A model generated the notes under the pieces. It searched no databases and was not told the DNA's origin. It saw only the letters and a list, made by a program, of their open reading frames with translations. DNA of 64,000 bases from Pseudomonas hydrolytica (GTDB lineage: Bacteria; Pseudomonadota; Gammaproteobacteria; Pseudomonadales; Pseudomonadaceae), in contig NZ_CP099397.1 in assembly GCF_021495345.1 (NCBI RefSeq), positions 5,091,001 to 5,155,000 of the forward strand. Direction: 5' to 3'. The position numbers were made by a program, and so were the translations under genes. This document shows, piece after piece, positions 1-64,000 of the stretch (the first letter of the stretch is position 1; each line of letters starts with the position of its first letter).

Positions 1-995
1 TATGTCATATCCAAAGCTAATTCCCTGCTGCGCTCCTTGCTGCGCTCATCGGCATACATGTCCTCGTTCCGCTCCGCGCAGCGTTGCACGCGATGCATGC
101 CTCTCTCTACCGAATGCTTCAGATAACGCAGCGCGGAACCCGGTATCTTCCCCAACAGGATCGGCTCCACGGTCGGCGAACGGAACGACTCACCCAGCAA
201 TTCGGTAAGCTGCTCGCGCTGACGATTCAGAATCGTCTCGCGCTGTGCGACTTCCGAGGTAGTCACTCCACCGTGCAACTGATGGAAAGAACCTTCACCG
301 GCCAACATGAACGAGCGGGTTCGCGGATGCATGGCCGCCTTACGATACAGATAGAGATTTAGTGCCCCACCCCCAGGCAGATCGAACCGCTCATCGGCCT
401 GGCCGATATCGCGAAATACCTCAGAGTCCAAGAATAGGCAGTTGCACTCCATAAACGGATGAAAGATTCCGTTGGGGTTGGCGCCGCTGAGGCAAGAAAT
501 CTCGAACAGGCGATAGCCGTTGCGCTGCCAGTCGATGCCTTCCAGCAGGCGCTGCTCGTGTTCTTGGCTGTAGCCGCGGCTGAGGTGGAATTGCTGCTCG
601 TGCTCACCGAGGTGATAGCCGGGTACCACTGCCATCGCCTCGGACGTTATTCGTCGCGCCATCAGCGCATACTGCACCACACCCGGCGTGACCATGCGTG
701 CACCATCGATCATCAGACCGATGAATAGCCCCTGGGCCTGAGCAAAGGCAAAGTTGATCGCCGCTGCCGGGGAAACACCTGGCTCGTCACGCAGGAAGTA
801 GCGAAAATTTCCCGGCAGGGCAGCTATCGCCTCGACGTCCATATTTCGCTGTGAGCGGTTCTCCACCACTATCACTTCGTAATCGTCGGCCAGGACACCC
901 TGCTGATAACCTGGGCTCAGGCTGATCAAGGTATTGAGCGCCTGGCGCGGCATATCGTAGACGATCACGATGATCGACAGCAGCGGGCGACTCAT
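1..995 (-). CDS. GT2-like glycosyltransferase, paralogue of the next gene (3' end outside window)
   Basis: An uninterrupted reading frame begins with ATG at 995 and is still open at base 1 (331 codons visible), so the C-terminus is missing. It starts SRPLLSIIVIVYDMP, the typical first strand of a GT-A family 2 fold, followed by YEVIVVENRS. The same blocks occur in the upstream gene: MIDGARM, PGYHLG, YRLFEISCLSG, and GEGSFHQLHGGVTT, so the two are clearly tandem paralogues. A classical DxD is not obvious; the D of MIDGAR sits where the metal-binding aspartate is expected. The ATG overlaps the upstream TGA as ATGA, indicating translational coupling. Probably cytoplasmic, adding a sugar to the locus glycan; donor and acceptor cannot be predicted. 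Confidence 0.8.
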   Translation of the reverse strand, partial: MSRPLLSIIVIVYDMPRQALNTLISLSPGYQQGVLADDYEVIVVENRSQRNMDVEAIAALPGNFRYFLRDEPGVSPAAAINFAFAQAQGLFIGLMIDGARMVTPGVVQYALMARRITSEAMAVVPGYHLGEHEQQFHLSRGYSQEHEQRLLEGIDWQRNGYRLFEISCLSGANPNGIFHPFMECNCLFLDSEVFRDIGQADERFDLPGGGALNLYLYRKAAMHPRTRSFMLAGEGSFHQLHGGVTTSEVAQRETILNRQREQLTELLGESFRSPTVEPILLGKIPGSALRYLKHSVERGMHRVQRCAERNEDMYADERSKERSRELALDMT

Positions 996-1915
996 TGTGG
1001 TTGCACCTTGTCCAGCGAATGGCGAATGAAGCGGTAGACGCTCGGGTGCGGGGAGCCAAACAGGATCGGCCGTACGCTGGGCGGCGCGCGATCATCGCCA
1101 CGCAATGCGCGATCCTGATCGTCCAGCTGCTTGTAAATCACATCACGCTCGGCTTTGCGCGTGCCGGTGGTAACGCCCCCGTGAAACTGGTGGAAGGAGC
1201 CCTCGCCGAACAGCATGTAGAACGGCGTGTCTGGGTATTCCAGCAGGCGCTTGTAGAGGTCCAGGTTGGCGTTGCCGCCGCCGAAGTCGTTGTAGCGCGA
1301 ATCCACTCCCCCCAGCGCCTTCCATTTCCGCACGGACATTGCAATGAAATTGCTTTCGTAATTACTCTGGAAAAAACCGCCCTGACAGGAGCCGCTGAGC
1401 ACCGCGATGTCAAACAGGCGATAGCCGTCCTGCGGCCACTCGATGCTCCTGAGCAGCTCCGCTTCAGCCTCCTCGTCATAGCCTTCGTTGACCGCCACCT
1501 GCTGCAGCTTGTGGCCAATGTGGTATCCGGGGGCCGAAACGGCCGCCTCGGACTCTAGGCGGAAGGCGTCCAGCGCCAGTCTGACGACCCCAGGCGACAA
1601 CATGCGCGCACCATCGATCATGATCGCAACGTGACTGCCACGGGCCTGGGCCGCACCAAAATTGATGGCATGTACCGGCGTGCGCTGAGTCTCCTGGCGG
1701 TGGAAGTAGCGAACGTTGCCGGCATAGCGCATCGCCCGCTCACGCCCTAGGAGCCTGTCCGAGTGGTTCTCGACCACTATCACCTCGTATTCGCGCTCCC
1801 GCACGCCATGCTGGTATTCAGGGCTCAACGAAAGGAGCGTTTTCTCAGCCTGATCCGGCATCCTGTACACGATCACGACGATCGAAAGCCGTGGCTTGCG
1901 GCGAAACAAGGCCAT
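992..1915 (-). CDS. GT2-like glycosyltransferase
   Basis: A 307-residue protein with an N-terminal GT-A type nucleotide-sugar fold (RLSIVVIVYRMPDQAEKTL, then YEVIVVENHS). The family-specific blocks MIDGARM, PGYHIG, YRLFDIAVLSG and GEGSFHQFHGGVTT match the partial gene downstream. The start at 1915 has a GAGGGA ribosome site about 7 bases upstream. It lies 13 bases after the sulfotransferase gene and overlaps the next gene by 4 bases, so the three form one leftward operon. Role inferred: transfer of a sugar during assembly of the glycan exported by the neighbouring ABC transporter. The exact GT2 subfamily is not recognised. Confidence 0.85.
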   Translation of the reverse strand: MALFRRKPRLSIVVIVYRMPDQAEKTLLSLSPEYQHGVREREYEVIVVENHSDRLLGRERAMRYAGNVRYFHRQETQRTPVHAINFGAAQARGSHVAIMIDGARMLSPGVVRLALDAFRLESEAAVSAPGYHIGHKLQQVAVNEGYDEEAEAELLRSIEWPQDGYRLFDIAVLSGSCQGGFFQSNYESNFIAMSVRKWKALGGVDSRYNDFGGGNANLDLYKRLLEYPDTPFYMLFGEGSFHQFHGGVTTGTRKAERDVIYKQLDDQDRALRGDDRAPPSVRPILFGSPHPSVYRFIRHSLDKVQPQ

Positions 1916-1928
1916 GTCCGTCCCTCAC

Positions 1929-2675
1929 TCAGCGCGCATAAGCGCGCAATTGCTGATACATGGTCTGCAAAGCTTTCGGCAGCGGTTGCTCGAGCTGCTG
2001 GTGATGCTTGAGCTCCGCACTGAAGAAGCGCTCATCCTCAAGTGGCTGCAAGCCCAGTTCAAGCAGAACTTGATTGAGCTTGGTGTGCAAGGTCGCCTCG
2101 TCCTCATCGAAGCAGAGCAGAGGGAAGGGCTTCTGCCGGTACAACGCCAACAGACGCTCGTTGTAGGCCGCCCACAGGGCTAGGGCCTGCTCCTCCGGCA
2201 TGCCGCCACGGGCTTGCAACGACTGCACTACGGCGGTGGGGTGGCGGAATATACCGACGAAACGCAGATCGGGAAGCAGCTCTCGCCACCCCTCTACCAA
2301 CAACAGCGAGCGCGGGTCCTTGAAGCCCCAATGCGGGGCTCCTGCGAAATCGGCGATCAGGGCTTGCGCCCGAGCATACTCCTCGGAGGTCCATACGACG
2401 CTGCTCGTAGGGGGATTATCCCAAGCAAAACCGCGGGCGTTCAGCACGGCATCGTTGAACGCAACAATATCGAGGTTCTCCCGATTGCCCTTGAGGTTGT
2501 GCGGGTTCCAAGCACTGTACTTACCGAGTTCCAGCCCGGCCTGCTGCAGGGAACCGGTCAGGAAACTGGTTCCGCTGCGGTGCATTCCCACCACCATGAC
2601 GGGGCAAGGCAAAGGTACAAGCGACGGCGTAACAACTCGTTCCGAGCGCGAAAAAATATTCCGAATGAACCGCAT
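1929..2675 (-). CDS. Sulfotransferase family protein (PAPS-dependent, predicted)
   Basis: A 248-residue protein. Near the N-terminus it carries VMVVGMHRSGTSFL, the phosphosulfate-binding loop of sulfotransferases, and later FVGIFRHPTAVVQSL, which fits the 3'-phosphate-binding motif (Arg followed by Ser about 8 residues on). GFKDPRSLLL is another family block. The frame is open further upstream to 2795, but ATG 2675 has a good ribosome site (AAGAGG, 8 bases away) and begins MRFIRNIFSRSE; the longer version would run into the divergent promoter. It is the first gene of the leftward operon. Predicted to transfer sulfate from PAPS to the glycan; some relatives in O-antigen loci have unproven substrates. 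Confidence 0.8.
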   Translation of the reverse strand: MRFIRNIFSRSERVVTPSLVPLPCPVMVVGMHRSGTSFLTGSLQQAGLELGKYSAWNPHNLKGNRENLDIVAFNDAVLNARGFAWDNPPTSSVVWTSEEYARAQALIADFAGAPHWGFKDPRSLLLVEGWRELLPDLRFVGIFRHPTAVVQSLQARGGMPEEQALALWAAYNERLLALYRQKPFPLLCFDEDEATLHTKLNQVLLELGLQPLEDERFFSAELKHHQQLEQPLPKALQTMYQQLRAYAR

Positions 2676-2800
2676 GTACGCCTCTTGTTCTAGATATAAG
2701 GCTGTTGATATGAAGCGGCGCCCGTCCGCAGGATGCTTGCGGGAGAGCGAGCACATTGTGTTTAAATGACCCAGCCTTTTCAATCTGGTAGCCAAAATCG
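2676..2800. promoter_or_regulatory. Divergent intergenic region between the two glycan operons
   Basis: This 125-base AT-rich gap separates the divergent sulfotransferase and ABC permease genes, so promoters for both operons should lie here. The sequence has AT-rich candidate -10 elements (for example TATAAG near 2695) but no motif that I can assign to a regulator. No JUMPstart element was found. Confidence 0.4.
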
Positions 2801-3556
2801 ATGAACTACGGAGAAATATTGCTGTACGGGGTATATAGCGACTTGCGCACCGAAATCGCGCGGCGCTTCCTCGGTTTCCTGTGGTGGATCATCGAGCCGG
2901 TCATGTATATGGCCGTGTTCTATGTGGTTTTCGGGCTCGCTCTGCGTCAGGGCGGCCCCGACTATGTGCCTTTCTTGCTGTGCGGAATGATCGCTTGGAA
3001 ATGGTTCGATGGCTCGGTCCGCCAGGCCAGTCTGTCGATTCCAATGAACGCTGGGCTGGTTCAGCAGATCTATGTCCCCAAGGGCCTGTTCGCGTTGATA
3101 CAGATCTTCAGCAATACCTTCAAGTTCACCATCGTGCTCCTGTTACTGCTCGGTTTCCTGCTGGCCATCGGCAAAAAGCCCAGCCTGCAGTGGCTGGGGC
3201 TGCTGCCGGTGATTTTGACCCAGCTACTGCTCATCGTCGCCTTTGGCCTGCTCTTGGCCGCGATAATCCCTTTCGCCCAGGACCTGAAGCTGGTGGTCGA
3301 CAACCTGTTGATGTTGATGATGTTCATGTCCGGCATCTTTTTCAGCGCGGATCAGGTACCGGAGAACATGCGCAGCGCATTCGAGTACAACCCTATGGTG
3401 CTGCTGATCAGTGCCTATCGTGACATCCTGCTGCACGCCCAATGGCCACACTGGCAGTCGCTCGGCTATTGCGCAGCGCTGTCGCTGCCTATCCTGGTGG
3501 TGGCGCTGCTGATACTGGCACGCAACGAACGCCGCTACCCCAAACTGCTGTACTGA
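2801..3556 (+). CDS. Polysaccharide ABC exporter, ABC-2 type permease (Wzm/KpsM-like)
   Basis: A 251-residue inner-membrane protein with about six hydrophobic segments. The N-terminal part reads RTEIARRFLGFLWWIIEPVMYM, the signature of O-antigen and capsule ABC-2 permeases, and MSGIFFSADQVPENMR is the usual block before the last helices, followed by YNPMVLLISAYRDILL. It is immediately followed (8 bases) by its ATPase, giving a two-gene exporter. It would move an undecaprenyl-linked glycan across the inner membrane. The ribosome site before ATG 2801 is weak (TGGTAG), but the start agrees with family length. Confidence 0.9.
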   Translation: MNYGEILLYGVYSDLRTEIARRFLGFLWWIIEPVMYMAVFYVVFGLALRQGGPDYVPFLLCGMIAWKWFDGSVRQASLSIPMNAGLVQQIYVPKGLFALIQIFSNTFKFTIVLLLLLGFLLAIGKKPSLQWLGLLPVILTQLLLIVAFGLLLAAIIPFAQDLKLVVDNLLMLMMFMSGIFFSADQVPENMRSAFEYNPMVLLISAYRDILLHAQWPHWQSLGYCAALSLPILVVALLILARNERRYPKLLY

Positions 3557-3564
3557 GACCGCGC

Positions 3565-4320
3565 ATGAACGAGCAGGTAATTCTCGAGGCCCGCAATGTC
3601 GGGCTGTCTTATCGTCAGCGCACCGGCGTCCTGCGCTACAACCATTTTTGGGCATTGGATGATGTCAGTTTTACGCTCAATGCCGGCGAAACACTCGGTG
3701 TGATCGGTGCCAACGGAGCAGGCAAGAGTACGCTGCTGCGCATGATCGCAGGTATCACCGAACCCGATAGAGGCAAGCTCTGGCGCCAGCCCGGCCTGAG
3801 CGCCAGTCTGCTGGCGCTGAGCGTCGGCTTCAAACCCGAGCTATCGGGACGCGAGAACGTAGTCATCGGCGGCCTGTTGCTGGGGCTGCCCCTCAAGCGC
3901 ATCCGCGCGCTCATGGATGAAATACACAGCTTCAGCGAACTCGGCGCATTCTTCGAGCGCCCGGTGGGTACCTACTCCACCGGCATGCGCGCCCGCCTGG
4001 GTTTTGCCGTGGCCATCCACGCCGATCCGGACATCATGCTGATCGACGAAGTGCTAGGCGTGGGCGATGAGAGCTTCAAGCTCAAGTCCCACCAGGCTAT
4101 GCGCGAGAAGATTCGCGCCAAGAAGACCGTAGTGCTGGTCTCCCACAGCATGGAGGCGATTCAATCGCTCTGTGATCGGGTGCTATGGCTTCATGAAGGT
4201 CGCAGCCTATGCTGCGGCCCCACGGACGAGGTCATCAGCGGCTATCTGGAGACCATTCGCATTGCCGTGAAAATGGAACAAGCCAAGGAGCGGGCAGCCA
4301 AACACCAGGCGGTAGCCTGA
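3565..4320 (+). CDS. Polysaccharide ABC exporter, ATP-binding protein (Wzt/KpsT-like)
   Basis: A 251-residue ATPase. It has Walker A GANGAGKST (residues 48-56), the signature YSTGMRARLGFAVA, Walker B IMLIDEVLGVGD and the H-loop VLVSHS. ATG 3565 (MNEQVILEARNVGL) is chosen because upstream codons would overlap the permease gene. The protein stops soon after the nucleotide-binding domain, ending in a short basic tail; the roughly 150-200-residue carbohydrate-binding domain found in Wzt proteins that recognise a terminally capped chain is absent. This is the KpsT-like or short-Wzt form, so export is probably not gated by a terminal modification. Confidence 0.9.
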   Translation: MNEQVILEARNVGLSYRQRTGVLRYNHFWALDDVSFTLNAGETLGVIGANGAGKSTLLRMIAGITEPDRGKLWRQPGLSASLLALSVGFKPELSGRENVVIGGLLLGLPLKRIRALMDEIHSFSELGAFFERPVGTYSTGMRARLGFAVAIHADPDIMLIDEVLGVGDESFKLKSHQAMREKIRAKKTVVLVSHSMEAIQSLCDRVLWLHEGRSLCCGPTDEVISGYLETIRIAVKMEQAKERAAKHQAVA

Positions 4321-4386
4321 GCGCGCCCCTACAACCGAATTCGACAAAAACAAAAGGGCCGATAAACGGCCTTGGTTGAGGTTTAT

Positions 4387-7300
4387 ATGAGTGTTGATCT
4401 GACGAAGGTAATCGTCGTCCTCGGCATGCATCGGAGCGGGACTAGCGTCATAACCCGAGCGCTGGAGGTACTGGGTGTAGAGCTCGGCGACAACCTGATG
4501 CCCGCCGCCGAAAACAACAATGAGAAGGGCTTTTTCGAAGACCTGGATATACACCGTTTCAACACCCGCTTGCTGGCGGAATTGGGCACCGCTTGGGACC
4601 GGCTCGGCGACATCGCCCCTGCCCTCATGCTGGCTCCGGGGTTAGAGGCGTGGCGCAAGGAGGCTCGGCAAATCCTGCACGACAAGCTTTCCGGCACAGC
4701 TCTGTTCGCCTTCAAAGACCCCCAAACTTGCCTATTGCTGCCCTTCTGGCAAACGGTATTGGCCGAACTATCAATCGAGCCCTACTACCTCATCTGCCTG
4801 CGTGACCCCCTGAGCGTTGCCGCCTCGCTGCAAAAGCGTGACGGCATGGCCTCTATGCGCTCACAGCTGCTTTGGGCCCAGTATCAATTGTCCGCCTTGA
4901 GATACAGCGAGAGTACGCGCCGGATACTGGTCGATTATGACGCACTCATGGACCAGCCTGTCCAACAGCTGGCGCGAATCGCCGAGGCGTTCAAGCTCAC
5001 CTTACCCGCAGCCGATGCGCCGCGGATGACAGAATTTGCGCACGACTTTCTCAGCCAGGGACTTCGCCACGCACAACACAATGCCGATCAGTTGGCCAAT
5101 CGCGAGCAGGTGTTGCAGCCCGTCGCCAACCTCTATCAACTGATGCGCCAGATCGCCGCTGATCGCCTAGATTTTCTCGACGACAGCGTAACCCGAAGCT
5201 GCGTCGATCTGACTGCCGCTTTAGGCGAACTGAAACCGCTCAGCCGAGCTTTCGACGAAACCGACCATGAGCGCCAACAGTTGCTCCGCCGTCATGCCAT
5301 TGAGCAGGAACAATTAGGCACCCGGCATGATGAAATGACCCTTCGTCTCAGCGAAGAGCTGGATCGGCTACGCACCCAGCTCGCCACGGCCACAACCGAG
5401 TGCGGCACCGCCTGGCATATGCATGCTCAGGCGGTGCAAGATCGCCACGAACTGGCTAGCGAGCTGAGCAACTGCCTCTTGCGCCAGGATGAGCTGCGCG
5501 CCGAACTCGCACGGGTCTATGCCAGCCGTTCCTGGCGACTAATGCGGCCATTCCGGGGCTTGCGGCGCCACCATCGCAATCCGGCCCTGCTGTTACGCAG
5601 CGTACTGTCGGAAAGCGCCCGCGGCTTGTGGCGACTCATTCCTCTATCCGTCTCCCAGAAACAGGCAATCAAGCAAAGGCTGTTCACTCACGCAGCCCCG
5701 CTGTTCAGCAAAACCCAAGCCTACCGTGACTGGCTATGGAGTCAGGAGCAGGAGTTACAGCCTGCGCCCTCCTCCGTCGGCCGGTTGAAATGGCTCAATG
5801 AACCGATACTGGCAGTTCCTCGCCTAGCCTCGGAGACCCCGGCTGCAACCCCGGTCAAGCTGATTGCCTTCTATTTGCCACAGTTTCATCCGATTCCAGA
5901 AAACGATGCTTGGTGGGGAGAGGGCTTCACCGAGTGGACCAATGTTCGCCCGGCCCTACCTCAGTATGAGGGACATTATCAGCCACATGTGCCCGGCGAC
6001 CTCGGCTACTATGACCTGCTAGATGGACAGACACAGCAGCGCCAAGTCGAACTCGCCAAGCTGTACGGCCTAGGCGGCTTCTGCTTTTACTTCTATTGGT
6101 TCGGCGGCAAGCGTCTACTAGAGGCGCCTATCGAGCGCTATCTCGCGGACGAAAGTCTCGATCTGCCGTTCTGCCTGTGCTGGGCCAACGAGAACTGGAG
6201 CCGTCGTTGGGACGGCCTCGACAACGAGATTCTCATTGGACAGAACCACAGTGCTGAGGATGACTTGGCGTTTATCGCCTATATAGCGCGCTACATGCGT
6301 GACCCTCGCTATATCCGCGTCAATGGCAGGCCGATGCTACTGGTCTACCGCCCTAGCGAACTCCCGGATGCGAAGGCCACCGCATCGCGCTGGCGTACCT
6401 GGTGCAGGGAAAATGGAATCGGTGAGATCTACCTTGCCTACACTCAGTCCTTCGATAACGTAGCGCCCTCACGATTCGGCTTCGATGCCGCTATCGAATT
6501 CCCTCCGAATGCCACACAACCACCGCCGGTTACCGACCGCGTCCGATCCTTACAGGAAGATTTCCGCGGACAGGTCTTTGACTGGAGCATCTACCTCAAG
6601 CGCAGTGGTCAGTACAGCAAGCCTGCCTATAAGCTGTTCCGAGGCGTTTGCCCCTCATGGGACAACACGGCACGTCGCCGCAATCGCGGCACCTCGTTCG
6701 TCAACAGTTCGCCACGCGGTTATCAGCAATGGCTGCTCAATGCCATGCGCGATACGCTGGCGCGCGAATCCAATCCTGATGAGCGTTTGGTGTTCATCAA
6801 TGCCTGGAACGAATGGGCCGAAGGGGCCCATCTGGAGCCAGATCAGCGTCATGGCTATGGGTTTCTCGAGGCCACGCGCATGGCTAGCCTACGCGCCAGC
6901 CTGCCCCAACCGCCCGTATTCCAGCGCGGCGAGCGTCTGGCTGTGGTAATACACGCTTATTATCCGGACGTTCTGCGCGACATCCTTGCTTATTTGCAAC
7001 AAATCGAAGGGGTTGCCTTGCAGCTGTATCTGTCCTGCCCCACAGATAAAGCACGCATAACCAGAGGTCTCTTGGCAGGCAGCCGCCACCCATGGCATTT
7101 GGAGGAAGTTATCAATCGAGGGCGTGACGTACTGCCTTTCATAAAGCTGCTGCCACGCATCATCGCCGACGGCCATAACCTGCTGCTGAAAGTTCACACC
7201 AAGAAGTCCCCACACAGGGACGATGGGGAAACCTGGCGGCGGGATCTCTACGACAAGCTGCTGACCAAAAACGCCATGCGTCAAGCGCTGGATCATTTCT

Positions 7301-7680
7301 CTCGAGCGCCGATTACCGGCATTCTCGGTCCTGCCGGGCACCTGGTTCCGATGAGCTTCTATTGGGGCTCAAACGCACGCCGCGTCGAGGGACTTGCCTG
7401 CCGCCTCGGAGTAGAGCCCGACGACCTCGGCGCACTCAACTTCGTCGCGGGCACGATGTTCTTCGCTCAGACCCGCGCTTTCCTACCATTGCTCAACCTT
7501 GCGCTGGAAGAGGACAGTTTCGAAGAGGAAGCGGGGCAGGTCGACGGCACATTGGCTCATGCCTTGGAGCGCGCCTTCAGTGTTAGCGCCAAAGCGGCAG
7601 GGCTGGAAGTAAGTAGCAGCGAAAGCAGTGTAGCGAATCGGTCCTACGCCTTCGCCAAAACGACGCCGTGTCCTTCATAA
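4387..7680 (+). CDS. Sulfotransferase / coiled-coil / WbsX / RgpF-domain fusion protein
   Basis: A 1097-residue multidomain protein. Residues 1-250 form a sulfotransferase-like domain (VVLGMHRSGTSVI at 11-23; CLRDPLSVAASL near 137-148). Residues about 275-390 are charged and heptad-rich and end with ASRSWRLMRPFRGL, a linker seen in large glycosyltransferases. Residues about 490-830 match the WbsX/GH99-like family (FYLPQFHPIPEND, WWGEGFTEW, FCLCWANENWSRRWDG, FINAWNEWAEGAHLEPD). Residues about 850-1090 match RgpF-type rhamnan synthesis domains (VVIHAYYPDVL, LLKVHTKKSPHR, NFVAGTMFFAQ). ATG 4387 is preferred over an upstream in-frame TTG because GAGG lies 6 bases before it. A small hairpin (AGGGCCG/CGGCCTT, about 4355-4374) precedes it. 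Probably combines glycan extension with sulfation. Confidence 0.85.
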   Translation: MSVDLTKVIVVLGMHRSGTSVITRALEVLGVELGDNLMPAAENNNEKGFFEDLDIHRFNTRLLAELGTAWDRLGDIAPALMLAPGLEAWRKEARQILHDKLSGTALFAFKDPQTCLLLPFWQTVLAELSIEPYYLICLRDPLSVAASLQKRDGMASMRSQLLWAQYQLSALRYSESTRRILVDYDALMDQPVQQLARIAEAFKLTLPAADAPRMTEFAHDFLSQGLRHAQHNADQLANREQVLQPVANLYQLMRQIAADRLDFLDDSVTRSCVDLTAALGELKPLSRAFDETDHERQQLLRRHAIEQEQLGTRHDEMTLRLSEELDRLRTQLATATTECGTAWHMHAQAVQDRHELASELSNCLLRQDELRAELARVYASRSWRLMRPFRGLRRHHRNPALLLRSVLSESARGLWRLIPLSVSQKQAIKQRLFTHAAPLFSKTQAYRDWLWSQEQELQPAPSSVGRLKWLNEPILAVPRLASETPAATPVKLIAFYLPQFHPIPENDAWWGEGFTEWTNVRPALPQYEGHYQPHVPGDLGYYDLLDGQTQQRQVELAKLYGLGGFCFYFYWFGGKRLLEAPIERYLADESLDLPFCLCWANENWSRRWDGLDNEILIGQNHSAEDDLAFIAYIARYMRDPRYIRVNGRPMLLVYRPSELPDAKATASRWRTWCRENGIGEIYLAYTQSFDNVAPSRFGFDAAIEFPPNATQPPPVTDRVRSLQEDFRGQVFDWSIYLKRSGQYSKPAYKLFRGVCPSWDNTARRRNRGTSFVNSSPRGYQQWLLNAMRDTLARESNPDERLVFINAWNEWAEGAHLEPDQRHGYGFLEATRMASLRASLPQPPVFQRGERLAVVIHAYYPDVLRDILAYLQQIEGVALQLYLSCPTDKARITRGLLAGSRHPWHLEEVINRGRDVLPFIKLLPRIIADGHNLLLKVHTKKSPHRDDGETWRRDLYDKLLTKNAMRQALDHFSRAPITGILGPAGHLVPMSFYWGSNARRVEGLACRLGVEPDDLGALNFVAGTMFFAQTRAFLPLLNLALEEDSFEEEAGQVDGTLAHALERAFSVSAKAAGLEVSSSESSVANRSYAFAKTTPCPS

Positions 7681-7748
7681 GCGGTAAGCGGCGCACGATT
7701 GCCACATCCTTAAACAGCGCTCTCTCCATCCCCAAAAGAGGAAGCAGT

Positions 7749-8735
7749 ATGTATAACGAGGCCATTCAGGAAGCGAGCACGGCCCGAGAGCGCTCTTCGG
7801 TTGTACCCAGCCCAACCATTCCGAAGGTTGCGATCCTGCTCGCCTGTTACAACGGCGAGCGTTTTTTAGCCGAACAGTTGCAGTCGATTATTCAACAAAG
7901 CCACGATAACTGGATGATAGTGGCGTCGGATGATGGCTCTTGCGACGGCACCCTTACTCTGTTGCTGCGCTATCAACAGCAACTCGGCGAACACCGACTA
8001 AGGGTGATAGCGGGACCGCGGCGCGGCTTCGTAGCCAACTTCATGTCGTTGGTCAGTACCCCCTTTATTCGTGCAGAGTACTTCGCTTTCTGCGACCAAG
8101 ATGACATTTGGCATATTGATCATTTATCCAAAGCGATAGCGTGGATGCAATCCGCCGATCCGTCTGTCCCGGCGTTGCACTGTGGGCGGACTCGCCTGAT
8201 ACGGGAGGATGGACAACCTTTTGGGGTTTCGCCTCTTTTCCCTCGAGCGCCATCATTCAAGAACGCCTTGGTGCAAAGCATCGCCGGTGGTAACACCATG
8301 GTGTTCAACCACAGCGCTAAGCAATTACTGGAGCGCACCGCCAGTTTGCCTGTCGTCTCTCATGACTGGTGGGCCTATCTCTTGGTCAGCGGTACCGGAG
8401 GTCGGGTTCATTACAGTGCGAGCCCATCTGTAGACTACCGCCAGCACGGAGGCAACCTGGTTGGCTCAAACTCCAGCCTCAAGGACCGATTGCATCGCAT
8501 TCGTCGGATGTTCGCCGGACATTTTCAGAGTTGGAACGAGACCAACATTGAATCGTTGCATCACTGTCGGGAAATGCTTAGCGAAGAAAGCTTACGTCGT
8601 TTGCAAGCATTCGCCAGAGCCCGACGCTCTCCATTGCCATTGCGACTGTGGCGTATCAGCCGTTCCGGGGTGTATCGACAGACCGTCCCAGGTAATCTGG
8701 GACTGTTACTGGCCGCCTTACTCGGCAAGCTCTGA
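7749..8735 (+). CDS. GT2 glycosyltransferase, rhamnosyltransferase-like
   Basis: A 328-residue family 2 glycosyltransferase. It has IPKVAILLACYNGERFLAEQ at the N-terminus, VASDDGSCDGT, and the metal/sugar site FCDQDDIWH, the pattern of WbbL/RfbF-type rhamnosyltransferases; VDYRQHGGN near the C-terminus is also typical of that group. An upstream ATG at 7668 overlaps the previous gene; ATG 7749 is preferred because AGAGGAAG lies 6 bases before it. It is in the same rightward operon as the exporter. Rhamnose as donor is an inference from subfamily resemblance and from the neighbouring RgpF-type domain. Confidence 0.85.
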   Translation: MYNEAIQEASTARERSSVVPSPTIPKVAILLACYNGERFLAEQLQSIIQQSHDNWMIVASDDGSCDGTLTLLLRYQQQLGEHRLRVIAGPRRGFVANFMSLVSTPFIRAEYFAFCDQDDIWHIDHLSKAIAWMQSADPSVPALHCGRTRLIREDGQPFGVSPLFPRAPSFKNALVQSIAGGNTMVFNHSAKQLLERTASLPVVSHDWWAYLLVSGTGGRVHYSASPSVDYRQHGGNLVGSNSSLKDRLHRIRRMFAGHFQSWNETNIESLHHCREMLSEESLRRLQAFARARRSPLPLRLWRISRSGVYRQTVPGNLGLLLAALLGKL

Positions 8736-8753
8736 CCTTTTCAGGAACCAGCC

Positions 8754-9389
8754 ATGAATCAACTTCACACTGCGAGTAATCTTGTCTGGCAGTCGCCTCA
8801 GACCACCCCTGAACATCGTCGCGATCTACTGAAACAGTATCCGGTCACGCTGTGGATGACAGGTTTGAGTGGAGCAGGGAAATCTACCTTGGCCTTTGCT
8901 TTGGAAAAACGCCTGATCAGCCAAGGGCATGCCTGTTTCGTACTGGACGGTGACAATGTGCGTCACGGGCTTAACCGTGACCTAGATTTCTCGCCTCATG
9001 CCCGCACGGAGAATATCCGACGCGTCGCGGAGGTCGCCAAACTTATGAATAGCGCGGGCCTGATCGTTATCAGCTCGTTCATTTCACCCTACCGCGAAGA
9101 TCGTGGTGCAGCCCGCGACATAATAGGCAACGAAGCATTCCTTGAAATACATATCAGTACTGCCTTACAGGACTGCGAACGGCGAGATCCGAAAGGCCTC
9201 TACCAGAAAGCACGAGCAGGCCTGATAAGCGATTTCACAGGAATATCGGCGCCTTATGAACCTCCGCTGACCCCTGCTCTAAGCATCGACACCTCCTCTT
9301 CAACAGTCGATTCCTGCATTGAACGCATGCTGAAGCTCGTAGAACCTTTCCTCATTCGAGATAACGAGAGCAGGTGCGGCGGGTCATAA
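8754..9389 (+). CDS. cysC: Adenylylsulfate (APS) kinase, stand-alone CysC
   Basis: A 211-residue kinase that phosphorylates APS to PAPS, the sulfate donor of sulfotransferases. The P-loop GLSGAGKST is at residues 37-45; DGDNVRHGLN, FISPYREDR and DPKGLYQKAR, all characteristic of CysC, are intact. ATG 8754 follows AGGAACC at good spacing. In Pseudomonas the assimilatory APS kinase is normally fused to CysN elsewhere on the chromosome, so a separate copy as the last gene of a glycan operon containing sulfotransferase domains suggests local PAPS supply for glycan sulfation. It is 18 bases from the preceding gene, so probably cotranscribed. Confidence 0.93.
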   Translation: MNQLHTASNLVWQSPQTTPEHRRDLLKQYPVTLWMTGLSGAGKSTLAFALEKRLISQGHACFVLDGDNVRHGLNRDLDFSPHARTENIRRVAEVAKLMNSAGLIVISSFISPYREDRGAARDIIGNEAFLEIHISTALQDCERRDPKGLYQKARAGLISDFTGISAPYEPPLTPALSIDTSSSTVDSCIERMLKLVEPFLIRDNESRCGGS

Positions 9390-9429
9390 ACCTGATCAAA
9401 AGGTCAGCCTCACCAAGCATATCAATTCA

Positions 9430-9555
9430 AACTGTACCGCCGAGAATTACGTAACAGACACCTTCCAGCCAGTTGAAAATCTCGATATTCGCGGTTGCAC
9501 CCAGTATTTTCACTTATGACCGGTACAGTTATGTCGATTCCTGACCGAACAGTTA
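9430..9555. promoter_or_regulatory. Repeated CTGTACCG-type half-sites upstream of DUF1127 gene
   Basis: The 292-base gap 9390-9681 has no gene. AACTGTACCG at 9430-9439 is inverted at 9521-9530 (CGGTACAGTT). The second copy lies in TGACCGGTACAGTTA (9517-9531), which recurs as TGACCGAACAGTTA at 9542-9555, 25 bases on. Such spaced half-sites look like an operator, perhaps for a MocR/GntR-type regulator; this assignment is inference. The gap is AT-rich and marks the right edge of the glycan locus. Confidence 0.4.
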
Positions 9556-9681
9556 CAAAGCAACCTATCTAATAGCACAACAATTTCATCCAGCTGTGAC
9601 TACTGAGTCGTTGCTTCGCTCGGGATAATTTGCCCATCGAAAGCAAACACCAGCCCCGCCACAAGCGGAAGGATGACCACC

Positions 9682-9897
9682 ATGGAACGTACCCTCAGTT
9701 CCGCCCTGCTCCAAACTCATAGTGCCGCCAGCGACAAGGCTGCCTGGCCGCTCCGCGTGATCGCCACCCTCAGCCTGTGGCAGCGCCGCATCGTCAGCCG
9801 CCGTCAACTGGCTCGACTAGATGCGCGCCTGCTGGCCGACGCCGGCATCACCGAAAACCAGCGCTACACCGAGCTGCAGAAGCCGTTCTGGCGCTGA
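9682..9897 (+). CDS. DUF1127 small protein
   Basis: A 71-residue arginine-rich protein. The C-terminal half (WQRRIVSRRQLARLDARLLADAGITENQRYTELQKPFWR) is the DUF1127/YjiS-like domain of about 40 residues, ending in the KPFWR tail common in Pseudomonas. ATG 9682 is preferred to ATG 9673 because GGAAGG lies 9 bases upstream of it but directly abuts the earlier ATG. Function unknown; relatives in other bacteria are small RNA-binding or stress-associated regulators. A paralogue lies at 10123. Confidence 0.85.
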   Translation: MERTLSSALLQTHSAASDKAAWPLRVIATLSLWQRRIVSRRQLARLDARLLADAGITENQRYTELQKPFWR

Positions 9898-9934
9898 TTC
9901 ACCGCTTTGCTCCCTCCCAAGTTGGGACCTTCTG

Positions 9935-9973
9935 AAAGCTCCACCGTCTCTGCTGCGGTGGGGCTTTCGTTTT
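9935..9973 (+). terminator. Rho-independent terminator after first DUF1127 gene
   Basis: A 12-bp stem (AAAGCTCCACCG / CGGTGGGGCTTT, one G-U pair) with a 9-base loop is followed by TCGTTTT. It lies 37 bases after the stop codon. Confidence 0.8.
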
Positions 9974-10122
9974 ATCTGCAACAGTCATCGCCCTGGCGAG
10001 CAGTACAGTTGCCGATAACCGTGCACTGACCCCACGCAATTCCCTCCGATTGCATCTGCCCCCGCGGATGACACCTGCATGATCATGAGCTGCCCTTCCC
10101 TGCGTCACGACGGGAGCACGCC

Positions 10123-10326
10123 ATGGAACGCACTCGCGAACACCGCTCGGCCACCGATATCGTCTCGGCCCTCGACTGGCTGAACCTCTATTCACTGTTT
10201 AAGTGCTGGCAACGCAACCTGCAGACGCGCCGTCACCTGGCTCGCCTGGATGCACAGCAGTTGAGCGATATCGGCATCAGCGGCAGCCAACGCGACGCGG
10301 AACTGGCCAAGCCCTTCTGGCGCTGA
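10123..10326 (+). CDS. DUF1127 small protein (paralogue)
   Basis: A 67-residue protein sharing RRHLARLDAQQLSDIGISGSQRDAELAKPFWR with the gene at 9682, so the two are duplicates of one family. GGGAG lies 7 bases before ATG 10123. The N-terminal part differs from its paralogue (SALDWLNLYSLFKCWQRN). Unknown function; probably a small regulatory protein. It has its own terminator-like hairpin downstream. Confidence 0.85.
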   Translation: MERTREHRSATDIVSALDWLNLYSLFKCWQRNLQTRRHLARLDAQQLSDIGISGSQRDAELAKPFWR

Positions 10327-10368
10327 GCCAGCAATGGTTGCGAGCATGCCGTTGGGCTAAGCTCCCGC

Positions 10369-10397
10369 GGCAGGTGGGCTGATCCGCCTGCCTCTTT
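10369..10397 (+). terminator. Terminator-like hairpin between DUF1127 and DUF2388 genes
   Basis: GGCAGGTGG / CCGCCTGCC form a 9-bp stem (one G-U pair) with a 6-base loop followed by TCTTT. Only 15 bases separate it from the next start codon, so it either ends DUF1127 transcription or regulates entry into the DUF2388 gene. Confidence 0.6.
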
Positions 10398-10412
10398 CCG
10401 GAGCTCGATTTC

Positions 10413-10733
10413 ATGTACTGCAAATCCCTGAGTGCGGCCATTTTGACGCTGGGCCTGGCCACCGCTGCCTGTGCCAGCAGCTTCGTCGCCACGACCGATA
10501 CCCTGCTTGGCGCAGTGGCGGCCACGGCCGAAGCCAGCTCGGATGCCACCAGCTCCCTACGCGATAGCAAGGTGGTTCGTGCCGCCCGCGATGATGCCGC
10601 CAGCTTCGTGGCCAGCGGCGGTGTGCTTCGCGGTGCACGCCTGGAGGCGGCGCTGGTACACCTGCGCAGCCGTGTGCCCGAGCTGGCGAACGTCGGCGAC
10701 CTGCAACTGGCCGAGGCCATTCTGAGTCGCTGA
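10413..10733 (+). CDS. DUF2388 family exported protein
   Basis: A 106-residue protein with a signal peptide (hydrophobic ILTLGLATAACAS) and a mature part SFVATTDTLLGAVAATAEASSDATSSLRDSKVVRAARDDAASFVASGG, which is the DUF2388 pattern and nearly repeated in the gene at 11019. It ends LQLAEAILSR. GGAG lies 9 bases before ATG 10413. The family is mainly restricted to Pseudomonas and has no known function. Periplasmic location is inferred from the signal sequence. Confidence 0.85.
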   Translation: MYCKSLSAAILTLGLATAACASSFVATTDTLLGAVAATAEASSDATSSLRDSKVVRAARDDAASFVASGGVLRGARLEAALVHLRSRVPELANVGDLQLAEAILSR

Positions 10734-10752
10734 TTCGGCCGATCTGTGAGCC

Positions 10753-10887
10753 GTGCAGACGCAGCTCACCCCCGAACGCTTTAAAGGCGTGAATCTGGAG
10801 GCAGCCCTGCGGCATCTGCGCCTTCACTACCCAGGCAAAGCCGACGACGAACTCGCCCAGGCCATCCTCGCCTGGGAGGAAACCTGA
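10753..10887 (+). CDS. Short DUF2388-tail-like protein
   Basis: A 44-codon frame starts at GTG 10753, six bases past an in-frame TGA, and ends at TGA 10885-10887. The product VQTQLTPERFKGVNLEAALRHLRLHYPG...DELAQAILAWEET resembles the C-terminal part of the flanking DUF2388 proteins (LEAALxxLR...LQLAEAIL) but lacks a signal peptide and the central repeat. It may be a genuine cytoplasmic mini-protein or the remnant of a third tandem copy. No strong ribosome site is visible. Confidence 0.5.
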   Translation: MQTQLTPERFKGVNLEAALRHLRLHYPGKADDELAQAILAWEET

Positions 10888-11018
10888 GCGACTGCGGCTT
10901 GGTCCGCCCAGCGGATTCCGCTAGCCTTAGCGGCCGTCGATGCAGCCGCCCGGCATTCGGGAACCGGCCAGCATCCGCTTCGTCCAAGCCTCCATCCGCA
11001 GTTCTTCGGAGTCACGCC

Positions 11019-11339
11019 ATGCGTCGTTCACTCATCACCCTCGCCACCGCCTGCGCCCTGTTCAGCGGCATCGCTCAGGCGCAAACCGTGGTCGCCACCA
11101 GCAACATCGTGGTGCGCGCCCTGGATCGCAGCATCAACTTCACCTCCGATACCACCACGTCGCTGCGCGACATGAAGGTGGTGACCCAGGCCCGTGACGA
11201 TGCGGCCAGCTTCGTCGCCAGCGCCGGCGCCATCCGCGGGGCGCAACTGGAAGCGGCCCTGCAGGCCATCCGTCAGCAGGTGCCTGCGGCGCAGAGCGCC
11301 AGCGATCTGCAACTGGCCGAAGCCATTCTCGCCCTGTGA
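11019..11339 (+). CDS. DUF2388 family exported protein (paralogue)
   Basis: A 106-residue protein with signal peptide (RRSLITLATACALFSGIAQAQ) and the DUF2388 core TTTSLRDMKVVTQARDDAASFVASAGAIRGAQLEAALQ, closely matching the gene at 10413. ATG 11019 is chosen because GGAG lies 8 bases upstream; the frame is open further upstream without support. Its stop codon overlaps the GTG start of the DUF4105 gene (GTGA), so the two are probably coupled in translation and may act together in the envelope. Confidence 0.88.
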   Translation: MRRSLITLATACALFSGIAQAQTVVATSNIVVRALDRSINFTSDTTTSLRDMKVVTQARDDAASFVASAGAIRGAQLEAALQAIRQQVPAAQSASDLQLAEAILAL

Positions 11340-13291
11340 TTCGCCTTGCCGCCTGGTGTTGCGCCGCGCTGCTGGCCCTAGTCGCAGGCGGCGCCCAGGC
11401 GCAGCTGCGTCTGAGCCTGGATGGGCAGACGCTGACGTCTGCCGAGCGCCGGGCAAGCCAGGAGCTACTGGACGAGGCCATGGCGGCGCTGCCGCCGCGC
11501 TTCGTCGAACAGCTGGATGTCGAGGTGCGAGTCCGCTGGCGAAGCGGCCTGCCGCCTGCGGTGTACGGCCAGGTGGGCCGTCTGAGCGGCATCGAGCTGA
11601 ATGCCGGGCTGCTGCCGGCGCTGGTCGACGGCTCGGCGGCGGAGAACCGCACCGGCCGGCCGCACGGAACCCAGCGCCGGGAGCTGCTCGCCACCCTGAT
11701 CCACGAGCTGACCCACCTCTACGACCGCGCCCGCCTGTGGCCGGCCGCCCAACGCAGGCAGATCGGCCAGTGTCGGCAGCGTGCCGGGTCCACCGGCCAG
11801 ATCGGCCTGCCGGACGAATGCCGCGGTCAGACCGAACGCCGCTTCACCCTCAGCGACGACCCGCGCCTGCTCGATCTCGCCGGCTGGCCGCAACGGGTCG
11901 GCCGGCGTGGCGCGCGTGACCTGAGCAACGGCCAGGTGGCGCGCAGCCCGGATCATTACGAGCTGAGCAGCCCGCTGGAATTCGTCGCGGTCAACCTCGA
12001 GTACTTCCTGCTCGACCCCGCCTACGCCTGCCGCCGCCCCTCGCTGGCGCGCTACTTCCGCGAACATTTCGACTGGGCTCCGGCGAGCGAGCCCTGCGCG
12101 GACGGCCACGCCTACCTCAATGCCGGGCGCGACTTCGCCCGCCAGCCGCTGGAGCGCATCGACCCCGAGCGGGTCTACGAGGTCGACTACCTGCTGGCCG
12201 AGGCCAACGATGCCTGGATGAGCCGCTGGGGCCACAGCATGCTGCGCCTGGTGGTCTGCGCGCCGGGCCGGCCGCGCGGGCCCGACTGCCGTCTGGATCT
12301 CGACCAGCACCTGGTGCTGTCCTACCGCGCGTTCGTTGGCGATCTGCAGTTGTCGAGCTGGGACGGCCTGACCGGCGTCTACCCGTCACGCCTGTTCGTC
12401 CTGCCGCTGGAGCAGGTGATAGACGAATACACCAAGGTCGAGCTGCGCAGCCTGGCCTCGGTTCCCATCAGGCTGAGCCGCGACGAGCTGGAAGGCCTGG
12501 TCACCCGCGCCGTCGAACAGCACTGGAGCTATGACGGCGACTACTACTTCATCTCCAACAACTGCGCGGTGGAGACCCTCAAGCTGCTGCGCAGCGGCAC
12601 CGCTCACCCCCAGCTGCAGGCGCTCGACAGCATCCTGCCCAACGGCCTGCTGGAGCTGCTGACCGCGCGCGGCCTGGCCGACACCTCGGTGCTGGACGAC
12701 CCGCGCGAGGCCCTGCGCCTGGGCTACCGCTTCGATTCCTTTCGCGAACGCTATCAGGCGATGTTCGGTGTGCTGCGTGAGCGCCTGCCGATCCCGCAGG
12801 AGAATGTCGAAGCCTGGCTGGAACAGTCCGCGCAGGATCGCCGCCAGTGGTTCACCCAGGCCGACCTGCGCGCCAGCGCGGCTCTGCTGCTGCTCGAGCA
12901 GGCCGCCCTGCGCCGGCAACTGTTGCTGGCGCAGGATGAGCTCAAGCGCCGCTACCTGACCGGCCGCGCCGCCGGTGATCCCAGCCTGAACAAGGCCGGT
13001 GCGGCGCTGGAGCAGATCCTTGCCGGCAGCGGCTTTCTCAGCCGGCCGGCCGAGCTGCTCGAGGGCGGCTATGGGCTGCCGCAGCGAGCCGAATGGGAAC
13101 GCCTGGAGGCCAGCAGCCGCGAGCGTCAGCAGCAGCTGCGGCAGCTCAGCGACGAGCTCGATGGCGAGGTGCGCAACCTGCTGCTGCCCGAGCGCCTGGC
13201 CGAGCTGGAAGCCAACGAGTCCAATCTGCTCGCCCTGGGCGAGCACCTGCGCGCGCTGCACAAGGCCGGCGGCGGGCTGGAACTGCCCTAG
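11336..13291 (+). CDS. DUF4105 domain exported protein with HELTH zinc motif
   Basis: A 651-residue exported protein with a signal peptide (VIRLAAWCCAALLALVAGGAQAQ, GTG start). Residues around 120-130 contain LIHELTHLYDRA, an HExxH zinc-metalloprotease-like motif. The central part carries the DUF4105 (Lnb N-terminal periplasmic) blocks NDAWMSRWGHSMLRLVVC, with a conserved His, and YYFISNNCAVETLKLL, with a conserved Cys that could form a papain-like Cys-His pair. The C-terminal 180 residues are helical and charged. The combination suggests a periplasmic hydrolase, but no substrate is known. Confidence 0.85.
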   Translation: MIRLAAWCCAALLALVAGGAQAQLRLSLDGQTLTSAERRASQELLDEAMAALPPRFVEQLDVEVRVRWRSGLPPAVYGQVGRLSGIELNAGLLPALVDGSAAENRTGRPHGTQRRELLATLIHELTHLYDRARLWPAAQRRQIGQCRQRAGSTGQIGLPDECRGQTERRFTLSDDPRLLDLAGWPQRVGRRGARDLSNGQVARSPDHYELSSPLEFVAVNLEYFLLDPAYACRRPSLARYFREHFDWAPASEPCADGHAYLNAGRDFARQPLERIDPERVYEVDYLLAEANDAWMSRWGHSMLRLVVCAPGRPRGPDCRLDLDQHLVLSYRAFVGDLQLSSWDGLTGVYPSRLFVLPLEQVIDEYTKVELRSLASVPIRLSRDELEGLVTRAVEQHWSYDGDYYFISNNCAVETLKLLRSGTAHPQLQALDSILPNGLLELLTARGLADTSVLDDPREALRLGYRFDSFRERYQAMFGVLRERLPIPQENVEAWLEQSAQDRRQWFTQADLRASAALLLLEQAALRRQLLLAQDELKRRYLTGRAAGDPSLNKAGAALEQILAGSGFLSRPAELLEGGYGLPQRAEWERLEASSRERQQQLRQLSDELDGEVRNLLLPERLAELEANESNLLALGEHLRALHKAGGGLELP

Positions 13292-13305
13292 GTTAGCCAG
13301 TTCCA

Positions 13306-13367
13306 GTAGCCCGGATTGCATCCGGCTACGAGCCTGGCGAACGCCGGTGCGCACGGCGCACCCTACG
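13306..13367. repeat. Short palindromic intergenic repeats
   Basis: GTAGCCCGGAT-TGC-ATCCGGCTAC (13306-13329) and GGTGCGC-ACG-GCGCACCCTAC (13346-13366) are two imperfect palindromes of families that recur in this window. The second overlaps the stop codon of the leftward GFA gene. Confidence 0.75.
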
Positions 13368-13761
13368 ACTCCTCGCGCTCCTGCGGCAGTTGCGGATCGA
13401 CCGTCAGCCAGGGCAGCCGGCTGTCTACCCAGATATGCCGATTTGCGGGTGCCTGCTCCGGCTCGTCCAGGGTGGCCACGGTCACGTCCAGCGTATCCGG
13501 GCTGAGCTGCGTGAACAGCGCCAGGTGCGCGCCGCAGTCGCCACAGAAATAACGCGTGCAACTGGCTGACGAGGCGAACGCCCGTGGCGTGCCGCGCAGC
13601 CAATGGAACGCCTGACGCGGTACCGTGACCCAGGTGGTGAGGATGCCGCCGCTGCTGCACCGACAGATCGAACAATGGCAGTGGGCGATGTCCTGCAGTG
13701 GCGCCTCGATCCGATAGCGCAGTGCGCCGCACTGGCAGCCGCCTTCATGAGTCCCGTTCAT
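13363..13761 (-). CDS. GFA (glutathione-dependent formaldehyde-activating) family zinc protein
   Basis: A 132-residue protein with the zinc-ligand cysteines of the GFA/CENP-V fold: GGCQCGALRY near residue 8, HCHCSICRCSSG near residue 30, and YFCGDCGAHL near residue 75. ATG 13761 is selected because GGAGGCGGA lies immediately upstream; the frame is open to 13818 without a ribosome site. The TAG stop is contributed by the GGGTGCGC repeat. The family name derives from formaldehyde dehydrogenase work, but most members have unproven substrates. It is convergent with the DUF4105 gene and divergent from the AEC permease. Confidence 0.85.
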   Translation of the reverse strand: MNGTHEGGCQCGALRYRIEAPLQDIAHCHCSICRCSSGGILTTWVTVPRQAFHWLRGTPRAFASSASCTRYFCGDCGAHLALFTQLSPDTLDVTVATLDEPEQAPANRHIWVDSRLPWLTVDPQLPQEREES

Positions 13762-13829
13762 TCCGCCTCCGCCTTGCATTGCCAAGCGCCGCTGACCAAG
13801 ATAGCCGCTCACCACCACCGGGGGTTCCC

Positions 13830-14735
13830 GTGATCGATCTGCTGCTGGCCCTGTGGCCGCTGTTCGCCATGATAGTTGCCGGCTACTGGCTGCGTTTGCG
13901 CAACTTCCCCAGCGAGGCGTTCTGGCCCGGCGCCGAGCGCCTGAACTATTTCATCCTGTTCCCCGCCCTGCTGTTCTCCAGCCTGGCGCAGGCACCGTTG
14001 AGCAATCCGGCGCTGCCGCGCCTGGGCCTGGCCGTGCTGCTCGGCCTCGGCATCGCCTGGCTCGCCCTGCTTGTCGTGCGGCGCCTGCGCGGTTGGCCGG
14101 CCGGGCGCTTCGGCGCCTTCACCCAGGGCATTCTGCGCTTCAACACCTACCTCGGTCTGGCCGCGGTCGGCAGCCTGTTCGGCCAGGAAGGCCTGACGCT
14201 CGCCGCCCTGATGCTGGCCCTGATGGTGCCGACGGTGAACGTGCTGTCGGTCTGGTCGCTGACCGCCGAGCGCGGCGTCAGTGCACGCAGCCTGCTGCTG
14301 CCGATCATCAAGAACCCCTTGATCCTCGCCTGCCTCGGCGGCGCGCTGTTCAACCTGACCGGTATCGGCCTGCCCGGCGGCACCGACCGCCTGCTCAGCC
14401 TGCTCGCCGCGGCCAGCCTGCCGCTGGGTCTGCTCTGCGTCGGCGCGGCGCTCAAGCCCGAGCAACTGGGCGGGGAAATTCCCGCCCTGGGCTGGAACAC
14501 GGCCCTGCGCCTGCTGGCCATGCCGCTGCTGGCCTGGGCCGTGGCCTGGGCGCTGGCACTGCCGGCCATGGAAAGCGCCGTGCTGGTACTGTTCTTCGCC
14601 CTGCCCACCGCGCCCACCGCCTATGTGCTGACCCGCCAATTGGGCGGCGACAGCCAGCTGATGGCCGGCATCATCACCCTGCAGACGCTGCTGGCGGCGG
14701 GAAGTCTGGTCGCGATCATGGGGCTGCTGGCCTGA
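13830..14735 (+). CDS. AEC (auxin efflux carrier) family permease
   Basis: A 301-residue integral membrane protein with about ten hydrophobic segments. It begins VIDLLLALWPLFAMIVAGYWLR and has the AEC blocks RLNYFILFPALLFSSLAQ and LLPIIKNPLILACLGGALFNLTG, ending with FFALPTAPTAYVLTRQLGGD...MAGIITLQTLLA. GTG 13830 is taken as start because GGGGG lies 5 bases upstream and the membrane protein begins there; upstream codons in frame have no support. Inner-membrane transporter of unknown organic anion (malonate- or malate-like in some relatives). Confidence 0.85.
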   Translation: MIDLLLALWPLFAMIVAGYWLRLRNFPSEAFWPGAERLNYFILFPALLFSSLAQAPLSNPALPRLGLAVLLGLGIAWLALLVVRRLRGWPAGRFGAFTQGILRFNTYLGLAAVGSLFGQEGLTLAALMLALMVPTVNVLSVWSLTAERGVSARSLLLPIIKNPLILACLGGALFNLTGIGLPGGTDRLLSLLAAASLPLGLLCVGAALKPEQLGGEIPALGWNTALRLLAMPLLAWAVAWALALPAMESAVLVLFFALPTAPTAYVLTRQLGGDSQLMAGIITLQTLLAAGSLVAIMGLLA

Positions 14736-14768
14736 GGCCGCTGCACGCCACGCAGCGCCCCGCCGCCG

Positions 14769-15502
14769 CTACTCCAGGTTGCTTTCGATCAACCGCTGAT
14801 ACTCGCCACGCGCCTTGAGCGCGGCAAGGCCGCGGTCGAAGCGGGCGATCAGCTCCGCGGCGCGCGGGTGCCGCCTGGAGACGATGAAATGCAGGGTGTT
14901 GTTGCCCAGCGTCGTCTAGCGGTGAAACTGGCCGGCCTCGGCACCGATCGCGCGCAGAGCACTCTCGCCCAGGCCACGATCGGCGAGAAACAGATCGTCC
15001 CGCTGCAGCAACAAGAGTTGCGCGCACTCCTTGAGCCCGAGCGGCGAATGGCGCTGAAGCACCCCTGCCTCGATCAGTTCCTGGATCGCCTGGGGCGGCT
15101 GCCAACCGAGCGGGTAGCACAGGCGGCGTCCCGCCAGGCCCGGCAGATCGCCGATTTCGATGCGGTCCTCGGTGCGGCTGAACAAATGCTGCTCGGTGAC
15201 GTACAGCGGCGCCGAGTAGAGAAAGTCCGCCTCGCGCTGTGGCGAGCGCACGTAGGGGAAGGTGCCGTCGTATTCGCCGCGTCTGGTCTTGAGGTAGCCT
15301 CGATTCCACGGCAGCCATTCCAGCGTGCTGCCCAGGCCCTGCTCGGCAAGCGCCGCGCGCACCACCTGCGTGAGCATGCCCTGCCCGGGCAGCGCCTTAC
15401 CGGTGAATGGCGCATAGTCGTCCCCGTCACCAGCCGCAGGGCCTCGCCCTGCGCCGTCGCGCAGCACAGCAGGCTCAGCAGCAGTGCCGTCCAATGCCTC
15501 AC
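14769..15502 (-). pseudogene. Periplasmic solute-binding protein (SBP_bac_3 type), broken by frameshift and amber codon
   Basis: GTG 15502 follows GGGAG and encodes a signal peptide (RHWTALLLSLLCCATAQGEALRLVTG). At about 15420-15426 the frame shifts: the natural continuation DDYAPFTGKALPGQGMLTQVVRAAL needs one more base in a G-run (GACGGGGACGAC). The body (LEWLPWNRGY, YDGTFPYVRS, SEFLYSAPLY-like segment, YPLGWQPPQAIQ) is that of family 3 amino-acid-type binding proteins. An in-frame TAG at 14916-14918 then interrupts it, after which NNTLHFIVSRRHPRAAELIARFDRGL continues in the same frame to TAG 14769. Two independent lesions point to a decayed gene, unless the assembly has errors. Confidence 0.8.
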
Positions 15503-15684
15503 CCTGTTTCTCCCATCTTCGGCGCTCGATTGCCTTCGTGTCATTGACTCTTGCCCTCCCTGGCGAGGCTGTCCAGCCCGCCAAGAAAAAAGGCGACCGT
15601 CCGACTCAGGATCTTGATACAGAACAATCGAATGACCAGGACGCCGACTATCCTTGCTGCAACACCAACGACGACGCCGGAACG

Positions 15685-16815
15685 ATGAACGATACGCCAA
15701 CAGACGAACGCCCCGACGTTCTGCCCTATCTGCAGCTGATGCATCAGCAAGGCGGCTCGGACCTGTTCTTCAGCGTCGGCGCGCCGCCGCACATGAAGGT
15801 CGAAGGTCATAGCCAAGCGGTTGGCCAGCGCGTGCTCAAGGCCGGCGAGGTGCAGCAACTGGCCTATCAGTTGATGAGCCAGAAGCAGATCGCCGAGTTC
15901 GAGCACGACCTGGAGATGAACCTCGCCGTCAGCCTGCAGGGTGCCGGGCGCTATCGGGTCAACGTCTATTACCAGCGCGGCGAAGTGGCCATGGTGGTGC
16001 GGCTGATCAAGAGCCAGATCCCCGACTTCGCGGCGCTCGGCCTGCCCAGGCTGCTGGAAAAGCTGTCGATGCAGGACCGTGGCCTGATCCTGGTCACCGG
16101 CGCCGCCGGCTCGGGCAAGTCCACCACCCTGGCGGCCATGCTGGATTTTCGCAACCGCCACAAGAGTGGGCATATCGTCTGCATCGAGGACCCCATCGAG
16201 TTCCTCCACAGCCACCAGCGCTCGATCATCGACCAGCGCGAGGTGGGTCTGGATACCCACAGCTTCGCCGACGCCCTGCGCAACGTGCTGCGCGAGGCAC
16301 CGGACGTGATCATGCTCGGCGAGATCCGCGACGCCGCCACCATGCAGCACGCCCTGCACTATGCCGAGACCGGCCATCTGTGCCTGGCCACGCTGCATGC
16401 CACCAGCAGCAGCCATGCGGCCGAGCGCATCGCGCGCTTCTTTCCCGACGAGGCGCGCAAGCAGGTGCTGGCCGACCTGGCGCACAACCTGCTGGCGGTG
16501 ATCGGTCAGCGCTTGGTGCCGGGCCTGGCGCAGAAGCGTGTGGCGGCGGTGGAGCTGATGCTCGGCACGCCCTATATCCGCGACCTGATCCAGCGCGACG
16601 AGCTCGAGCAGTTGCGCGAAGCCACCGCGCGCGCCGCCGAGCAGGGTCTGCAGACCTTCGATCAGCACCTGTTCGCCCTGCTCGAAGCCGGCCGCATCGG
16701 TCTGGCCGAGGCGCTCAAGTATGCCGACTCGCGCACCGACCTCAGCCTCAAGTTCAAGCTCGAGCGCGGCTTCGCGGCCGACGACGCCGAACTCAAGGTA
16801 TTGCGCGACGGCTGA
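15685..16815 (+). CDS. PilT/PilU family twitching-motility ATPase
   Basis: A 376-residue hexameric ATPase of the type IV pilus retraction family. It has Walker A GAAGSGKST, the Asp box VCIEDPIEFLH, Walker B VIMLGEIRDAATM and the His box LATLHATSSSHAAERI. The C-terminal TDLSLKFKLERG resembles PilU rather than PilT. ATG 15685 (MNDTPTDERPDVL) matches the family N-terminus; the open frame upstream to 15484 lies over the divergent pseudogene start and is not supported. No other pilus gene is nearby, so it is a dispersed paralogue or accessory motor rather than part of the classical pilT-pilU pair. Confidence 0.88.
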   Translation: MNDTPTDERPDVLPYLQLMHQQGGSDLFFSVGAPPHMKVEGHSQAVGQRVLKAGEVQQLAYQLMSQKQIAEFEHDLEMNLAVSLQGAGRYRVNVYYQRGEVAMVVRLIKSQIPDFAALGLPRLLEKLSMQDRGLILVTGAAGSGKSTTLAAMLDFRNRHKSGHIVCIEDPIEFLHSHQRSIIDQREVGLDTHSFADALRNVLREAPDVIMLGEIRDAATMQHALHYAETGHLCLATLHATSSSHAAERIARFFPDEARKQVLADLAHNLLAVIGQRLVPGLAQKRVAAVELMLGTPYIRDLIQRDELEQLREATARAAEQGLQTFDQHLFALLEAGRIGLAEALKYADSRTDLSLKFKLERGFAADDAELKVLRDG

Positions 16816-16941
16816 CTGGCGCAAAGCCGATTTCCGGCCGATGCTAAGTACAGGTCGGATAAAACATTTCTCGCCGGCCGGCTGTGCTAGCTGCGCGCGC
16901 TCCGCACGGATCGCCAGCGGGCTCGCAAGGGGGAGCCGCCT

Positions 16942-18582
16942 ATGCTGACCCTGCTCCATCTGCTGTCAGCCATCGCCCTGCTGGTGTGGGGCACCCATAT
17001 CGTGCGTACCGGCATCCTGCGGGTGTACGGCTCGCACCTGCGCAAGGTCCTCAGCCACAACGTCGGCCGCCAGCCCCTGGCCTTTCTCGCCGGCATCGGC
17101 GTCACCGCGCTGGTGCAGAGCAGCAACGCCACCGCGCTGCTGGTCACCTCCTTCGTCGCCCAGGGCCTGATGGCACTGGCGCCAGGGCTGGCGATCATGC
17201 TCGGCGCCGATGTCGGCACCGCGCTGATGGCGCGGGTGCTGACCCTCAACCTGAGCTGGCTCAGCCCGCTGCTGATCTTTCTCGGGGTGATCTTCTTCCT
17301 CTCGCGGCGGCAGACCCGTGCCGGGCAGCTCGGTCGCGTGGCCATCGGCCTGGGCCTGATGCTGCTGGCGCTGGAGCTGATCGTCGCCGCCGCCACGCCG
17401 ATCACCGAGGCGCGCGGCATCCGCGTGCTGTTCGCCTCGCTGACCGGTGACCTGCTGCTCGACGCCCTGGTCGGCGCGCTGTTCGCCCTGCTCACCTACT
17501 CCAGCCTGGCCGCCGTGCTGCTCACCGCGACCCTGGCCGGCGCCGGGCTGATCAGCCTGCCAGTGGCCATCGGTCTGGTGATCGGCGCCAACATCGGCAG
17601 CGGCCTGCTGGCCTTTCTCACCAGCAGCCTGCAGAACCCCGCCGGCCGTCGCGTGGCGCTGGGCAGCCTGATCTACAAGCTGATCGGCCTGCTGCTGGTG
17701 CTACCAGTGCTACAGCCGCTGGCCAACTGGCTGGACGGCCTGGACTGGCGCCCGGCCGAGCTGGTGATCTTCTTCCACCTGCTCTACAACGGCTTGCGCG
17801 CCCTGCTGATGCTGCCCACAGTGGGCTGGATGGCGCGCTTCTGCAACTGGCTGATGCCGGACCGCGCCGAGGACGGCGGCATCGCCCGGCCGCGCCATCT
17901 CGACCCGACGGCGCTGGCCACGCCAAGCCTGGCACTGGCCAATGCGGTGCGCGAAACCCTGCGCGTCGGCGACCTCATCGAGGCCATGCTCGGCCACCTG
18001 CTGCCGGTGCTGGAGCACAACCAGCCGGCGGCGAGCAAGGAGCTGCGCCTGCTCAATGACGACGTCGCCAGCCTGTGCCGGGCGGTCAAGCTGTACCTGG
18101 CGCAGATCCCGCGCGAGGCGATGAGCGAACACGAGAGCCGGCGCTGGGCCGAGGTGCTCGAGCTGGCGGTGAACCTGGAGCAGGCCGGCGAGCTGATCGA
18201 ACGCATGCTCGGCAAGATCCAGAACGAGAAGACCGCGCAGCGCCGCGCCTTCTCCGACAAGGGGCTGGAGGAGCTGACCAGCCTGCACGGACAGCTGATG
18301 GCCAACCTGCGCCTGGGTCTGAACGTGTTCCTCAGCGCCGATCACGCCAGCGCCAGCCAGCTGTTGCGCGAGAAGCGCCGCTTCCGCGCCCAGGAGCGGC
18401 GCCTGGCCCATGCGCATATCGGCCGTCTGCAGCGTCAAGTCGTGCAGAGCATCGAGACCAGCTCGCTGCACCTGGAACTGATCGCCGACATGAAGCGCCT
18501 CAACTCGCTGTTCTGCTCCAGCGCCTACGTGGTGCTGGAGGGCCAGGAAACCGGCGCCCTGCAGCTGGACGGCGGCGAATAG
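16942..18582 (+). CDS. Na/Pi cotransporter family protein with PhoU-like C-terminus
   Basis: A 546-residue inner-membrane protein. The two inverted PNaS repeats are visible: VTALVQSSNATALLVTSFVAQG near residue 55 and LLTYSSLAAVLLTATLAGAG near residue 185; the second lacks the usual QSS triplet, showing TYSS. Residues about 330-540 are helical and resemble a PhoU domain (ETLRVGDLIEAMLGHLLPVLEHNQP). GGGGGAG lies 6 bases before ATG 16942. Likely sodium-driven phosphate transport or its regulation; in many bacteria such proteins export or balance phosphate. It is single and convergent with the NCS2 permease (1-base gap). Confidence 0.85.
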   Translation: MLTLLHLLSAIALLVWGTHIVRTGILRVYGSHLRKVLSHNVGRQPLAFLAGIGVTALVQSSNATALLVTSFVAQGLMALAPGLAIMLGADVGTALMARVLTLNLSWLSPLLIFLGVIFFLSRRQTRAGQLGRVAIGLGLMLLALELIVAAATPITEARGIRVLFASLTGDLLLDALVGALFALLTYSSLAAVLLTATLAGAGLISLPVAIGLVIGANIGSGLLAFLTSSLQNPAGRRVALGSLIYKLIGLLLVLPVLQPLANWLDGLDWRPAELVIFFHLLYNGLRALLMLPTVGWMARFCNWLMPDRAEDGGIARPRHLDPTALATPSLALANAVRETLRVGDLIEAMLGHLLPVLEHNQPAASKELRLLNDDVASLCRAVKLYLAQIPREAMSEHESRRWAEVLELAVNLEQAGELIERMLGKIQNEKTAQRRAFSDKGLEELTSLHGQLMANLRLGLNVFLSADHASASQLLREKRRFRAQERRLAHAHIGRLQRQVVQSIETSSLHLELIADMKRLNSLFCSSAYVVLEGQETGALQLDGGE

Positions 18583-18583
18583 T

Positions 18584-20089
18584 TCAGTCGGCGGTCGCGT
18601 TGCCGCGCGTTGCCGGCTCCACCCCGCGCCAGGCGTACCAGGCGAAGAACAGCGCCATCAGCAGATAGCCGTGGACGAAGTCCGGCGCCGCGTACCAGGC
18701 CAGCTTCGGTGCATGCATCAGGCCGACGAAGGCCATCGCCGCAGCCACCAGGGCGAAGGTGGTGGCCTGGCGGAACTGACGATCGATCACCGCCGCACAC
18801 ATGGCGCCCAGCAGGATGGCGCTGAACATGGCGCCCTGGCCGAGGGCGCCGATGGCCGTGGAGATGCCCTGCATCACCTCCGGCGCACCGCGATTGAAGC
18901 GGGTCATCAGGTAGTTGGCGAAGTACGGCAGCATGGCCAGTGCCACGGCCGGGTAGTAGCGCGCCTGGTTGCTGTTGAAGGCGGTGGCGATCATCGACAT
19001 GCCGACGAATACCAGGATCGGCGCCACCACCGAAACCGGGATCAGCGCGGCGATGAAGGCGATCAGGCCGAACATGGTGGCGATGCCGTAGACCGCGCCG
19101 TTGAGCAGGCTGTAGCCGCGCCCGGCGCCCATCCATTTCGAGCCCACGGTGGCGATGTACACCGTGGTCGGGAACACGCCACCGAACAGCGCGCCGAGCA
19201 GGGTGCCGAAGCCGTCCACCGCCTGGCATTCACGCACGCTGTAGCTGTCACCGGCGGCGCTCATGGCCTCGACGTTGTTCATGGTCTCGATGGCGTTGTA
19301 CAGGGTGATCGGCAGGATCACCGTCATCAGCGCCAGCATGGTGGTGAACAGCAGGCCCAGGCCTTCGTACCAGGCCAGGTTGGGCAGCAGCGGATAGAAA
19401 CCCAGGTGGGTGAAGGCGTCGCTGAACTTGCCGCTGTCGGCGGCGCCGATCAGATAGGCCAGCGCCGTGCCGACGACGATAGCGAACAGCGAGGCCGGCA
19501 GGCGAAACGGCATGCTGATGCGCGCCACCAGGCCGACGATGGTGATGGCCAGCACCAGCAGGCCGATCATGGGGATTTCCAGGGTCTTGAACAGCATCTC
19601 GCCGGCAATGAAGGTCAGCGCCACGCCGGCTACCGCGCCGAGCATGGCCGGGCGCGGCAGGTGCTTCTGCACCCAGCCGCCGATCAGGCTGATGGCGGCC
19701 TCGATGGCGCCGCTGATCAGGCAGGCGGCCACGGCCACCTTCCACGCCAGTTCGGCATCGCCGGTAAGGTTCTTCGCCGGCAGCAGCACGCCGAACAGGA
19801 ACACGAACATCACCGGCGTGCTGATGCCATAGGACAGCGCGGTGACGTCGGCGCGGTTCTCGCGGCGGGCCAGGCGCGCGGCGCTCCAGGCGTAGTAGAA
19901 GTTGCCGGCCATCACCGCCACCGCCGCACCGGGCAGCACCTGGCCGAACACGATCTCGGCGGGAAAGCCCATGCCCAGCATGCTGATGGCGATGATCACG
20001 AAGTTGGCGATGTTGTTCTGGAACAGGGCGAAGAAGGCGTCGGTGTCTTCCTTCTTGTACCAGGGGTAATGCACGCGCGGCGTCGACAT
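18584..20089 (-). CDS. NCS2-like purine/xanthine-uracil family permease
   Basis: A 501-residue integral membrane protein with about 12-14 hydrophobic segments, beginning MSTPRVHYPWYKKEDTDAFFALFQNN. It has the nucleobase-permease type blocks LSYGISTPVMFVFLFGVLLP and VDGFGTLLGALFGGVFPTTVYIATVGSKWMGAGRGY, the latter similar to the AzgA/NCS2 substrate region. It stands alone, convergent with the Na/Pi transporter. The substrate is predicted to be a purine or a related compound; this is inference from the family. Confidence 0.8.
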   Translation of the reverse strand: MSTPRVHYPWYKKEDTDAFFALFQNNIANFVIIAISMLGMGFPAEIVFGQVLPGAAVAVMAGNFYYAWSAARLARRENRADVTALSYGISTPVMFVFLFGVLLPAKNLTGDAELAWKVAVAACLISGAIEAAISLIGGWVQKHLPRPAMLGAVAGVALTFIAGEMLFKTLEIPMIGLLVLAITIVGLVARISMPFRLPASLFAIVVGTALAYLIGAADSGKFSDAFTHLGFYPLLPNLAWYEGLGLLFTTMLALMTVILPITLYNAIETMNNVEAMSAAGDSYSVRECQAVDGFGTLLGALFGGVFPTTVYIATVGSKWMGAGRGYSLLNGAVYGIATMFGLIAFIAALIPVSVVAPILVFVGMSMIATAFNSNQARYYPAVALAMLPYFANYLMTRFNRGAPEVMQGISTAIGALGQGAMFSAILLGAMCAAVIDRQFRQATTFALVAAAMAFVGLMHAPKLAWYAAPDFVHGYLLMALFFAWYAWRGVEPATRGNATAD

Positions 20090-20175
20090 GACTGGCTGGA
20101 GTCCTTGTTGTCCGATTGGTCAGGCCGGCGATTCTAGCAGGCTGCAGGGCAACAGCCTGGCGCTGCACCATAAAC

Positions 20176-20203
20176 GAACAAGGCAGCCGAAGCTGCCTTG
20201 TTC
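20176..20203 (-). terminator. Terminator of the TAXI-TRAP operon
   Basis: A perfect 12-bp stem GAACAAGGCAGC / GCTGCCTTGTTC with a TTCG tetraloop when read leftward, followed by GTTTATGG. It lies 16 bases after the permease stop codon. Confidence 0.75.
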
Positions 20204-20219
20204 ACGGTCACGATGGGCC

Positions 20220-22778
<2,559 letters not shown>

Positions 22779-22816
22779 GGATTGAAACCTGCATTGGAGA
22801 AATCAGCGAACAGCAA

Positions 22817-22889
22817 AGCCCGCGGCCTTGCGGCGCGCGGGCTGCTCAACTCAAGCGTAGTGCAAGGCGGCCGCGGCAGCGCCGCGGCC
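22817..22889 (-). other. Two GC-rich hairpins between binding-protein and permease genes
   Basis: GGCCGCGGC-AGC-GCCGCGGCC (22869-22889) and AGCCCGCG...CGCGGGCT (22817-22843) form strong stems in the 118-base gap. The second is followed leftward only by TTTGC, so it is a weak terminator or an mRNA-stabilising element that would favour expression of the binding protein over the permease. Confidence 0.6.
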
Positions 22890-22896
22890 CTGCGGC

Positions 22897-23868
22897 TTAC
22901 AGCCAGCCGCGCTCCTTGTAGTAGCGCTCGGCGCCTTCATGCAGGGGCGCAGTCAGGCCGACCTTGATCATTTCCTCTTCCTTCAGGTTGGCGAAGGCCG
23001 GGTGCAGACGCTTGAAGCGCTCGATGTTGTCGAACACCGACTTGACCAGCTGGTAGACCACTTCCGGGTCGGCCTTGGCCGAGGTGGAGAGCACGGCCTT
23101 GCCGCCGATCGACGGGGTCGGCTGGTCGTTGCCCTTGTACAGGCCACCGGGGATGTCGGCCTTGGTGTAGTAGCTCTTCTCGGCCAGCAGCTTGTCGATC
23201 TCGGCGCCGGTCACCGGTACCAGAACGGCGTCGGTGGTGGTGGTGGCTTCCTGGATCGCGCCATTGGGATGACCGACGAAGTAGGTCATGGCGTCGATGT
23301 TGTTGTCGCCCAGGGCGCTGGCCTGCTCGGCCGGCTTGAGCTCGGCGGCGAGGGCGAAGGCGGAACGGTCCCAGCCCTTGACGGCCATGATCTCTTCCAG
23401 GGTGTCGCGCTGACCCGAGCCCGGGTTGCCGACGTTGACGCGCTTGCCTTTGAGATCGTCGAAGCTGGCGATCTTGGCGTCACGACGGGCGAGGATGGTG
23501 AACACCTCGCTCTGCAGCGAGAACACCGCGCGGATGTCGCTCATCGCGCCTTCGGCCTCGAACGGAGCCGCGCCGTTGAGCGCCTTGTACTGGTGGTCCG
23601 ACTGCATGATGCCGAAGTTGAACTCACCGCTGCGAATGCCGTTGACGTTGGCCACGCCGCCGCCGCTGGCAGGCGCGTTGCACTTGATGCCGTGTTCGGC
23701 CGAGCCGCGGTTGAGGAAGCGGCAGATGGACTGGCCGGCCACGTAGTAGACGCCGGTCTGGCCGCCGGTGCCAATGGTGACGAATTTGTCTTCGGCCTGT
23801 GCCATGCCACCGAGGGTAGTACCCGCGAGCGCGGCAGACAGAACCCATGCCAAGGATTTGCCTTTCAT
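22897..23868 (-). CDS. TAXI family TRAP solute-binding protein
   Basis: A 323-residue periplasmic protein with a signal peptide (KGKSLAWVLSAALAGTTLGGMAQA) and the TAXI family start FVTIGTGGQTGVYYVAGQSICRFLNRG. Later blocks GVANVNGIRSGEFNFGIMQSDHQYKAL and GKRVNVGNPGSGQRDTLEEIM are typical of the family. AAGGAG lies 7 bases before ATG 23868. It is the first gene of the TRAP operon and diverges from an AraC-type regulator, which may control it. Ligand unknown; related proteins bind glutamate or other carboxylates. Confidence 0.92.
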   Translation of the reverse strand: MKGKSLAWVLSAALAGTTLGGMAQAEDKFVTIGTGGQTGVYYVAGQSICRFLNRGSAEHGIKCNAPASGGGVANVNGIRSGEFNFGIMQSDHQYKALNGAAPFEAEGAMSDIRAVFSLQSEVFTILARRDAKIASFDDLKGKRVNVGNPGSGQRDTLEEIMAVKGWDRSAFALAAELKPAEQASALGDNNIDAMTYFVGHPNGAIQEATTTTDAVLVPVTGAEIDKLLAEKSYYTKADIPGGLYKGNDQPTPSIGGKAVLSTSAKADPEVVYQLVKSVFDNIERFKRLHPAFANLKEEEMIKVGLTAPLHEGAERYYKERGWL

Positions 23869-24040
23869 GGGATATCTCCTTTTTCTGTTGTTTTAGAGCG
23901 AGCGCGCCTTGTGAGCGACGTCCGGGTGGGAAGTCTAACCGCTCGCGCCGAATATGCGAGCACTGATGACCAAGCGGTCGTAACGCCTTGTGTGGAAGCC
24001 AGCGCTATCGCCGGCCCGTGCCATTGGGCAGAATCGGCGC

Positions 24041-25069
24041 ATGCCCGCCCTCCATGACACCGCGCAGGCCTCGGTCAGCGCCAGCCTGACCCAGGCCATC
24101 CTGCATGCCGCCGGGCGCCTCGGCCTCGAACGCCAGGCGCTGCTGAGCGCCTGCGGCCTGGGCGAAAGCCAGTTGGCCGACCCCGATGCGCGCGTGCCCT
24201 TTACCGCTCAGGAGGCGCTGTGGTGCGCGCTCAGCGCACGCCTGCAGCATCCCGAGCCCGGTCTGCTGCTGGGCTGCAACCTGACACCGGGCCCGTTCAG
24301 CGTGCTCAACTACCTGCTGCAGAGCAGCGCCACCCTCGGCGATGCCCTGAATGCGGCGCAGCGCTATCAGCGCCTGGTCGGCGAAGGCGGCGAGCTGCGC
24401 GTCGAGCAACAGGACGACCGACTGACGCTGCTCTACAGCCCGCTGCACCCGCAGCACCCGGCCACGCGCATGCGGGTGCTGGCGATGATGGCCTGCTGGG
24501 TGCGGATGATGGCTCCGCTGCTAGACGACTTTCATCTGCTCGGCGTGCAGTTCCGCCACGCCGCACCGAGCGATCTCGCGCCGTACCGGAGCGTGTTCGC
24601 CTGCCCGCTACGCTTTGCCGCGGCCGACTACGCCATCGCCCTGCCCCGCGCCCTTGGCGACGCTCCGCTGATCCCGGCCAACCCGCCCCTGCAGCAGTTG
24701 CTGCGCCAGCATGCCGAAGCCCTGCTGGCCCGCCTGCCCAGCGCCAGCCTGAGTGCTCGGGTGATCGGCCTGCTCGGCGAACAGCTGGCCCATGGCGAGC
24801 CGGACCGCGCGCAGCTGGCCCGTGCCCTGCACCTGAGCGAACGCACCCTGCAAAGGCGTCTGGCCGAGGAGGGTTGCAGCTATCAGCAGCTGCTCGCCGA
24901 CACCCGCCGCCAACTGGCCGAACGCTACCTGCGCGAGGGCCGCCTGCCGGCGGCGGAGATCGCCCTGCTGCTCGGCTATTCCGAACCCAGCGTGTTCTTT
25001 CGCGCCTTTCGCCAGTGGACCGGCCTGACCCCCGGCGAGTACCGCGCCCAACAAGCGAGTGATGCCTAA
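24041..25069 (+). CDS. AraC family transcriptional regulator (arabinose-binding-domain type)
   Basis: A 342-residue regulator. The N-terminal part (ASLTQAILHAAGRLGLERQALLSACGL) matches the Arabinose_bd domain of OruR/ArgR-like AraC proteins; the C-terminal 100 residues hold the double helix-turn-helix (LARALHLSERTLQRRLAEEGCSYQQLL and IALLLGYSEPSVFFRAFRQWTGLTPGEYR). ATG 24041 is used because the family begins there; the ribosome site is weak. GCAGAATCGG lies 4 bases before the start and resembles half-sites found in front of xdhC and iorA. It is divergent from the TAXI-TRAP operon and 2 bases before the ABM gene. Confidence 0.88.
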   Translation: MPALHDTAQASVSASLTQAILHAAGRLGLERQALLSACGLGESQLADPDARVPFTAQEALWCALSARLQHPEPGLLLGCNLTPGPFSVLNYLLQSSATLGDALNAAQRYQRLVGEGGELRVEQQDDRLTLLYSPLHPQHPATRMRVLAMMACWVRMMAPLLDDFHLLGVQFRHAAPSDLAPYRSVFACPLRFAAADYAIALPRALGDAPLIPANPPLQQLLRQHAEALLARLPSASLSARVIGLLGEQLAHGEPDRAQLARALHLSERTLQRRLAEEGCSYQQLLADTRRQLAERYLREGRLPAAEIALLLGYSEPSVFFRAFRQWTGLTPGEYRAQQASDA

Positions 25070-25071
25070 CC

Positions 25072-25392
25072 ATGACCCCTTTCGCCGATACACCCGAGCC
25101 GCCCTACTACGCGGTGATCTTCACCTCGACCCTCGGCGATGACAGCGAAGGCTACGCCGCCATGGCCAGCCGCATGGTCGAACTGGCGGCCGAGCAGCCG
25201 GGCTTTCTCGGCGCCGAATCGGCGCGCGAGGGGCTGGGTATCACGGTCTCCTACTGGCGCGACCTGGACGCCATCGCCGCCTGGAAGGCCAACGCCGAGC
25301 ACCGCGAGGCCCAGCGCCTGGGCCGGGCGCGCTGGTACAGCGGGTTTCGCCTGCGCATCGCGCGGGTCGAACGCGACTACGGTCTGGACTGA
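25072..25392 (+). CDS. Antibiotic biosynthesis monooxygenase (ABM) domain protein
   Basis: A 106-residue protein of the dimeric alpha-beta barrel type (PYYAVIFTSTLGDDSEGYAAMASRMVELAAEQPGFLGAESAREGLGITVSYWRDLDAIAAWKANAEHREAQRLGR), which fits the ABM family closely. It starts 2 bases after the AraC gene stop and is probably cotranscribed. These small enzymes are heme-free or heme-degrading monooxygenases, or have unknown roles; none can be assigned here. Confidence 0.85.
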   Translation: MTPFADTPEPPYYAVIFTSTLGDDSEGYAAMASRMVELAAEQPGFLGAESAREGLGITVSYWRDLDAIAAWKANAEHREAQRLGRARWYSGFRLRIARVERDYGLD

Positions 25393-25462
25393 CACCGGTC
25401 AATATCCCTGCGCGGCATGCCCACTAGCATTGATGGCCAATAGCCACGCAGTGACGTTCCTC

Positions 25463-25780
25463 ATGCCTCGCACCCACCTGCTGCTCAGCCTGCCGGATCC
25501 CGAGTCGTCTCAACGGGTCACTCAGTTGCTGCGTCTCCAGGCGCCGCGCTGCCGCATCGTCGACACCCTGGACGACTGCAGCCAGCGCGCCCTGTGCCAC
25601 TGGCTGCAACCCTTGCCCGCCGACCGCCTGGGGCACGTGCAGGCCAGCCTGGACGAAGCCGTGCACGTGCTCGAACGCAGCCGCCACGCCTTCAAATCCG
25701 CCCAGCTGGCCGAGCTGCGCAAGCGCCTGAGCCTGCTGCTGGAAGAGTTGTCCGCCCCCGACAATTGCGGTAAAAGCTAG
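25463..25780 (+). CDS. Hypothetical protein
   Basis: A 105-residue protein if ATG 25463 is used (MPRTHLLLSLPDPESSQRVTQLL); ATG 25433 in the same frame would add ten residues, and neither has a good ribosome site. The C-terminal half (LDEAVHVLERSRHAFKSAQLAELRKRLSLLLEEL) is predicted to be helical. It is not recognised. No signal peptide or membrane segment is visible, so it is probably cytoplasmic. It precedes the structured leader of the GGDEF-EAL gene and may be terminated by it. Confidence 0.55.
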   Translation: MPRTHLLLSLPDPESSQRVTQLLRLQAPRCRIVDTLDDCSQRALCHWLQPLPADRLGHVQASLDEAVHVLERSRHAFKSAQLAELRKRLSLLLEELSAPDNCGKS

Positions 25781-25793
25781 CCGCAGTAGGTTC

Positions 25794-25898
25794 CGCCACA
25801 CGCGGAGACCGGCTTTGCCGGGCAGGACACAGGGCCTGCAAGACAGAGCGCCGCAGCTCGCCATCCACTCGGGATGGCGCGCCGCGGCGCTTTTTTTT
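25794..25898 (+). promoter_or_regulatory. Structured leader ending in terminator-like hairpin before the GGDEF-EAL gene
   Basis: Three short hairpins in a row (CCGC-CACAC-GCGG about 25796; CCGGC-TTT-GCCGG about 25809; GCAGG...CCTGC about 25822-25839) precede a 20-bp stem with only two mismatches (25847-25866 with 25872-25891, 5-base loop) followed by eight T. Just 26 bases lie between the T-run and the start codon at 25925, too few for a separate promoter with a normal leader. Either it ends the upstream gene and a promoter overlaps it, or it is an attenuator. Confidence 0.55.
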
Positions 25899-25924
25899 GC
25901 GCCGAAGAAAAGCATGAGGCTGAC

Positions 25925-28168
25925 ATGGGCAACGAAGAAGAATTCCAAGAGCTGCTCCAACACATCGCACCGGACCCGCACGAGCTGAGCCAGCGCCAGC
26001 GCTTTCTCGACTGGAGCCAGATCGACAACGAACGCCTGGCCCGCCATGCCCCGCGCCTGGAACGCGCCAACCGGCAGTTCATCGACGCCCTCTACGAGCG
26101 TCTCGCCCAGTATCCCGCCCCGGCTGCCATCCTCGACGACCCGGCAACCACCGCACGCCTCAAGCACAGCCAGTGCGACTATTACCGGCGCCTGTGGCAC
26201 AGCCCGCTGGACCAGGCCTACGTGCTCGAGCGCCTGCGCATTGGCTGGGTGCACCAGCATGTCGGCGTCGACCTGAAGTGGTACCTCGGCGCGTACCGCA
26301 TGTACCTGGACGGGATGCTCGAGGCCCTGCTCGAACCATCGCCGGCGAGCGACTGCTTTGCCAGCCTGATCAAGAAGGTGTTCTTCGACATCGGCCTGGC
26401 CCTGGACAGCTACGGCGCGGCGCAGCGCAAAGCGCTGCAGGACAGCGAGGCGCGCTATGCGCGAGCCATGCGCGGGGCCAACGACGGCCTCTGGGAATGG
26501 CAGCTGGAGCAGGACCAGCTGTACCTCTCCGAGCGCTGGACCAGCATGCTCGGCCTTGACCGCGACAGCCTGGCGCCGACCAGCCGCAGCTGGTTCAGCC
26601 GCGTGCACGGCGACGACCTGCCCGGCCTGCGCCAGGCCATCGACAACCACCTGCGCGGCCTCAGCCCGACCCTGCACCACGAGTACCGCATTCGCCGCCG
26701 CGACGGCAGCTACCTGTGGGTGCTGGTGCGCGGCGTGGCGGAAACCTGCAGCGGCGGGGTGCGGCGCATCGCCGGCTCGCAGAGCGACATCAGCCAGCGC
26801 CGCGCCGCCCAGGAGCAGCTGCATCACGCCGCCCGCCACGATCCGCTCACCGGGCTGGCCAACCGCGCGCGTCTGGGCGAACTGCTGCAGCAGGCGCTGC
26901 AGCGCCAGCAGCGCCCCGGAGCCCGCGAAGCCGCGCTGCTGTTCATCGACCTCGATCGTTTCAAGCTGATCAACGACAGCCTCGGCCACCAGATCGGTGA
27001 CAGCGTGCTGGTGGAGGTCGCCGAACGTCTCAGCCACTGCCTGCGTCCCGGCGACCATCTGGCCCGTTTCGGCGGCGACGAGTTCGTCGCCCTGCTCGAC
27101 GACCTCGCCTGCATGGGCGACGCCGAGCGCGTGGCCCAGCGCATGCTCGACAGCCTGCACCCGCCCCTGCGCCTGCAGGAACAGACGCTCGCGGTCACCG
27201 CCAGCATCGGCATCGCCGCCCTGCAGGAGCGCGGCCATCCGCTCGACCCGCTGCAGGCCGCCGATCTGGCGCTGTATCGCGCCAAGAGCGCCGGCAAGGC
27301 GCAGTTCGCCCGCTACAGCAGCGAGCTGCAGCAACAGGCACAGCGCCAGCTGGAGCTGCAGAACGCGCTGGCCCAGGCCTGCAGCTGCGGCGAACTGCGT
27401 CTGGTGTATCAACCGATCTGCCGCCTTGACCAGGGCCAGCCGGTGCTGATGGGGGTCGAGGCGCTGCTGCGCTGGCAACACGACGGGCGCGAGATTTCGC
27501 CGCTGGAGTTCATCCCCTGCCTGGAGGAATCCGGGGAAATCCTTGCCGTCGGTGACTGGGTGCTGCGTCAGGCCTGCACCCAGGTGCGCGCCTGGCAGCT
27601 GGCCGGCCAGACGCAGCTGCGCTGCTCGGTCAATCTGTCCAGTCGCCAGCTGCAGCAGGGCGATTTCGCCGCACGGGTCGCCGACGTGCTGCGGGAAACC
27701 GGCCTGCCCGCGGCCAGCCTGGTGCTGGAGATCACCGAGAGCCAGCTGATGCAGGACAGCGCGCAGAACCTCGCCTGCCTGCGCGAGCTGGCCAGCCTCG
27801 GCGTGCAGCTGGCGCTGGACGACTTCGGCACGGGCTACTCCTCGCTCGGCTATCTCAAGCGCTTTCCGCTGCACATTATCAAGGTGGACAAGAGCTTCAT
27901 CGCCGGCACGCCGCAGGACGCCGAGTCGCTGGCCATCAGCCGGGCGATCATCGGCCTCGGCCACAGCCTGGGCCTGACGGTGGTGGCCGAAGGCGTCGAG
28001 CAGCAGGCGCAGATCGACTTCCTCGGCCGCGAAGGCTGCCTTTACGCCCAGGGCTACTGGTTCAGTCGGCCACGCTCGCCCGACGATCTGCAACGCCTGT
28101 TCAGCGGCGAGGACTGCTTCGACGGGCTCTGGTGCCGCTTGGACGCGTTGCCGCAGGCGGTGCGCTAA
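25925..28168 (+). CDS. Globin-coupled sensor PAS-GGDEF-EAL protein (cyclic-di-GMP turnover)
   Basis: A 747-residue signalling protein. Residues 1-160 resemble the protoglobin sensor domain; GWVHQHVGVDLKWYLGAYRMYL contains the expected proximal heme His. Residues about 170-295 form a PAS domain (ANDGLWEWQLEQDQLYLSERWTSML, then a PAC part with ISQRRAAQEQL). The GGDEF motif (RFGGDEFVALL, about residue 382) and EAL motif (GVEALLRWQHDG, about residue 510; later DDFGTGYSSLGYL) are both intact, so both synthesis and breakdown of cyclic-di-GMP are possible. ATG 25925 follows GAGGCTGAC. Oxygen or another gas is the probable signal. Likely soluble. Confidence 0.9.
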   Translation: MGNEEEFQELLQHIAPDPHELSQRQRFLDWSQIDNERLARHAPRLERANRQFIDALYERLAQYPAPAAILDDPATTARLKHSQCDYYRRLWHSPLDQAYVLERLRIGWVHQHVGVDLKWYLGAYRMYLDGMLEALLEPSPASDCFASLIKKVFFDIGLALDSYGAAQRKALQDSEARYARAMRGANDGLWEWQLEQDQLYLSERWTSMLGLDRDSLAPTSRSWFSRVHGDDLPGLRQAIDNHLRGLSPTLHHEYRIRRRDGSYLWVLVRGVAETCSGGVRRIAGSQSDISQRRAAQEQLHHAARHDPLTGLANRARLGELLQQALQRQQRPGAREAALLFIDLDRFKLINDSLGHQIGDSVLVEVAERLSHCLRPGDHLARFGGDEFVALLDDLACMGDAERVAQRMLDSLHPPLRLQEQTLAVTASIGIAALQERGHPLDPLQAADLALYRAKSAGKAQFARYSSELQQQAQRQLELQNALAQACSCGELRLVYQPICRLDQGQPVLMGVEALLRWQHDGREISPLEFIPCLEESGEILAVGDWVLRQACTQVRAWQLAGQTQLRCSVNLSSRQLQQGDFAARVADVLRETGLPAASLVLEITESQLMQDSAQNLACLRELASLGVQLALDDFGTGYSSLGYLKRFPLHIIKVDKSFIAGTPQDAESLAISRAIIGLGHSLGLTVVAEGVEQQAQIDFLGREGCLYAQGYWFSRPRSPDDLQRLFSGEDCFDGLWCRLDALPQAVR

Positions 28169-28415
28169 CGCATGGCATCCCCCAGCGGGGCCGGATCAGC
28201 GACATGTGAACATCCAGATCTCCAGTGCGGTCGATAAGCAGAACCATCCAACGCAACCGCCAGGCTTGCGCAGGTACCACCGAGGCCAGCGCGCACAGCC
28301 ATCACAGTGCCTCTGCGCGCATCAGCCGCATCGATTATGACTATGCCCGTGCGCCGCGTGCTCAGCCTCGACCCGAGGGGTTAGAGTAGCCGGCCACGCA
28401 ACGAGGAGACTCCCC

Positions 28416-29417
28416 ATGAGCCGACTGGCCTCCATCAAGCTCTCCACCCTCGACCTGGCGCCGATTCGCGACGACGGCGACGCCGCGCAGGCCCTGCACA
28501 ATTCGCTGGCGCTGGCCCGGCATGTGGAAAGCCTCGGCTTCGAACGCTTCTGGGTGGCCGAGCACCACAACATGGATGGCATCGCCAGCTCGGCCACCGC
28601 CGTGCTGATCGGCTACCTGGCCGCCGGCACCTCGAGCATCCGCCTCGGCGCCGGCGGGGTAATGCTGCCCAACCACGCACCGCTGGTGATCGCCGAGCAG
28701 TTCGGCACCCTGGCCACGCTCTACCCCGGGCGCATCGACCTCGGCCTGGGCCGCGCGCCCGGCGCCGACCAGTACACCGCTCATGCCCTGCGCCGCAGCC
28801 GCGACGGCAGCGCCGAGGATTTCCCCAATGACGTCGAGGAGCTGCAGGCCTACTTGGGCCCGCGCCAGGAAGGCCAGCGGGTGATCGCCATGCCCGGTGC
28901 CGGCAGCAACGTGCCGATCTGGCTGCTCGGCTCCAGCCTGTTCAGCGCTCAGCTGGCCGGGATCAAAGGGCTGCCCTACGCCTTCGCCTCACACTTCGCA
29001 CCGCGCTACCTGCACGAGGCGATCCGCATCTACCGCAACCACTTCAAGCCTTCCGCGGTACTGGACAAGCCTTACGTGATGCTCGGCGTGCCGCTGCTGG
29101 CGGCCGACAGCGACGAGCAGGCGCACTACCTTGCCACCTCGTCGTTCCAGCGCATCCTCGCGCTGGTGCGCGGCCACAGCCTGGTGCAACGGGCGCCGGT
29201 GGCGAGCATGGAGGGTCTGTGGCTGCCGCACGAGCGCCAGGCCGTCAGCGAGTTTCTCGGCCTGGCCGCCATCGGCGGACCGCAGACCGTGCGCGCGCGT
29301 CTGGAACAGCTGCTGGAGCAGACCGAGGCGGACGAGCTGATCTTCACCTGCGACATGTACGACTTCGCCGACCGCCTGCACGCCTTCGACATCCTTGCCG
29401 AGCTGCAACGCGGCTGA
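28416..29417 (+). CDS. LLM class (luciferase-like) flavin-dependent oxidoreductase
   Basis: A 333-residue TIM-barrel monooxygenase-like protein. The family 'MsnO8/YhbW' type blocks are visible: [78 protein letters not shown], and [21 protein letters not shown] lies 7 bases before ATG 28416. It would use FMNH2 and oxygen on an unknown organic substrate in the cytoplasm. The 247-base gap before it (28169-28415) shows no gene or obvious motif. Confidence 0.9.
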
Positions 29418-29497
29418 GGTCGAACTTGCGCGCGCCAGCGCCCTCTCAATGCACAGGGCCGTCAGATCGGCGGCCTGGTTGATAACGGGAGAGCGAA

Positions 29498-29923
29498 ATG
29501 AAAAAGACAGCATCGGCCCGCTGGCAAGGCGGCATCAAGGACGGCCAGGGCAGCATCTCCAGCCAGAGCGGCGTGCTCAACGACACCCCCTACGGTTTCA
29601 ACACCCGCTTCACCGATCAGCCCGGCACCAACCCCGAGGAACTGATCGGCGCGGCCCATGCCGCCTGCTTCTCCATGGCCCTGTCCAAGGAGCTGGGTGA
29701 TGCCGGGATGACCGCCGAGCGCATCGACACCAAGGCCGAAGTGACCCTGGACAAGGTGGATGGCGGTTTCGAAATCAGCGCCGTGCACCTGTCGCTGCGC
29801 GCGAAGATTCCTGGCGCCGAGCGCGCCGCCTTCGAAAAGGCGGTGGAAACCGCCAAGACCGGCTGCCCGGTATCCAAGGTGCTGAACGCCAAGATCACCC
29901 TGGAAGCGGTGCTGGACAGCTAA
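29498..29923 (+). CDS. osmC: Organic hydroperoxide/osmotically induced peroxiredoxin OsmC
   Basis: A 141-residue OsmC family peroxidase. It begins KKTASARWQGGIKDGQGSIS, has NPEELIGAAHAACFSMALSKEL with the first catalytic Cys, and GCPVSKVLN with the second. It reduces organic hydroperoxides with lipoylated or thiol donors in the cytoplasm. From memory it closely resembles PA0059 of P. aeruginosa. It converges on the next lipoprotein gene. Confidence 0.93.
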   Translation: MKKTASARWQGGIKDGQGSISSQSGVLNDTPYGFNTRFTDQPGTNPEELIGAAHAACFSMALSKELGDAGMTAERIDTKAEVTLDKVDGGFEISAVHLSLRAKIPGAERAAFEKAVETAKTGCPVSKVLNAKITLEAVLDS

Positions 29924-29943
29924 GACGCCGTATCGAGCGCGCC

Positions 29944-30363
29944 CTAGATTGCCGTGCCGCAGCGCATCACCTTGGCCCGCGCCAGCACGTTGCGCTGATC
30001 GTCGTAGAGCCAGCCCTGGGCGCTCATCGCCAGGGAGCGGGCCTCCACGCGGTAACGCTGGCCGGCCTGAAACTGGTCGTAACGCAGCCGCAGCTCGCAG
30101 GTCAGCTGCAGCGGTTCGCTGTTGATGCCCATGCCGCCGCCACGGTGGGCCTCGAACTGCAGGCGCACCAGCAATTCGCGGGCACCCGGGGCAACCTGAA
30201 AGTAGCGGCCGTCGGGCCAGCGCTTGCGGTCCACACGGTCGGCCATCAACAGCTCGCCGGCCGGCGCGTACAGATCGATCCAGGCCTGCCGCGGATCGGG
30301 TTGCGGCAGGGGCGAGGCGCAGGCGCCGAGCAGCAGCAAGGCGGCAAGAAGCAGGGCACGCAT
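29944..30363 (-). CDS. Hypothetical lipoprotein
   Basis: A 139-residue protein with a lipoprotein signal (RALLLAALLLLGAC, lipobox LGAC with Cys at residue 15). The mature part (PRQAWIDLYAPAGELLMADRVDRKRWPDGRYFQVAPGARELLVRLQFE...) has a periodic beta-strand-rich pattern and one further pair of cysteines. GGAGAT lies 6 bases before ATG 30363. Probably outer-membrane or periplasmic; conserved in Pseudomonas next to osmC, as I recall, but of unknown function. Confidence 0.8.
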   Translation of the reverse strand: MRALLLAALLLLGACASPLPQPDPRQAWIDLYAPAGELLMADRVDRKRWPDGRYFQVAPGARELLVRLQFEAHRGGGMGINSEPLQLTCELRLRYDQFQAGQRYRVEARSLAMSAQGWLYDDQRNVLARAKVMRCGTAI

Positions 30364-30448
30364 GGCGATCTCCAGGCGGTGACGTGAGTCTCTAGACTAC
30401 CTCTATCCGGGGCTGGAGGCAGCCGCGGCGATCAGGTAGCGTGGCGCC

Positions 30449-31510
30449 ATGCTCAGCTCCCTGCCCTCCTCTCTCCTACACCGTCTGGCGCTCGTCCTGC
30501 TCGGCCTGGCCTCAAGCGGCTGCTCGACGCTGGATTACTATGCCCATCTCGGCCAGGGCCAGTGGCAGCTGCTCAGGGCGCGGCAGCCGGTCGAACGCCT
30601 GATCGCCGACCCCGCCACCGATCCGCAACTGGCCAGGCGCCTGGCCCTGGCCGGGCAGGCCCGCGAGTTCGCCAGCGCCAGCCTGCATCTGCCGAACAAC
30701 CGCAGCTATCGCCTGTACGCCGATATCGGCCGGCCGTTCGTGGTGTGGAACGTCTTCGCCACCCCGGAGTTTTCCCTCGAGCCCGAGCTGCACTGCTTTC
30801 CCATCGCCGGCTGCGTCGCCTACCGCGGCTATTACCAGCAGGGCCGTGCCCGTGGCGCCGCCGCGCTGCTGCGCCAGCGCGGGCTGGATACCCACATCGG
30901 CGGCGTGGAGGCCTATTCCACCCTGGGCTGGTTCGACGACCCGCTGCTCAACACCATGCTGCGCTGGAGCGACGAGCGCCTGGTGGCGGTGATCATCCAC
31001 GAGCTGGCGCACCAGCAGTACTACCTGCCGGGCGATACCGCCTTCAACGAATCCTTCGCCACCTTCGTCGAGCGCGAGGGGCTGCGTCAGTGGCACGCCG
31101 CACGCGGCGAAACGGCTACCGCCAGTGATGACCGCCAGCGCCAGCAGTTCGTCGAGCTGGTGCTGGCCAGCCGCGAGCGCCTGAGCCGGCTCTATGCCAG
31201 CGACCTGCCGCCGCGCGAGATGCGCGCGGCCAAGCAGGCCGAGTTCGAGCGCCTGCGCCAGGATTATCGCGCCCTGCGCCAGCGCGAATGGGGCGGCCAG
31301 GGCCGCTATGACGCCTGGATCGAAAGCCCGCTGAACAATGCCAAACTGCTGCCCTTCGGCCTCTACGACCAGTGGGTGCCAGCCTTCGCCACCCTGTTCG
31401 CGCGCAGCGGGCAGGACTGGCCGCGCTTCTACGAGGCCGTCGCCGCCCTGGGTCGGCTGCCGGAGGCAGATCGTCGGGCCGCATTGGCCAGCCTCATGCA
31501 AAACGACTAG
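30449..31510 (+). CDS. Predicted zinc aminopeptidase lipoprotein
   Basis: A 353-residue protein with a lipoprotein-type signal (LALVLLGLASSGCSTL). It contains VAVIIHELAHQQYYLPGDTAFNESFATFVEREGLRQW, an HExxH zinc site followed by a glutamate-containing NESFA block; this is the pattern of the COG4324 predicted aminopeptidases. The blocks YADIGRPFVVWNVFATPEFSLEPELHCFPIAGCVAYRGYY are also specific to that group. It is divergent from the small lipoprotein gene. Membrane-anchored in the periplasm; substrate unproven. Confidence 0.88.
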   Translation: MLSSLPSSLLHRLALVLLGLASSGCSTLDYYAHLGQGQWQLLRARQPVERLIADPATDPQLARRLALAGQAREFASASLHLPNNRSYRLYADIGRPFVVWNVFATPEFSLEPELHCFPIAGCVAYRGYYQQGRARGAAALLRQRGLDTHIGGVEAYSTLGWFDDPLLNTMLRWSDERLVAVIIHELAHQQYYLPGDTAFNESFATFVEREGLRQWHAARGETATASDDRQRQQFVELVLASRERLSRLYASDLPPREMRAAKQAEFERLRQDYRALRQREWGGQGRYDAWIESPLNNAKLLPFGLYDQWVPAFATLFARSGQDWPRFYEAVAALGRLPEADRRAALASLMQND

Positions 31511-31573
31511 AACTGCTTGGCCAATTGCCAGTCCTACCTATTCAGGTTTCGCCCAACACCGGAGGTACAAGCG

Positions 31574-31804
31574 ATGCAACGACTGATTCCCACCCTGGCC
31601 CTGATGCTCCTCGCCGGCGGTGCGCTGGCCGCACCCAAACCCTGCGAAGAGCTCAAGGATGAAATCGAAGTGAAGATCCAGGCCAACAACGTGCGCAGCT
31701 ACACACTGGAAATCGTGCCCAACGACGAAGTACAGGACCAGAGCATGGTGGTCGGCAGCTGCGATGGCGGCAGCAAGAAGATCATCTACCAACGCAACGG
31801 CTAA
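31574..31804 (+). CDS. DUF1161 family exported protein
   Basis: A 76-residue protein with signal peptide (RLIPTLALMLLAGGALA) and mature part APKPCEELKDEIEVKIQANNVRSYTLEIV ... MVVGSCDGGSKKIIYQR; two cysteines probably form a disulfide. This matches DUF1161. GGAGG lies 8 bases before ATG 31574; in-frame codons upstream have no support. Function unknown; periplasmic. Confidence 0.88.
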   Translation: MQRLIPTLALMLLAGGALAAPKPCEELKDEIEVKIQANNVRSYTLEIVPNDEVQDQSMVVGSCDGGSKKIIYQRNG

Positions 31805-31816
31805 TACGCCACTTCC

Positions 31817-31884
31817 CTGTAGGAGCGGGCCTGTTCGCGAAGCTTTCGCCTGGCGACATACGCGAGCACGGCTCGCTCCTACAG
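31817..31884. repeat. Pseudomonas REP inverted pair
   Basis: CTGTAGGAGCGGGC (31817-31830) is inverted as GGCTCGCTCCTACAG (31870-31884), with GTTCGCGAA next to the first arm. This is the classical GTAGGAGCGGGC REP family of pseudomonads, here in an inverted pair that could fold into one hairpin between convergent genes. Confidence 0.8.
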
Positions 31885-31887
31885 CCC

Positions 31888-32535
31888 CTAGCGGATGAAT
31901 GCCCGGTGCATCTCTTCCAGCGTCTCGAAATGAAAGGCCGGCGCCTCGCCGAGTAGCTCCTCGCGGCTACCGAAGCCATAGCCAACCGCCACCGCCTGCA
32001 AGCCGTTCTGGCGAGCCCCGATCAGGTCGTGCTTGCGATCGCCGATCATCAATGCCGATTCCGGCGCCAGCCGCTCGCACTCCAGCAGATGCGCCAGCAG
32101 CTCCACCTTGTTGGTGCGGGTGCCGTCCAGCTCGCTGCCGTAGATGCGCTTGAAGTAGCGGTCGAAACCGAAATGCCGGGCGATTTCCTCGGCGAACACC
32201 GTCGGTTTGCTGGTGGCGATGTACAGGGTGCGCCCCTGCGCCACCAACCCCTGCAGCAGGGCATCGACCCCATCGAACAGGCGGTTCTCGTACAACCCGG
32301 TGACCTTGAAGCGCTCGCGGTAATGGTTCACCGCCTGCCAGCCGGTGGCTTCGTCCAGCGCGTAAGTAGCCATGAAGCACTGCAACAGGGGCGGGCCGAT
32401 GAAGTGTTCCAGCGCCGTCAGATCCGGCTCGTCGATGCCCAGCTTGGCCAGCGCGTACTGCACCGAGCGGGTGATGCCCTCGCGCGGATCGGTGAGGGTG
32501 CCGTCGAGATCGAAGAGGATGGACGCGTGATGCAT
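31888..32535 (-). CDS. HAD superfamily phosphatase (phosphoglycolate phosphatase-like)
   Basis: A 215-residue HAD hydrolase. Motif I SILFDLDGTLTD is at the N-terminus, motif II TSKP near residue 110, and motif IV ALMIGDRKHDLIGA near residue 160; the cap region (SVQYALAKLGI...FIGPPLLQCF) is of the Gph/PGP type. ATG 32535 starts the FDLDGTLTD domain at the right distance. It would dephosphorylate a small sugar phosphate or nucleotide in the cytoplasm; the exact substrate is not clear. From memory it corresponds to PA0065. Confidence 0.88.
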   Translation of the reverse strand: MHHASILFDLDGTLTDPREGITRSVQYALAKLGIDEPDLTALEHFIGPPLLQCFMATYALDEATGWQAVNHYRERFKVTGLYENRLFDGVDALLQGLVAQGRTLYIATSKPTVFAEEIARHFGFDRYFKRIYGSELDGTRTNKVELLAHLLECERLAPESALMIGDRKHDLIGARQNGLQAVAVGYGFGSREELLGEAPAFHFETLEEMHRAFIR

Positions 32536-32593
32536 GACAAAGCCTGTTAGCCAGCGGAACGACGGGGAAGGATACGCCCCTTCACGCCATCCT

Positions 32594-33562
32594 TCACCCT
32601 CGCACGGCCTGCGTCTGATAGCCCCAACGCAAACCGAGGCGGCTGAACGGCCAGAGCAGCGCCAGTTGCAGCGCCCCAATTGCCAGCAGCAGGAAGATCT
32701 CGCCGACGCCGCCGACCAGCACCAGCGCCACCAGGACAATTGCGCCGAGCAGCGCACTGGCTATCCACAGCGCCAGCGTGATCAGCACCGCCAGCGCCAG
32801 GCGACCGCCTCTGAAACCGCGCACCTGCTGCGGCAACGCCGAGCGTGCGGCGAAGAACGCCACCAGTGCGACGACCACTGCCTGCGCCAGGTTGATCGCT
32901 CCTTCCCAGCCCTCCAGCGCATAGCCAGCGCCCATCCCGCTCCACAAGCGCGTGGCCAGCCCCGCCAGTTGCAGGTACGCCACCGCCAGGGCCAGGGCGA
33001 AACAGCAGGCCAGCTTCACCGCCGAAACCTGTATTGCGCCGTCGGCCACCTCGGCCTTGTCGCGCAACAGATGCAAAAGCAGCCAGAGCGGCAGCAACAC
33101 CTGCAGGCAGAAGCCCAGCAAACCGAACAGCCACATGCCCAGATTAACCAGCCAGTACCTGTCGTAGAAACCCACCTGATCGTAGATCCATATGTAGAGG
33201 AGGCCGGACACATGACCGATCGCCCAGCCCAACAGCAGGTAGGTCAGGCCATAGCTGGCCAGCAAGCCAGCCGGCTGGCGATAGCCCTCCAGACCATGAC
33301 GCTCCAGATAGGCCTGCGCCAGCCAATAGGCACCCAGCCCGGCCATCAGCAGATGGGTGACCCAGTAGACCGCCGCATAGCGCAACCAGGCACCGGAGTC
33401 GTTCAGGCCAACGTTGACCAACCCGCCGATCAGCGAAACCAGAACACCGATCAGGCCCGCCGCCAGAACCACGCCAGCCAATTGCAAAGGCAGGGCAGAC
33501 GGTTGGCGCAAGGCAGCGCTAGGCGCGGGTTGTTCGGGGGCGAATGGGTTGGGCTGGGTCAT
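32594..33562 (-). CDS. Hypothetical polytopic membrane protein
   Basis: A 322-residue protein with a soluble Pro-rich N-terminus (TQPNPFAPEQPAPSAALRQP) and about eight to nine hydrophobic segments, rich in Leu, Ala and Gly. I do not recognise a family. AAGGA lies 8 bases before ATG 33562. It is 58 bases upstream of the HAD gene and could be cotranscribed with it. Likely inner membrane. Confidence 0.75.
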   Translation of the reverse strand: MTQPNPFAPEQPAPSAALRQPSALPLQLAGVVLAAGLIGVLVSLIGGLVNVGLNDSGAWLRYAAVYWVTHLLMAGLGAYWLAQAYLERHGLEGYRQPAGLLASYGLTYLLLGWAIGHVSGLLYIWIYDQVGFYDRYWLVNLGMWLFGLLGFCLQVLLPLWLLLHLLRDKAEVADGAIQVSAVKLACCFALALAVAYLQLAGLATRLWSGMGAGYALEGWEGAINLAQAVVVALVAFFAARSALPQQVRGFRGGRLALAVLITLALWIASALLGAIVLVALVLVGGVGEIFLLLAIGALQLALLWPFSRLGLRWGYQTQAVRG

Positions 33563-33708
33563 GGGAAATCCTTGTCGTGGGCGATGTCCTGCGCAAGGGG
33601 CGAGCTTAACCATCGCAGGGGCCGGTTAGAAGCGACTCGGTCCGATCCCGAGCTATCCGTCAAATGGAAGGCGAGTTGGCCAGCGCACCGAAGAAGGCGG
33701 CTTGCGCA

Positions 33709-33782
33709 AAATCCTCACGATCGTGCGGATTGCCGCCGCGTGAGATGGCCCAGGAGCAGAAATCCTCAGGCTCGTGAGGATT
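33709..33782. repeat. Two tandem 23-base palindromes
   Basis: AAATCCTCACGATCGTGCGGATT (33709-33731) and its close copy at 33760-33782 (AAATCCTCA-GGCTC-TGAGGATT pattern) each fold into a short hairpin, 51 bases apart, just after the GNAT stop codon. They may act as a terminator pair for the leftward GNAT operon. Confidence 0.6.
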
Positions 33783-33783
33783 C

Positions 33784-34272
33784 TCAGGCCAGGCTTCGAA
33801 ACATCACATAACAATCCACCAACCCATGGCGGGCATGGCGGTAGGCCTTGGGCAGGGTGCCGACGATCTCGAAGCCGTGCTTCTGCCATAGCGCCACGGC
33901 GACCGTGTTGGTGGCCACCACGCTGTTGAACTGCATGGCGCTGAAGCCCAGCTCGCGCGCCACCTGCAGCGAATGGGCGCAGAGCCGGCTGGCGATGCCG
34001 CGGCCACGGGCGGCCGGGGCGGTCATATAGCCGCAGTTGCAGACGTGATCGCCGGGGCCGGCGGCGTTGGCCTTGATGTAGTAGGTGCCGAGAATCTGCC
34101 CAGCCTCTGCGGCAACGAAGGTGGCGCGCGGCAGTTCGACCCAGATCTTCCAGGCCGCGTCGCGATCCATGTCGGGGTCGAAGGCGTAGGTTTCCTGCGC
34201 CTGCACCACGTCACGGATGATCGTCCAGACCTGATCGAAATCGGCGGAGGTGATGGGGCGGATATCGATCAA
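33784..34272 (-). CDS. GNAT family N-acetyltransferase
   Basis: A 162-residue acetyltransferase. The acetyl-CoA-binding block CGYMTAPAARGRGIASRLCAHSLQVARELGF (RGRGIA) and C-terminal LWQKHGFEIVGTLPKAYRH are standard for GNAT. The start is a TTG at 34272 that overlaps the TGA of the carbonic anhydrase gene, with GAGGGG 8 bases upstream, so translation is coupled. Acceptor unknown; similar proteins acetylate amino acids or small amines. Confidence 0.85.
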   Translation of the reverse strand: MIDIRPITSADFDQVWTIIRDVVQAQETYAFDPDMDRDAAWKIWVELPRATFVAAEAGQILGTYYIKANAAGPGDHVCNCGYMTAPAARGRGIASRLCAHSLQVARELGFSAMQFNSVVATNTVAVALWQKHGFEIVGTLPKAYRHARHGLVDCYVMFRSLA

Positions 34273-34811
34273 CCGTCATACCCCTCGACCAGGTGCAGAT
34301 CCTTCAGCCGCACGTAGTTGGCCGCGCTGTAGGCGAAGTAGCTGCGCTCCTGCTCGGTCAGCGCGCGTGCCTGCTTCACCGGGCTGCCGACGTACAGGTA
34401 GCCGCTTTCCAGGCGCTTGCCCGGCGGCACCAGGGAGCCGGCGCCGATCACCACCTCGTCCTCGACCACCGCGCCATCCATGACGATGCTGCCCATGCCG
34501 ACCAGGATGCGGTTGCCCAGGGTGCAGCCATGCAGGGTGACGTTATGGCCGATGGTGACCTCGTCGCCGATGATCAACGGATAGCCGGCCGGGTTGAACG
34601 GCCCGGCGTGGGTGATGTGCAGCACGCTGCCGTCCTGCACGCTGCTGCGCGCGCCGATGCGGATGCTGTGCATGTCCCCGCGCACCACCGCCATCGGCCA
34701 CACCGAGCTGTCGGCGCCGATTTCCACGTCGCCCAGCACCACCGCGCTGGCGTCGACAAAGACTCGTTCACCGAGCTGCGGGGTGTATTGCTGGAAACTG
34801 CGAATCGCCAC
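34269..34811 (-). CDS. Gamma carbonic anhydrase family protein (YrdA-like)
   Basis: A 180-residue left-handed beta-helix protein with hexapeptide repeats (VVLGDVEIGADSSVWPMAVVRGDMHSIRIGARSSVQDGSVLHIT) and metal-ligand histidines in HITHAG and IGHNVTLHGC. GTG 34811 (VAIRSFQQY) is chosen over TTG 34826 because GGAG lies 9 bases upstream of it. Such proteins are trimeric zinc enzymes with carbonic anhydrase or related acyl-transfer activity. From memory it corresponds to PA0066, upstream of prlC. Divergent from prlC. Confidence 0.9.
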   Translation of the reverse strand: MAIRSFQQYTPQLGERVFVDASAVVLGDVEIGADSSVWPMAVVRGDMHSIRIGARSSVQDGSVLHITHAGPFNPAGYPLIIGDEVTIGHNVTLHGCTLGNRILVGMGSIVMDGAVVEDEVVIGAGSLVPPGKRLESGYLYVGSPVKQARALTEQERSYFAYSAANYVRLKDLHLVEGYDG

Positions 34812-34947
34812 GATAGAAATCTCCAAGGCTGCGGGAAGGCTTGATTCTAATTAAGATGAGCCCCATGTCGGTTGTCATCTCCCCGGGAATTATTCAGCAA
34901 CGCCCCGGGGTCACAATCCTATCTTCATTCGCCACAGGTGCCTCGTC

Positions 34948-36996
34948 GTGACCGCGAACAATCCCCTGCTGCAAGACTTCGACCTGCCGCCCTACTCGCA
35001 GATCAAACCGGAGCACGTCGAGCCCGCCGTCGACCAGATTCTGGCCGACAGCCGCGCCGCCATCGCCAAGCTGCTCGAGGCGCAGCAGGCCAACCCGAGC
35101 TGGGACGGTCTGGTGCTGGCGCTGGACGAACTGGGCGCACGCCTGGGCCGCGCCTGGAGTCCGGTGAGCCATCTCAACTCGGTGTGCAACAGCCCCGAGC
35201 TGCGCGCCGCCTACGAGGCCTGCCTGCCCAAGCTGTCCGAGTACTGGACCGAAATGGGCCAGAACAAGCCGCTGTTCCAGGCCTACGAGGCGCTGGCGCA
35301 GAGCCCGGCGGCCGCCGATTTCGACGTGGCGCAGAAGACCATCCTCGAACACGCCCTGCGTGATTTCCGCCTGTCCGGTATCGACCTGCCAGCCGAGCAG
35401 CAGAAGCGCTACGGCGAGATCCAGATGCGCCTGTCCGAGCTGACCAGCAAGTTCTCCAACCAGCTGCTCGACGCCACCCAGGCCTGGACCAAGCACATCA
35501 CCGACGAAGCCGTGCTGAGCGGCCTGACCGACTCGGCCAAGGCGCAGATGAAGCAGGCCGCCGAGGCCAAGGGCCTGGACGGCTGGCTGATCACCCTGGA
35601 ATTCCCCAGCTACTACGCGGTGATGACCTACGCCGACGACCGCGCCCTGCGCGAAGAGGTCTACGCCGCCTACTGCACCCGCGCCTCCGACCAGGGGCCG
35701 AACGCCGGGCTGAACGACAACGGCCCGCTGATGGCCGAGATTCTCGACCTGCGCCAGGAACTGGCGCGCCTGCTCGGCTTCGCCAACTACAGCGAACTGA
35801 GCCTGGCCAGCAAGATGGCCGAATCCACCGACCAGGTGCTGAGCTTCCTGCGCGACCTGGCGGTGCGCAGCAAACCCTTCGCCGAGCAGGACCTGGCCGA
35901 ACTGAAAGCCTTCGCCGCCGAGCAGGGTCTGAATGACCTGCAAAGCTGGGACGTCGGCTACTACAGCGAGAAGCTGCGCCAGCAGCGCTACAGCATCTCC
36001 CAGGAAGAGGTGCGCGCCTGGTTCCCGGTGGACAAGGTGCTCAGCGGCCTGTTCGCCATCGTGCAGAAGCTCTACGGCATCGAGATTCGCGAGCTGAAAG
36101 GCTTCGACACCTGGCATCCGGACGTGCGCCTGTTCGAGATCACCGAGAACGGCCAGCACGTCGGGCGCTTCTTCTTCGACCTCTACGCCCGCGCCAACAA
36201 GCGCGGCGGCGCCTGGATGGACGGCGCCCGCGACAAGCGCCGCGACGCCCAGGGCAAGCTGATCGCCCCGGTGGCCAACCTGGTGTGCAACTTCACCCCG
36301 CCGGTCGGCGGCAAGCCGGCGCTGCTGACCCACGACGAGGTCACCACCCTGTTCCACGAATTCGGCCATGGCCTGCATCACCTGCTGACCCGCGTCGAGC
36401 ACGCCGGCGCCTCGGGCATCAACGGCGTGGCCTGGGATGCAGTCGAGCTGCCGAGTCAGTTCATGGAGAACTGGTGCTGGGAGCCCGAAGGCCTGGCGCT
36501 GATCTCCGGCCACCATGAAACCGGCGAGGCGCTGCCGCAGGCCGTGCTGGACAAGATGCTGGCGGCGAAGAACTTCCAGTCCGGGCTGATGATGGTGCGT
36601 CAGCTGGAGTTCTCCCTGTTCGACTTCGAGCTGCACGCCAGCCACGGCGACGGCCGCAGCGTGCTGGACGTGCTCGAAGGCGTGCGCAATGAGGTCTCGG
36701 TACTGCGCCCGCCGGCCTACAACCGTTTCGCCAACGGCTTTGCGCACATCTTCGCCGGCGGCTATGCGGCCGGTTACTACAGCTACAAGTGGGCCGAAGT
36801 ACTCAGCGCCGATGCCTTCTCCAAGTTCGAGGAAGAAGGCGTGTTCAACGCCGATACCGGCCGCGCCTTCCGCGAAGCGATCCTCGCCCGTGGCGGCTCG
36901 CAGGAGCCCATGGTGTTGTTCGTCGACTTCCGCGGTCGCGAGCCGAGCATCGACGCCCTGCTGCGCCACCTCGGCCTGAGCCAGGAGGCCGCATGA
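34948..36996 (+). CDS. prlC: Oligopeptidase A (M3 metallopeptidase)
   Basis: A 682-residue cytoplasmic zinc peptidase. The active-site HEFGH is in TTLFHEFGHGLHHLLTR (about residue 470), and the third ligand region is ASGINGVAWDAVELPSQFMENW. The N-terminus NNPLLQDFDLPPYSQIKPEHVEPAV is the family start; GTG 34948 has AGGTG 7 bases upstream. PrlC breaks down short peptides, including cleaved signal peptides. Its TGA overlaps the ATG of the next gene. Confidence 0.95.
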   Translation: MTANNPLLQDFDLPPYSQIKPEHVEPAVDQILADSRAAIAKLLEAQQANPSWDGLVLALDELGARLGRAWSPVSHLNSVCNSPELRAAYEACLPKLSEYWTEMGQNKPLFQAYEALAQSPAAADFDVAQKTILEHALRDFRLSGIDLPAEQQKRYGEIQMRLSELTSKFSNQLLDATQAWTKHITDEAVLSGLTDSAKAQMKQAAEAKGLDGWLITLEFPSYYAVMTYADDRALREEVYAAYCTRASDQGPNAGLNDNGPLMAEILDLRQELARLLGFANYSELSLASKMAESTDQVLSFLRDLAVRSKPFAEQDLAELKAFAAEQGLNDLQSWDVGYYSEKLRQQRYSISQEEVRAWFPVDKVLSGLFAIVQKLYGIEIRELKGFDTWHPDVRLFEITENGQHVGRFFFDLYARANKRGGAWMDGARDKRRDAQGKLIAPVANLVCNFTPPVGGKPALLTHDEVTTLFHEFGHGLHHLLTRVEHAGASGINGVAWDAVELPSQFMENWCWEPEGLALISGHHETGEALPQAVLDKMLAAKNFQSGLMMVRQLEFSLFDFELHASHGDGRSVLDVLEGVRNEVSVLRPPAYNRFANGFAHIFAGGYAAGYYSYKWAEVLSADAFSKFEEEGVFNADTGRAFREAILARGGSQEPMVLFVDFRGREPSIDALLRHLGLSQEAA

Positions 36997-37280
36997 GCGA
37001 TGCACCTGTGAACAGCACCCCGAAACGCTTCATCGCCGGCGCCGTGTGCCCGGCGTGCAGCGAGACCGACAGCATCAAGATGTGGAACGTCGACGGCGTG
37101 CCGCACCGCGAATGCGTCAAGTGCGGCTACGCCGACACCCTCGACGCACGCGGTAATTCGGTGCCCAAGGAGCTGCCGACCCGGGTTAACGTCAGCGGCC
37201 TCAAGCCCAAGGCGGCCGATCCCAATGTGCAGGCGGTGCAGTTCTTCCCCAATCCCAAATTGAAGAAACCCAGTGAGTAA
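36993..37280 (+). CDS. yheV: YheV-like zinc-ribbon protein (DUF2387)
   Basis: A 95-residue protein with two CxxC pairs (CPACSETDSIKMW and CVKCGYAD), forming a zinc ribbon, and a flexible C-terminus ending in PNPKLKKPSE. It matches the YheV family. The ATG overlaps the prlC stop (ATGA) with GGAGG just before; prlC-yheV is a conserved pair in gammaproteobacteria. Function unknown; the coupling suggests a role close to PrlC. Confidence 0.9.
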   Translation: MSDAPVNSTPKRFIAGAVCPACSETDSIKMWNVDGVPHRECVKCGYADTLDARGNSVPKELPTRVNVSGLKPKAADPNVQAVQFFPNPKLKKPSE

Positions 37281-37308
37281 CGATGTAGGGGAATGCTTGG
37301 CACGCTGC

Positions 37309-37530
37309 CCCGGATTGCATCCGGGCTACACAACGGCCGCTCGGTAGTTCCGTAGGGTGGGTTAGCGGCGCAGAACGCCGATTTCGCAAGCGCCGATATA
37401 AGGTGGCGCGCTCGGATGGCCGCCCCACGTAACCCACCAGGCGATGGACGTTGCGCCGATGGTGGGTTACGCCGCAGCAGCCGCAGCGTTTTTCCCCCCC
37501 CCCCCGCGACAAGCGGCTAATCCACCCTAC
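37309..37530. repeat. Cluster of palindromic intergenic repeats with a 12-C run
   Basis: This 293-base gap (37281-37573) holds CCCGGAT-TGC-ATCCGGG (37309-37325), then GTAGGGTGGGTTA (about 37352), inverted copies GTAACCCACC (about 37429) and TGGTGGGTTAC (about 37460), and CCACCCTAC (about 37522). A run of 12 C (37494-37505) lies within. It looks like a mosaic of REP-type elements, probably partly invaded by another copy. No gene seen. Confidence 0.7.
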
Positions 37531-37573
37531 GACTCGTGGCGATTGATGCAGGCGAGTTGCACCCACCTCGACC

Positions 37574-38365
37574 TTACTCGCGGAAAAACTCCCCAGGCGT
37601 TGCGCCGAACTGGCGGCGAAAGGCGGCGATAAAGGCCGATAACGAGTCGTAACCGCAGGCCAGCGCCACGTCGGTGACGCGCTCACCCTGCTCCAGCGGG
37701 GTCAGCGCATCGAGCAGGCGCTGGCGCTGGCGCCAGGCGCGGAAACTCAGGCCGGTTTCGCGCAGGAACAGCCGGCTCAGGGTCTTTTCCGAAACACCCA
37801 GGCGCTCGCCCCATTCGCCCAGGCCGAGCTGGCGCAGGCGCGCATCCTCCAGGCCCTGGCACACCGCGCGCAGCCGCGCGTCCTGCGGCAGCGGCAGCAT
37901 CAGCGCCACTGCCGGCGCGGCCTGCAGCTCATCCAGCAACACCGCGGCCAGCCGGCCCGGCGCACCCTGTTCGTCGTATTCGATCGGCAGATCGCTGAAG
38001 CGGCGAATCAGCTCGCGCAGCAGCGGGCTGACCGCCAGCACCCGGCACTCCTCCGGCCCCCAGGGCACTGCACTGCCATCGATGTACAGGCTGCGCATCT
38101 CGGTGCGCGGCGAGCTGAACACGCGGTGCTCGACGCCAGCCGGTACCCACACCGCGCGCTGCGGCGGGGCGACGAAGCGGGCGCCGGCGGTCTGCACCTC
38201 GAGCACCCCGGCGATGGCATAGGAGAGCTGCACCCAAGGGTGGGTGTGGCGAAAGGTCAGCGCACGGTTGGTCAGCGACTCGACCCGGCCGTAGAGCGGT
38301 CGGGGCAGGCTGGGCAGCTCGGGCAGGCTGCGATGGACGGTATCCGGATGTCTGTTTGGCGACAC
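37574..38365 (-). CDS. AraC family transcriptional regulator (cupin type)
   Basis: A 263-residue regulator. The N-terminal cupin segment (ALTFRHTHPWVQLSYAIAGVLEVQTAGARFVAPPQRAVWVPAGVEHRV) is that of the AraC_binding domain, and the C-terminus holds the two helix-turn-helix motifs (LGEWGERLGVSEKTLSRLFLRETGLSFRAWRQR and VTDVALACGYDSLSAFIAAFRRQFGATPGEFFRE). GTG 38365 is chosen; AAGAG lies 8 bases upstream. It is divergent from a BASS-family transporter and probably controls it. Effector unknown. Confidence 0.85.
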   Translation of the reverse strand: MSPNRHPDTVHRSLPELPSLPRPLYGRVESLTNRALTFRHTHPWVQLSYAIAGVLEVQTAGARFVAPPQRAVWVPAGVEHRVFSSPRTEMRSLYIDGSAVPWGPEECRVLAVSPLLRELIRRFSDLPIEYDEQGAPGRLAAVLLDELQAAPAVALMLPLPQDARLRAVCQGLEDARLRQLGLGEWGERLGVSEKTLSRLFLRETGLSFRAWRQRQRLLDALTPLEQGERVTDVALACGYDSLSAFIAAFRRQFGATPGEFFRE

Positions 38366-38446
38366 TAGCTGACTCTTTGGCGTTAGTCGGAAGCTCTCGA
38401 TGACGATAGTGTGGCGCCCTCCTGTATCGCAAGCCCGAGATTCGCC

Positions 38447-39448
38447 ATGTTCCTGCGCCGCCTGCTGCCCGATGCCTTCACCCTGACCCTGCTCGCCGTG
38501 GTGCTGATCGCCACCCTGTTGCCCGCCAGTGGCCAGGTGGCGGTGGCCTTCGAGTGGATCACCAACCTGGCCATCGCTCTGCTGTTCTTCCTGCATGGCG
38601 CCAAGCTGTCGCGCGTGGCCATCCTGGCCGGCGCCGGGCATTGGCGCCTGCACCTGCTGGTGTTCACCTGCACCTTCGTACTCTTCCCCGTGCTCGGCCT
38701 GCTGCTCAAGCCGCTGCTGGCCCCGCTGATCGGCACCGAGCTGTATCTGGGCATGCTCTACCTGTGCGCCCTGCCGGCCACCGTGCAGTCGGCCATCGCC
38801 TTCACCTCGCTGGCGCGCGGCAACATCCCGGCGGCGATCTGCAGCGCGGCGGCCTCCAGCCTGCTCGGTATCTTCGTCACGCCACTGCTGGTGGCGCTGC
38901 TGATGGGCGTCGAGGGCGCCAACGGGTCGACCCTCGATGCCATCGGCAAGATCAGCCTGCAGCTGCTGCTGCCGTTCGTGCTCGGCCAGATCGCCCAGCG
39001 CTGGATCGGCGGTTGGGTCAACAAGAACAAGAGCTGGCTGAAGTACGTGGACCAGAGTTCGATCCTGCTGGTGGTCTACACCGCCTTCAGCGCCGCGGTG
39101 ATCGGCGGCCTGTGGCAGGAAGTGCCACTGGTCACCCTGCTGGCTCTGGTGCTGGCCTGCTGCGTGCTGCTGGCCCTGGCGCTGCTGCTCACCCATCTGC
39201 TGGGCAAGTGGCTGGGCTTCAACCTGGAGGATCGCATCACCATCGTGTTCTGCGGCTCGAAGAAGAGCCTGGCCACCGGCGTGCCCATGGCCCAGGTGCT
39301 GTTCGCCGGCGGCAGCATCGGCCTGCTGATCCTGCCGCTGATGCTGTTCCACCAGATCCAGCTGATGGTCTGTGCGGTACTGGCTCAGCGCTATGCACGC
39401 CGCCCGGAGCAGGAAGCCGTCGACGGCCAGACCGCTTCCCGAGTTTGA
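38447..39448 (+). CDS. Bile acid:sodium symporter (BASS/YfeH-like) family transporter
   Basis: A 333-residue membrane protein with about ten hydrophobic segments. YfeH-type blocks are present: QVAVAFEWITNLAIALLFFLHGAKLSR, YLCALPATVQSAIAFTSLARGNIPAAICSAAASSLLGIF, and FCGSKKSLATGVPMAQVLF. ATG 38447 starts MFLRRLLPDAFTLTLLAVV. Divergent from an AraC regulator. Probably imports an organic anion with sodium; bile acid itself is unlikely. Confidence 0.88.
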   Translation: MFLRRLLPDAFTLTLLAVVLIATLLPASGQVAVAFEWITNLAIALLFFLHGAKLSRVAILAGAGHWRLHLLVFTCTFVLFPVLGLLLKPLLAPLIGTELYLGMLYLCALPATVQSAIAFTSLARGNIPAAICSAAASSLLGIFVTPLLVALLMGVEGANGSTLDAIGKISLQLLLPFVLGQIAQRWIGGWVNKNKSWLKYVDQSSILLVVYTAFSAAVIGGLWQEVPLVTLLALVLACCVLLALALLLTHLLGKWLGFNLEDRITIVFCGSKKSLATGVPMAQVLFAGGSIGLLILPLMLFHQIQLMVCAVLAQRYARRPEQEAVDGQTASRV

Positions 39449-39531
39449 GACGGCGCCCGGCCGGTCGAACGGCCGGGCACAAACCGACGACTGAACCAGG
39501 CGCGGGGCTGGCGTCCTGCTGCCAATCCAGA

Positions 39532-39551
39532 TACTGTTCATGCATACAGTA
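39532..39551 (+). promoter_or_regulatory. LexA (SOS) box
   Basis: TACTGTTCATGCATACAGTA is a perfect inverted repeat of TACTGT around 8 bases and fits the gammaproteobacterial CTGT-N8-ACAG LexA operator. It ends 15 bases before the start at 39567, where it would cover the promoter. Regulation of the PA0069 homologue by LexA in P. aeruginosa is remembered from the literature. Confidence 0.85.
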
Positions 39552-39566
39552 TTTCGGATCACACAC

Positions 39567-40628
39567 ATGCCAGCCCCTGTTCCGCCGCGCGGCCGCGGCA
39601 CCGCCAGCAACCCGCACAACCGCTACGCACCGACCCGCTCGGTGGCGCAGGACGATGGCTGGTATCAGGAGGAAACCCCGCCCAGCCGGGCCACCGAGGT
39701 GCGGCGCGAGCTGGCGAAAACGGCCATCACCCGCAACAAGTCGCCGGACGTCGGCTTCGATCGCTCGGTCAATCCCTACCGCGGCTGTGAACATGGCTGC
39801 ATCTACTGTTTCGCCCGCCCCAGCCATGCCTACTGGGACCTGTCGCCGGGCATCGACTTCGAGACCCGCCTGATCGCCAAGACCAACCTGGCCGACCGTC
39901 TCGAGGAACAGCTGCAGAAACCCGGCTACGTGCCGCAGCCCATCGCCCTGGGCATCAACACCGATGCATATCAGCCGATCGAGCGCGAACAGCGCCTGAC
40001 CCGCCAGGCCCTGGAGATTCTGCTGCGCTACAGGCACCCGCTGCACATCATTACCAAGAGCTCGCTGATCCTGCGCGACCTCGACCTGCTCAGCGAGCTG
40101 GCCAGCCACAACCTGGTCAGCGTGGCCTTCAGCCTGACCACCCTGGACGACGAGCTGAAACGCATCATGGAGCCGCGTACCGCGGCGCCGGCCGCCCGCC
40201 TGCGCGCCATGCGCACGCTGCACGAAGCCGGGGTGCCGGTGAGCGTGATGTGCGCGCCGATGATCCCGATGATCAACGACATGGAGCTCGAACACCTGCT
40301 CGAAGCCGCGCGCGATGCCGGCGCGCGTTCGGCGGGCTACGTGCTGTTGCGCCTGCCGCTGGAGATCGCCGATCTGTTCGAGGAGTGGCTGCAGGCGCAT
40401 TTCCCCGAGCGCGCCGAGCATGTGATGAGCCTGATCCGCCAGAGCCGCGGCGGCAGGAACTACGACAGCCGCTTCGGCAGCCGCATGCGTGGCGAGGGCC
40501 AGTTCGCCGATCTGCTGGCGCAGCGCTTTCGCCTGGCGCGCCGGCGCCTGCAGCTCGACCAGCGCGAGCCGCTGAGCCTGGACTGCTCGTTGTTCTGCCC
40601 GCCGGGCGCCCAGCTGAGCCTGTTGTAG
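39567..40628 (+). CDS. PA0069-family radical SAM protein, SOS-controlled
   Basis: A 353-residue radical SAM enzyme with the cluster motif CEHGCIYCFARP (about residue 70) after NPYRG, and a long conserved SplB-like core (GINTDAYQPIEREQRLTRQALEILL). ATG 39567 (MPAPVPPRGRG) is preferred because the alternative ATG 39540 lies inside the LexA box. The perfect LexA operator upstream predicts induction by DNA damage. The family resembles spore photoproduct lyase and may act on damaged DNA or nucleotides, but its reaction is not established. Confidence 0.9.
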   Translation: MPAPVPPRGRGTASNPHNRYAPTRSVAQDDGWYQEETPPSRATEVRRELAKTAITRNKSPDVGFDRSVNPYRGCEHGCIYCFARPSHAYWDLSPGIDFETRLIAKTNLADRLEEQLQKPGYVPQPIALGINTDAYQPIEREQRLTRQALEILLRYRHPLHIITKSSLILRDLDLLSELASHNLVSVAFSLTTLDDELKRIMEPRTAAPAARLRAMRTLHEAGVPVSVMCAPMIPMINDMELEHLLEAARDAGARSAGYVLLRLPLEIADLFEEWLQAHFPERAEHVMSLIRQSRGGRNYDSRFGSRMRGEGQFADLLAQRFRLARRRLQLDQREPLSLDCSLFCPPGAQLSLL

Positions 40629-40719
40629 CCCCCGCACGTCGTCTCCGGGCGCGGCGGGCTTGGCGAGCCCGCGCGATGTGTTAAAACATCGCCACTCGAG
40701 GCACCGACCGGCGACGCTC

Positions 40720-41625
40720 ATGACCCGTATCTCCCGTGCAGCAGACCCCTCCTACGAACTGATGGACGACCATGAGGGCCATTCGCTGATCTACCGTCAG
40801 CATGGTTTTCCCAGCCCGCTGGTGCGCTGGCATTTCCACAAGGAGTACGAGCTGCACCTGATCGTCGCCAGCTCGGGCAAGGTGTTCATCGGCGACTACA
40901 TCGGCAACTTCTCGCCCAACACCCTGTTTCTCACCGGCCCCGGCCTGCCGCACAACTGGATCAGCCAGGTGGAGGACGGCGAGGTCGTGGAAACCCGCGA
41001 CATGCTGGTCAACTTCACCGACGAGGTACTGGAACAGGGCTCGGCGGTGTTCGCCGAACTCAAGAGCCTGGCGCCGCTGCTGGCGCGCGCCCAGTTCGGC
41101 ATCGAATTTCGCGATCCGCGGGTGATCCGCGAGGCCGCTCTGCTGCTGCGCAGGATCGCCGACAGCCGCGGCATCACCCGCCTCGGCCACTTCTTCATCC
41201 TGCTCGAACTGCTGGCCGCCAGCGAGGATTACCAGCTGCTCTCGGCCATGACCGCCGCGGACCTGGGCGACGAGCAGCACGTCGAGCGGATCAACCGCGC
41301 GGTGGACTACATCTTCCAGCACTACGCCCAGGATCTGTGCCAGGAGGAGGTCGCCGAACACCTGGGGATGACACCCAGCTATTTCTCGCGCTTCTTCAAG
41401 CAGGCCACCGGCCGCGGCTTCGTCGAGTTCGTCAATCGCCTGCGGGTGAGCAAGTCCTGCGAACTACTGAGCAAAAGCGAGAAGCCGGTCACCGAAGTGT
41501 GCTTCGAGTCCGGCTTCAGCAACATCTCTAACTTCAACCGGCGTTTCCAGCAGCTCAAGGGCATGACGCCGTCGCGCTATCGCAAGCTGGTGGTGCAGCG
41601 CCTGACCGAGCAAAACCTGTACTAA
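40720..41625 (+). CDS. mtlR: Mannitol operon AraC-family activator MtlR
   Basis: A 301-residue regulator with a cupin sensor (PLVRWHFHKEYELHLIVASSGKVFIGDYIGNFSPNTLFLTGPGLPHNW) and a C-terminal double helix-turn-helix (EEVAEHLGMTPSYFSRFFKQATGRGFVEFVNRLR; VTEVCFESGFSNISNFNRRFQQLKGMTPSRYRK). It lies directly before the mtlEFGKDYZ operon in the same direction, as in P. fluorescens. ATG 40720 is chosen from family length. It should activate the operon with mannitol, arabitol or glucitol as inducer. Confidence 0.93.
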   Translation: MTRISRAADPSYELMDDHEGHSLIYRQHGFPSPLVRWHFHKEYELHLIVASSGKVFIGDYIGNFSPNTLFLTGPGLPHNWISQVEDGEVVETRDMLVNFTDEVLEQGSAVFAELKSLAPLLARAQFGIEFRDPRVIREAALLLRRIADSRGITRLGHFFILLELLAASEDYQLLSAMTAADLGDEQHVERINRAVDYIFQHYAQDLCQEEVAEHLGMTPSYFSRFFKQATGRGFVEFVNRLRVSKSCELLSKSEKPVTEVCFESGFSNISNFNRRFQQLKGMTPSRYRKLVVQRLTEQNLY

Positions 41626-41804
41626 ATCGGCCATTCTCGTCTGCCGCCAGCCGCGCGGCCCGCGCGCTGGCGCGGCCACCAGCCTCTCCGGCGGCGGCCT
41701 CTAGCACGGTCTAGCGCGCGCCTCCGCTGCCAGTTACGCCTTCTCCAGCCGCGCCTGCAGAGCACTTCGCCACCAGCAGAGCGAAGCATTGCCCAAGGCC
41801 CATC

Positions 41805-41833
41805 AGTGCAAAAAAGTATCGGTTTTTGTGCCC
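41805..41833 (+). promoter_or_regulatory. Candidate MtlR operator before mtlE
   Basis: The 315-base gap 41626-41940 carries the operon promoter. The stretch AGTGCAAAAAAGTATCGG followed by TTTTTGTGCCC contains two GTGC half-sites around an AT-rich centre, resembling, from memory, the P. fluorescens MtlR site. Assignment is by position and resemblance. Confidence 0.5.
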
Positions 41834-41883
41834 TCAAGCATTTGTCCGCACCGGCGTGCGGGGGTGTAATCCGGGCCGAGCGA

Positions 41884-41898
41884 AACAAAAACAATAAC
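41884..41898 (+). promoter_or_regulatory. Candidate Crc/Hfq target (A-rich AAN repeat) in mtlE leader
   Basis: AACAAAAACAATAAC is five consecutive AAN triplets, the pattern bound by Hfq with Crc in Pseudomonas catabolite repression. It lies about 42 bases upstream of the mtlE start, farther than the most common position at the ribosome site, but on the predicted mRNA. Confidence 0.55.
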
Positions 41899-41940
41899 GT
41901 TCTTCCGCAGCCACAGCGCGCGGAAGAGGAGTTCAACGCC

Positions 41941-43251
41941 ATGAACCACGCCTTCAAAGCACTCCTTGCAACCTCTTGCCTGTTCCTCGCCACGGGCGCC
42001 CACGGCGCCGAAACCCTGACCATCGCCACGGTCAACAACAGCGACATGATCCGCATGCAGCGGCTGGCCAAGACCTTCGAAGAGCAGAACCCCGACATCC
42101 GCCTGAAGTGGGTGGTGCTCGAGGAGAACGTGCTGCGCCAGCGTCTGACCACCGATATCGCCACCCAGGGTGGCCAGTTCGACGTGCTCACCATCGGCAT
42201 GTACGAGGCGGCGCTGTGGGGCGAGAAGGGCTGGCTGGAGCCGATGACCGAACTGCCGGCCGACTACGACCTCGACGACGTCTTCCCCTCGGTGCGCGAA
42301 GGCCTGTCCGCCAAGGGCACGCTGTATGCCCTGCCGTTCTACGCCGAAGCCTCGATCACCTACTACCGCAAGGACTTGTTCGAGCAGGCCAGTCTGAACA
42401 TGCCCGAACAGCCGACCTGGGAGCAGATGGCCGAGTTCGCCGCCAAGCTGCACCAGCCGGACAAGGGCCAGTACGGCCTGTGCCTGCGCGGCAAGGCCGG
42501 CTGGGGCGAGAACATGGCGCTGATCACCACCCTGGCCAATGCCCATGGCGCGCGCTGGTTCGACGAGCAGTGGCAGCCGGAATTCACCGGCAGCGAGTGG
42601 CAGAACGCGCTGAACTTCTACGTCGACAACATGAAGAAATACGGCCCGCCCGGCGCCTCCAGCAACGGTTTCAACGAGAACCTGGCGCTGTTCAACAGCG
42701 GCAAGTGCGCGCTGTGGGTCGATGCCAGCGTGGCCGGCTCCTTCGTCACCGACACCTCGCAGAGCAAGGTCGCCGATGCCGTCGGCTTCACCTTCGCGCC
42801 GACCCAGGTCACCGACAAGGGCGCCTCCTGGCTGTACTCCTGGGCCCTGGCGATTCCCACCAGCTCCAAGTCCAAGGACGCCGCCAAGGCCTTCAGCGCC
42901 TGGGCTACCTCCAAGGCCTACGCCGAACTGGTGGCCGAGCGCGATGGCGTGGCCAACGTGCCGCCAGGCACCCGCGCCTCGACCTACAGCGATGCCTACA
43001 TGCAGGCCGCGCCGTTCGCAAAGGTCACTCTGGATTCGCTGCAGAAGGCCGACCCGGCCGACCCCAGCGCCAAGCCGGTGCCTTACGTGGGCATCCAGCT
43101 GGTGACCATTCCCGAGTTCCAGGCCATCGGCACCAGTGTCGGCAAGCTGTTCGCCGCCGCGCTCACCGGGCAGATGCAACCACAGCAGGCGCTGCAGGCG
43201 GCGCAGCAGAGCACCGAGCGGGAAATGAAGCGTGCCGGGTATCCGAAGTAA
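41941..43251 (+). CDS. mtlE: Mannitol/polyol ABC transporter, periplasmic binding protein
   Basis: A 436-residue family 1 solute-binding protein with signal peptide (NHAFKALLATSCLFLATGAHGA) and the typical start ETLTIATVNNSDMIRMQRLAKTFEEQNPDIRLKWV. Later blocks FDVLTIGMYEAALWGEKGWLEPM and LPFYAEASITYYRKDLF belong to this polyol subgroup. GAGGAG lies 9 bases before ATG 41941. It would bind mannitol, glucitol or arabitol in the periplasm and hand it to MtlFG. Separated from mtlF by a 121-base gap with a hairpin repeat. Confidence 0.95.
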   Translation: MNHAFKALLATSCLFLATGAHGAETLTIATVNNSDMIRMQRLAKTFEEQNPDIRLKWVVLEENVLRQRLTTDIATQGGQFDVLTIGMYEAALWGEKGWLEPMTELPADYDLDDVFPSVREGLSAKGTLYALPFYAEASITYYRKDLFEQASLNMPEQPTWEQMAEFAAKLHQPDKGQYGLCLRGKAGWGENMALITTLANAHGARWFDEQWQPEFTGSEWQNALNFYVDNMKKYGPPGASSNGFNENLALFNSGKCALWVDASVAGSFVTDTSQSKVADAVGFTFAPTQVTDKGASWLYSWALAIPTSSKSKDAAKAFSAWATSKAYAELVAERDGVANVPPGTRASTYSDAYMQAAPFAKVTLDSLQKADPADPSAKPVPYVGIQLVTIPEFQAIGTSVGKLFAAALTGQMQPQQALQAAQQSTEREMKRAGYPK

Positions 43252-43266
43252 GGAAACTGCTGTCCT

Positions 43267-43332
43267 GTAGGGTGGGCTTTAGCCCACCAGGGTTTTCACC
43301 GTGAGTTCGTGGTGGGCTGAAGCCCACCCTAC
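43267..43332. repeat. REP-like hairpin between mtlE and mtlF
   Basis: GTAGGGTGGGCTTTAGCCCACC (43267-43288) and GGTGGGCTGAAGCCCACCCTAC (43311-43332) are inverted copies; each arm also folds on itself. The same family occurs at about 58505-58541. Confidence 0.8.
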
Positions 43333-43372
43333 GGGCTAAAGCGGAAGCCACCCCCATTCCGTTCTCGGAGGC

Positions 43373-44311
43373 ATGATGAACTCTTCGGCCATCAATACTC
43401 CTGCTGCCGCGCAGGCCGGCACGCCGGTGGCGCGCAAGCCCCGGCGTCTGGCGCCGGGCTGGTTTCTGGTCAGCCCCTCGGTGGCCCTGCTGCTGATCTG
43501 GATGATCGTGCCGCTGGGCATGACCATCTACTTCTCGCTGATCCGCTACAACCTGCTCTACCCCGGCGAGAACGATTTCGTCGGTCTGGAGAACTTCGAA
43601 TACTTCGTCACCGACGCCGCCTTTCTCTCCGGCGCCGGCAATACCGTGCTGCTGGTGGGCAGCGTGCTGTTGATCAGCGTGGTGTTCGGCGTGCTGATCT
43701 CGGCGCTGCTGGAGGCCAGCGAATTCTTCGGCCGCGGCATCGTGCGGGTGCTGCTGATCTCGCCGTTCTTCATCATGCCCACGGTCAGCGCGCTGCTGTG
43801 GAAGAACCTGATCTTCCATCCGGTATCGGGGATTCTCGCCGCCATCTGGCAGTTCTTCGGCGCCCAGCCGGTGGACTGGCTGGCGCACCACCCACTGTTC
43901 TCGATCATCCTGATCGTGTCCTGGCAGTGGCTGCCGTTCGCCATTCTGATTCTCATGACCGCCATGCAGTCGCTGGATCAGGAGCAGAAGGAAGCCGCGC
44001 GCCTCGATGGCGCCGGGCCCATCGCCATCTTCTGGCACCTGACCCTGCCGCACCTGGCGCGGCCGATTGCCGTGGTGGTGATGATCGAGACCATCTTCCT
44101 GCTCTCGGTGGTCGCCGAGATCTACACCACCACTAGCGGCGGCCCCGGCTACGAGTCGACCAACCTCGCCTACCTGATCTACACCCAGGCCCTGCTGCAG
44201 TTCGACGTCGGCATGGCTTCGGCCGGCGGGCTGATCGCGGTGGTCATCGCCAACATCGCCGCCATCGTGCTGATCCGCATGATCGGCAAGAACCTGACCG
44301 CGCGGCAGTGA
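43373..44311 (+). CDS. mtlF: Mannitol/polyol ABC transporter, permease 1
   Basis: A 312-residue inner-membrane permease with six hydrophobic segments and the EAA loop EQKEAARLDGAGPIAIFWHLTLPHL. It begins with a soluble tail (NTPAAAQAGTPVARKPRRLAPG). Two start codons are adjacent (43373, 43376); GGAGG lies just upstream, favouring the second by spacing. Followed by mtlG after 10 bases. MalF-type component of the mannitol importer. Confidence 0.95.
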   Translation: MMNSSAINTPAAAQAGTPVARKPRRLAPGWFLVSPSVALLLIWMIVPLGMTIYFSLIRYNLLYPGENDFVGLENFEYFVTDAAFLSGAGNTVLLVGSVLLISVVFGVLISALLEASEFFGRGIVRVLLISPFFIMPTVSALLWKNLIFHPVSGILAAIWQFFGAQPVDWLAHHPLFSIILIVSWQWLPFAILILMTAMQSLDQEQKEAARLDGAGPIAIFWHLTLPHLARPIAVVVMIETIFLLSVVAEIYTTTSGGPGYESTNLAYLIYTQALLQFDVGMASAGGLIAVVIANIAAIVLIRMIGKNLTARQ

Positions 44312-44321
44312 GGAGCAGAGC

Positions 44322-45155
44322 ATGCTGACCCTGAAACAGTCCCGGCGCCTGCACAGCCTGCTGATCGGCTCGCTGTGCTGGGCCATCGCCGCAGTGATCT
44401 TCTTCCCCATCCTGTGGATGCTGCTGACCAGCCTGAAGACCGAGATCGACGCCTTCGCCACGCCGCCGCAGTTCATCTTCATGCCGACGCTGGAGAACTA
44501 CCTGCATATCAACGAGCGCAGCGACTACTTCGCCTTCGCCTGGAACTCGGTGCTGATCTCCTTCTCCGCGACCCTGCTGGGCATGCTGCTGGCCGTGCCG
44601 GCCGCCTACTCCATGGCCTTCTTCGAGACGCGCCACACCAAGCGCACGCTGCTGTGGATGCTGTCGACCAAGATGCTGCCGCCGGTGGGCGTGCTGGTGC
44701 CGGTGTACCTGCTGGCCAAGCAGTTCGGCCTGCTCGACTCGCGTCTGGTGCTGATCATCATCTACACCCTGATCAACCTGCCGATCCTGGTATGGATGGT
44801 GTACACCTACTTCAAGGACATCCCCGCGGAAATCCTCGAAGCGGCGCGCCTGGACGGCGCCAGCACCGGCCAGGAGATCGTCCGCGTGCTGCTGCCGATC
44901 GCCCGCGGCGGCCTGGCCTCGACCATGCTGCTGTCGCTGATCCTGTGCTGGAACGAGGCGTTCTGGTCGCTCAACCTGACCAGCTCCGCCGCCGCCCCGC
45001 TGACCGCGCTGGTGGCCTCCTACTCCAGCCCTGAGGGCCTGTTCTGGGCCAAGCTCTCCGCCGTCTCGACCCTGGCCTGCGCGCCCATCCTGATCTTCGG
45101 CTGGATCAGCCAAAAACAACTTGTCCGCGGCCTGTCCTTCGGCGCGGTGAAATAA
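44322..45155 (+). CDS. mtlG: Mannitol/polyol ABC transporter, permease 2
   Basis: A 277-residue MalG-type permease with six hydrophobic segments. Its EAA loop reads EILEAARLDGASTGQEIVRVLLPIARGG. The block EIDAFATPPQFIFMPTLENYLHI is typical of sugar permeases of this subgroup. GAGGAG lies 7 bases before ATG 44322. Forms the membrane channel with MtlF. Confidence 0.95.
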   Translation: MLTLKQSRRLHSLLIGSLCWAIAAVIFFPILWMLLTSLKTEIDAFATPPQFIFMPTLENYLHINERSDYFAFAWNSVLISFSATLLGMLLAVPAAYSMAFFETRHTKRTLLWMLSTKMLPPVGVLVPVYLLAKQFGLLDSRLVLIIIYTLINLPILVWMVYTYFKDIPAEILEAARLDGASTGQEIVRVLLPIARGGLASTMLLSLILCWNEAFWSLNLTSSAAAPLTALVASYSSPEGLFWAKLSAVSTLACAPILIFGWISQKQLVRGLSFGAVK

Positions 45156-45170
45156 CGGGAGACCTTGCAC

Positions 45171-46274
<1,104 letters not shown>

Positions 46275-46300
46275 CGCCGCTCCATCACGGGATTTTCCAG

Positions 46301-47776
46301 ATGAAACTCAATCGCCAGCAGCTTTCCCGGCTTGGCGGCGCCGTCGCGCTGCCGGCTTACAGCCCCGACGCGTTGCGCCAGGGCATCGTCCATATCGGCG
46401 TCGGCGGCTTTCACCGCGCCCACCAGGCGGCCTACACCGATGCCCTGATGAACCAGGGCGAGGCCCTCGACTGGGCCATCTGCGGGGTCGGCCTGCGCGC
46501 CGAAGACCGTGCCATGCGCGACGCCCTGGCCAGCCAGGATTACCTCTACACCCTGGTCGAACTGGGCGACGAGGCGAACCTGCCGGTGCGGGTGATCGGC
46601 GCGATCAGCGACATGCTGCTGGCCGAGGAGTCGCCGCAGGCGCTGATCGACAAGCTGGCCGACCCGGCGATTCGCATTGTCTCGCTGACCATCACCGAAG
46701 GCGGTTACTGCATCGACGACAGCACTGGCGAATTTCTCGCCGAGCTGCCGGTCATTGCCCACGACCTGCGCCGCCCCGAATCGCCGCAGAGCGTGTTCGG
46801 CTTTCTCTGCGCCGCCCTGGCCAAACGTCGTGCGGCCGGCATTCCGGCCTTCACCCTGATGTCCTGCGATAACCTGCCGCACAACGGCGATGTCACGCGC
46901 AAGGCGCTGCTGGCCTTCGCCCACCTGGCCGACCACGAGCTGGCCAGCTGGATCGACCATCACGTGAGCTTTCCCAATGCCATGGTCGACCGCATCACGC
47001 CGATGACCAGCGCCGCCCATCGCCAGCAGCTGGCCGAGCAGCACGGCGTCGAGGATGCCTGGCCGGTGGTCTGCGAGCCCTTCGTGCAATGGGTGGTCGA
47101 GGACAAGTTCGTCAGCGGTCGGCCGGCCTGGGAAGAGGTCGGCGTGCAGTTCACCGACGATGTCACGCCCTACGAGGAGATGAAGATCAAGCTGCTCAAT
47201 GGCAGCCACCTGGCGCTGACCTACCTGGGCTTTCTCAAGGGTTATCGCTTCGTCCACGAGACCCTGAACGACCCGCTGCTGCGCCGCTACGTGCGCGACT
47301 TCATGGATCTGGACGTGACCCCGCAACTGGCGCCGGTGCCCGGCATCGACCTGAGCACCTACAAGAACACGCTGATCGAGCGTTTCTCCAACCAGGCCAT
47401 CGCCGACCAGCTGGAACGCGTCTGCTCCGATGGCTCGTCGAAGTTTCCCAAGTTCATCGTGCCCACACTCAACCGCCTGATCGAGGATGGCCGGCCGCTG
47501 GAGCGCGCGGCGCTGGTGGTCGCGGCCTGGGCGCTGTACCTCAGGGGCGTCGACGAGAACGGCGCGCACTACCGGATCGCCGATCCGCGCGCCGCGTTCT
47601 GTCAGTCGCTGGTGGCCGACGATGATCAGGTGCGCGAGCGACTGTTGGGCGTCGAGGCGATCTTCGGCACGGCGATCCCGCAGTCGGCAGCCTTCGTCGC
47701 GGCGTTCGAGCTGTGCTACGACAGCCTGCGCAAGCTCGGCGTGACGCGCACCCTGCAGACCCTACTGGGCGACTGA
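46301..47776 (+). CDS. mtlD: Mannitol 2-dehydrogenase
   Basis: A 491-residue long-chain polyol dehydrogenase. N-terminal NAD-binding segment IVHIGVGGFHRAHQAAYTDALM, and the catalytic block MKIKLLNGSHLALTYLGFLKGY with the active-site Lys-Asn-His pattern. It oxidises D-mannitol to D-fructose, and also D-arabitol and D-glucitol in the P. fluorescens enzyme. ATG 46301 follows GGGA at 8 bases; upstream codons in frame overlap mtlK. Followed by mtlY after 3 bases. Confidence 0.95.
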   Translation: MKLNRQQLSRLGGAVALPAYSPDALRQGIVHIGVGGFHRAHQAAYTDALMNQGEALDWAICGVGLRAEDRAMRDALASQDYLYTLVELGDEANLPVRVIGAISDMLLAEESPQALIDKLADPAIRIVSLTITEGGYCIDDSTGEFLAELPVIAHDLRRPESPQSVFGFLCAALAKRRAAGIPAFTLMSCDNLPHNGDVTRKALLAFAHLADHELASWIDHHVSFPNAMVDRITPMTSAAHRQQLAEQHGVEDAWPVVCEPFVQWVVEDKFVSGRPAWEEVGVQFTDDVTPYEEMKIKLLNGSHLALTYLGFLKGYRFVHETLNDPLLRRYVRDFMDLDVTPQLAPVPGIDLSTYKNTLIERFSNQAIADQLERVCSDGSSKFPKFIVPTLNRLIEDGRPLERAALVVAAWALYLRGVDENGAHYRIADPRAAFCQSLVADDDQVRERLLGVEAIFGTAIPQSAAFVAAFELCYDSLRKLGVTRTLQTLLGD

Positions 47777-47779
47777 GGC

Positions 47780-49279
47780 ATGTACCTCGGTATCGACTGC
47801 GGCACCCAGGGCACCAAGGCGCTGGTGCTGGACGTAGGCAGTGGCCAGGTGCTCGGCGCCGGCAGCGCCAGCCACACGCTGCAGAGCGGCGCCAACGGCC
47901 GCCGCGAACAGCAGCCGCAGCAGTGGCTGGAGGCCTTCGAGCAGGCGACCGCCCAGGCGCTGGCGGCTGCCGGCATCAGCGGCGAGCGGATTCTCGGCAT
48001 CGGTGTGTCCGGCCAGCAGCATGGCCTGGTGCTGCTCGATGAACAGGGCGCGGTGCTGCGCCCGGCCAAGCTCTGGTGCGATACCGAGTCGAGCGCCGAG
48101 AACCAGCGCCTGCTGGACCACCTCGGCGGCGAAAGCGGTTCGCTGCAGCGCCTGGGCGTGGCCATCGCGCCGGGCTATACGGTGTCCAAGCTGCTCTGGA
48201 CCCGGGAGCAGCACCCCGATGTCTTCGCCCGCATCGCGCATATCCTGCTGCCGCACGACTACCTCAACCACTGGCTCACCGGGCGCGCCTGCAGCGAGTA
48301 CGGCGATGCCTCCGGCACCGGCTATTTCAACGTGCGCACGCGCAGCTGGGATGTCGAGCTGCTGAACTTCATCGACCCCAGCGGGCGCCTTTGCAACGCA
48401 CTGCCGCAGCTGATCGAGTCGGATCAGCCAGTGGGCCGCCTGCGCCCGCAGATCGCCCTGCGCCTGGGCCTGAACCCGGATGCCGTGGTGGCCAGCGGCG
48501 GCGGCGACAACATGATGGGCGCCATCGGTACCGGCAATATCCGACACGGCGCGATCACCATGAGTCTGGGCACCTCCGGCACGCTCTACGCCTACAGCGA
48601 TCAGCCGACGGTGAGCCCGCACGCGCAGGTGGCCACTTTCTGCTCGTCATCCGGCGGCTGGCTGCCGCTGATCTGCACCATGAATCTGACCAATGCCAGT
48701 GGGCTGATCCGGCAGTTGCTGGAGCTGGATATCCACAGCTTCGACGCCCTGGTGGCGCAGGCGCCCATCGGCGCCGAGGGCCTGCTGTTGCTGCCGTTTT
48801 TCAACGGCGAACGGGTGCCGGCCCTGCCGAACGCACGCGCCAGTCTGCTGGGCATGGACAGCGACAACCTGACCCGCGCCAACCTGTGCAGGGCGGTGAT
48901 CGAGGGCACCGCCTTCGGCCTGCGCTACGGCCTCGACCTGCTGCGTGCCAGCGGCCTGCAGAGCGAGATCATCCGTCTGGTCGGCGGCGCGGCGAAGAGC
49001 CCGGTATGGCGCCAGCTGATCGCCGATATCATGGGCACGCCGCTGGTCTGCCCGCAACACACCGAAGCCGCCGCGCTGGGCGCCGCGATCCAGGCCGCCT
49101 GGTGCCTGACGCCCGCTGCGGATCGCCAGGCGCAGCTGGCCGAACTGTGCGAGCGCTGCGTACAGCTCGATACCAGCACCCAGACGCAGCCGGACCCGGC
49201 GCGCACGGCGCAGTATGACGCGGTCTATCAACGCTACCGCGAGCAGGTCGGCCGGCTCGCCGCAAACACACCGGCGTGA
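47780..49279 (+). CDS. mtlY: Xylulokinase of the mannitol/arabitol operon
   Basis: A 499-residue FGGY kinase. MYLGIDCGTQGTKALVLD is the N-terminal phosphate loop, GVSGQQHGLVLLDEQG and WCDTES follow, and the C-terminal actin-like block is IIRLVGGAAKSPVWRQLIADIMGTPL. It phosphorylates D-xylulose arising from D-arabitol oxidation by MtlD. Starts 3 bases after the mtlD stop, so cotranscribed. Confidence 0.95.
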   Translation: MYLGIDCGTQGTKALVLDVGSGQVLGAGSASHTLQSGANGRREQQPQQWLEAFEQATAQALAAAGISGERILGIGVSGQQHGLVLLDEQGAVLRPAKLWCDTESSAENQRLLDHLGGESGSLQRLGVAIAPGYTVSKLLWTREQHPDVFARIAHILLPHDYLNHWLTGRACSEYGDASGTGYFNVRTRSWDVELLNFIDPSGRLCNALPQLIESDQPVGRLRPQIALRLGLNPDAVVASGGGDNMMGAIGTGNIRHGAITMSLGTSGTLYAYSDQPTVSPHAQVATFCSSSGGWLPLICTMNLTNASGLIRQLLELDIHSFDALVAQAPIGAEGLLLLPFFNGERVPALPNARASLLGMDSDNLTRANLCRAVIEGTAFGLRYGLDLLRASGLQSEIIRLVGGAAKSPVWRQLIADIMGTPLVCPQHTEAAALGAAIQAAWCLTPAADRQAQLAELCERCVQLDTSTQTQPDPARTAQYDAVYQRYREQVGRLAANTPA

Positions 49280-49307
49280 GAACGCCACGACGCTAGAGGA
49301 GACGTCT

Positions 49308-50255
49308 ATGTACCTGGTCTGTGGCGAAGCACTGTTCGACGTGTTCATCCAGAACGACGGCGCGCGCAGCAACGAGCTGGCCTTCAAGGCCATTGCCGGC
49401 GGCTCGCCGTTCAATGTGGCGCTCGGCCTGAGACGCCTGGGCAGTGATGCGGCGCTGTTCACCGGGATCTCCTCGGACAGCCTCGGCCAGCGCCTGCGCC
49501 AGGTGCTGCGTGACGAGGGCGTGAGCGACGCCTACCTGATCGCCAGCGATGCGCCGACCACCCTGGCCATGGTCGGCCTGGACGCGGCCGGTTCGCCGCA
49601 CTACAGCTTCCGTGGCGAAGGCTGCGCCGACCGCCAGCTGCTCGCCGAGCACCTGCCGACCCTCGATACGCGGGTACGCGGCCTGCATGTCGGCTCCTTC
49701 TCGCTGGTGGTGGAGCCGGTGGCCGAGACGCTGCTGACGCTGGTGCAGCGCGAACATCAGCAACGCCTGATCAGCCTCGATCCCAACGTGCGTCTCGGCC
49801 CCGCGCCGGATATCGCCCGCTGGCGCGAGCGCGTCGAGACCTTCGCCGGCTATGCCCATCTGATCAAGGTCAGCGAGGAAGACCTGCAGTTGCTCTATCC
49901 CGAGCGCGACCCGCAGCAGGTCGCAGTGGGCTGGCTTAACGCGCGCTGCCAACTGGTGTTCCTCACCAAGGGCAGCAAAGGCGCCAGCGTCCATAGTCGC
50001 CACGGCCACTGGTCGGCGCCGGCGATGGCCGTAGCCACCCGCGACACCGTCGGCGCCGGCGATACCTTCCAGGCCGCGCTGCTCAGCTACCTGGCCCGCC
50101 ACGAGCTGGACAGCCCCGAGGCGCTGGCGACGCTGAGCCAGGAGCAGATCGACGCCATGTTGCACCTGGCCATCGAGGCTGCCGCGCTGACCTGCGCCCG
50201 GGTCGGGCCCGACCTGCCCTACCTGCACGAGCTGGAGCGGCAAAGCGCGCGCTGA
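49308..50255 (+). CDS. mtlZ: Fructokinase of the mannitol operon
   Basis: A 315-residue PfkB-family sugar kinase. GGSPFNVALGLRRLG near residue 35 and DTVGAGDTFQAALLSYL near the C-terminus (catalytic Asp in GAGD) are the PfkB signatures. ATG 49308 follows GAGGAG at 7 bases. It phosphorylates the D-fructose made by MtlD to fructose 6-phosphate, which can feed back through Pgi to Zwf and the Entner-Doudoroff pathway. Last gene of the operon. Confidence 0.95.
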   Translation: MYLVCGEALFDVFIQNDGARSNELAFKAIAGGSPFNVALGLRRLGSDAALFTGISSDSLGQRLRQVLRDEGVSDAYLIASDAPTTLAMVGLDAAGSPHYSFRGEGCADRQLLAEHLPTLDTRVRGLHVGSFSLVVEPVAETLLTLVQREHQQRLISLDPNVRLGPAPDIARWRERVETFAGYAHLIKVSEEDLQLLYPERDPQQVAVGWLNARCQLVFLTKGSKGASVHSRHGHWSAPAMAVATRDTVGAGDTFQAALLSYLARHELDSPEALATLSQEQIDAMLHLAIEAAALTCARVGPDLPYLHELERQSAR

Positions 50256-50434
50256 CCCCACCGCACCCTGCCCCGGGCAGCGGGCGACGAAGGGCCTATG
50301 CCTGCGCCAGGACCAATTGGCTGCAGCTGCGGGTTGTCGCCCAGCCCGCCGGAGGCGACACTCGGCATGTGACTCGCCCGGCACTGGCGCTGTCGCCATA
50401 GCAGCGTCTTTTCAGGTTCACAGAGGTTCAGGGC

Positions 50435-51163
50435 ATGCCTTACAAACACCAGGTCATTCCGCTTCAGGCTCACGAGGGCAATGAAACCGCCGAGCAGGCG
50501 CTGCAGAGCATCGTCGAGGGCTTCAAGCGCTTTCGCAACGAGGTGTTCCCGCAGCAGGAAGAGCTATTCAAGAAGCTCGCCACCGCACAGAACCCGCGCG
50601 CCATGTTCATCACCTGCGCCGATTCGCGCGTGGTGCCGGAGCTGATCACCCAGAGCTCCCCGGGCGACCTGTTCGTCAACCGCAACGTCGGCAACGTGGT
50701 ACCGCCCTACGGCCAGATGATGGGTGGCGTGTCCACCGCCATCGAGTACGCGGTGATGGCCCTGGGCGTGCAGCACATCGTCATCTGCGGCCATTCCGAC
50801 TGCGGCGCGATGAAGGCGGTGCTCAATCCGGCCTCGCTGGAAACCATGCCCACGGTCAAGGCCTGGCTGCGCCATGCCGAAGTGGCGCGCACCGTGGTGG
50901 CGGAGAACTGCAGTTGCGGCAACGACCAGGAAACCCTCGCCGTGCTGACCGAGGAAAACGTGGTGGCGCAGCTCGACCACCTGCGCACCCACCCTTCGGT
51001 GGCGGCCAAGCTGGCGCGCGGCCAACTGTTCATCCACGGCTGGGTGTACGACATCGAAACCAGTCAGATCCGGGCCTACGACGCCGAGCTGGGCAGCTTC
51101 CTGCCGCTCGATGGCGACAAGGTGCCGATGGCCACCCCGCGCGCGCGCTACCCGCAGGACTGA
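50435..51163 (+). CDS. Beta-class carbonic anhydrase
   Basis: A 242-residue enzyme with zinc ligands in FITCADSRVVPE (Cys, Asp-Arg pair) and ICGHSDCGAMKA (His and Cys), the beta-class pattern. It interconverts CO2 and bicarbonate in the cytoplasm. It starts 180 bases after mtlZ, with its own probable promoter, and converges on the sbtA-sbtB pair; the pyruvate carboxylase genes lie just beyond. This neighbourhood suggests supply of bicarbonate. Confidence 0.95.
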   Translation: MPYKHQVIPLQAHEGNETAEQALQSIVEGFKRFRNEVFPQQEELFKKLATAQNPRAMFITCADSRVVPELITQSSPGDLFVNRNVGNVVPPYGQMMGGVSTAIEYAVMALGVQHIVICGHSDCGAMKAVLNPASLETMPTVKAWLRHAEVARTVVAENCSCGNDQETLAVLTEENVVAQLDHLRTHPSVAAKLARGQLFIHGWVYDIETSQIRAYDAELGSFLPLDGDKVPMATPRARYPQD

Positions 51164-51214
51164 GCGCCGCGCGCCTCGCCCCTCTGCGGCAGGTGACCGA
51201 ACCGAGGGGCCGCC

Positions 51215-51233
51215 GGGTGCGCATAGCGCACCC
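51215..51233. repeat. GGGTGCGC palindrome between convergent genes
   Basis: GGGTGCGC-ATA-GCGCACCC, extended outward by CCGG/CCGG with one bulge. It lies between the convergent carbonic anhydrase and sbtB genes and may serve as a two-way terminator. Confidence 0.7.
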
Positions 51234-51246
51234 TACCGGGGCCCCG

Positions 51247-51549
51247 TCAGAACTTCTCCCCACGCAGCACTTCCACCTGGGCCAGGTAGCAGACCATGGC
51301 GAAGTGGTCGTAGTAGCGCACCTGCAGATGCTCAGCGATGCGCTCGGCCAGCTCGCGGTTGCAGATGATTTCCAGGCGGATGTTGCCCTCGGTGTCCCAG
51401 CCGGCGCTGCGCACGCCACGGTGGCCACGGCCGCGGGCGTCGGAAATGGTCCAGCCGGGCGCGCCCAGCGTTTCCAGGTCGGCCAGCAGGCGCTTCTCCA
51501 GCGCCGCCTCGCAGATCACGGTGAGCAAGGTGCGGTTATGTGCGTTCAT
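51247..51549 (-). CDS. sbtB: PII-like protein SbtB
   Basis: A 100-residue protein predicted to have the ferredoxin-like PII fold (TLLTVICEAALEKRLLADLETLGAPGWTISDARGRGHRGVRSAGWDTEGNIRLEIICNRELAERIAEHL). The loop ARGRGHRGVRSAGW corresponds to the T-loop seen in SbtB, and the C-terminus lacks the redox Cys pair of some cyanobacterial forms. ATG 51549 begins one base after the sbtA stop, so the pair is coupled. SbtB senses adenine nucleotides and regulates SbtA in cyanobacteria; the same role is inferred here. Confidence 0.85.
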   Translation of the reverse strand: MNAHNRTLLTVICEAALEKRLLADLETLGAPGWTISDARGRGHRGVRSAGWDTEGNIRLEIICNRELAERIAEHLQVRYYDHFAMVCYLAQVEVLRGEKF

Positions 51550-51550
51550 C

Positions 51551-52492
51551 TCAGAACCCCCAGGCAATCAGTCGTTCGGCCAGCGCCAGGTACAGCGGAA
51601 TGCCGATCAGAATATTGAAGGGGAAGGTTATCCCCAGCGAGGCCGTGAGCGACAGCGATGGATTGGCCTCGGGCAGGGCCAGGCGCATGGCCGCCGGCAC
51701 CGCGATATAGGAGGCCGAGGCAGCCAGGGTGGCGAGCATCGCCGTGCCGCCCAGGCTCAGCCCCATGAAGCGCGCCAGCAGGGCGCCGATCAGCGCACCG
51801 AGCAGCGGCATCAGCAGGGCGAAGCCGGCCAGGCGCAGGCCGAACTGCTTCAGCGCACCGAGCTGACCGGAGGCGATCAGGCCCATCTCCAGCAGGAAGA
51901 ACGCCAGCACCGGCTTGAACATGCTGGTGTACAGCGGCTCCAGCGGCTTGATCGCCTCCTTGCCGGCGATGGCGCCGATCACCAGGCCGCCGAGCAGCAG
52001 CATGATGCTCTTGCCGAGGAAGATCTCGCGGCCCAGCTCGCCCCAGTGGGTGTCGCGTGCAATGCCCTTGGCCAGGACGATGCCGACCAGGATCGCCGGA
52101 ATCTCCAGGATGGCGACGAACAGCGGCATGTAGCTCTCGAACTCGATGCCCTTGGCCAGCATGTAGGCCACCACCACGGCGAAGGTACCGGCGCTGACCG
52201 AGCCGTAGTGCGCCGCCACCGCCGCGGCGTTGACGCGGTCGAAACGCAGGCCGCGCAGCAGGACGAACGCCAGGATCGGCAGCAGCACGCCGAGCGCCAG
52301 CACCAGCGCCGACTGACCGAGCAGCTGCAGGCTGGCCTGCTGCGCCAGCTCCACGCCGCCGTGCAGACCGATGGCCAGCAGGAGGATGATCGACAGCGTC
52401 TCGTACAGCGCCGCCGGCAGCTTCAGCTCGCTCTTGAGCAGCCCGGCGACCAGGCCGAAGACGAAAAACAGCACTACCGGATCCAGACCCAC
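51551..52492 (-). CDS. sbtA: Sodium-dependent bicarbonate transporter SbtA
   Basis: A 313-residue membrane protein with about ten hydrophobic segments in two repeats, the SbtA (formerly DUF897) architecture: LDPVVLFFVFGLVAGLLKSELKLPAALYETLSIILLLAIGLHGG, then AHYGSVSAGTFAVVVAYM and SASYIAVPAAMRLALPEANPSLSLTASLGITFPFNILIGIPLY. GTG 52492 is used because GGAGGA lies 6 bases upstream; the more distant codons lie in a repeat. Predicted bicarbonate/sodium symporter in the inner membrane, controlled by SbtB. Confidence 0.9.
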   Translation of the reverse strand: MGLDPVVLFFVFGLVAGLLKSELKLPAALYETLSIILLLAIGLHGGVELAQQASLQLLGQSALVLALGVLLPILAFVLLRGLRFDRVNAAAVAAHYGSVSAGTFAVVVAYMLAKGIEFESYMPLFVAILEIPAILVGIVLAKGIARDTHWGELGREIFLGKSIMLLLGGLVIGAIAGKEAIKPLEPLYTSMFKPVLAFFLLEMGLIASGQLGALKQFGLRLAGFALLMPLLGALIGALLARFMGLSLGGTAMLATLAASASYIAVPAAMRLALPEANPSLSLTASLGITFPFNILIGIPLYLALAERLIAWGF

Positions 52493-52512
52493 TTGAGCTC
52501 CTCCCCCAACCT

Positions 52513-52580
52513 CGTAGGGTGCGCCGTGCGCACCAGTCACTCTATTCACCGCCCCTCTCGGTGCGCATGGCGCACCCTAC
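52513..52580. repeat. Inverted pair of GGTGCGC palindromes
   Basis: GTAGGGTGCGC-CGT-GCGCACC (from 52514) and GGTGCGC-ATG-GCGCACCCTAC (52560-52580) are inverted copies 25 bases apart, the same family as at 13346 and 51215. It lies just upstream of sbtA. Confidence 0.8.
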
Positions 52581-52610
52581 CCGGACGACCACACGCACGC
52601 AAAGGAAAAG

Positions 52611-52680
52611 GCCATGCCCCAGCAGGGCGGTGCTGATCACCCTGCCTTGCCTCGCCATTGGCGAGACACTGGGGCATGGC
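52611..52680. other. Potential three-way-junction structure upstream of sbtA
   Basis: GCCATGCCCCAG (52611-52622) pairs perfectly with CTGGGGCATGGC (52669-52680). Inside are CTCGCC-ATT-GGCGAG (52651-52665, perfect) and CAG-GGC-GGTG-CTGAT-CACC-CTG (52623-52644). The 70 bases would fold as a three-way junction on either strand. It lies between the tandem terminators of oadA and the sbtA start, so it could be a leader of sbtA, a small RNA or a DNA element. Confidence 0.5.
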
Positions 52681-52714
52681 CGGAAAGCTTAGCCGGCACA
52701 ACTGGCGGCCAGTC

Positions 52715-52739
52715 AAAAAAAGGGAGCCTTGCGGCCCCC
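52715..52739 (-). terminator. Second terminator after oadA
   Basis: Read leftward: GGGGGCC-GCAA-GGCTCCC (7-bp stem, one G-U pair, GNRA loop) followed by seven T. Confidence 0.8.
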
Positions 52740-52766
52740 GGGACAAAGATGCGCCGTAGCGCGGAA

Positions 52767-52825
52767 TAAAAAAGGAGCCCGGGTTATGCCCCGTCAAACT
52801 TGCCCATCCAACAGGTCGGGCTCCT
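52767..52825 (-). terminator. First terminator after oadA
   Basis: Read leftward: AGGAGCCCG (52817-52825) pairs with CGGGCTCCT (52773-52781) across a 35-base loop, followed by six T then ATT. It begins 4 bases after the oadA stop. Confidence 0.75.
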
Positions 52826-52829
52826 GAGG

Positions 52830-54638
52830 TTAACCTTCGATTTCCACCAGCACTTCGCCCGGATTGACGCGGTCGCCCTTGGCCACGTGAACGGCCTTGA
52901 CGGTACCGGCGATCGGCGCCTGCACTTCGGTTTCCATCTTCATCGCTTCGGTGATCAGCACGGCCTGACCGGCCTTGACCGCATCACCTTCCTTGACCAG
53001 TACATCGACGATGTTGCCCGGCATGGTGGTGGACACGTCGCCCGGTGCGCTGGCCTGCTTGCGCTTGCCGCCACTGCCGGCAACGAACTCGTTGAGCGGC
53101 TCGAACACCACCTCTTCCGGCATGCCGTCGATGGAGAGGTAGAAGTGGCGCTTGCCATCGCCCTTGACGCCGACACCGGTGATGTCGACGCGGTAGCTCT
53201 CGCCATGCACGTCCACCACGAACTCGGTGGGCACGCCTTCACCCCCCACCGGCGCGGCGCCGCCGACCTGCGGCATGGGCAGCAGGGCCTCGGGCTTGAG
53301 GGTGCCGGCGGCACGCTCCTCGAGGAACTTGCGGCCGATGTCGGGGAACATGGCGAAGGTCAGCACGTCCTCTTCGGACTTGGCCAGGCTGCCGATCTCC
53401 TCGCGCAGCTTGGCCATCTCCGGCTTGAGCAGGTCGGCTGGGCGCCCTTCGATCACTTCCTCGTTACCGATGGCGCGCTTGCGCAGCTCGTCATTGACCT
53501 TGCCCGGCGCCTTGCCGTAACGCCCTTGCAGGTACAGCTTCACCTCGTTGGTGATGGTCTTGTAGCGCTCGCCGGCGAGCACGTTGAAGAAGGCCTGGGT
53601 GCCGACGATCTGCGAAGTGGGCGTCACCAGCGGCGGGTAGCCGAGGTCGGCGCGCACCCGCGGAATCTCTTCCAGCACTTCGCCCATGCGATTGAGGGCG
53701 CCCTGCTCCTTCAACTGGTTGGCCAGGTTGGAAATCATCCCGCCCGGTACCTGATTGACCTGCACGCGTGTGTCGACGCCGGTGAATTCGCTCTCGAACT
53801 GGTGGTACTTCTTGCGCACGGCATGGAAGTACAGGCCGATCTCCTGGATCAGTTCCAGGTCCAGGCCGGTGTCGTAGGGCGTGCCACGCAGCGCCGCGAC
53901 CATGGATTCGGTACCCGGATGGCTGGTGCCCCAGGCCATGCTGGAGATGGCGGTGTCGATGCGGTCGGCGCCGTTTTCCACGGCCTTGAGCTGGCACATG
54001 CTGGCCACGCCGGCGGTGTCGTGCGAGTGCACCACCACTTCCAGCGGCAGGGCGTCTTTCAGCGCCCTGACCAGATCGCCGGTAGCGTAGGGGGTGAGCA
54101 GACCGGCCATGTCCTTGATGGCGATGGAATCCACCCCCATGGCGGCCATCTGCTTGGCCTGCTCGACGAAGGCGTCGATGGTGTGCACCGGGCTGGTGGT
54201 GTAGGCGATGGTGCCCTGGGCGTGCTTGCCGGCGGCCTTCACCGCCTCGATGGACACGCGCAGGTTACGCACGTCGTTCATCGCATCGAAGATGCGGAAC
54301 ACGTCGATGCCGTTGACCGCGGCCTTGGCCACGAAGGCGCGCACCACGTCATCGCTGTAGTGGCGGTAGCCGAGCAGGTTCTGCCCACGCAGGAGCATCT
54401 GCAGGCGGGTGTTGGGCAGCGCCGCCTTGAGCTGGCGCAGGCGCTCCCACGGGTCTTCCTTGAGAAAGCGCACGCAGGCGTCGAAGGTGGCGCCGCCCCA
54501 GACTTCCAGCGACCAGTAGCCGACGCGGTCGAGCTTGTCGCAGATCGGCAGCATGTCCTCGGTGCGCATGCGGGTCGCCAGCAGCGACTGATGGGCGTCG
54601 CGCAGGATGGTGTCGGTGACGGTAACTTTCTTGCTCAT
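52830..54638 (-). CDS. oadA: Pyruvate carboxylase carboxyltransferase/biotin subunit (OadA-like, PycB)
   Basis: A 602-residue protein. Residues 1-450 form the HMGL-like carboxyltransferase barrel (VTDTILRDAHQSLLATRMRTEDML, with metal-ligand Asp and His) and the conserved PYC/OADA region; the C-terminal 80 residues are a biotinyl domain with EAMKME, biotinylated Lys at about 567. A Gly/Lys-rich linker precedes it. With PycA it carboxylates pyruvate to oxaloacetate. ATG 54638 follows AAGGA at 7 bases. Despite the OadA name, the decarboxylase membrane subunits are absent, which supports a carboxylase role. Confidence 0.93.
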   Translation of the reverse strand: MSKKVTVTDTILRDAHQSLLATRMRTEDMLPICDKLDRVGYWSLEVWGGATFDACVRFLKEDPWERLRQLKAALPNTRLQMLLRGQNLLGYRHYSDDVVRAFVAKAAVNGIDVFRIFDAMNDVRNLRVSIEAVKAAGKHAQGTIAYTTSPVHTIDAFVEQAKQMAAMGVDSIAIKDMAGLLTPYATGDLVRALKDALPLEVVVHSHDTAGVASMCQLKAVENGADRIDTAISSMAWGTSHPGTESMVAALRGTPYDTGLDLELIQEIGLYFHAVRKKYHQFESEFTGVDTRVQVNQVPGGMISNLANQLKEQGALNRMGEVLEEIPRVRADLGYPPLVTPTSQIVGTQAFFNVLAGERYKTITNEVKLYLQGRYGKAPGKVNDELRKRAIGNEEVIEGRPADLLKPEMAKLREEIGSLAKSEEDVLTFAMFPDIGRKFLEERAAGTLKPEALLPMPQVGGAAPVGGEGVPTEFVVDVHGESYRVDITGVGVKGDGKRHFYLSIDGMPEEVVFEPLNEFVAGSGGKRKQASAPGDVSTTMPGNIVDVLVKEGDAVKAGQAVLITEAMKMETEVQAPIAGTVKAVHVAKGDRVNPGEVLVEIEG

Positions 54639-54654
54639 GTTCTGAGTCCTTCCC

Positions 54655-56070
<1,416 letters not shown>

Positions 56071-56172
56071 GGTTCAATCCTCAGCACAGGGCTGTCAGGG
56101 GCTGCGGCCAGTAAGGCGAACGCCCGATTAAGCTAGCCGGGTATACGAATTAACCAAAATCAATAATTATTA

Positions 56173-56205
56173 GATCATGCATAAGTAATTACTTATGTAT
56201 TGATC
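56173..56205. promoter_or_regulatory. Palindromic operator between pycR and pycA
   Basis: CATAAGTAATTACTTATG (56180-56197) is a perfect 18-bp palindrome in an AT-rich gap, itself flanked by GATCA (56173-56177) and TGATC (56201-56205). It ends 25 bases before pycR and fits a LysR-type operator. Confidence 0.65.
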
Positions 56206-56222
56206 AAACGAGGACCTCACGC

Positions 56223-57185
56223 ATGCGTAAAACCCTGCTGCGCATGACCCTGCGCCAGCTTCAGGTATTCCGCGCCGTGTGCGAACACGGCTCCTACAGC
56301 CGCGCCGCAGACGAAATGGCGCTGACCCAGCCGGCGGTCAGCCTGCAGATCCGCCAGCTGGAGGAGCTGGTCGGCCAGCCGCTGTTCGAATACGTCGGCA
56401 AGAAGCTCTACCTGACCGAGGCGGCCGAAGCGCTCAGGCGCGCCAGCAGCGATATCTTCGGCCGCCTGGAGAGCCTGGACATGCAGCTGTCGGACCTGCA
56501 GGGCTCGCTGCAGGGGCAGCTCAACCTGTGCGTGGAATCCAGCGCGAAGTACTTCGTACCTCACCTGTTCGCCGAATTTCGCCGCCATTACCCCGAAGTC
56601 AGCCTGAACCTCACTGTGGTCAATCACGCCCTGGTGGTGCGCCGCCTGACCCTGAGCCGCGACGACCTGATGATCATGAGCCAGGTGCCACAGGACATGG
56701 CGCTGGACTTCATGCCCTTTCTCAACAACCCCATCGTGGCCGTGGCGGCGCCGGATCATCCGCTGTGTTCGCAGCAGACGCTGCAGCTGCAGGATCTGAC
56801 CGCCCATGCGCTGCTGATCCGCGAGAGCGGCTCGGGCACCCGCCGCGCCTGCGAGGAGTACTGCAACCAGAAGCGCGCCCACTTTGCCCAGACGCTGGAG
56901 ATCGGCTCGCTGGATGCCCAGCGCGAGGCAGCGATCGCCGGGCTCGGCCTGGCCCTGCTGCCGCGCCATGCGGTACGCCTGGAGCTGGAGCACGGCCTGC
57001 TGCGCGAGCTGCCGGTGGCGGAGCTGCCACTGCAGCGCAGCTGGTGCGTGGTAAATATCCGCGGACGGCGCCTGTCGCCAGTGGCGCAGGCCTTCGTCGA
57101 TTTCATCCGCAGCGAGCGCCCGACCATCGTCCGCCTGGCCGAGCGTTTCGCAGGATCGGGCAAGAATCTCGCAGGATCGGCCTAA
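56223..57185 (+). CDS. pycR: LysR family regulator PycR
   Basis: A 320-residue LysR regulator. N-terminal helix-turn-helix MTLRQLQVFRAVCEHGSYSRAADEMALTQPAVSLQIRQLEELVGQPLFEYVGKKLYLT; the effector domain follows (LNLCVESSAKYFVPHLFAEFRRHYPEVSLNLTVVN). GAGGACC lies before ATG 56223. It is divergent from pycA, as PA5437 is in P. aeruginosa, and probably controls it and itself. The last codons (AGSGKNLAGSA) come from a direct repeat that also looks like an operator for the next gene. Confidence 0.9.
   Translation: MRKTLLRMTLRQLQVFRAVCEHGSYSRAADEMALTQPAVSLQIRQLEELVGQPLFEYVGKKLYLTEAAEALRRASSDIFGRLESLDMQLSDLQGSLQGQLNLCVESSAKYFVPHLFAEFRRHYPEVSLNLTVVNHALVVRRLTLSRDDLMIMSQVPQDMALDFMPFLNNPIVAVAAPDHPLCSQQTLQLQDLTAHALLIRESGSGTRRACEEYCNQKRAHFAQTLEIGSLDAQREAAIAGLGLALLPRHAVRLELEHGLLRELPVAELPLQRSWCVVNIRGRRLSPVAQAFVDFIRSERPTIVRLAERFAGSGKNLAGSA
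57150..57180 (+). promoter_or_regulatory. 21-bp-spaced direct repeat upstream of xdhC-like gene
   Basis: GCAGGATCGG occurs at 57150-57159 (followed by GCAA) and again at 57171-57180, exactly 21 bases apart, within the 3' end of pycR and 87-117 bases before the next start. Nearly the same pair lies upstream of iorA (61473-61507). Two half-sites on one DNA face are typical of AraC-family activators. Confidence 0.55.
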
Positions 57186-57266
57186 CCCTCCTTTACTGGC
57201 ATAGGGGACATTGGCGATCTGCATAGCCTTTTTCCGCTCGCCCCACGAACTTGCCGGGAGACCCTC

Positions 57267-58454
57267 ATGCTGTCGGGAACCAGCGCCCTGCTGGGCGCCA
57301 TCGCCGCCGTCGAACGCGAACAGGGCCAGGCCGTGCTCGCCACGGTGGTCAAGGTGGAGGGCTCGGCCTACCGTCGCCCCGGTGCACGGATGCTGATTCC
57401 GCTGTACGGCGGCACCGTGGGCACCATCAGTGGCGGCTGCCTGGAATCCGAGGTGGCGAAGAAGGCCTGGTGGCTGACCGACAGCGGCGAGCCGGTGATT
57501 CGCCGCTACAGCACGGCCACCCAGGACGACGATGACGACCAGGACGCCGCTCTGACCTTTGGCCTCGGCTGCAACGGCACCGTGCACGTGCTGCTGCAAC
57601 GCCACAGCGCGGAAAAACCGCTGGCGGTGCTCGAGCTGCTGCGCCAGGTGCGCGAGAGTGGCCGGGCCGGCGTGCAGGCCACGGTGATCTCCAGCTATCG
57701 CAACGCCCGCGTCCGGGTTGGTGACCATCTGCTGCTGTACCCGGATGGCAGCGAGCGCGCGCGCCTGCTCGATCCGGCGCTGGATGCCCAGGTGCGCGCG
57801 GCCATGGCCGAAACCCTGGCCCGGGAACGCTCGACGCTGCGCAGCTACCGCGACGCCCGTGGCGACGTGGAAGTGTTCTGCGAATACCTGGCGCCGCAGC
57901 GGCGCCTGGTGATCTTCGGCGCCGGGCATGACGCCCAGCCACTGGTGCATATGGCCAAGCTGCTGGACTGGCATGTCACCGTCGTGGACGGCCGCGCCCA
58001 TTTCGCCCGCGCCGAGCGCTTCCCCGAGGCCGACGCGGTGCTGCAGGTCGACACCGGCTCGCCCTACGCCCTGCAAGCCCTTACCGACGGCGCGCTGGTG
58101 GCGGTGATGAGCCACAGCTACAGCCAGGACCGTCACTGGCTGGGCGCTGTGCTGCAGGGCACGCCGGTGTATATAGGTCAGCTGGGGCCCCGCGAGCGCA
58201 CCGAACGCCTGCTCGGCGAGATTCGCGCGCAGGGCGGCGAGCTGACGGCGCTGCAGCGCCTGCACTACCCCATCGGCCTGGATATCGGCGGCGACACGCC
58301 GGAAAGCGTGGCCACGGCGATCCTCGCCGAAATGACCGCAGCGCTGAACCAGCGCGACGGGGGCATGCTCAAGCATCGCCAGGCGGCGATCCATGCACCC
58401 ACCCCGCAAGACGCCAGCGAGATCGAAACAGCGACCAGACTGAACGCGTCCTGA
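57267..58454 (+). CDS. xdhC: XdhC/CoxI family molybdoenzyme maturation protein
   Basis: A 395-residue protein. Residues about 15-85 are the XdhC_CoxI domain (GQAVLATVVKVEGSAYRRPGARMLI, GTISGGCLESEVAKKAW) and residues about 210-350 the Rossmann-like XdhC_C domain (RLVIFGAGHDAQPLVHMAKLLDWHVTVVDGR, then GDTPESVATAILAEM). GGGAGA lies before ATG 57267. It should bind and protect the molybdenum cofactor and insert the sulfido ligand of the IorAB-like hydroxylase encoded by the convergent genes. Confidence 0.9.
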   Translation: MLSGTSALLGAIAAVEREQGQAVLATVVKVEGSAYRRPGARMLIPLYGGTVGTISGGCLESEVAKKAWWLTDSGEPVIRRYSTATQDDDDDQDAALTFGLGCNGTVHVLLQRHSAEKPLAVLELLRQVRESGRAGVQATVISSYRNARVRVGDHLLLYPDGSERARLLDPALDAQVRAAMAETLARERSTLRSYRDARGDVEVFCEYLAPQRRLVIFGAGHDAQPLVHMAKLLDWHVTVVDGRAHFARAERFPEADAVLQVDTGSPYALQALTDGALVAVMSHSYSQDRHWLGAVLQGTPVYIGQLGPRERTERLLGEIRAQGGELTALQRLHYPIGLDIGGDTPESVATAILAEMTAALNQRDGGMLKHRQAAIHAPTPQDASEIETATRLNAS

Positions 58455-58476
58455 GCCCCATCGAGGCCACAGACTC

Positions 58477-58587
58477 GTAGGGTGCGCCGGGCGGCGATCC
58501 GCTTCAGCCCACCACGGCTGGTGGGCTAAAGCCCACCCTACATGCTCTTACCTGCCACAACACACCGTAGCCCGGATGCCATCCGGG
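58477..58587. repeat. Mosaic of palindromic repeats between xdhC and iorB
   Basis: GTAGGGTGCGCC (58477) begins a partial GGTGCGC element; AGCCCACC...GGTGGGCTAAAGCCCACCCTAC (58505-58541) is the family also found between mtlE and mtlF; GTAGCCCGGAT-GCC-ATCCGGG (58567-58587) is the third family, also at 13306 and 37309. Confidence 0.75.
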
Positions 58588-58608
58588 AAAACCAGCCCCC
58601 ATAAACGA

Positions 58609-58635
58609 GAACGCCCGGGATTACCCCGGGCGTTC
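58609..58635. terminator. Terminator between convergent xdhC and iorB
   Basis: A perfect 11-bp stem GAACGCCCGGG / CCCGGGCGTTC with a 5-base loop, 19 bases after the iorB stop. The T-tract is weak in both directions (TCTCGTTT leftward). Confidence 0.6.
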
Positions 58636-58654
58636 GTGCTTCCAGTATCGGACG

Positions 58655-60898
58655 TCAGGCCTTGATCTGCGCCGGGAACGGCAACTTGCGCAGACGTACG
58701 CCGGTGGCGGCGAACAGCGCATTGGCCAGCGCCGGTGCCAGCGGCGGCACGCCCGGCTCACCGACACCGGTCGGGTTCTCCGCGGACGGCACGATATGCA
58801 CCTCCACCTTGGGCATCTCGTTCATGCGCAGCACCTGGAAGTCATGGAAGTTCGATTGCTCGATCCGTCCTTCCTTCAGGGTGATCGCACTGTGCCGAGC
58901 GGCCGCCAGAGCGAAGCCGATTCCGCCTTCCATCTGCGCGCGGATCACATCCGGGTTGATGGCGATGCCGCAGTCCACCGCGCACACCACGCGATCCAGC
59001 CGGTAGCTGCCATCGGCCTTGACCGTCACCTCGGCGACCTGCGCCACGAAGGAGCCGAAGGATTCGTGCACGGCGATACCGCGCCCGCGCTTCTCACCCT
59101 CGGCGCCGGCGGCCAGTGGCTTGTCCCAGCCGGCCTGCTTGGCGGCCAGCTCCAGCACGCCACGGTGACGCGGCTGGCTGTCCAGCAGCGCATGACGGAA
59201 AGCGTAAGGATCCTGGCCCGCGGCCACGGCCGCCTCGTCGATCATGGTCTCGGCGACGTAACCGGTGTGGGTATGGCCCACCGAGCGCCACCACAGCACC
59301 GGCACCTTGATATTGGTCGGCGTGCTCAGCTCCACCTGCAGGTTGGGCACCGTATAGGCCAGGTTGGACAGGCCCTCGACCGAGGTATGGTCGATGCCGT
59401 CCTTGATCATGAAGGGCTCCATCGAAGTACCGGCCATGATCGACTGCCCGACGATGCGGTTGTGCCAGGCCTGCAGCTTGCCGCCCTGGTCCAGGCCGAT
59501 ACGTACGCGGTGCAGATACAGCGGCCGGAAGTAACCGCCACGGGTATCGTCCTCGCGCGTCCAGACCATCTTCACCGGCGCATCGACGCCCTTGTCACGC
59601 GCGGCCTTGGCGATGGCCACCGCCTCCAGCAGGTAGTCCGACACCGAACCGGCGCGGCGACCAAAGCTGCCGCCGGCATACAGCTGGGTCAGCGACACCT
59701 GCTCCGGCGCCAGGCCCAGGTAGCCGCTGATGATGGCCTGGTCGACGGTCTGGAACTGCTCGCCGTTCCAGATCTCGCAGCGCTCGTCGGACAGCTTCAC
59801 CAGGCAGTTCATCGGCTCCATCGCCGCATGGGCCAGGTAGGGGAATTCGTACTCGGCCTCGACGGTTTTCGCCGCCTGCGCCAACGCCGCATCGGCATCG
59901 CCCTTGCTCGCGGCGGGAAGACCCGGCTGACCTGCGCTCTCGCGGTACTGGGCGAAAATCTCCTCGCTGCCGAGGGTGAAGGCCTGGGTCTCGTCCCACT
60001 CGATCACCAGCGCGTCACGGCCCTGGCGCGCCGCCCAGGTGTTGTTCGCCAGCACGGCGACGCCCGAGCGGCCGTGGGGCAGGTCGCGAAACTCCACCAC
60101 CTCGACCACGTCGCGCACCGCCTTGGCCTTGCTGCTGTCCACCTTGCGCGGCACGCCGCCAAAACGCGGCGGGTAGGCGACCATGGCCACCAGCATGCCC
60201 GGCAGCTTGAAGTCCTGGGTGAACACGGCGCTGCCGTCGGTCTTGTCCAGGCTGTCCTTGCGCCGCAGATCGCGCTTGCCGATCAGCTTGAAGTCCCTGG
60301 GATCCTTGAGCTGCACCTGCTCCGGTACCGGCAGTTGCGCAGCTGCCTCGACCAGCTCACCGAAACCGGCACTGCGACCTGAACCGGCGTGGCTGACCAC
60401 GCCCTGACTGACGCTGATCTCGCTGGCCGGCACACCCCAGCGCTGCGCAGCCGCCGCCACCAGCATGGCCTTGGCGGTGGCGCCGGCGTTACGCATCTGC
60501 TCCCAGGAGTTGGCCATGGCGGTGCTGCCGCCGGTGCCCTGCATCGGCCCGAAGGCGAGGTTGTTGTAGCGCTTGGCATCGGCCGGCGCGCCTTCGACGC
60601 GCACCTGGTTCCAGTCGGCATCCAGCTCCTCGGCCAGTAGCGTGGCCAGGCCGGTGTAGCTGCCCTGGCCCATCTCCAGGTGTTTGGCCAGCACGGTCAC
60701 CGTGCCATCGAGGTCGATGCGCACGAAGGCGTTCGGCTCCAGCGGGCCACCTGCCGCCAGTGCATCCATGCCGCGCAGCAGCGGCGCGAAAAAGATGCCC
60801 AGGGCCAGGCCGCCGGCGCCCTTGAGCAGGCTGCGACGGCTGACGTTGAGGATGCCGCGAGTGGCACCATCGGGGGTTTCGATCTTGCCCATGTTCAT
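58655..60898 (-). CDS. iorB: Molybdopterin-binding subunit, isoquinoline 1-oxidoreductase beta-like
   Basis: A 747-residue molybdenum hydroxylase large subunit of the xanthine oxidase family. It has a Tat-type signal ([19 protein letters not shown]), the cofactor-binding blocks [49 protein letters not shown] and [26 protein letters not shown], and the C-terminal catalytic Glu in [20 protein letters not shown] 60898 follows GAGGAGG. It would hydroxylate an N-heterocycle or aldehyde in the periplasm or at the membrane; a third (cytochrome) subunit is not encoded here. Confidence 0.9.
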
Positions 60899-60906
60899 GC
60901 GCCTCC

Positions 60907-61365
60907 TCAGGCCAGCTTGCCGGCAGCGTCGTGAATGGCGGCGCGAATCCGCACATAGGTGGCGCAGCGGCAGATGTTGCCGCTCATGGCCGCGTCGATA
61001 TCGGCGTCGCTCGGTGCCTTGTTGCCGCTGAGCAGCGCCGTGGCGGCCATGATCTGCCCGGACTGGCAGTAGCCGCATTGCACCACGTCGAGCTGGCGCC
61101 AGGCCTCCTGGACCACCTTGCCCACGGCGTCTTCGCCGACCGCCTCGATGGTGGTGATGCGCTTGCCCACCAGCGCCGATACCGGGGTCACGCAGGAGCG
61201 GGTCGGCTGGCCGTCGACGTTCACCGTGCAGGCGCCGCACAGCGCCATGCCACAGCCGTACTTGGTGCCGGTGAGGTTGGCCACGTCACGCAGGGCCCAG
61301 AGCAGCGGCATATCGCCCGCCACGTCCAGTTCATGGTCCTGGCCGTTGAGATTCAGGGTAATCAT
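60907..61365 (-). CDS. iorA: (2Fe-2S) subunit, isoquinoline 1-oxidoreductase alpha-like
   Basis: A 152-residue protein. The plant-ferredoxin-type cluster is held by [11 protein letters not shown] and an earlier/later Cys, and the second cluster by [16 protein letters not shown] with CRCATYVRI. It passes electrons from the molybdenum site of IorB. Eight bases separate it from iorB. It shares its upstream direct repeat with xdhC. The order small subunit then large subunit is that of iorAB in Brevundimonas and pseudomonads. Confidence 0.93.
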
Positions 61366-61472
61366 GGTCTGCCCACCTTGTTCTGATGGTGTCTGAGTGG
61401 TTCCGGGCGCAAGGGCCGGACCGTCACTCTAGTGGGCGGAAAAGGCGCTGTCGCCGGCCGCCCTGCAGATCG

Positions 61473-61507
61473 GCAGAACCGGGCAATAAGTTCGCAGAAT
61501 CGGGCAA
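61473..61507. promoter_or_regulatory. 21-bp-spaced direct repeat upstream of iorA
   Basis: GCAGAACCGGGCAA (61473-61486) and GCAGAATCGGGCAA (61494-61507) are 14-base near-identical copies 21 bases apart, 108-142 bases before iorA. A matching pair precedes xdhC. On the strand of iorA the copies read TTGCCCGATTCTGC. The remaining part of the 179-base gap shows nothing else. Confidence 0.6.
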
Positions 61508-61544
61508 GCGCGCCGCCCAGCCCATGGCGAGACGTCGCCGCAGG

Positions 61545-61757
61545 TCAGGCCGCCGTGCGCTCGTCGCGGCCGGCCGCCAGCAGGTAGCCGGCGGGAATCA
61601 GCTCGGGGTAATCGGCCAGTTCGCGCTGCAGCTGGCACTGTTCGGCGTAATTCTCGATGGCCCGGCGATAGGCCATGCGCCGCTGGTCCTGCAGTTTGCG
61701 CCGGGTCTTGGCGTCGGTGGGGGTGTGCAGTTGCGCGTCATCGAAGATACGAGGCAT
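61545..61757 (-). CDS. Conserved hypothetical small protein
   Basis: A 70-residue charged protein (PRIFDDAQLHTPTDAKTRRKLQDQRRMAYRRAIENYAEQCQLQRELADYPELIPAGYLLAAGRDERTAA), likely helical and cytoplasmic. GGGAGA lies 6 bases before ATG 61757; the longer open frame has no ribosome site. It lies 98 bases after hexR on the same strand. I do not recognise a named family, though I recall similar short proteins in other pseudomonads. Confidence 0.7.
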   Translation of the reverse strand: MPRIFDDAQLHTPTDAKTRRKLQDQRRMAYRRAIENYAEQCQLQRELADYPELIPAGYLLAAGRDERTAA

Positions 61758-61855
61758 CTCGGTTCTCCCGGAACGAGGACTGGAGGCCTCAGCATGGTCC
61801 GGGCAGATGACGCTTTGAGGGCGAGAAGATGAACAGGCGGTGAAACCGCCTGCAC

Positions 61856-62722
61856 TCAATCCTCGCTATTGCGCAGCGACTTGGGCGACAGGCGCAGGCT
61901 GCGCAGGCTGCGCTTGACGCTCTTGAGGTGGTTGACCAGGCTCGGCCCGCGCGCCATGGCCACGCCCATGGCCAGCACGTCGATCACCACCAGGTGGGCG
62001 ATGCGCGAAGTCAGCGGAGTGTAGATCTCGGTGTCTTCCTGCACGTCGATGGCCAGGTTGACCGTGGCCAGCTCGGCCAGGGGCGTCTGGCTCGGGCACA
62101 GGGTGATCAGGCTGGCGCCGGACTCGCGCACCAGGTTGGCGGTGATCAGCAGATCCTTGGAGCGCCCCGACTGCGAGATGCAGATGGCCACGTCGCTCGG
62201 CTTGAGGGTCACCGCACTCATCGCCTGCATGTGCGGGTCGGAATAGGCCGCGGCATTGAGCAACAGGCGGAAGAACTTGTGCTGGGCATCGGCCGCTACC
62301 GCGCCGGAGGCGCCGAAACCGTAGAACTCCACACGCTGCGCCTGCGAGCAGGCGGCGATCGCCCGTTGCAGCGCCTCGGGGTCGAGCTTCTCGCGCACCT
62401 CCATCAGGGTGTGCAGCGTGGTGTCGAAGATCTTCAGACTGAAGTCGGCGACCGAGTCGTCCTCGTGAATGGCGAACTGGCCGAAGCTGGCACCCGCGGC
62501 CAGGCTCTGCGCCAATTTCAGCTTGAGGTCCTGAAAGCCGCTGCAACCGATGGCGCGACAGAAGCGCACGATGGTCGGCTCGCTGATGCCGACGCTGTGC
62601 GCCAGCTCGGCCATGGAGCTGTGCATCACCGATGCGGGATCGAGCAGCACGTGGTCGGCCACCTTGAGCTCGGACTTGCGCAGCAGATGGCGCGACTGGG
62701 CGATATGTTGCAACAGATTCAC
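61856..62722 (-). CDS. hexR: HexR, RpiR-family repressor of glucose/Entner-Doudoroff genes
   Basis: A 288-residue regulator with an N-terminal RpiR-type helix-turn-helix (MAELAHSVGISEPTIVRFCRAIGCSGFQDLK) and a C-terminal SIS sugar-phosphate domain (QRVEFYGFGASGAVAADAQHKFFRL, then AICISQSGRSKDLLITANLVRESGASLI). GTG 62722. It is divergent from zwf, as in other pseudomonads. HexR is released from DNA by 2-keto-3-deoxy-6-phosphogluconate. Confidence 0.95.
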   Translation of the reverse strand: MNLLQHIAQSRHLLRKSELKVADHVLLDPASVMHSSMAELAHSVGISEPTIVRFCRAIGCSGFQDLKLKLAQSLAAGASFGQFAIHEDDSVADFSLKIFDTTLHTLMEVREKLDPEALQRAIAACSQAQRVEFYGFGASGAVAADAQHKFFRLLLNAAAYSDPHMQAMSAVTLKPSDVAICISQSGRSKDLLITANLVRESGASLITLCPSQTPLAELATVNLAIDVQEDTEIYTPLTSRIAHLVVIDVLAMGVAMARGPSLVNHLKSVKRSLRSLRLSPKSLRNSED

Positions 62723-62811
62723 GGGGCTAGGCTCTATGCAGAAAAGGATCTACCGCGGGCAGCGGGCTGGTCATGGCTGGGTTGCGCAGCGCCCGGCGGT
62801 TGTAGTGACCT

Positions 62812-62826
62812 TGTAGTTATACTACA
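62812..62826 (+). promoter_or_regulatory. HexR operator before zwf
   Basis: TGTAGTTATACTACA is an inverted repeat of TGTAG in the hexR-zwf gap (62723-62999) and fits the known HexR consensus of the type TGTARTTWWAYTACA. A further TGTAGT half-site lies at 62801. Confidence 0.75.
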
Positions 62827-62999
62827 TGGCTCGCCCGCGCGCACCGCCCACAGTCCGCCGAATAACGCGGCGCTGCAGACAAGTGGCTCCGAAAAAGCGC
62901 GAACCGCTGCGGCTGATACGGCTCCAGAGCCCGATTTTGACGGTGCCCCTTTCAACAGGTAGTTTCAACGATCTGTTACAACCCAGTCGGAGTCTTCCC

Positions 63000-64000
63000 T
63001 TGAGCATCCCCTGCGACATGCTGGTTTTCGGTGGCACCGGCGACCTGGCCCTGCACAAGCTGCTGCCTGCGCTCTATCACCTGCATCGCGAAGGACGCCT
63101 GCACGCCGACATGCGCATCCTCGCCCTGGCCCGCAGCAACCACAGCCGCGAGGCGTACCAGACCCTGGCCGAGCGCCACTGCCGCGCCCAGGTGGCACGC
63201 GCCGATTTCTCCACCGACACCTGGGCCAGCTTCGCCGCACGCCTCGACTACTTCGCCATGGATGCCGCACAGAGCGCCGACTTCGGCCGCCTGGCCAAAC
63301 GCCTGGGGCGCGACGACCAGCGCGTGCGGGTCTACTACCTGGCGACCGCGCCGAACCTGTTCGAAGACATCGCCGCGCACCTGGCCAACGCCGGCCTGGC
63401 CGGCCCGGCCGCACGCATCGTGCTGGAAAAGCCCATCGGCCACTCGCTGGAGTCGGCGCGGGCGATCAACGCCGCCATCGGCGCCGTGTTCGACGAGGCG
63501 CGGGTGTTTCGCATCGATCACTATCTGGGCAAGGAGACCGTGCAGAACCTGATGGCGCTGCGCTTCGCCAACGCCCTGTTCGAGCCGGTATGGCGCGCCG
63601 GGCATATCGACCACGTACAGATCAGCGTGTGCGAAACCCTCGGCGTGGAAAACCGCGGCGCCTACTACGACAAGGCAGGCGCCATGCGCGACATGATCCA
63701 GAACCACCTGCTGCAGTTGCTCTGCCTGGTGGCCATGGAAGCGCCTGTGCGCTTCGACGCCGAAGCGGTGCGCAACGAGAAGGTGAAGATCCTTGAGGCG
63801 CTCAAGCCCATCAGCGGCCTCGACGTGCAGGACAAGACCGTGCGCGGCCAGTACACCGCCGGCCAGATCGGTGGCCACGACGTACCCGCCTACTACTTCG
63901 AGAAGAACGTCGACAACGACAGCGACACCGAAACCTTTGTCGCCGTGCAGGTGGAGATCGACAACTGGCGCTGGGCCGGCGTGCCGTTCTATCTGCGCAC
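63000..64000 (+). CDS. zwf: Glucose-6-phosphate 1-dehydrogenase (3' end outside window)
   Basis: The first 333 codons of Zwf, open at the right edge. NADP-binding start CDMLVFGGTGDLALHKLLPALY; YLATAPNLFEDIAAHLA; ARIVLEKPIGHSLESA; and the catalytic block VFRIDHYLGKETVQNLMALRFAN with the active-site His and Lys. TTG 63000 (LSIPCDM) is chosen as start because GGAG lies 8 bases upstream; ATG 63018 lacks one. It oxidises glucose 6-phosphate to 6-phosphogluconolactone, entering the Entner-Doudoroff route, under HexR control. Confidence 0.95.
   Translation, partial: MSIPCDMLVFGGTGDLALHKLLPALYHLHREGRLHADMRILALARSNHSREAYQTLAERHCRAQVARADFSTDTWASFAARLDYFAMDAAQSADFGRLAKRLGRDDQRVRVYYLATAPNLFEDIAAHLANAGLAGPAARIVLEKPIGHSLESARAINAAIGAVFDEARVFRIDHYLGKETVQNLMALRFANALFEPVWRAGHIDHVQISVCETLGVENRGAYYDKAGAMRDMIQNHLLQLLCLVAMEAPVRFDAEAVRNEKVKILEALKPISGLDVQDKTVRGQYTAGQIGGHDVPAYYFEKNVDNDSDTETFVAVQVEIDNWRWAGVPFYLR

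Follow-up and report, generated by a model that had tools for sequence, protein, structure and literature searches.

Sulfated bacterial surface glycans are known chiefly from marine bacteria, rhizobia and mycobacteria. NodH and NodPQ of Sinorhizobium combine a carbohydrate sulfotransferase with extra PAPS-making enzymes, the substrate being a small lipo-oligosaccharide signal; that system has neither Wzm/Wzt nor a fusion to a chain-building enzyme. Marine Pseudomonas sp. WAK-1 reportedly has a sulfated polysaccharide. An exopolysaccharide of P. aeruginosa AG01 has been called sulfated from an FT-IR band, which is weak evidence (PMC12077034). In Vibrio sp. KMM 8419, a sulfated-capsule cluster of about 80 genes contains an ABC exporter, sulfotransferases (STs), second copies of cysC, cysN and cysD, kpsDME/kpsT and nucleotide-sugar genes, and the glycan structure is known from NMR; its authors regard PAPS genes and STs in a polysaccharide cluster as a hallmark of sulfated polysaccharide synthesis (PMC11641403). 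The sulfated-capsule cluster of Cobetia marina KMM 1449 contains cysNC, cysD, cysQ, a sulfate permease, an ST, an ABC exporter and kpsSC, and specifies a group III capsule (PMC11766843). RaxST of Xanthomonas oryzae is also an exporter-linked bacterial ST with dedicated PAPS enzymes, RaxP and RaxQ, whereas its substrate is a peptide and its exporter a type I system (PMC4216712).

The window analysed here, 64,000 nucleotides of the Pseudomonas hydrolytica genome, opens with a locus of comparable content. All eight genes at positions 1-9389 are open frames, and a Pfam profile search agrees with the families given by an earlier sequence-only reading: two GT2 paralogues, an ST, Wzm/Wzt, a WbsX-RgpF protein, a further GT2 and CysC. 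Extending the sequence leftward, as that reading had advised, added about 4.7 kb that we assign to the same locus because of its GC and gene content, and that ends with an S1 sulfatase. The features are as follows, the first four lying left of the window and the others numbered within it; counts refer to seven orthologous Pseudomonas loci.

G000:C1:5086322-5088211, minus strand, S1 sulfatase (PF00884)
G000:C1:5088231-5089034, plus strand, 2OG-Fe(II) oxygenase
G000:C1:5089025-5090158, minus strand, acyltransferase 3
G000:C1:5090158-5090913, minus strand, methyltransferase
1..995, minus strand, GT2-like glycosyltransferase a, 331 aa (Pfam PF00535 Glycos_transf_2), orthologue in 7/7 loci
992..1915, minus strand, GT2-like glycosyltransferase b, 307 aa (PF00535), orthologue in 7/7 loci
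1929..2675, minus strand, ST, 248 aa (Sulfotransfer_3, PF13469)
2676..2800, no strand, divergent intergenic region separating two operons (from gene coordinates)
2801..3556, plus strand, Wzm-like ABC-2 glycan exporter permease, 251 aa (PF01061 ABC2_membrane), 7/7 loci
3565..4320, plus strand, Wzt/TagH-like ATPase, 251 aa (PF00005 ABC_tran), 7/7 loci
4387..5121, plus strand, ST domain at the N-terminus of the fusion (gene 4387-7680, 1097 aa)
5860..7602, plus strand, WbsX (5860-6876, PF14307) and RgpF (6925-7602, PF05045) parts of the fusion protein
7749..8735, plus strand, GT2 glycosyltransferase c, 328 aa (PF00535, 65.9 bits), orthologue in 7/7 loci
8754..9389, plus strand, CysC, adenylyl-sulfate kinase, 211 aa (PF01583 APS_kinase), at 3/7 loci
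9933..9969, plus strand, terminator-like hairpin 544 bp past the cysC stop codon (15-pair stem then TTTT; consensus match only)

Orthologue starts suggested the shorter forms listed for the ST (1929-2675), Wzt (3565-4320), the fusion (4387-7680) and the third GT2 (7749-8735). The last base of the GT2a stop codon lies just left of the window edge. Between the operons, a single weak promoter-like match was found on the minus strand (2783-2755), such matches being rarer in the promoter scan than in shuffled sequence. The locus contains no sugar-nucleotide genes. The permease has weak matches to Wzm/KpsM models, below their cut-offs, and the best NCBIfam matches of the ATPase, TagH and galactan Wzt, are likewise below cut-off; the ATPase stops after its nucleotide-binding domain, without a C-terminal carbohydrate-binding extension.

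The kind of system to which this locus belongs is already known, since clusters in which STs and an ABC exporter accompany PAPS genes have been published for Vibrio and Cobetia. An ST, glycosyltransferases and an ABC glycan exporter occur together here and at all seven loci. Two features set this one apart: its sulfatase is constant, and one of its ST domains is joined to glycosyltransferase modules that can be exchanged. Neither report's text contains the word 'sulfatase' (PMC11641403; PMC11766843). In the present locus no cysDN, such as the Vibrio cluster has, was seen. A KpsC/KpsS lipid primer, as in group 2/3 capsules, finds no counterpart in the genome (no PF05159 match, whereas the Escherichia coli and Bacillus subtilis control matched). 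Wzm/Wzt and, at a 1.93-Mb locus, a WecA-type initiating transferase (PF00953 Glycos_transf_4 protein, L006:19174-19998) are both present, as for an ABC-route O-antigen type glycan, whether or not it is attached to lipid A. No paper on the island, or on a sulfatase within a Pseudomonas sulfated-glycan cluster, was found in the open-licence library searched.

Among 398 Pseudomonas genomes, ST orthologues were found in seven (357-554 bits), and close sulfatase orthologues in exactly those seven (661-1461 bits); elsewhere, sulfatase matches at E<=1e-40 numbered two (179 and 160 bits). The sulfatase, oxygenase, methyltransferase, GT2a, GT2b, GT2c, ST, Wzm, Wzt and fused ST domain are present at all seven loci, whereas the acyltransferases, CysC and the C-termini of the fusion vary. 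Linked genes can be inherited jointly without functioning jointly.

The sequence-only reading had credited the locus with its own PAPS supply, which holds in part. CysC is an APS kinase by curated family score, exceeding the cut-offs of PF01583 (212.6 versus 21.1 bits) and of the NCBIfam apsK equivalog domain TIGR00455 (224.4 versus 138.7 bits); it aligns over its full length with solved APS kinases such as 3uie and keeps all conserved blocks. Of the frames listed for the locus, none is an ATP-sulfurylase gene (cysD/cysN); elsewhere the genome holds a 635-aa CysNC-type frame and a second stand-alone CysC, the third APS kinase overall. Because CysC is present at only three of the seven loci, and CysNC and another CysC lie elsewhere, the local enzyme is an optional booster of PAPS supply rather than the locus's own source. 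It might even be a passenger: the same sulfated glycan would be made, housekeeping CysNC would supply all the PAPS, and the copy at the locus would be dispensable. We regard this as a real if minority possibility, which draws on the absence of CysC from four loci and on the two further kinases; against it, CysC is intact and starts 18 bp past the third GT2, and the CysCs of the three loci that have one are 71-75% identical to one another, with none as close in the loci compared. Across the genus, moreover, extra APS kinases are found near STs: a PF13469 match was present within 15 kb of 27 of the 87 high-scoring extra APS kinases, of 14 of the 17 other APS kinases of about 186-358 aa, and of none of the 46 CysNC-length frames. 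Loci with an ST domain are not clearly more likely to have a stand-alone CysC close by (5/19 loci with an ST domain versus 2/20 without, Fisher p 0.24; 7/23 versus 2/20 on adding four more of the seven loci, p 0.14). A Sulfotransfer_3 match occurs in 58 of 149 Pseudomonas genomes, all of which also have a listed APS kinase of other than CysNC length or a high-scoring extra one. This survey suggests that an ST with an extra APS kinase is common in Pseudomonas and, with similar clusters published in other genera, makes the earlier description of the locus as the best candidate for a new system an overstatement.

Since its close orthologues are in the same seven genomes as those of the ST, the sulfatase seems to belong to the same system. 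It scores 163.2 bits against PF00884 (cut-off 25), and Cys-x-Pro/Ala-Ser-Arg and the other S1 blocks are invariant in all seven orthologues (CSASR in G215), five of which are lipoproteins as judged by sequence. A search for a formylglycine-generating enzyme gave PF03781 matches at four places in the genome (best 198 bits), a family that also includes other enzymes. Sulfur scavenging is the usual role of secreted Pseudomonas sulfatases, and among solved structures its sequence best matches carrageenan and GalNAc sulfatases, which share PF00884, the Cys-type FGly motif and the metal and substrate blocks, and which attack foreign or host glycans, whereas this one sits in a biosynthetic island. 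The enzyme could thus be a scavenger of outside sulfate esters, unrelated to the glycan and merely resident in the island. We consider this unlikely, given that its close orthologues are found only in the seven ST-bearing genomes and that it is kept while acyltransferases, CysC and fusion C-termini vary.

The stand-alone ST (1929-2675) reaches 33.9 bits against the PF13469 gathering score of 27. The fused domain (4387-5121) has no PF13469 match at E<=0.001 and falls below that gathering score, as do its relatives in G269 (26.4 bits) and G354 (24.3 bits). We nevertheless accept it as an ST domain, as had been suggested from the sequence, because it aligns with the other ST, a profile search of solved structures gave 15 matches that were all sulfotransferases, and its predicted fold agrees. 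The earlier case had been tied to the PAPS-binding residues, and these motifs appear intact: invariant GMHRSGTS and R-x-P...S blocks of PAPS type run through both alignments (28 and 26 sequences), and the 5'-PSB and 3'-PB motifs and the ST fold are present in both domains by alignment and predicted structure. For each model the nine best structural matches are sulfotransferases, several of them PAP-bound, a similarity at superfamily level (14-17% identity) that does not indicate the acceptor. The open frame of the whole fusion is 1102 aa. Its WbsX (453.9 bits) and RgpF (102.9 bits) domains we take to be the interchangeable chain-building part: G269 has two GT2 domains in their place, and G354 has RgpF with Glyphos_transf.

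Sulfation, its acceptor and the substrate of the sulfatase are what we infer from these data. A lipid, small molecule or protein tyrosine in place of a polysaccharide acceptor would fit the nearest solved folds, tyrosylprotein and olefin-synthase/curacin sulfotransferases, and has a precedent in the peptide sulfation by RaxST with RaxP/RaxQ (PMC4216712). Such an acceptor is nonetheless improbable: one ST domain is covalently fused to glycosyltransferase domains in several combinations, the other sits between two GT2 genes and the glycan exporter, and the locus contains no precursor peptide or lipid-building gene. That the domains are inactive relics binding glycan without sulfating it is very hard to credit: the fused one is indeed a weak Pfam match of predicted function, but both ST alignments, which span distant phyla, show no variation at the residues expected to bind the donor.

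We therefore return to a sulfated and exported glycan, as the sequence-only reading had proposed, a reading that gene content, PAPS-type motifs, predicted fold and the co-inherited sulfatase, which lay outside that reading's view, all support. The whole model, in which the island makes a sulfated, ABC-exported surface glycan that an exported sulfatase then trims or recycles, is in our judgement probable. Its observed basis is gene content, motif conservation, predicted folds, co-inheritance and chromosomal site; from this we infer every catalytic step, the order of steps and the site of sulfatase action. The island would move horizontally. PAPS would be made by CysNC with help from the local CysC; the third GT2 and the WbsX-RgpF module would build the chain, which the fused ST domain would sulfate during growth. 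A constant part, possibly a cap or a linker, may come from GT2a and GT2b together with the methyltransferase and the stand-alone ST. Sulfated in the cytoplasm, the glycan would then leave through Wzm/Wzt, and the exported S1 sulfatase would take off some sulfate, for trimming or sulfur recycling.

More tentatively, the island may write and erase sulfate on the cell's own glycan, its fused ST being swapped between glycan types through the fusion C-terminal modules alone (WbsX-RgpF, GT2-GT2 or RgpF-glycerophosphotransferase); the sulfatase, constant and exported, would trim the sulfate or win it back once the glycan is outside. We regard this as possible rather than likely. If true, surface charge would be tunable, or the coat would serve as a sulfur store. 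Through ST domains joined to variable chain builders, new polysaccharide sulfotransferases could be found along with their substrates. Animal cells edit the sulfate of heparan sulfate after its export; to judge by the constant sulfatase, bacteria may do likewise with the sulfate on their own coats.

Positions 1–9389 of the window hold eight genes in two divergent operons, with gene starts set by those of the orthologues. Reading frames and Pfam family matches recovered the gene content predicted by the sequence-only reading, namely glycosyltransferases, a sulfotransferase (ST), an ABC exporter and CysC.

Features of the predicted sulfated-glycan locus within the window
1–995, minus: GT2-like protein (GT2a)
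992–1915, minus: GT2-like protein (GT2b)
1929–2675, minus: Sulfotransfer_3 protein (ST)
2801–3556, plus: Wzm-like permease
3565–4320, plus: Wzt-like ATPase without C-terminal extension
4387–7680, plus: fusion of 1097 aa (ST-like N terminus, middle region, WbsX, RgpF)
7749–8735, plus: GT2 (GT2c)
8754–9389, plus: CysC
9933–9969: strong terminator-like hairpin beyond cysC

In the source genome (G000), a single contig of 5.29 Mb, the window spans C1:5091001-5155000, and the locus continues past its left edge with a methyltransferase (Methyltransf_24/TylF), an acyltransferase 3, a 2OG-Fe(II) oxygenase and an S1 sulfatase. Next come genes identified by eye from their sequences as those of pyridine nucleotide transhydrogenase. 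The G+C content of this island is 0.564 left of the window and 0.579 at 1–9389, compared with 0.669 at window positions 10001–64000 and 0.626 in the genes to the left.

Full-length relatives of the fusion occur in only a few genomes. The ST (E ≤ 1e-25) matched 7 of 398 Pseudomonas genomes (G000, G269, G075, G139, G028, G354 and G215; 357–554 bits), and the sulfatase matched the identical seven (661–1461 bits), with two further genomes at 179 and 160 bits. Because no close orthologue of the sulfatase turned up without the ST among the 398 genomes, we count it as a putative part of the system; linkage alone could also give this co-occurrence. The sulfatase, oxygenase, methyltransferase, GT2a, GT2b, GT2c, ST, Wzm, Wzt and fused ST domain are present at all seven loci, the WbsX–RgpF part at five and CysC at three (G000, G269 and G075). 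In G269 two GT2 domains form the C-terminal end of the fusion, in G354 RgpF and a CDP-glycerol glycerophosphotransferase domain do, and the acyltransferases differ among loci. Given these variable parts, and given that the methyltransferase (83–92%) and GT2a (72–91%) are highly conserved and the fused ST domain far less so (41–89%), we read the predicted glycan as a constant part with an exchangeable chain. In G354, a cytidylyltransferase-like gene follows the fusion (L180:8980-14384, by eye), which suggests a sulfated glycerol-phosphate polymer there. Genes resembling DprE1/DprE2/UbiA for decaprenyl-phosphoryl-arabinose adjoin the G075 copy (L135:5832-9180, by eye).

All seven sulfatases share the blocks DD, C-x-P/A-S-R (CSASR in G215), GKWH, PHTP and SDNG, and their closest solved structures by sequence are sulfatase 6bia and carrageenan sulfatases. 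By eye, a lipobox-like Cys follows the signal segment in five of the seven; in G000 and G269 there is a signal-like segment but no such Cys. G000 encodes members of PF03781, to which the formylglycine-generating enzyme belongs, one of them about 10 kb right of the window end (G000:C1:5164941-5165714).

The CysC scores above curated family cut-offs and aligns over its full length with solved APS kinases. The proposal that the locus has its own PAPS supply holds as far as this stand-alone CysC; G000 also encodes a second stand-alone APS kinase, at 1.939 Mb, and a CysNC-type frame of 635 aa, and with three APS kinases PAPS does not depend on the window CysC. Most likely, PAPS would be made by CysNC and CysC, the fusion, GT2c and ST would build and sulfate the chain, Wzm/Wzt would export the glycan, and sulfate would be partly removed outside the cytoplasm. 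Since G000 has a WecA-family protein at the locus near 1.93 Mb and a KpsC/KpsS-type protein was not found in its genome, an O-antigen-like route appears to fit better than a group 2/3 capsule. G000 also carries a second candidate sulfation locus, unlinked to the island (G000:C1:1928001-1948000), with a UDP-GlcNAc 2-epimerase, a UDP-sugar dehydrogenase, GT4s, a Sulfotransfer_3/1 protein, a heparinase II/III-like protein, a stand-alone CysC and three neighbours without a Pfam match, two of which have ST-like N termini by eye.

The island lies between pntB and DUF2388/DUF7844 genes in six of the seven genomes and elsewhere in G075. Among 57 relatives searched, both flanks fell on a single contig in 31 genomes of the genus, 27 of which have a gap of 1.5–4.0 kb; the wider gaps measure 16.1 kb in G000, 20.8 kb in G028, 31.9 kb in G013 and 7.8 kb in G027, and those of G013 and G027 contain other genes. 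Descriptively, ST identity correlates with sulfatase identity (r = 0.75, 21 pairs) and Wzm identity (0.82) and does not track pntB identity (r = 0.08, 15 pairs), as would be expected for a moving island.

Across the genus, PF13469 occurs in 58 of 149 genomes, and all 58 have an extra kinase among the 150 APS-kinase matches listed, for which the converse count is a minimum. Among these matches, a PF13469 protein is encoded no more than 15 kb from 27 of the 87 high-scoring extra kinases, from 0 of 46 CysNC-length frames and from 14 of 17 shorter mid-scoring kinases (CysCs of about 186–358 aa), often with the Sulfotransfer_3 protein about 9–10 kb away (for example, G019:C1:140920-151198). This last pairing is a widespread Pseudomonas locus. 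By eye, O-antigen or LPS-core loci are the setting of many other stand-alone CysCs; some have no glycan gene nearby. Stand-alone CysC accompanies 5 of 19 loci with an ST-fused protein versus 2 of 20 without, a difference that is not significant. At four loci with O-antigen-type neighbourhoods (L116, L118, L119 and L120), the gene immediately after a stand-alone CysC encodes a FAD/NAD(P)-binding-like protein of roughly 460 aa, and a single-sequence search gave no ST match. A separate locus in G028, G013, G075 and G139 (L106–L109) has a second CysNC frame and a Sulfotransfer_3 protein whose neighbours are a small protein of the PF00884 sulfatase fold and a long frame resembling a polyketide synthase (the latter by eye; families checked in G028), so that ST and sulfatase-fold genes are neighbours there as well.

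We found no description of the island in the open-licence literature searched. Two papers describe NMR-backed clusters in which PAPS genes and STs occur together with an ABC exporter, in Vibrio KMM 8419 (PMC11641403) and Cobetia KMM 1449 (PMC11766843), and the Vibrio authors regard the combination of PAPS genes and ST as a hallmark of sulfated polysaccharide synthesis (PMC11641403). The word sulfatase occurs in neither text, whereas the island has a constant one. The suggestion of a new system thus stands only in part: the kind is already known from Vibrio and Cobetia, and the Pseudomonas island is a variant set apart by its constant sulfatase and modular fusion.
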